Shown one piece after another: positions 1-21,004 of a DNA stretch of 21,004 nucleotides. This DNA is from a virus. The stretch covers positions 1-21,004 of the IMG/VR virus record IMGVR_UViG_3300048014_000055; one strand, written 5' to 3'. The notes under the pieces are model-generated. The model was given only the letters and a program-made list of their open reading frames with translations, ran no database searches and was not told the origin of the DNA. Both the position numbers and the translations under genes were made by a program. How positions within the stretch are numbered: the first letter of the stretch is position 1; each line of letters starts with the position of its first letter.

Positions 1-42
1 CCGCCGGCTTCGGGAGCGTTGTTTCAGGAGGCGGTGCGGTGA
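1..42 (+). CDS. C-terminal end of an upstream gene (partial)
   Basis: Frame 1 is open from the first base and ends at TGA 40-42 after 13 codons (PPASGALFQEAVR). The stop overlaps the GTG start of the next gene as GTGA, the same kind of junction seen repeatedly in this window, which is the main reason to believe it. The Shine-Dalgarno sequence of the next gene lies inside these codons. Thirteen residues are too few to name the product. By usual podovirus gene order a head gene (portal, scaffold or capsid) would be expected just upstream, but that is inference only. Confidence 0.45.
   Translation, partial: PPASGALFQEAVR
26..31 (+). promoter_or_regulatory. Ribosome binding site fixing a GTG start
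   Basis: A perfect AGGAGG lies 7 bases before GTG 39. The next in-frame ATG, at 51, would be 19 bases away, which is too far. This makes GTG 39 the better start for the 154-aa gene. Confidence 0.75.
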
Positions 43-503
43 AAGACAAAATGGGCTACGAGCACGAAGGCGGCATGGGCGATAAGAAGGGCGCCATGAA
101 GCGCGGCGGCCGGATGGCGAAGAAGGCCGGCGGCGGCGTGATGGGTTGTGCGCCGAAGAAACGCGCCGACAAGCGGGCGCGCGGCGGGCGCATGACCCCG
201 AGCGAGCCGTTCAGCGGCGCCGGCAAGATGACCGGCGGCGAGCGCGGCAGCGACGAAGAAAAGGACTCCGAGCGAGCCAGCGGGGGGCGGCTGTCGGCTG
301 CGAGCCGAAACGCGCTCCCCGCTTCGGATTTTGCGCTGCCGGGCCACGGCACCGGCAAGAACGGAAAAGGCCACGGGGCCTATCCCATCGACACGCCCGG
401 CCGCGCCCGCGCTGCACTGTCGCGCGGCGCGGCCAATGCTTCGCCGGCAGAGCAAGCCACGATCCGGCGCAAGGTTCACGAGAAATACCCCAGCATCGAG
501 TAG
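39..503 (+). CDS. Conserved phage protein with Gly/Arg-rich N-terminus (154 aa)
   Basis: Function unknown; probably a small virion or assembly protein, judged by its place at the head of the structural operon. Residues 1-85 are very basic and glycine-rich with repeated short motifs: KRGGRM (21-26), AGGGVM (30-35), ARGGRM (48-52) and ASGGRL (79-84). This part looks disordered. The C-terminal part (about 86-154) resembles a small domain I recall from many phage and prophage proteins: a start like LSAASRNALPASDFALPG, then YPI, a region rich in R and A, and an end like IRRKVHEKYPSI. I know no established function for that domain. The GTG start is chosen for its perfect AGGAGG and its GTGA overlap with the preceding gene. 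The next gene starts after a 9-base gap. Confidence 0.8.
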   Translation: MKDKMGYEHEGGMGDKKGAMKRGGRMAKKAGGGVMGCAPKKRADKRARGGRMTPSEPFSGAGKMTGGERGSDEEKDSERASGGRLSAASRNALPASDFALPGHGTGKNGKGHGAYPIDTPGRARAALSRGAANASPAEQATIRRKVHEKYPSIE

Positions 504-512
504 AGGTGCGCC

Positions 513-1229
513 ATGGCTACCCTCACTTCGAGCGGAACCTACAATTTCCAGCTTGCCAACTCCGACGTGGTGCTCGAAGCCTACGAGCGCATCCAGATCA
601 GACCGGCCGAGATCACCGCCGAGCACATGCATTCGGCTAACCGATCCGCCAACCTCGAATTGCAAACTTGGGCCAACCGCGGCGTTACACTCTATGCCGT
701 CGAGCAGGCTACACCGATCACGCTGATTGAGGGGCAAGCCACATACACCCTGCCCACCAACTGCATCCAGATGCTCGACACCTACTACTCGGTGTTGAAC
801 AGCGACGGCGTGACCTATACCGACCGGATCATGCTGCCGATGAGCCGGACCGAGTATGCGGAGATACCGCAGAAATCCATCCAGGCACCGCCGAACCGCT
901 ACTGGTTTGATCGCGCGCAAGCGCCGACGGTCACCACATGGCAAGTCTGTGATGGAAGTTCGCCCGGTGCGCTGATGAATTATTTCTACCTGCGCCAGTT
1001 GCAGGACGTGAACCTGCTCGGCACCGAAGCGCCGGACATGCTGAACCGGTTCCTCGAAGCGTTCATTGCCGGGATCACGGCGCGATTGGCTGAGAAGTGG
1101 CTGCCGGCCGTGTGGGCTGACAAGAAGGCGGCAGCAGCAGCGGCGTGGGCCGAAGCGTCGAAAGAAGACCGTGAGCAGGGTGGCATGACGATCCGGCCCA
1201 ACTTCGCCCGCTACATGAGACGGCGCTGA
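513..1229 (+). CDS. Head-tail adaptor/connector-like protein (238 aa)
   Basis: Probably a head-completion or adaptor protein joining the portal to the tail, comparable in size and position to the gp4/gp11-type adaptors of short-tailed phages. The call rests on overall character rather than a catalytic motif: a helical N-terminus (residues 1-60), a strand-rich middle with a YTLPTNCIQMLDTYY stretch and an LPMSRTEYAEIP...YWFDR stretch that I recall from podophage structural proteins, and a helical C-terminus (about 165-238) rich in Ala, Glu and Arg. ATG 513 follows an AGAGG-type ribosome site that overlaps the stop of the previous gene. Its TGA overlaps the next ATG (TGATG), implying coupled translation. 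Another kind of structural protein of the same module is possible. Confidence 0.65.
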   Translation: MATLTSSGTYNFQLANSDVVLEAYERIQIRPAEITAEHMHSANRSANLELQTWANRGVTLYAVEQATPITLIEGQATYTLPTNCIQMLDTYYSVLNSDGVTYTDRIMLPMSRTEYAEIPQKSIQAPPNRYWFDRAQAPTVTTWQVCDGSSPGALMNYFYLRQLQDVNLLGTEAPDMLNRFLEAFIAGITARLAEKWLPAVWADKKAAAAAAWAEASKEDREQGGMTIRPNFARYMRRR

Positions 1230-1555
1230 TGCGCGCGACCGGTAGAGCCCGCGTCAATCCCCGCGCGCCCAGCGCGTTCGGCGTGTGCGACAACTGCGGC
1301 ATGTGGTACAACCGCGCCGCGCTGGTGGACGAAATGCAATACCAGGGCAATGCCGTGCGCCCGACTGGGTTCAAGGTGTGCACGCGCACTTGCATGGATG
1401 TGCCGCAGCCGCAACTTGCCAGCCCGGTCCTGCCAAGCGATCCAAAACCCGTGTTGCAGCCGCGGCCCGAGCTTTACACCGGAGACAATGGCTTTGGGCT
1501 GGCGTCCTCCGGCAGTGCGTCAAGCTCGGCCAACCCGGTCTCGGAGATGCCCTAA
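1229..1555 (+). CDS. Small Cys4 (zinc-ribbon-like) phage protein (108 aa)
   Basis: The N-terminal half carries CDNC (C20, C23) and, about 28 residues on, C51 and C55, flanked by MWYNRAALVDEMQYQGN and MDVPQPQL. This layout resembles a small family I recall from phage structural clusters, in which two Cys pairs would hold one zinc ion. The second pair here is spaced C-x3-C (CTRTC) rather than the usual C-x2-C, so metal binding is likely but not certain. The C-terminal half (about 62-108) is Pro/Ser-rich and probably disordered. Start and stop both overlap neighbours (TGATG at 1227-1231, TAATG at 1553-1557), so it belongs to the same coupled unit. The exact role is unknown; a structural or nucleic-acid-binding accessory is possible. 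Confidence 0.75.
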   Translation: MRATGRARVNPRAPSAFGVCDNCGMWYNRAALVDEMQYQGNAVRPTGFKVCTRTCMDVPQPQLASPVLPSDPKPVLQPRPELYTGDNGFGLASSGSASSSANPVSEMP

Positions 1556-2301
1556 TGGCGATGTATTATGCCGATTGGGTGAACGCGCTCGGCGGCTACC
1601 TGCCGGAGAACGTGGCCAACACTAATACCGAAGCGCCGTTCACGTCCGGCAGCCGCTACAATGCGGTCATTGACCGGTGCATCGAATATGCCGAGTTGCG
1701 CATGTATCGCGACCCGGACCTGGATTTCTTGGCCACGCGCGAGTTCGCTACCTCGACCTGCACGGCCGGCACGCGCTCCGTCACCCTTCCAACCGGCATG
1801 ATCGTGGTGGAGGAAGCCAACCTGGTCATCCCCGCCGGTCAGGCGCCAAACAGCGCCGGCTCATCGTTTGTGCCTCTCGAAATCACATCGGTTGCGTTTC
1901 TCAACCGCGCGTGGGGTGCGGAAAACACCCAGCAGCAGCCCTCCAAGTTCGCCCGCGCCAATGACACCCAGATCATCCTCGGCGCCAATCCCGACCAGGC
2001 ATACGTGATCAGCTTCTACGGCACGATGCGGCCCACGGCGCTGTCTTCGACCAACACTAGCACGTTCCTGACGCTCAACCTGCCGGACCTGTTTCTTGCC
2101 GCCAGCATGATCTGGATGTCGATGTATCAGAAAAGCCTTGGCGCGGTGCAGTCGGTCGGGCCACTCGAAGGCGTGACCTGGGAAGAGCAGTACCAGAACA
2201 TGAAGAAAGGCGCCGCCGTCGAGGAAGCGCGCAAGAAGAGTCAGAGCGCGGCTTGGTCGCCGATGGCGCCGACGACTGCTGCCACGCCGCCGCGGGCCTG
2301 A
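1555..2301 (+). CDS. Connector/tail-completion-like structural protein (248 aa)
   Basis: Probably a second head-tail joining protein (adaptor or stopper), from position and character; no catalytic motif is visible. The N-terminal 60 residues are helical (YYADWVNALGGYLPENV, then a run ending in YAELRMYRDPDLDF), followed by a strand-rich centre with repeated V/I-P-T/A-G turns. A helical C-terminus includes DLFLAASMIWMSMYQKSL and EGVTWEEQYQNMKKGA. The last 20 residues are Ala/Pro-rich. The reading frame is open further upstream (to 1285), but that part overlaps the zinc-ribbon-like gene. ATG 1555 has a GGAG at 1543-1546 and the TAATG overlap, so it is preferred. Only three bases separate its stop from the next start. 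Confidence 0.7.
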   Translation: MAMYYADWVNALGGYLPENVANTNTEAPFTSGSRYNAVIDRCIEYAELRMYRDPDLDFLATREFATSTCTAGTRSVTLPTGMIVVEEANLVIPAGQAPNSAGSSFVPLEITSVAFLNRAWGAENTQQQPSKFARANDTQIILGANPDQAYVISFYGTMRPTALSSTNTSTFLTLNLPDLFLAASMIWMSMYQKSLGAVQSVGPLEGVTWEEQYQNMKKGAAVEEARKKSQSAAWSPMAPTTAATPPRA

Positions 2302-2304
2302 GCT

Positions 2305-4311
2305 GTGCCCAAGCAAAAACTGAAGCTCATGCCGGGCGTGGACCTGCAAAGCACGCCCACGCTCAACCAGACGATGTGGGCGGTATCGCAACTCATCCGG
2401 TTCTACAAAGGGCTGTTGCAAAAGATCGGCGGCTGGTCGCATTTTTCCAGCACGCCGGTGATCGGCACATGCCGGGCGCTTCTCGGATGGGCTGATCTGT
2501 CCGGCATACCCTACGTCGCGACCGGCACAGAACAACGGTTGCAGGTGCTCATCGGCGGCTCGACCATCGACATCACGCCGATCCAGCAGACGACGAACCC
2601 CGCGGTGTCGTTCTCAACCACATCCACGTCGGCCACGGTTTCAATCACCGATTCCTACGCCCCAAGCGCCGGCGATTGGATCAACCTGATCACGCCGGTG
2701 TCCGTCGGCGGCATCGTGCTCAGCGGCTTCTACCAAGTGGCGGTGGGCGGAACGACATACACCATCGTCGCCGCTGCTGCCGCCACCAGCACGGTCAGCA
2801 ATGGTGGAGCGGTTCCCGTTTTCGCCACCACGGCGTACTCTCCGACCGTGACGGTGACCTTGGCCAATCACGGCCTAACCGCGTCCACCAGCTCGTTCAA
2901 CGTGCCGCTGTCGGTGTCCGTCGGGGGCGTGACGCTGCTGGGCACCTATGTGGTTGCTTCAGTGGTGGACAGCAGCCATTTCACCATTACGGCCAGAACC
3001 ACGGCCGCATCGACGGCCTCGGCCTCTCTCAACTCCGGCAACGCGCAAATCCAGTATCTCCTGCCGAGCGGCAACGCCGTGAACGAGGCGCTGGTCGGTT
3101 ATGGCATTGGCAATTACGGGGCCGGCTACTATGGCGAGCCCAATTCTTCCTCTAGCGTGTCGCTGATGCGCATTTGGTCGCTGGATCATTTTGGCCAGGA
3201 TCTGGTGGCGTCGCCCAGTGGCGGGCAGATTTATTACTGGTCGCCGCTGACGCCGACGGCCCCGGCAGTCGTGGTTTCAAACACGGCGCCCACTGAAAAT
3301 AATTGGATATTCGTAGTTCCTGCCGTGCAAATACTCATGGCGCTCGGAACGAAAGACCAATACGGAAACTATTCGCCGCTGCTCGCCCGCTGGTGCGATG
3401 CGTCGGACTTCACCGACTGGACGCCCACGGTATCGAACCAAGCCGGAAGTTTCCAACTGAGCAGCGGTTCGAAGTTGGTGTTCGGCGCGGCCAACGGCCT
3501 GACGCTCTACCTCTGGACCGACCTGGGCGTGTGGACGGTGACGTACCAGGGGTTGCCCTACATCTTCTCGTTCCAGGAAATGGCGCGCGAATGCGGGGCG
3601 ATCTCGCCCAACGCGGTCGCCATCTTCTCGCAAGGCGCGGCCTGGCTGTCGGTGCAGGGGTTCTTCCAGCTTGGCAGCAGCGGCATTGTGCCCATGGAAT
3701 GCCCGGTGTGGGATTTCTACACGAACAATGTGCTGACGTTCCAAAACACCGCCATCACGTCGGCTCTCAACACTGAGTTCCACGAGATTTCGTGGTTCTT
3801 CCCGACCGCGACCGGCACCGCCTACGTCAAATGGAATTGGATTGAGAACGTCTGGGATTATGGGACGTTGACGCGCACCGCCTGGATTGATGCGTCTCCG
3901 GCCGGCGGCCCTTTGGGCGTGGATGCGAATGGGCTGATCCAACAGCACGAGGTCGGCAACGACGCGGACGGCACGCCCATCGTGGCATCGGCGACCACGG
4001 GCTATTTTGACGTGGCCGACGGCGACGATTTTGTGTTCGTGGACATGATCATTCCAGATTTCGTGGCCAGCCAGGGTGCAACGGTCGCCCTGACGGTGCT
4101 CAGCCAGGACTACCCTGATGCCCAGGTGACCCAGGATGGGGCATATCTCATGCAGCCCAACCCTTCGACAGGGAATACGCTGCCGGTGAACTTCACGACC
4201 ACAAACACCAGGGGGCGCCAGGTTGCGCTTCAGATCGCTTCCAGCGACGCGGGAAGCGCGTGGCGGCTCGGCGCGCTGCGCTACCAGTTCCGACCGGACG
4301 GCAAGCTGTGA
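2305..4311 (+). CDS. Large beta-rich tail hub/nozzle-like protein (668 aa)
   Basis: Most likely the tail tube or nozzle component of a short tail (comparable in role to T7 gp12 or P22 gp10). The N-terminus reads GVDLQSTPTLNQTMW, SQLIRFYKGLLQKIGGW, then a CRALLGWADLSGIPYVATGT segment. I recall this order from a widespread podophage tail family with beta-propeller-like repeats. Residues about 110-235 look like an inserted pair of similar beta domains (VSVGGIVLSGFYQV and VSVGGVTLLGTYVV). Further conserved-looking blocks are YGIGNYGAGYYGEP, ARWCDASDFTDWTP, YIFSFQEMARECGAIS and WNWIENVWDYGTLTRTAWID. There is no signal peptide or membrane segment. The GTG start lacks a clear ribosome site, lies three bases after the previous stop and may be reached by coupled translation. 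The stop overlaps the next GTG (GTGA). Confidence 0.75.
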   Translation: MPKQKLKLMPGVDLQSTPTLNQTMWAVSQLIRFYKGLLQKIGGWSHFSSTPVIGTCRALLGWADLSGIPYVATGTEQRLQVLIGGSTIDITPIQQTTNPAVSFSTTSTSATVSITDSYAPSAGDWINLITPVSVGGIVLSGFYQVAVGGTTYTIVAAAAATSTVSNGGAVPVFATTAYSPTVTVTLANHGLTASTSSFNVPLSVSVGGVTLLGTYVVASVVDSSHFTITARTTAASTASASLNSGNAQIQYLLPSGNAVNEALVGYGIGNYGAGYYGEPNSSSSVSLMRIWSLDHFGQDLVASPSGGQIYYWSPLTPTAPAVVVSNTAPTENNWIFVVPAVQILMALGTKDQYGNYSPLLARWCDASDFTDWTPTVSNQAGSFQLSSGSKLVFGAANGLTLYLWTDLGVWTVTYQGLPYIFSFQEMARECGAISPNAVAIFSQGAAWLSVQGFFQLGSSGIVPMECPVWDFYTNNVLTFQNTAITSALNTEFHEISWFFPTATGTAYVKWNWIENVWDYGTLTRTAWIDASPAGGPLGVDANGLIQQHEVGNDADGTPIVASATTGYFDVADGDDFVFVDMIIPDFVASQGATVALTVLSQDYPDAQVTQDGAYLMQPNPSTGNTLPVNFTTTNTRGRQVALQIASSDAGSAWRLGALRYQFRPDGKL

Positions 4312-4529
4312 GCGGCTCGTCGGGATCGCAGGAGATCGCTGCCCAGCTTTCGCGCAACACGCTGCTGTCGGCAATCCTGGTGGCGCTGAAGGGGCTCGGC
4401 ATCCAGATCGGCGCCAAATCGACCACGGCGACCGCAGGCAGTGCGTCGCTTCCCAGCGCGCCGGCCGGGTTTGTGACGCTCACGTTCAGCGATGGGAGTA
4501 GCGGCAAAGTGCCCTATTACAACACGTAA
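4308..4529 (+). CDS. Small phage structural-cluster protein (73 aa)
   Basis: The frame is open from 4260, but the best start is GTG 4308, which overlaps the previous TGA as GTGA, like several junctions here. No strong ribosome site is visible, so translation probably depends on coupling. The product has a hydrophobic helix near the N-terminus (NTLLSAILVALKGLGI, about 17-32), a Thr/Ala/Ser-rich linker, and an ending with GFVTLTFSDGSSGKVPYYNT that I recall from other short phage proteins (strands ending in K-V/I-P-Y-Y). The helix could be amphipathic rather than membrane-spanning. Function unknown; a minor tail component is the simplest guess. Confidence 0.65.
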   Translation: MSGSSGSQEIAAQLSRNTLLSAILVALKGLGIQIGAKSTTATAGSASLPSAPAGFVTLTFSDGSSGKVPYYNT

Positions 4530-5419
4530 TGAGCGGCACCCTGTCCCAAGGCCCAGGCGGCGGCATCATCCCGCCCGGCCAGGCTGGCGTCGGCAACCCG
4601 TTCCAGCAGCGCCAAGTCGAGCAGATGGCGCAGATGCCAACCGAGCAATTGCAGCAGATGGCTGCGCGCGGCGGCAATTCGCCCCAAGGCCAGATGGCGC
4701 AGCGGCTTTTGCAGCAGCGGCACTTCATGCCCAACGCCCAGCCACAGGCCTCGTCCGGCGGCATCACCGCGCAGCAGCCAGGCACATCCAGCCAGCCGGG
4801 CACTGGCATTGCGCAGACCCAACAGGCAACCGCCGCCGGCGTGGCGCTGCCTCCAACCACGAACGCGATGCGACGCGGCGGCGGCATTGTCCGGCGCCAG
4901 CACTTCGACATGGGTGGCATGCCCAGCAGCCAGGAAGACCCATGGTGGACGCGATCCGAAGCGCATGGCGAGTCGGGGCTGATCCACGCCTACACCCCCG
5001 GCCGCACCGACACCATCAACATGGAGCCGCTGGCGGAAAGCCACATCATTCCCGCCGACGTGATCTCCGGACTCGGCGAAGGCAACACCTTGGCGGGCGC
5101 GGCGGTCATGGACCGCATTCTCGGCAGCGCGCCGTTTGGCACCCAGATGCCCCGAGGGTCGCATGGCAGAGGGCCGCCAGCGCCGCCGCATGTCAGCAGC
5201 CGCCAATTCGAGTCGCGAGGCGGCCAGCCCGCCGGCAAGTTGGGCCAGCGCGTGCCCATCATCGCGGCCGGCGGCGAGTATAAGGTGTCGCCCGAGCAAG
5301 TGCTGCGCCTCGGGCGTGGGAGCTACAAGCGTGGGCATGACCTGCTTGATGCGTTCATCCTGGAGGTCCGCAAGCGCACGATCAAGGATATGAAAAACCT
5401 GCCGGGGCCGAAGAAGTAA
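4529..5419 (+). CDS. Conserved virion-cluster protein with GGIV motif (296 aa)
   Basis: Function unknown. The N-terminal third (1-110) is Gln/Gly/Pro-rich and probably flexible. It is followed by the basic motif RRGGGIVRRQHFDMGG (115-130). The body (135-296) resembles a family I recall beside GNAT genes in podophage clusters: EDPWWTRSEAH, HAYTPGRTDTINMEP, SHIIPADVISGLGEGNTLAG, VPIIAAGGEYKVSPEQVLRL and RGHDLLDAFI, with a basic C-terminal end (RKRTIKDMKNLPGPKK). No catalytic signature is recognised. The segment GRGPPAPP (213-220) recurs exactly in the 1430-aa protein two genes on, and the GGIV motif recurs there several times, suggesting shared partners. Both ends use TAATG overlaps. Confidence 0.75.
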   Translation: MSGTLSQGPGGGIIPPGQAGVGNPFQQRQVEQMAQMPTEQLQQMAARGGNSPQGQMAQRLLQQRHFMPNAQPQASSGGITAQQPGTSSQPGTGIAQTQQATAAGVALPPTTNAMRRGGGIVRRQHFDMGGMPSSQEDPWWTRSEAHGESGLIHAYTPGRTDTINMEPLAESHIIPADVISGLGEGNTLAGAAVMDRILGSAPFGTQMPRGSHGRGPPAPPHVSSRQFESRGGQPAGKLGQRVPIIAAGGEYKVSPEQVLRLGRGSYKRGHDLLDAFILEVRKRTIKDMKNLPGPKK

Positions 5420-6081
5420 TGCCAGACGGTTTCTCCGCTCCCGATGTCGTCGCCGCCACCGATGGTGGCATGATCATCAGCGCCGAGACGCTCGGCAAAC
5501 TTGGCCGCGGAAGGCGCAATGATGGGCGGCGCTGGCTCAAGACGTGGATCGACAACGAGATCAACGCCAAGCCGATCAATGGACCGACCGAAAAGCCGGC
5601 GAACGTGCGCATCGGCACCATCGCGGACGAGCCCGGCCTGCACCGCCTCATGATGCTCGACGTGGAGGAGAATGCCCGCGCCATCGCAGAGCCGTGCCCG
5701 GACAAAGTGATGGAGCACATTCAGAAGGGTACCAGGCGGCAGGGCGCCATCATCGCCATGATCGACGGGCCGAAAGGCGAACCGGTGGCGTGCATGAACC
5801 TTCAACCGTTCCAGTGGTGGTGGAGCAAGGCCTACTTCCTTCAGGAGGTGTGGAATTACGTGCACCCGGATCACCGGGCATCGAAGCACGCAGACAGCCT
5901 AATGAAGTTCGCGCGGTGGGCAAGCGACAACATGACGGCAGAGTATGGAAACCGCGTTTACTTGCTGCAAGGCGTGACTTCTAAAGACAATGTTCAAAAG
6001 AAGGTAGCCTTTTACTCGCGATACGGGAACTATATTGGCGCGTTCTTTATCTACCCTGACGCAGCAGGAGGCGTCCCATGA
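5419..6081 (+). CDS. GNAT-fold N-acetyltransferase-like protein (220 aa)
   Basis: Members of the GNAT family transfer an acetyl group from acetyl-CoA to an amine. Here residues 61-80 (NVRIGTIADEPGLHRLMMLD) look like the first strand and helix. Strands follow at about 109-128 (GAIIAMIDG, PVACMNLQ). The motif-A-like segment at 146-165 (NYVHPDHRASKHADSLMKFA) matches the V-x-P-x-x-R...A pattern of the cofactor loop and helix. The C-terminal part (KKVAFYSRYGNYIGAFFIY) matches the usual final strands. The acetyl-CoA loop lacks the usual glycine, so activity is uncertain. Such genes recur between tail and internal-protein genes of podophages, but their substrate is not known to me. The start is ATG 5419 in a TAATG overlap; the stop overlaps the next ATG (ATGA). 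Confidence 0.75.
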   Translation: MPDGFSAPDVVAATDGGMIISAETLGKLGRGRRNDGRRWLKTWIDNEINAKPINGPTEKPANVRIGTIADEPGLHRLMMLDVEENARAIAEPCPDKVMEHIQKGTRRQGAIIAMIDGPKGEPVACMNLQPFQWWWSKAYFLQEVWNYVHPDHRASKHADSLMKFARWASDNMTAEYGNRVYLLQGVTSKDNVQKKVAFYSRYGNYIGAFFIYPDAAGGVP

Positions 6082-9000
6082 GCGGCGGCGGATCGAGCAC
6101 AACCACCAGCAGCAGCACGGTCCCGCAGACCTTCCTGAATGCCTACAACAGCACGGTCAACCGCGCGTCGAGCGTGGCCAAAACGCCATACCAAGCGTAC
6201 ACCGGCAATTTGGTGGCTGGGTTTTCACCGGACCAGACGACGGCGCAGGGTGAGGTCGAGCAGGCACAGGGGGCGTATCAGCCGGAACTGAATGCGGCGA
6301 ACTCGGCGGTGGGCGCTTCGACTGCGCCGTTATGGTCGAACACGATGCAAACTGGCGTCAGCCCTTCGTCAGGCATTGCCGGCTACACGCCTAATTTCTA
6401 CGGTTCGTCGCCGCAGGTGAACGCCGGCACGATCTCGCAATACGAAAACCCGTATCAGTCGCAGGTCATCGGCGCGACCGAAGCGCAGATCAACAACACC
6501 GATGCCCAGCAAATGGCGCAGCTTGGTGGCAATGCGGCGTCCGCTGGTGCGTTTGGCGGCGACCGGATGGGCGTCGCGCAAGGCATCCTTGGCGGGCAGC
6601 AGGCCATTGCCAACAACAGCACGCTGGCCGGGCTGAACCAGTCGAACTACGCGCAGGCTTTGGCCGAGGCGAACCAGCAGCAGCAGACCGGCATCGCGGC
6701 CAACGAGGCCAGTCTGGCGTCGGGCGAGAGCGAGTTCAACAACCAGCAGCAGGCGCAACTGAGCGCGAACGAGGCCAACGCCTGGTTGAACTCGCAGGCC
6801 GGCTACGCCTATGGCAACCTCGCCCAGGAAGGCAACAACCTGGCGCTCGGCGATGCATCGGCGCTTGCTTCGTCGGGTTTGACGCAGCAGCAGCAGGCGC
6901 AGGCCGGGCTGAACACCGCCTATGAGCAGTGGCAAGCGCAGCAGGCGTTCCCGTATCAGCAGACCGGGTGGCTGGCCAACATCACCGAGGGCATCGGCTC
7001 GAACGTGGGCGGGTCAAGCACCACGACGCAGACCAACAATGCAGCGGGCGGCCGGGTGCCGCGGGCGGCGGGCGGGATCGTGGTGCCGGGCTACGACAAC
7101 GGCGGCGGCATCCTTTCCGAGATACCGGACGTAGCGACCAGCTACATCCCCACGTCCGGGTCGGGCGGCTCGGGTGGCGGCGGCATAGGTCGCGGGCCGC
7201 CAGCACCGCCATCGGCGCAAGTGCAGCCCGGCATGTCGCCCAGCAGCATGATCAGCGCGGCCGGCGGCGCCACGTCGCTCTACAACAACCTCGGCGGCCC
7301 GCAGTTGATCGGGACGAACGGCATTATTTCCGGGCCGCTGTTCGGTGGATCGTCGGCGCCGTCGATCATCGGCAACGGCGGCATGGGTATCGCCAGCGAC
7401 GGCGAGAGTGTGCCGCTGACCAATATGGGGTCGAGCGCGTTTGGGCCTGGCCTGGACACGCTAAGCATGCCATCGCCGGCGACAGTTGGCGCCTCCAACC
7501 CGAGCTTGTTCGGATCGCTGTTCGGGTCCGGGTCGGCTGCCGCATCGGTGCCGAGCACAGAGATTGCGTCGAGTGCGATTCCGACCGGCATAGGCTCGGG
7601 TGCGCTGGATAGCACCATACCGACACTGACGGCCGACGCGGCAAGCGGCGCCGGTGCTGGCGGTGCTGGGTTCCTTGGCTCGCTGGGCAGCGCAATCGAT
7701 GCGGGTGCCAGCGCCGTAGGTGATGGACTGGCAACTGGCGCCGGAGCAATCGCTTCCGGTGTCGGCGTGGCAGCGGACGCCATTGCGTCAGGGGCATCGG
7801 CAGTGGCTTCTTGGCTGCTGCCTCTGTTTGCTTTCCTCAAAGATGGCGGGCGCGTTGGAACGGAGCCGCAGCACCATGCACACGGTGGCATTGTGGTGCC
7901 GTTTTCGCAACGCGAGGCGCGCGCGCACGGCGGGATCATCGGCAACAATGGCGAGATGCCGTATTCGATGGCGCCCCCCGTTCTGGCCACGGGCACCACA
8001 GGGATGCCGGTGATGGGCATCTTCGGCACCAGCTCGCAGCCAGGTCCGGCCAATCTTTCGCCAAGCGGCGGCGCGCTGGCAGATGGCGGCATCGTGACCC
8101 GCGCGTTCGGCGGCGGCATGGGTTCCGGCCGCGGCAACAGCGCGCCCACCACCGGCTTCGGCAATTTCGCCGCCCCGTCCTACAATGTTTCCGGCGCGCC
8201 TGGCGCCGGCAACACCAACCCGATGGGCATCCTGTCGCCGTCCGGCTACAACTCGGCCGCCAGCATGGGCGCGCATCCGTTTGGCCTGAAAACCGGCGGC
8301 ATCGTGGTGCCATTCCGGCGCCATTTTGATGATGGCGGTTCGACAGACCCGCAGCCGACCGACGCGATGGTTGACCAGCTACGCGCAGATGAAACGGCCG
8401 GCGCGCAGTCGGATGCTGCGGCAGCAGCAGCGCCGGCGACCGCGGCCGCGCCGCAACCCAACGCCGCCGCTTCCTCGACACCGGGCGTCGGGGCGACGCA
8501 GACCTACCAGCCGGAGAAGCCCAACCTTTGGATACCCGCGCTGGCCGGCCTGGCGACCGCAGCGCTCGGGCGGCATCATGAGGTCGGCCACAACATCGCC
8601 GAGGGCGTGCTGGCCGGGCTGGGCACGTATTCCAAGGAGGACGAGCAGTATCAGGGGCAGCAGGAGAAGGCTGCGACGATCCAGCAGGAAGCGAAGCGGC
8701 TAGCGGATGCTGCCGAGCAGCACCGGGCGGATTTGGCTGAGACAGTGCGGAGCCACATGGCGACCGAAAGCACGGCGGGGCTGACCGCGACGAGCGAGGC
8801 GGCTTACCGTGCTTTGTCTGGGAAGGTCGATATGATGAACGCAGGCACAAACGCTAAGCGTGCGGCAAGCGAGACGGCTTTGCAGGGCATACAGGCAACC
8901 AAAGAGCAGTATGACCTAGATCAAGAAAGAAAATTTCAAGCGCTTTTGGCTGCGGCGCAGAATGGCGGCGGACAGCAGTCAAATGGCACGTCAGCGCCAA

Positions 9001-10370
9001 GCGGCACCGCTGCGCCAAGCGGCACCGCTGCGCCGTCGTCTTCAAATCCGAGTTTGTCCAGCCAGTCGTTGCCTCAGTCAGCGCAGCCAGGGCAAAGCGC
9101 GCAAGGGGCTCAGCCGGGTCAGCCCCGTCCAATTATGGATTTGGCTGGTATGCAGAGACTGGCACTGATGCAGCTAAATTCAGGCATCCCGAACTACGTC
9201 GCGGCAGGTAGGGCGCTGCTAGATCAAGTCAACGAGGCACTAAAAAGCGGCATTACCATGGGTTCTAATGGTTCTGCGATTGAAGTGCCAGGAAGTACGT
9301 CGGTCGCAGCAGCGCGTGCTGGCGCAATAGCCACTGCTGAATCAAAACCCAAAATTCTGGAAAACCTGAGCAATCGCGCAGCGGAACCAGTCAGGCTTGC
9401 GCCTAACGACACCGCCACAAGCGGCTTCAATTTGTTGCCGCCGGCTCTGCAAGACCAGATTGTGGGCGGCAACGGCGGAGGTCAGTATCAGCCTACTTCA
9501 ACGCAAAACAGTGGTTTACCACAAACCAACGCGTCGCAGCAGCAAACTTCGTCATTCCGCCCGTCGTCCCCGCCTTCGCAGGGCATTCCGACCGTCACGC
9601 GGTCGCCGCCAGACTTACCACCATCGCAGTCTCTTGCGTCCCCATCTTTGATCAAAAACCCCGATGGTTCGGTCACCAGTTCGGTGAACAGCTTCAGCAG
9701 GGCATCTGCTGATGCGCAGGGCAAAGATGTTGGCGCGATTCCGCAGAATCTGGAAACCTTGAGCAACACACGCACGCAACTTGTAGCAATTAACAACGAG
9801 ATTCAGCAGAACGCCAACTCCTCCAATTTTGTTCGACAGGGCTGGGGGGCCGCCACACGCACAACTTTGGCGAAGGCGGCAAACTCCGCAGCGGCCAGCT
9901 TTGGCGCCGGTCCGGTGTTTGATCCTACGTCCATCGGAAACAACGAGTCGTTTATCAAGAATAGCAACGTTGCCGCGTTCGCATTAGCGCGGACCATGTC
10001 GGGGGGGCGCGTCGCTCTCGGTGAAGTTCTCCAAGCAAACCAGTCTGTTCCAAATATTAACAACTCTTTTTACGGGAACAGCGTGGTTTCTAACCTCTTG
10101 TTGCAGGACAACATGCGTCAGACGGACCGGTTGCGATATCAAGCAGAGCAGGCAGACCGTGGCGTGTCGCCGACGGTTTCGGGAGACGCTTTTGATAGAG
10201 TTAATCCACCGGAGAATTATGTTGTTGCGGCGATGGCAACCGCGGCAAAGAACTACAACCCTCGCGGTGTTCAGGCTCTTATGCAAACTCCAACAGCCGC
10301 AAACATTTCCGCTTTTGATCAGAGGTATGGCCAAGGAACCGCGCAAATGATCTTGCGCGGCATGCAGTAG
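6078..10370 (+). CDS. Giant internal virion/ejection-type protein with GGIV repeats (1430 aa)
   Basis: Probably an internal virion or DNA-ejection protein, judged from length, low complexity and position before another giant gene. Residues about 115-215 carry YENPYQSQVIGATEAQ, AGAFGGDRMGVAQGILGGQQ and NSTLAGLNQSNYAQAL, a signature I recall from podophage virion proteins. Then come Gln/Asn/Ala-rich helices (to about 300) and a Gly/Ser-rich section holding GG-I/V/R motifs at 322-344, 588-609, 614-621, 667-680 and 737-754. GRGPPAPP is at 371-378. An Ala-rich linker follows, then a helical zone from about 815 (WIPALAGLATAALG, coiled-coil-like to about 890). The last 500 residues are Ser/Gln/Pro-rich, then helical. 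ATG 6078 has a perfect AGGAGG 6 bases upstream. From about 8850 the DNA is distinctly poorer in GC than the first two thirds. A tape-measure role is less likely because no long-tail genes are present. Confidence 0.7.
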   Translation: MSGGGSSTTTSSSTVPQTFLNAYNSTVNRASSVAKTPYQAYTGNLVAGFSPDQTTAQGEVEQAQGAYQPELNAANSAVGASTAPLWSNTMQTGVSPSSGIAGYTPNFYGSSPQVNAGTISQYENPYQSQVIGATEAQINNTDAQQMAQLGGNAASAGAFGGDRMGVAQGILGGQQAIANNSTLAGLNQSNYAQALAEANQQQQTGIAANEASLASGESEFNNQQQAQLSANEANAWLNSQAGYAYGNLAQEGNNLALGDASALASSGLTQQQQAQAGLNTAYEQWQAQQAFPYQQTGWLANITEGIGSNVGGSSTTTQTNNAAGGRVPRAAGGIVVPGYDNGGGILSEIPDVATSYIPTSGSGGSGGGGIGRGPPAPPSAQVQPGMSPSSMISAAGGATSLYNNLGGPQLIGTNGIISGPLFGGSSAPSIIGNGGMGIASDGESVPLTNMGSSAFGPGLDTLSMPSPATVGASNPSLFGSLFGSGSAAASVPSTEIASSAIPTGIGSGALDSTIPTLTADAASGAGAGGAGFLGSLGSAIDAGASAVGDGLATGAGAIASGVGVAADAIASGASAVASWLLPLFAFLKDGGRVGTEPQHHAHGGIVVPFSQREARAHGGIIGNNGEMPYSMAPPVLATGTTGMPVMGIFGTSSQPGPANLSPSGGALADGGIVTRAFGGGMGSGRGNSAPTTGFGNFAAPSYNVSGAPGAGNTNPMGILSPSGYNSAASMGAHPFGLKTGGIVVPFRRHFDDGGSTDPQPTDAMVDQLRADETAGAQSDAAAAAAPATAAAPQPNAAASSTPGVGATQTYQPEKPNLWIPALAGLATAALGRHHEVGHNIAEGVLAGLGTYSKEDEQYQGQQEKAATIQQEAKRLADAAEQHRADLAETVRSHMATESTAGLTATSEAAYRALSGKVDMMNAGTNAKRAASETALQGIQATKEQYDLDQERKFQALLAAAQNGGGQQSNGTSAPSGTAAPSGTAAPSSSNPSLSSQSLPQSAQPGQSAQGAQPGQPRPIMDLAGMQRLALMQLNSGIPNYVAAGRALLDQVNEALKSGITMGSNGSAIEVPGSTSVAAARAGAIATAESKPKILENLSNRAAEPVRLAPNDTATSGFNLLPPALQDQIVGGNGGGQYQPTSTQNSGLPQTNASQQQTSSFRPSSPPSQGIPTVTRSPPDLPPSQSLASPSLIKNPDGSVTSSVNSFSRASADAQGKDVGAIPQNLETLSNTRTQLVAINNEIQQNANSSNFVRQGWGAATRTTLAKAANSAAASFGAGPVFDPTSIGNNESFIKNSNVAAFALARTMSGGRVALGEVLQANQSVPNINNSFYGNSVVSNLLLQDNMRQTDRLRYQAEQADRGVSPTVSGDAFDRVNPPENYVVAAMATAAKNYNPRGVQALMQTPTAANISAFDQRYGQGTAQMILRGMQ
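8994..9029 (+). repeat. Two tandem 18-bp units inside the 1430-aa gene
   Basis: Two identical units, gcgccaagcggcaccgct, lie end to end and a third begins at 9030 before diverging. They encode APSGTA twice in a low-complexity linker. The repeat marks a slippage-prone site close to the place where the gene's base composition changes. Confidence 0.85.
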
Positions 10371-10373
10371 TCG

Positions 10374-13300
10374 GTGGCCGTCGCTCCGACAATCGACTTT
10401 TCTTCAACCGAAGGAAATGTCTCGAATCAACCCACGGCGCAAAGTGACAACGCGCCTTCGGTAGATTTCGCTGCACTCGAAAGAAGTGGCGAACCAAATG
10501 CCCCCCCGCTTGGAAAGAAGACTGGCCTTCTTTCCAACATAGGTGCCCGCATAAACGATCAGATTGCCAATATTGCGGGACTTCCTGTCGATCTTGCGAC
10601 GGCAGGTCTTAATAGGTTTATTGAAGGAGCTAATTCGTATGCGGAACAGAATCGACCAAAAACACTGAGCAGTTTGATAGTAGGTCGCGGAAGCGATGAC
10701 ACCATTCCTGAGATAAAAAACCCGATTGGCGGTTCCGAAAGTATCAAGCGTGCGATGGGCTACATTGGCGCAAATCCCGACGATGTGGTCCCGGCGAATG
10801 CCGTGGAGCGTGTTGCCGGCGACATAGCTGGCGGCGTTGCCAGTTTTGCGGTCCCTGGCATCGCGGCGGAAGGCGCTCTTGCTCGATTTGGCGAAGGAAT
10901 GTCGCCGGTTGTGAAATCCGTCGCGGAAGGTGTGCGCGGCGGCGCATCGCAGCCGGAAACGGGCCTTGAAACCCTCAAAAACGTGGCGCGAAACGCGCGG
11001 GCTGGGGCGGTTTATACGGCCGGCTCAGATGCCGCAGAGTCCGTGACGCCTGATGCCTATAAGCCATACGTCGGCCTTGCTGGCGGCCTCGTCGCTGGAA
11101 TGGGGGAAGCATACTTCTCTCACGTCTTGGGCCACTTGATGGCGCCCAAAACAGTCGAAAATGAAGCGGCAAATCGCTTTCGGTCAGGAATAAGCGACCC
11201 GGATGCGGTGAGCGACGCGCTCAAAAACCCGCCCCAACCCTTGCCAGGCGCGCCATTATATACGACTGGCCAAGCGACCAACGATTCCGGGATTCTTCAG
11301 ATGGAGAATTGGGACCGCAACCAACGCCCAGACGTGTATCGTGATAAAGCCGCCGACCAAAACAAGGCGCAGGTCAATGCATTGCAATCAGTGCAGCCGG
11401 TCGGCGATCCGTCAGCGGTTGGAAGGCAGGTGACTGACCGCCTCAACAAGATCGACAGCGCTTATGGGGCCGTAGAAGACAGCGCGCGTCAACATGCAAT
11501 GGAGGTTCTGGAACGCATCGGCGGCTTGGATGCGCCTGAGACGTATGGAGCAACCGGTCGCCAAGCAATCTCTGCGGTCTATCAGCCGCAGATTGATGCA
11601 CTGGATCAGTCCGCCTTCGCAGCGCAACAGGGGCGCTCCGATGCGCTGGCGCAGGCTCCTGGTCAGCAATACTCAGATATCCTGGGCGGTTCGACGGCAC
11701 TCCAACAGCACGGGCAAAACCTGCGCCAGTTTATCCAAGAAGGGCGAAACGCAAGGGCGGCTGAGGAAGGTCGCCTTTGGGATATCGTGCGCCAAAATGG
11801 CGACCTTGCGCTTGATCATCGGCCAGTTTCTGATGCTGTTGATCAAGCTGTGAGCAGCATGCAACCAGCAGGCGGTGACCGGCTTACACCATCCGAGCAG
11901 CAGCTCTACGGCACGATCAAACAATGGGATGCGCCGCAGCCGCTTGATGTGATGCGAGCGATGCGGTCCAATATAGGCGATGCCGCAGACACGGCGTATC
12001 GTGCCGGTGACAGGCAGGCCGCTGCCAGGCTGAGGGCCGTTCGGTCCGGAATTGACCAGAGTATAGAGAACGGCGTTACAGATCGCGCCACGCAAGAGTC
12101 CAATAGCGTTCAACAAGGAGCACTCGACCCTGACCAAACGGTGGGAGCAAGCCTTGCTCGCGATGCTCAAAATTTCATCGCCAATCGCCAAGTCGGCCAA
12201 CGACCAGCGGCCGGGGTGGCAAATCGTGGACGAAATCCTGGAACCAATCTTGCCGGTGGATCGCCTATACTTTCTGGCGCAGTCGCACCAGCGGGCGCTC
12301 CGCGAGCAGGACCAGGAAACCCTGGGATTGATCCAGCAGTGGCGGGATCACCAGCAATCTCGCCAGAAGAGTTAGCCGCTCAATACGGTCAGGCACGCGC
12401 CGCTACCCGCGAGACCCATCGAATTTTTGATGACACTCCGGCCGGAAATGTCATAGCGCGTGGTCCGTATGGGGCGCCTGAGGCGCTGCCGGCCAGTCAG
12501 GTATTTTCGCAGTTCTGGAACAGCGGAAAGCATGCGCCCGAAGACCTTGCAAATTATGCAGAAGCCACGCGCAACAGCCCGCAGGCCCGCCAAGCCATGG
12601 TAGATGCAGCAGCGTTTGACTTGCGAAAAAGCGCCGTCCGTCAGGACGGCAGCATTAATGTGGATCAACTCCGTAAGTGGACGGCAAAAAATCAAGACAA
12701 GCTCTTGGCGATGCCGGAGGTCGCGTCGTCGTTTGAGAACGCAGCGACCGCACAAGGCACTCTGGACGCGATAACCGCGCAACGGCAGGCGTTGGCCGAG
12801 CGATATCAAAAAGCCATCGGGCCTACCGACGCCACGATGATGGGGCAATATTGGAAGCCTGGCGCATCCGGCGGCGACGGCGTGAAGCAATACATGGCCG
12901 AGACTGGTGGAACCCCCAACGCCGTCGAGGCGCTCATAAATCATGCGGCATCTACATTGCGAGGTTCCTCTGATGTTCCGATCACCCCTCAGAGATATGC
13001 GTTATGGAAAAACCGCTTCGCCAACGCATTAAATGAATTGCCGGCAGAAGTGCGGTCTAGGTTTGACACTGCCGCTGACGCCCAAAAGGAAGTTCAGGAC
13101 GCTGCGGCTCGTCGGGCTGAAGCAGCAGACCAGTATCAAAAGTCGGCGGCCGGCCTGCTTATGCGCGCTGATGATCCCGTGGCGGCAGTCAACCAAGCGA
13201 TGAGAAGCAACGCTGGTCAACAGAATATGCGTTTTTTAGCGTCTCAGGTGCGCGGAGACGCAGAGGCCGAAGCGGGGTTGCGCAGGGCCGTTGTCGAAGT

Positions 13301-13880
13301 ATTGATGGACCGCGCCGCGCCGCAAGGAATTGCCGGTAAGGAGGCTGGAAATTCCGGAACTGATTGGGTGAAAAACCAAACTTTTCGCAATGTATTGGAT
13401 CAAAACCGGGCCGCAATAACTGAGGTCATGACTCCGAGGCAGATGCAAACTCTTGATCGAATCGCGGAAAGCCTGAAAATTACGGACCGCTCCGTATCCG
13501 GCTCTAGACCGCCAGTCGGACCTGGAACCGCAAGAGATTTGATTGCGAACCAGAAATACGGAAGCGTTGGTCAGAAGGCGACCACGCTCCTGTCCGCCGT
13601 CGCCTCGGGCAGCGTGCGTGTTGGGTCGATTGTGGCTGGTCATTATTTGGGCGGCCTTGAAGGATCGTTGATCGGGTCTGCCATCACGGGTGCCGTCGGC
13701 GCTGTTCGTGGAACATCTAAGTCATCAATATCCACCGCTCGTGAGGCAGAGGTCGTTCGTCTCATTCAAGCCGCCTTGGAAGACCCTAGCGCTGCTCAGT
13801 TGCTGCTGACAAAAGTCAGGCCAGAAAGGGCGCCGTTTGTTCTCAAAAGCCTTTTGAATCGCGTGCAGCCGGCTCCCTAA
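10374..13880 (+). CDS. Giant internal virion/ejection protein with membrane-like C-terminus (1168 aa)
   Basis: Likely a component of the ejection apparatus that travels with the DNA. The N-terminal 60 residues are low complexity. Residues about 58-150 hold ARINDQIANIAGLPVDLATA, NPIGGSESIKRAMGYIGANP and VVPANAVERVAGDIAGGVAS, a block I recall from internal proteins of podophages. The middle is mostly helical and Ala/Gln-rich. Around 683-790 is another recurrent block (FDDTPAGNVIARG, DGSINVDQLRKWTAKNQDKL, then a run ending SFENAA). Residues about 1073-1112 are Gly/Ala/Val/Ile-rich (e.g. GGLEGSLIGSAITGAVGAV) and could insert in a membrane. No lytic transglycosylase or peptidase motif is seen. GTG 10374 lies three bases after the previous stop with no strong ribosome site. 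The whole gene is lower in GC than its flanks and shares this with the end of the preceding gene. Confidence 0.7.
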   Translation: MAVAPTIDFSSTEGNVSNQPTAQSDNAPSVDFAALERSGEPNAPPLGKKTGLLSNIGARINDQIANIAGLPVDLATAGLNRFIEGANSYAEQNRPKTLSSLIVGRGSDDTIPEIKNPIGGSESIKRAMGYIGANPDDVVPANAVERVAGDIAGGVASFAVPGIAAEGALARFGEGMSPVVKSVAEGVRGGASQPETGLETLKNVARNARAGAVYTAGSDAAESVTPDAYKPYVGLAGGLVAGMGEAYFSHVLGHLMAPKTVENEAANRFRSGISDPDAVSDALKNPPQPLPGAPLYTTGQATNDSGILQMENWDRNQRPDVYRDKAADQNKAQVNALQSVQPVGDPSAVGRQVTDRLNKIDSAYGAVEDSARQHAMEVLERIGGLDAPETYGATGRQAISAVYQPQIDALDQSAFAAQQGRSDALAQAPGQQYSDILGGSTALQQHGQNLRQFIQEGRNARAAEEGRLWDIVRQNGDLALDHRPVSDAVDQAVSSMQPAGGDRLTPSEQQLYGTIKQWDAPQPLDVMRAMRSNIGDAADTAYRAGDRQAAARLRAVRSGIDQSIENGVTDRATQESNSVQQGALDPDQTVGASLARDAQNFIANRQVGQRPAAGVANRGRNPGTNLAGGSPILSGAVAPAGAPRAGPGNPGIDPAVAGSPAISPEELAAQYGQARAATRETHRIFDDTPAGNVIARGPYGAPEALPASQVFSQFWNSGKHAPEDLANYAEATRNSPQARQAMVDAAAFDLRKSAVRQDGSINVDQLRKWTAKNQDKLLAMPEVASSFENAATAQGTLDAITAQRQALAERYQKAIGPTDATMMGQYWKPGASGGDGVKQYMAETGGTPNAVEALINHAASTLRGSSDVPITPQRYALWKNRFANALNELPAEVRSRFDTAADAQKEVQDAAARRAEAADQYQKSAAGLLMRADDPVAAVNQAMRSNAGQQNMRFLASQVRGDAEAEAGLRRAVVEVLMDRAAPQGIAGKEAGNSGTDWVKNQTFRNVLDQNRAAITEVMTPRQMQTLDRIAESLKITDRSVSGSRPPVGPGTARDLIANQKYGSVGQKATTLLSAVASGSVRVGSIVAGHYLGGLEGSLIGSAITGAVGAVRGTSKSSISTAREAEVVRLIQAALEDPSAAQLLLTKVRPERAPFVLKSLLNRVQPAP

Positions 13881-14038
13881 ACATTGCCCAGGCGCCCCCT
13901 AGACCGCTATTGAGACACGCATGCGCCGAGCCGCCCCGGATCGCGCGTCCATCCACTCGCTGACCCGCGCGCCCCGCCGGTGAAAGCGGCCCTTAGCCCC
14001 AGGTAGAGGGCACCGCCCCCGGTTGGAGGCGCGCCTGA
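13881..14038 (+). other. Longest non-coding gap, with a weak hairpin
   Basis: These 158 GC-rich bases separate the lower-GC giant gene from the small membrane-protein genes. No convincing gene is seen. Positions 13986-13993 (GCGGCCCT) can pair with 14007-14016 (AGGGCACCGC) with a two-base bulge, giving a hairpin with a 13-base loop. No T-run follows, so a classical intrinsic terminator is not supported. The right edge contains the ribosome site of the next gene. No clear -35/-10 promoter pair is visible. Confidence 0.4.
14025..14029 (+). promoter_or_regulatory. Ribosome binding site for the 66-aa gene
   Basis: GGAGG lies 9 bases before ATG 14039, a workable spacing. It supports that start for the 66-aa membrane-protein candidate. 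Confidence 0.65.
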
Positions 14039-14239
14039 ATGAGTGGTGAGCGGTATGCACGAAAGACAACAGCGGCGCGGCTGGCAGCTATTGAACGGCG
14101 CTTGGCCCGGCGCGATCCTGCGCATTTCAGTCTTCGTGCAGGAGGCACCGTATGTCTGACCTTGATTTCGGCGGTGGCTGGGACCGTGGCGAAAGCGCTG
14201 ATGGACTGGATTGCGGCTGGCTGGAACACCCGGCAGTGA
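14039..14239 (+). CDS. Small single-helix membrane protein, holin candidate (66 aa)
   Basis: The first 34 residues are strongly basic with a short amphipathic helix (TTAARLAAIERRLARRD). A hydrophobic stretch follows (GGTVCLTLISAVAGTVAKAL, about 35-54), then the end MDWIAAGWNTRQ. A charged helix followed by one membrane segment is typical of small lysis-cassette membrane proteins. The endolysin at 17818 has no signal sequence, so a holin is needed and this is one of two candidates. ATG 14039 has GGAGG 9 bases upstream. The gene overlaps the next one (14152) by 88 bases in a different frame. In the overlap this frame keeps G or C in most third positions, which supports that it is translated. 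Other small membrane roles are possible. Confidence 0.55.
   Translation: MSGERYARKTTAARLAAIERRLARRDPAHFSLRAGGTVCLTLISAVAGTVAKALMDWIAAGWNTRQ
14141..14145 (+). promoter_or_regulatory. Ribosome binding site inside the 66-aa gene
   Basis: GGAGG lies 6 bases before ATG 14152, within the coding sequence of the 66-aa gene. It is the chief reason to accept a second, overlapping gene there. Confidence 0.65.
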
Positions 14240-14325
14240 CCGCCCTGATGTGCGCCGCAATGCAGGTGCCTACGCAAGTCATCTGCTTGGTCGCGTTCAG
14301 CATCGCCTTTCTTCTCACGCCCTGA
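14152..14325 (+). CDS. Overlapping small membrane protein, second holin/lysis candidate (57 aa)
   Basis: The product begins MSDLDFGGGWDRGESADGLD, an acidic soluble part, and ends with a hydrophobic stretch (VICLVAFSIAFLLTP, residues 43-57), so it would be a C-terminally anchored membrane protein. It starts in the -1 frame relative to the 66-aa gene and fills the space up to the tailspike start at 14335. Evidence: GGAGG 6 bases before ATG 14152, and a clear rise of third-position G/C in this frame after the upstream gene stops at 14239. An alternative start is GTG 14236, which would form a GTGA overlap but leave only 29 residues. No lipobox is seen, so it is not an Rz1-like lipoprotein. A holin, antiholin or unrelated role cannot be told apart by sequence alone. 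Confidence 0.5.
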   Translation: MSDLDFGGGWDRGESADGLDCGWLEHPAVTALMCAAMQVPTQVICLVAFSIAFLLTP

Positions 14326-14334
14326 CCGCGCGCC

Positions 14335-16980
14335 GTGGCGCAACTCAATATTGACTTCGGGGCGTTCGTCGGTGATCCGTCGGCCGACTCGACGTATCTG
14401 GCGTTTCAAAAAACCCAATCCAATTTCACCCAACTGTTCATGGAGGGGCCTGGCGGCGCGGTGCCCAACACGCCGCTGCTGGGCGGCTCGGCCGGCGGCA
14501 CGTTCTCGTCGGTATCCGTCGGCGCTGCGCTGACGCTGAACGCCTACGGCACGCTGACAGCCACGTTCGGCACGATCACCGGCACCGTGGCGGATGGCGG
14601 CGCGTTGGCGGCAGAGATAGCCCGCGCCGAGGCGGCTGAGGGCACGCTCACCACGTCGGTGTCCGCCGCGTCGTCTGCTGCGGGGTCAGCCTCGGCATCC
14701 GCCTCCACGGCGCTCACGCTGGCCCAGGGCGCCCTACCGCTCAGTGGCGGCACTCTGACCGGCGCAGTGGCGTTCTCGGGCTCCGGCACCCTATCGGCTG
14801 GCAGCAACCTGTACTTGCAGCCGACCAACCAACTCTGGCTGGGATCGGCCAGCGGCACCGGCGCGGTGTACTCGGCCACCATCGCCAACACCACCAGCAA
14901 CCCAGGCTCCGCGGCGGTGGGCAAGGTCTGGAACAACGGCGCAGTGCTCAGCCTGGCGGGCGCGTCGGCGCCCAGCCCGAGCTTCGCCGGCACTTTTGTC
15001 GCCAGCCAGTCTTTCGCCGACGTGGTGGGCACCAGCGGCATTTTCCCGCACGCGACCTACCCCACGCCGCCATCACCGCGCAGCGGGCTGTTGCAGGGCG
15101 ACCGGTGGAAGGCTCAGGGCATCTTCTCCGCGGCCGACTTCGTGGCCCCGAGCGGCAGCACGTCCATCAGCGGGACGAGCTACGACAACGACGTGTGGCC
15201 GGCGTTGCAGGCGCTCCTGCTCTACGTGCAGGGCGCCTATCTCGCGGCGACCGGCACCGGGCTGGCCAACATCATCAACCGCACGTTTTTCGACGTGCAT
15301 CTGCCGGCCGGCAACTATGCGGTCAGCCAGCCGCTCATCGTGCCGCGCTTCGTGCGGCTCGGTGGGCCTGGCACGATCAAGCCGACGCCCTACGTCAATC
15401 CGCAAAGCGGGACACTGACCTCGGGCATCTTCGACGGCACGGTCAATTCCTCGACCAACTTCCTGCCGTTGGTGGTGTGCGCGTCGCAGTCGCACCTGTC
15501 CGACCTCAACCTCTATCCGAGCGGCTACACCGGAGCCTACACCTACAAGACCAGCGGGCTGGTGATCGGCAAGAATTGGCAGGCGACTGCGGTGACGGTA
15601 GGAAGCGCCGGAACGGGATACTCGGTGGGGCAGGTATATCTGCTGGCCAATCCAGATGGGCCTCCATTTAGCGCCATCTTCATCACCATCACATCGGTGA
15701 ACGGGGCTGGCGGCATCACAGGTGCCACAATTCTCTACAAGGGCGCATATTCCCTGCCGCCTTCCGCCAATATGTATAATGGCGCGGCGGGCCTGCAAGA
15801 AACCCAGTGGGCGAGCCTCGGGGTATTTGACCCTCTTGTGCCACACGCTTTGCTGGTCGCTAGCCAATCGAGCAGTCCAGGGTCCGGCGGGGCATCTGGT
15901 TCCAACGCAAGTATGATCCCTACATGGGAGACAGACTTTCCGGGCGGTAATTATTATGCAACCGGAACCGTTTCTGTTCCAAGCGGCACCACCGCCGGCC
16001 GCATCACGATCCATAGCGCCGTGCAGAACAACTATGTCAATCCTACCTACGGCCCCACCTACAATGTGCAGATCAGCGGCTTGGAATGCGAGATTGAAAG
16101 CATCCGCGGGCTTGGTGGGCGGGCCGGGCTGTGGGCGGTGAACTGCCAGGACTTGCGCATCAACAAACTAAATTTCGTGGGTACCAGCACGTTCGTGTGG
16201 GCGCGCTATTTCGGCTCCATCGAGTGCCCAAACTGCGTCATAGACACGTGCGGGCAGGCGTTCGTGCTAGACCAGGGGCACGGCGCCATTTTCAAATTCC
16301 GCGCCTTCTTCGAAGAGGGCAACATCGTCAATCCCCTGCCGCCCTGCAACACGGGCTATGCCGGCAGCGCGTCGCCTGGCGCAATCTCCATCGGCTACGG
16401 CAGCACCACGACGGCGCCCGTCTTGTGCTGCCGCCTGGATGGCACGCTGAACAACATGGGCGGGCTGCCGGCGAGCACGATCTCGGCCTATGGCCTGACC
16501 GGCGTCAGCGCCACCCAGCAAACCGCGCTGGTCAGCATCGCCAGCGCCATCGACTGCTATGTCGATGTGCAGGGGAGCAACTACTCGCAATATGCGGCCA
16601 GTGGCGGCGGCCCCACGGCCTCGCCGCTGCCCGCCAGCGCGCTCTACTCGCTGGGCGTGAATGTCGATCCAGGCTGCGTGCTCAAGGGCAGCATGGACAC
16701 GCTGGTGGTCATCGACGGGGTGGCGGTGACGACGGCCATTGTGACACGCACCAGCGGTGGGGCGATCCCGTGCGAGGTCGATGTGACCGACACCTACAAC
16801 CAGACGCGCATCCGGTCTCGCGGCATCTGCACCATTGATCAAAGCGGAGCGCCGGTGAACGGCAGCAGCGGCACCGGCGTGAATCAGGCGGCCGTCGGGT
16901 CGCAATACATCAACAACGCGAACGGAACGATCTACCGCAACACCGGGTCTCTGGCCTCGCCGACCTGGACCACGCCCTGA
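14335..16980 (+). CDS. Tailspike/tail fibre with beta-helix-like body (881 aa)
   Basis: This is probably the receptor-binding and perhaps polysaccharide-cutting appendage. The N-terminus (LNIDFGAFVGDPSADST, LAFQKTQSNFTQLF) resembles the short adaptor motif with a final N-F-T-x-L found at the start of many phage fibre proteins. Residues about 134-145 (LPLSGGTLTGAV) are a common fibre motif. From about 263 the pattern VWPALQALLLYVQGAY, VHLPAGNYAVSQPLIVP, RLGGPGTIKP marks the entry into a right-handed beta-helix (pectin-lyase-like) body, continuing in ESIRGLGGRAGLWAVNCQDL. Residues about 418-483 look like an inserted G-x-G-Y beta module. The C-terminal end (VGSQYINNANGTIYRNTGS, then SPTWTTP) is a frequent fibre ending. 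No catalytic residues can be assigned. The GTG start has no clear ribosome site; the conserved N-terminal motif argues against the later ATG at about 14442. Confidence 0.8.
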   Translation: MAQLNIDFGAFVGDPSADSTYLAFQKTQSNFTQLFMEGPGGAVPNTPLLGGSAGGTFSSVSVGAALTLNAYGTLTATFGTITGTVADGGALAAEIARAEAAEGTLTTSVSAASSAAGSASASASTALTLAQGALPLSGGTLTGAVAFSGSGTLSAGSNLYLQPTNQLWLGSASGTGAVYSATIANTTSNPGSAAVGKVWNNGAVLSLAGASAPSPSFAGTFVASQSFADVVGTSGIFPHATYPTPPSPRSGLLQGDRWKAQGIFSAADFVAPSGSTSISGTSYDNDVWPALQALLLYVQGAYLAATGTGLANIINRTFFDVHLPAGNYAVSQPLIVPRFVRLGGPGTIKPTPYVNPQSGTLTSGIFDGTVNSSTNFLPLVVCASQSHLSDLNLYPSGYTGAYTYKTSGLVIGKNWQATAVTVGSAGTGYSVGQVYLLANPDGPPFSAIFITITSVNGAGGITGATILYKGAYSLPPSANMYNGAAGLQETQWASLGVFDPLVPHALLVASQSSSPGSGGASGSNASMIPTWETDFPGGNYYATGTVSVPSGTTAGRITIHSAVQNNYVNPTYGPTYNVQISGLECEIESIRGLGGRAGLWAVNCQDLRINKLNFVGTSTFVWARYFGSIECPNCVIDTCGQAFVLDQGHGAIFKFRAFFEEGNIVNPLPPCNTGYAGSASPGAISIGYGSTTTAPVLCCRLDGTLNNMGGLPASTISAYGLTGVSATQQTALVSIASAIDCYVDVQGSNYSQYAASGGGPTASPLPASALYSLGVNVDPGCVLKGSMDTLVVIDGVAVTTAIVTRTSGGAIPCEVDVTDTYNQTRIRSRGICTIDQSGAPVNGSSGTGVNQAAVGSQYINNANGTIYRNTGSLASPTWTTP

Positions 16981-16997
16981 CCTGAAAGGCCCCGACC

Positions 16998-17807
16998 ATG
17001 ACCGCACCATCCTTTTCTCTCGGCTCCATCCCGGTTGGGTGGAATTGGTCCGTGCCATGCGCTTTCAACCCGAGCGGCGCGTATCAGGCGCTGGCAGTGG
17101 ATAGCTCAGGCAACCTCAACGTCAATGTGCAGGCCGGAGGCGGCTCCGGAGGCGGCAACTCGGCCGCAGGAACGATCGGCGCTGCCGTGCCGGCCAGTGG
17201 CGACTATCTGGCCTACAGCAACGCTGGCGGCACGCTGGTGGGCGTTAGCGCGGCGACGCCGCTGCCCATTGGCGGCACAAGCCAGGGCACCATTGCGCCA
17301 GCCACAGCGCCCACCACCATGCTGACGGCGGGCGCGGTCTATCTCTCGGCCACGCAGACCTTGACCAGCGGGCAATCCATGGCGCTGCTGACCGACGTGA
17401 ACGGCAAGCTCGTCGTCAACGCCGGCACGAGCAACGTCACGTGTTTGCTGAAAGGCGCGCCCGCATACGGGGCCACGGTCTACTCGGCGCTGAATGCGGC
17501 GGCATCGACGATGGCGGCAAACATCAAGGCGGCTCAGGGCGCGCTGATGTCGATCCAGCTTTCAAACTCGCTCGCAACAGGGGTTTGGGTGCGGTTTTTC
17601 AATTCGGCGTCGGCACCGACCGCGGGTTCTGGAACGCCGATCTGGCGCATGTATGTGCCGCCCACATCGACGGTGGCGGTTGCTTTCGATATCGGTCTAA
17701 ATTTCTCCGGGGGAATCGGATTTACGGCGACCGGCGGGGCTGGCGATACCGACACGACCACCCTGACCACTGCGGGCGCGGTTTGCGTCAATGTCGGCTA
17801 CGCCTAG
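16998..17807 (+). CDS. Accessory tail-appendage/virion protein (269 aa)
   Basis: Probably a structural protein that decorates the spike or particle; no enzymatic motif is visible. The N-terminal 45 residues are strand-rich, ending NPSGAYQALAVDSSGNLNV. A glycine-rich linker (about 46-58) follows, then Ala/Thr/Gly-rich strands. The C-terminal 110 residues (SIQLSNSLATGVWVRFFNSA, PIWRMYVPPTSTVAVAFDIG, SGGIGFTATGGAGDTDTTTL, and a final CVNVGYA) match a beta-sandwich domain I recall at the end of many phage proteins located between fibres and lysis genes. ATG 16998 has AAAGG 8 bases upstream and lies 17 bases after the spike stop. It is followed directly by the endolysin, whose ribosome site overlaps its stop codon. 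Confidence 0.7.
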   Translation: MTAPSFSLGSIPVGWNWSVPCAFNPSGAYQALAVDSSGNLNVNVQAGGGSGGGNSAAGTIGAAVPASGDYLAYSNAGGTLVGVSAATPLPIGGTSQGTIAPATAPTTMLTAGAVYLSATQTLTSGQSMALLTDVNGKLVVNAGTSNVTCLLKGAPAYGATVYSALNAAASTMAANIKAAQGALMSIQLSNSLATGVWVRFFNSASAPTAGSGTPIWRMYVPPTSTVAVAFDIGLNFSGGIGFTATGGAGDTDTTTLTTAGAVCVNVGYA

Positions 17808-17810
17808 GAG
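17806..17810 (+). promoter_or_regulatory. Ribosome binding site deciding the endolysin start
   Basis: AGGAG overlaps the TAG of the previous gene and lies 7 bases before ATG 17818. The earlier in-frame ATG at 17791 lies inside the previous gene and lacks such a site, so 17818 is chosen. Confidence 0.8.
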
Positions 17811-17817
17811 CGCGCAC

Positions 17818-18426
17818 ATGCCCATCATCACCGAGCCTGGCCTCGCCATTGGATCGCAACTCATCCAGCACTTCGAGGGCCAGGTCCTGCACCCATACCA
17901 GGACATCCGCGGCATCTGGACCATCGGCAACGGCAACACGACGCTGCTGGACGGCACGCCGGTCGCTGCGGACACGGCGCCGATCACGGCCGAGCAGTGC
18001 GACGAACTGCGCGAGCGGACCTTGCGCGAGAAGGTGGCGCCGGCGCTCAATGCGATGCTGACGACGGTGCTCAGTGATCACGAGCAGGGCGCGCTTCTCT
18101 CGCTGGTCTGGAACATCGGAAACACGGCTTTCCGCACATCGACGCTCCGGGCGATGATCAATCTGCATTTTCTCGTCTCCGCGGGACGGCATTTCGTCGA
18201 TTGGTGCCATGCCGGCGGCAATCTGTGCGTGCCGCTGCTCAACCGCCGCAGGGCTGAGCAGGTCGTTTGGAACACCGGCGACGTGGCGGGGGCCATTGTG
18301 CCCGCGTTGCACGAGATCATGCAGACCAAGGCTGCACCGGCTTCCGCCGCACCGGCCGCGCCGGCGGCTCAGACTGCGGACGATCTAAACAGCGCCGAGC
18401 TGGCGCACATCCAGGAGGGCGTTTGA
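17818..18426 (+). CDS. Endolysin, GH24 phage lysozyme (202 aa)
   Basis: This muramidase would cut the glycan backbone of peptidoglycan at the end of infection. The catalytic region is HFEGQVLHPYQDIRGIWTIG, with E20, D29 and T35 in the exact E-8-D-5-T spacing of the T4/P22/R21-type lysozymes, followed by GNGNT in place of the common GYGHT. Downstream, SDHEQGALLSLVWNIGNTAF, TSTLRAMIN and RRRAEQVVWN match the conserved helices of the family. There is no signal peptide or N-terminal anchor, so the protein should gather in the cytoplasm and need a holin. A tail of about 35 residues rich in Ala/Pro then acidic (from residue 168) is an extra not needed for catalysis. The gene is the last of the + strand series and is followed by a hairpin. 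Confidence 0.93.
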   Translation: MPIITEPGLAIGSQLIQHFEGQVLHPYQDIRGIWTIGNGNTTLLDGTPVAADTAPITAEQCDELRERTLREKVAPALNAMLTTVLSDHEQGALLSLVWNIGNTAFRTSTLRAMINLHFLVSAGRHFVDWCHAGGNLCVPLLNRRRAEQVVWNTGDVAGAIVPALHEIMQTKAAPASAAPAAPAAQTADDLNSAELAHIQEGV

Positions 18427-18428
18427 AT

Positions 18429-18460
18429 CATCTTCGCCGCCCTAAAGGACGGGAAAGATG
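18429..18460. terminator. Hairpin between converging operons, possible bidirectional terminator
   Basis: CATCTT (18429-18434) pairs fully with AAGATG (18455-18460). Inside, CCG (18437-18439) pairs with CGG (18450-18452) and CC with GG around a TAAA loop, leaving a 2x2 internal loop and one mismatch. It fills the 34-base gap between the lysozyme stop and the stop of the opposing 63-aa gene, where a terminator for both strands would be expected. No T-run follows on either side, so it is not a textbook intrinsic terminator. Confidence 0.4.
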
Positions 18461-18652
18461 TTAACGCTTCGCGCGCTCCGCAAGCATGGCGTCTGCCAAT
18501 CCGTAGGCATGGGCGGCGACGTCGGTATAACGTTCCCATTCACGACTTGAAGCAACGCCGATAAGCGCCTGCCCCGCAAACCAGTCGCGCAGGGACATGC
18601 CTTCCTTATCGTCATACCCAACAGGGAACGCTGGCGGGCTTGTGTCGGTCAT
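18461..18652 (-). CDS. Small conserved phage protein (63 aa)
   Basis: The sequence has the pattern GMSLRDWFAGQALIG, then YTDVAAHAYGLADAMLAERA. I recall this M-(S/T)-L-R-D-(Y/W)-F-A...A-Y-x-x-A-D-A-M-L arrangement from many short phage and prophage proteins of early operons; its function is unknown to me. It is probably two helices. ATG 18652 has a GGAGG (complement of 18663-18667) 10 bases upstream, in the 31-base gap after the stop of the 234-aa gene. It is the last gene of the - strand operon. Confidence 0.8.
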   Translation of the reverse strand: MTDTSPPAFPVGYDDKEGMSLRDWFAGQALIGVASSREWERYTDVAAHAYGLADAMLAERAKR

Positions 18653-18683
18653 GGCAGCAGCGCCTCCAACGCGCGAACGTGCC

Positions 18684-19388
18684 TCATTCGTGCGTCACGT
18701 TCATGGTTGAGGCGCCGGCCATCGCCGGCACGTCGGGGCCAGGCCACCCATCGTCCGGGAGCAAATCACCGTCGTCGGTATCCTGCGGTTCAAAGCGCTT
18801 CAAGGCCGCGTCAAACGAGGCGTTGATCCTGTCACGGAACGCCTGCGGGGCCTCGGCCGAGAGGTTAATCTGAACGTCCGCCCTGCGCATCAGTGCGTGG
18901 ACATCATCAACCGTCTGCGCCTTGTCGAGTGCAGCAGACAGCCGCGCCAGCCATTGTTCGGCTTTGTCGGCAACCGGGGCCGTGGCCGACTTAGAAAGAG
19001 CCAGCGGTTTGACCTTGTAGCCCTTCTTTCGCCCCTTCTTTTCAGTGAGTGCCAGCGTGATCTCGCCATCAATGTGCGACAGATGGCTGATCCTGATGCC
19101 GCCGACTTTGAGTGCGCCGAACATCACATCGGGATCGCGATAGAGCGTCATGCCGCGGCCGACGTAGGCATTGCCATCCTTGCCCCAGCACTGCACCAGC
19201 AGGCGGCGCATGATTTTGCAGGGCTTGTACGGCTTGCCTTCATCACCTCCAAAGCTGATGGATACCGGTTGCTCGGCGCCCGCGTCTTTCGACACCGACA
19301 AGACATTTATGGTGAGCGTGCGGCCGATGAGATCGTCCGCGGTAAGCTGGTCGGATTTAGCGACCAGGGTGTCGCTGAGGTCGTTCAA
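18684..19388 (-). CDS. Conserved partner of a phage exonuclease, function unknown (234 aa)
   Basis: Residues about 14-130 look conserved and strand-rich: DQLTADDLIGRTLTINV, EQPVSISFGGDEGKPYKPCK, MRRLLVQCWGKDGNAYVGRG, MTLYRDPDVMFGALKVGGIR, ISHLSHIDGEITLAL. I recall this order from phage genes next to YqaJ-type exonucleases. A small beta-barrel that binds nucleic acid is conceivable, and a single-strand annealing or binding role would fit the exonuclease beside it, but neither is shown. Residues about 140-195 are helical and an acidic stretch (198-214, DTDDGDLLPDDGW) follows. The last residues (MNVTHE) are not the SSB-type acidic tip. The start is TTG 19388, in a TTGA overlap with the exonuclease stop and with GAGGAG 8 bases upstream. 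Confidence 0.7.
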   Translation of the reverse strand: MNDLSDTLVAKSDQLTADDLIGRTLTINVLSVSKDAGAEQPVSISFGGDEGKPYKPCKIMRRLLVQCWGKDGNAYVGRGMTLYRDPDVMFGALKVGGIRISHLSHIDGEITLALTEKKGRKKGYKVKPLALSKSATAPVADKAEQWLARLSAALDKAQTVDDVHALMRRADVQINLSAEAPQAFRDRINASFDAALKRFEPQDTDDGDLLPDDGWPGPDVPAMAGASTMNVTHE

Positions 19389-20080
19389 AGATCAATCTCC
19401 TCTTCTACTCGGCGTTCGGTGGGCAGCAAACGAAACCCAAACCGGGATTCGGTGATGGCTCGGTAGCGCGCCAATTTTTCAGCCAAGCGTTTCTCGAAAG
19501 CGCAGGCGGCCTCGATGATGGCATCCTGCACTTTGTCGTCAGGATAGACGCGGATCGTCACCATGGGCATGCCACCCGAGTAACTGATGAAATCGCACCA
19601 TTTGCGGTCGGACACCAAAAGCCCGGTCTGCACCTGGATCAAAAAATCATCGGGCATGCGATCTTCGGCGGCGCATTCGATGATCGTCTGCGCCTGGAAC
19701 TTTTGGCCCCGACTTTTGCACTCGATAAAGCCATCATCGCAGACCAAACCATCAGGCGAGAAGCCCAGCGTAAAGCCCCATTCGTCGTTGGTGATAAAAC
19801 CGACCTCCTCGACAGGGGCGTAGCGCTGCGCATACTTTATCCTGGCATCTACTTCGTCATCTTGCCCGCGCAGCATGGCGTCACTCACGTAACTCGGTTC
19901 GACGTACCGTGTGACGCGCTGCGCCAGCAGTTCGTAAAGATGCGCGCTCTCCTTGTCGTTGCTGGCGATTTTCAGCGTGGGCGTGATGATCAGTTTCATC
20001 TCGCTGGCAGTCAGCAGGCCGCAGCGTGCGGAAAACCATTCATCTGATCCCTGGATTAGATCGCGGTAATAGCGGATCAC
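19385..20080 (-). CDS. YqaJ/lambda-type phage exonuclease (231 aa)
   Basis: Members of this PD-(D/E)XK family digest one strand of double-stranded DNA ends to feed single-strand annealing recombination. The N-terminal motif QGSDEWFSARCGLLTASEM (10-28) is the family's substrate-binding block. The catalytic core is GFSPDGLV...GFIECKSR with D110, E120 and K122, the same spacing as D119, E129 and K131 of lambda exonuclease. IQVQTGLLVSDRKWCDFISY (148-167) supplies the conserved Gln motif. The length is normal for the family. The GTG start at 20080 overlaps the previous stop (GTGA), with GGAGG 5 bases upstream. The gene overlaps the conserved 234-aa gene downstream, suggesting one recombination unit. 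No recognisable RecT, Beta or Erf annealing protein is seen in the window. Confidence 0.9.
   Translation of the reverse strand: MIRYYRDLIQGSDEWFSARCGLLTASEMKLIITPTLKIASNDKESAHLYELLAQRVTRYVEPSYVSDAMLRGQDDEVDARIKYAQRYAPVEEVGFITNDEWGFTLGFSPDGLVCDDGFIECKSRGQKFQAQTIIECAAEDRMPDDFLIQVQTGLLVSDRKWCDFISYSGGMPMVTIRVYPDDKVQDAIIEAACAFEKRLAEKLARYRAITESRFGFRLLPTERRVEEEIDL
19397..19402 (-). promoter_or_regulatory. Ribosome binding site supporting a TTG start
   Basis: On the - strand GAGGAG lies 8 bases before TTG 19388, inside the end of the exonuclease gene. No usable ATG or GTG is nearby in that frame, so the rare TTG start is accepted. Confidence 0.65.
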
Positions 20081-20301
20081 ACCCGCCTCCCAATCTGCAC
20101 AACCGAGGCGCCAACCACCCGCGGCATCGATATGCTGGCGCTCGCCTCGGCGATCTGCTGAAGCCGATACCGCGCGCGGTCGAGTTCACACTCGGCGCGC
20201 ACCAGGTCGGCGATCAGCGCGTCAACCTCGTCCCGCTGCGCTGGCGATAAATGCACGCGGCCGGCTAAGGATTTGAGGCGCTTGGATAGGGGCGGCATCA
20301 C
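20077..20301 (-). CDS. Small helical protein upstream of the exonuclease (74 aa)
   Basis: Not recognised. The sequence is a likely coiled coil or helical hairpin (LSPAQRDEVDALIADLVRAE, then CELDRARYRLQQIAEA), with a basic N-terminus and a strand-like end (PRVVGASVVQIGRRV). GTG 20301 overlaps the previous TGA as GTGA; ATG 20298 directly after it is an equally possible start, one residue shorter. An AAGGG about 6 bases before the GTG may be its ribosome site. It overlaps the exonuclease start by four bases, so it is made together with it. A regulatory or DNA-associated role is only a guess. Confidence 0.6.
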   Translation of the reverse strand: MMPPLSKRLKSLAGRVHLSPAQRDEVDALIADLVRAECELDRARYRLQQIAEASASISMPRVVGASVVQIGRRV

Positions 20302-21004
20302 GCACCACCCTTCGCCGCAGTTTCAAGGTCAGCGAGACGCCCGACCATAACCTCAAGTTTGGCGACGATATCGAGCGCACCTTTGTCGTTGCGCCAATGC
20401 TGACGCGCCTCTGAAAACGTCAGATTGCGGCAGCCGGCCACCACGCGCCATGCGCCACGAATGCGGACTGCGTAGGCTTGATGGCCGCGGTGCTCGCCGC
20501 CATAGACGGCGGTCAGGCTGGCGCAGTTATAGACCCAGACCTCCGTGGCGGCGGGCAGGTCGCCGATCGTGGTCAGGCTGGCGCAGTTATAGACCCGGAC
20601 AAACGTGGCGGCGGGCAGGTCGGGCAGCGCGGTCAGGCCGGTGCAGTTCACGACCCAGACCTTCGTGGCCCTGGGCAGCTCGGGCATCGTGGTCAGGCTG
20701 GCGCAGTTGGAGACCCAGACCTTCGTGGCGGCGGGCAGGTCGGGCAGCGCGGTCAGGCTGGCGCAGTTCTCGACCCAGACATCCGTGGCGGCGGGCAGGT
20801 CGCCGATCGTGGTCAGGCTGGCGCAGTTCTCGACCCAGACCTCCGTGGCGGCGGGCAGGTCGCCGATCGTGGTCAGGCTGGCGCAGTTGGAGACCACGAC
20901 CTCCGTGGCCCTGGGCAGGTCGGGCATCGTGGTCAGGCTGGCGCAGTTCTCGACCCAGACATCCGTCGCGGCGGGCAGGTTTTCCAGCAGCCACGTCAAC
21001 GAGC
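20298..21004 (-). CDS. Leucine-rich-repeat-like phage protein, N-terminus outside the window
   Basis: The product contains at least eight 20-residue repeats of the form (L/M/I)-x-(D/E/N)-L-P-(A/R)-A-T-x-V-W-V-x-N-C-A-S-L-T. The period is that of YopM/IpaH-type repeats, and the N-C-x-x-L-T part recalls BspA/TpLRR-type repeats. Such arrays form a curved solenoid used for binding. After the repeats comes a domain of about 70 residues (YAVRIRGAWRVVAGCRNLTF, SEARQHW, then a helical end) that I recall from other phage LRR proteins. The frame stays open to the window edge. The codons before residue 1 of the ATG/GTG/TTG-started frame (TTG 20999) read SLT-like, so that TTG is just another repeat codon. 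The ligand and function are unknown. It is the most upstream visible gene of the - strand operon. Confidence 0.75.
   Translation of the reverse strand, partial: SLTWLLENLPAATDVWVENCASLTTMPDLPRATEVVVSNCASLTTIGDLPAATEVWVENCASLTTIGDLPAATDVWVENCASLTALPDLPAATKVWVSNCASLTTMPELPRATKVWVVNCTGLTALPDLPAATFVRVYNCASLTTIGDLPAATEVWVYNCASLTAVYGGEHRGHQAYAVRIRGAWRVVAGCRNLTFSEARQHWRNDKGALDIVAKLEVMVGRLADLETAAKGGA
20511..20980 (-). repeat. Tandem 60-bp repeat array (about eight units)
   Basis: The DNA repeats every 60 bases with no gaps. Units 20761-20820 and 20821-20880 differ at a single base (20781 versus 20841). Other units differ mainly by replacement of whole codons at fixed places and by exchange of small blocks between units. 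The array lies wholly inside the LRR-like gene and keeps its frame, so gain or loss of units would leave the gene intact. Confidence 0.92.

Follow-up and report, generated by a model that had tools for sequence, protein, structure and literature searches.

The window analysed here, the whole stretch of viral DNA, is the entire IMG/VR record IMGVR_UViG_3300048014_000055 (21,004 bases). Its last bases encode, on the minus strand, an LRR protein made of nearly identical tandem units between an N-terminal cap and a conserved C-terminal module. As the window is the whole record, the 5′ start of the gene is missing, and homology to four relatives (L002, L003, L061 and L073) places the loss at approximately 15–30 N-terminal residues. 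The features of this region are as follows.

20298–21004, minus strand: LRR gene, truncated at its 5′ side by the edge of the contig (stop codon at 20298–20300, reading frame 20301–21002).
20979–21002, minus strand: final part of the N-terminal cap (SLTWLLEN), which aligns with SLTWLLAN, SLSWLFEN and SLAWLIEN of relatives.
20499–20978, minus strand: eight 60-base units of 20 residues each, defined by Tandem Repeats Finder, the codon listing and the model strands; unit 1 is at 20919–20978 and unit 8 at 20499–20558.
20949–20963, minus strand: diversified codons of unit 1, at positions 6, 8 and 10 (GAT, TGG, GAG), from the codon listing.
20301–20498, minus strand: conserved C-terminal module (RGxWRVxAGCRxLTxxEARxHW), about 65 residues, with four strands and two helices.
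20077–20301, minus strand: small downstream ORF of 74 residues, overlapping the stop of the LRR gene.
19385–20080, minus strand: YqaJ-type recombination exonuclease (PF09588, E 1e-14; phrog_149 exonuclease, E 1e-25).
18684–19388, minus strand: phrog_11517 protein, function unknown (PHROGs match).

Tandem Repeats Finder describes the array with a period of 60, 7.8 copies, 83% matches and a score of 632. The diversified codons of unit 1 alternate with invariant GTC codons, and the pattern recurs every 60 bases, as far as 20529–20543 in unit 8. The N-terminal cap, only the end of which is present in the window, consists of a β-hairpin and a helix in the model of L003. Elsewhere in the window, a large ORF (6078–10370) contains a short stretch (8994–9034) of 2.3 perfect tandem copies of an 18-base repeat.

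The initial annotation had described the array as LRR-like. A phmmer search supports this, with matches to YopM (E 3.4e-21), SspH1/2, IpaH and plant RPP1 LRRs, and Pfam PF23247 (LRR_RPS2) scores above its cut-off. The expectation of a tandem 20-residue LRR protein of the bacterial type is met. The best PDB matches found by Foldseek are also LRR proteins, none of them under an E value of 0.001 (best 3.6e-3). Identity with the IpaH/SspH effectors was considered and rejected, as no NEL domain was found and the NCBIfam matches are limited to the LRRs and lie far below the cut-offs. The top matches in a viral fold search are uncultured phage proteins, some of them annotated as pentapeptide repeats, consistent with a shared C-terminus.

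The AlphaFold2 model has pLDDT values of about 90–98 over most units and 77–83 in the last unit. Its strands are predicted at residues 14–18, 34–38 and so on to 154–158, corresponding to positions 6–10 of every unit, and the L003 model places them likewise. Unit positions 7 and 9 are an invariant valine in the unit type of the window. The initial annotation had the variable residues flanking a V-W-V strand, of a kind that often lines the binding face in solenoid repeats, and in the model positions 6, 8 and 10 are on the LRR β-strand, alternating with the two valines. With the valines fixed at 7 and 9, the side chains at 6, 8 and 10 should point off the core, onto the concave sheet. This outward orientation is expected from strand alternation and the LRR register of the model; no solvent exposure was computed.

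Positions 6, 8 and 10 correspond to residues 9, 11 and 13 in the numbering of the initial annotation, and its readings of all three agree with the codons. Over the eight units, position 6 is D, E, E, D, K, K, F, E (codons GAT, GAG, GAG, GAT, AAG, AAG, TTT, GAG), and position 10 is E, S, E, E, S, V, Y, Y (GAG, TCC, GAG, GAG, TCC, GTG, TAT, TAT). Position 8, given as mostly tryptophan, reads W, V, W, W, W, W, R, W. Synonymous changes were said to be few, and within the array there is only one such codon, GCG/GCC at 20967–20969, the site that the initial annotation had named. On the other hand, the statement that the units differ mainly at two fixed positions holds only in part. The units do differ there, but three positions vary rather than two, and “mainly” is too strong for the window alone, where 8 of the 16 non-synonymous variants fall at columns 6, 8 and 10. 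The other eight are in column 3 (A/R), columns 13–14 (A/T, S/G) and columns 17–20 (T/A, I/M/L, P/G, D/E), and every change in these columns alters the amino acid.

Comparable arrays are found in a number of relatives. A first search found L002 (IMG/VR), which has two units and a C-terminal part that is 91% identical, and L003, a prophage-like region of a Ferrovibrio MAG; further relatives came from degenerate DNA patterns in which the variable codons were left free, and from alignment searches. The six units of L003 are identical in DNA over their shared codons save for three, the same 6, 8 and 10 as in the window, each of which has two states (GTC/GAC, CGG/TGG and GTG/GAG, giving V/D, R/W and V/E). 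In L011, L018, L039, L061, L073 and G401 the framework codons vary between phages and hardly inside an array, and L014 is a looser example of the same pattern. Variation lies strictly within columns 6, 8 and 10 in L003, L039, L073, L011 and G401 (columns 6 and 8 only in the last); L011 has one additional pair in column 8, AGG/CGG, which is synonymous. The two units of L002 are identical at these sites. The number of units ranges from 1 (L015) to 8 (the window). A divergent unit type (YASGC-type, ETLDASGC) is joined to the same C-terminal module, and this subfamily varies at columns 5, 6, 8 and 10 (19 nonsynonymous and 3 synonymous changes).

Among 385 genomes from the class of the Ferrovibrio MAG, only that MAG has an LRR array; the second match, G290, is a hexapeptide-type protein bearing the same C-terminal module. 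A search of named phages and plasmids for close LRR relatives gave weak matches only. No account of such arrays in phages came up in literature searches, which had little coverage of subscription papers. The relatives come from MAGs or metagenome contigs, and their hosts are mostly unknown. In G401 (IMGVR_UViG_3300047994_000162, 68.5 kb), the first 61 bases equal the last 61, both within the LRR array; this is probably a circular genome whose contig was broken at the array. LRR arrays also lie at contig ends in the window, L011, L018, L019, L039 and L006.

For the statistics of change, ten arrays with 50 units in total were pooled, one from the window and nine from phage or prophage records. 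Nearly all of them have phage-specific framework codons common to their units and differ at columns 6, 8 and 10. These 3 of 20 columns contain 36 of the 52 nonsynonymous variants, for which the binomial probability is about 2e-18 if all columns are assumed equal, and the interleaved columns 5, 7 and 9 have no nonsynonymous change at all. By Nei–Gojobori-type counts, pN is 0.307 at columns 6, 8 and 10 and 0.032 in the framework, with an overall pS of 0.036. The per-site dN/dS comparison proposed in the initial annotation, made here as a counting test with no codon-model likelihood, thus gives a pN/pS ratio of 8.6 at the three columns (4.1–49 by bootstrap over arrays), the highest among all sixteen alternating triads. 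Arrays within contigs give a ratio of 5.8 and arrays at contig edges one of 12.9; L014 by itself gives just 1.6.

The framework is homogeneous within arrays (pS of 0.026) compared with between phages (0.42), which indicates concerted evolution. These distance counts assume that unit pairs are independent, and recombination may inflate such tests. Moreover, as several arrays are at contig ends, the order and number of their units in short-read assemblies may be wrong; short-read assembly is unreliable in both respects for comparable arrays (PMC12222747).

Between the window and L002 the pS of the C-terminal module is 0.218 and its pN 0.042, indicating purifying selection. The predicted four strands and two helices are modelled well in L003, and with a pLDDT of 61–66 in the window. 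Searches of Pfam and the PDB with the module found no match. PHROGs and NCBIfam match only the solenoids, except for phrog_20532, which covers the module region of the hexapeptide relative L009.

The module is not confined to LRR proteins. A DNA pattern for AGCR.....(E/D)A..HW matched at least 119 stretches in viral contigs, and among the matches listed 111 distinct proteins were extracted (loci L115–L230, IMG/VR). Among these 111 proteins, the repeats before the module are of the pentapeptide type in roughly 37, hexapeptide-type in 28, LRR in 11 and unclassified in 35. This classification is crude and automatic, and the unclassified proteins include many further solenoids and at least one chance match. 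In the form AGCRxFTxxEARxHW, the module terminates at least about 100 further phage proteins built of different repeats, among them pentapeptide (ADLSGANL), hexapeptide-type (VYGNARVSGDAW), CRNCTNC-type and IGEWARIGE-type. Two to three module-bearing genes or matches are clustered per phage or genome in L155, L133, L207, L190, L163 and G244 (C37:196293-197697), and their arrays, where read, differ from each other.

Caulobacter phages provide a case in which array length can be followed. In the isolates RW, RLK, KcrB and GB2A (L231–L234, gp016/gp015), the pentapeptide member has 357 codons, including the stop, in the first three and 232 codons in GB2A, an in-frame difference of 375 bases from RW between flanks that are about 99.8% identical. 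The deletion in GB2A has been reported; apart from it, two base changes and two additional Cs are all that distinguish this phage from RW (PMC11053796). At least on that branch, array length has changed while the rest of the genome remained constant.

The gene had been placed at the head of an early operon rather than in a tail cluster, and its surroundings agree with this. The small ORF, the YqaJ-type exonuclease and the phrog_11517 protein follow downstream, the structural and lysis genes are encoded on the plus strand, opposite to the LRR gene, and relatives are found near RecT, ERF, YqaJ or PD-(D/E)XK genes. The N-terminus of the 74-residue ORF resembles that of the ORF which follows the LRR gene in L002 (LSKRLK...). 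The neighbours of the relatives are an ERF and a YqaJ-like gene (L002), RecT (L003), a PD-(D/E)XK nuclease and RecT (L078), an AAA ATPase and an integrase (L075, L061), DUF2303 and DUF5131 (L073), and a DNA methyltransferase and a PAPS-reductase-like gene (L014). These neighbourhoods are consistent with early or recombination regions; the timing of expression is inferred. The phrog_11517 protein is paired with a YqaJ-like exonuclease both in the window and in L014 (1447–2226). Judged by its position, it may be a single-strand annealing protein, but it matched no such family. In L078, a gene for an acyl-carrier-like protein (PF00550, 7505–7771) is directly upstream of the LRR gene. Known defence families were considered for the LRR protein itself and none was matched; a search of the PADLOC defence-system library gave only Cas8b at E 0.015, taken as noise.

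The explanation we favour, and consider probable though far from settled, is that the gene encodes an early LRR binding protein shaped by recombination among its units and by selection at positions 6, 8 and 10, with a host or defence protein as the inferred target. Expression data are lacking, and no within-population alleles of a single LRR phage stand behind this explanation. The cap, the stack of 20-residue units and the conserved C-terminal module rest on the sequence or the model, and the near-identity of units in an array, the excess of amino-acid change at the three codons and the differing unit numbers are likewise direct observations; recombination and selection have the support of the statistics. 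Unequal recombination between units would homogenise the framework and alter the number of units, possibly with the assistance of the recombinases encoded nearby. Changes at 6, 8 and 10, on the concave face of the strands as modelled, would be fixed because new binding specificities are selected for. The result would be a fast-changing binding surface for a variable protein, most probably one of the host or its defences that is encountered early in infection, while the conserved C-terminal module might perform a constant task such as anchoring, oligomerising or delivering the bound target; both roles are inferred. In an early phage gene, such selection is most likely caused by a host or defence target, which nothing in the data identifies; what the protein binds, and any role in counter-defence, is speculation, as the initial annotation had said. 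Against this explanation, the alphabet of each array (V/D, R/W and V/E in L003) is narrower than an open-ended arms race predicts, and the low ratio of L014 and the lack of differences at these sites in L002 also count against it.

The narrow alphabets would be accommodated if they were a code, each triad recognising a single element of a polymer, filament or other ligand with a repeating structure, much as the repeats of TAL effectors read DNA bases. The units are otherwise identical, the triads are freely combined, and V/D at position 6 and R/W at position 8 recur in L003, L011, G401 and L073 despite their different framework codons. V/D and R/W are single-base steps, however, and their recurrence may be mutational convenience. 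The alphabets also vary by phage (D/Y, H/Y and E/K/F at position 6), no ligand is known, and concave LRR faces usually bind folded proteins. We therefore regard this reading as improbable, although a TAL-like code for the triads is not excluded. It is about equally improbable that the protein acts outside the bacterial cytoplasm, as part of the virion or as a lysogenic-conversion factor, whether an adhesin or a secreted effector like YopM, SspH and IpaH. The unit is of their 20-residue LRR type, and there is a weak LRR match in the Synechococcus phage S-CBWM1, in a putative tail protein among tail-fibre genes; the strand of the gene in the window, the recombination neighbours there and in the relatives, and the absence of a detected ubiquitin-ligase domain speak against such a role.

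A neutral account would have solvent-exposed LRR residues simply unconstrained and the arrays recent duplications; the structural constraint on the framework and the youth of the units are in its favour. Sites without constraint, however, ought to keep pace with synonymous change, and columns 6, 8 and 10 change about nine times faster; other columns expected to be exposed, for example 5 and 16, are invariant. This makes a neutral origin very improbable. In favour of targeted mutagenesis, by a diversity-generating retroelement or similar, the changes are limited to three codons of each unit while the codons beside them stay invariant, and some codons in the window differ by two or three bases. 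Yet variation reaches the third base in just 3 of the 25 columns of variable codons, compared with 18 for the first base and 17 for the second, and the substitutions are not adenine-directed (GTC/GAC, CGG/TGG, GAC/TAC). No reverse transcriptase (RVT_1) was found in 15 records, mostly fragments, the 68.5-kb G401 included, and matches to the unit motif form a single cluster per record, split across the contig ends in G401, with no further copy elsewhere. A cis-acting diversity-generating retroelement, in particular, is argued against by the lack of a reverse transcriptase and of a second template copy, and we regard targeted mutagenesis as very improbable.

Concerted evolution combined with a few hypervariable surface residues is known from repeat receptors in fungal and vertebrate recognition. 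The same design in early phage genes suggests a rapidly evolving binder, probably engaged in an intracellular arms race with the host. Given the three-residue rule, specificity is open to direct test, and the common C-terminal module offers a way into the many phage repeat proteins that lack annotation. A broader proposition, which we regard as doubtful, is that phages carry widespread re-programmable binders, in which one C-terminal module is combined with interchangeable β-solenoids (LRR, pentapeptide, hexapeptide and others) whose units are shuffled by recombination and display a small outward alphabet. If true, a modular recognition code would allow a phage to direct one and the same early protein at new targets, in the host or in rivals.

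The array shares features with several known repeat systems. In TAL effectors, near-identical units differ at a few specificity residues. The phage arrays have a different fold and no known DNA target, and three variable residues rather than two. The lamprey VLRs are LRR solenoids in which diversity is located at the outward residues of the concave β-strands. In comparison, diversity in the phage arrays is encoded in the genome without somatic assembly, and no copies of the unit motif lie outside the array; the caps are different, and the units have 20 residues compared with about 24. The pentapeptide protein gp016 of Caulobacter phage RW has a similar C-terminal module after its solenoid, and its array length varies between near-identical isolates, but the solenoid is different and has no 6/8/10 triad.

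The closest evolutionary analogue is provided by the WD40, TPR and ANK repeats of fungal NLRs (the Podospora het-d/het-e family). These repeats show concerted evolution, variable unit number and hypervariable sites on the binding face under diversifying selection (PMC12222747, PMC4986451). As in the fungal genes, units of the phage arrays are more alike within a gene than between genes, and the hypervariable sites, with their ratio of 8.6, are on the predicted binding face. Unlike the fungal proteins, the phage arrays consist of LRR units, which a fungal NLR survey does not report, in a small early-region gene. No NACHT or NB-ARC domain is found in the 234 residues present of the window protein, and its full-length relatives, of about 165–210 residues, comprise only the cap, the array and the C-terminal module. 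YopM, SspH and IpaH, in turn, have the same unit length and register as the phage arrays and are their best PDB sequence matches; the phage units differ from theirs in being nearly identical in DNA and in their early-region location. By its fold, the window protein belongs with these bacterial 20-residue LRRs.
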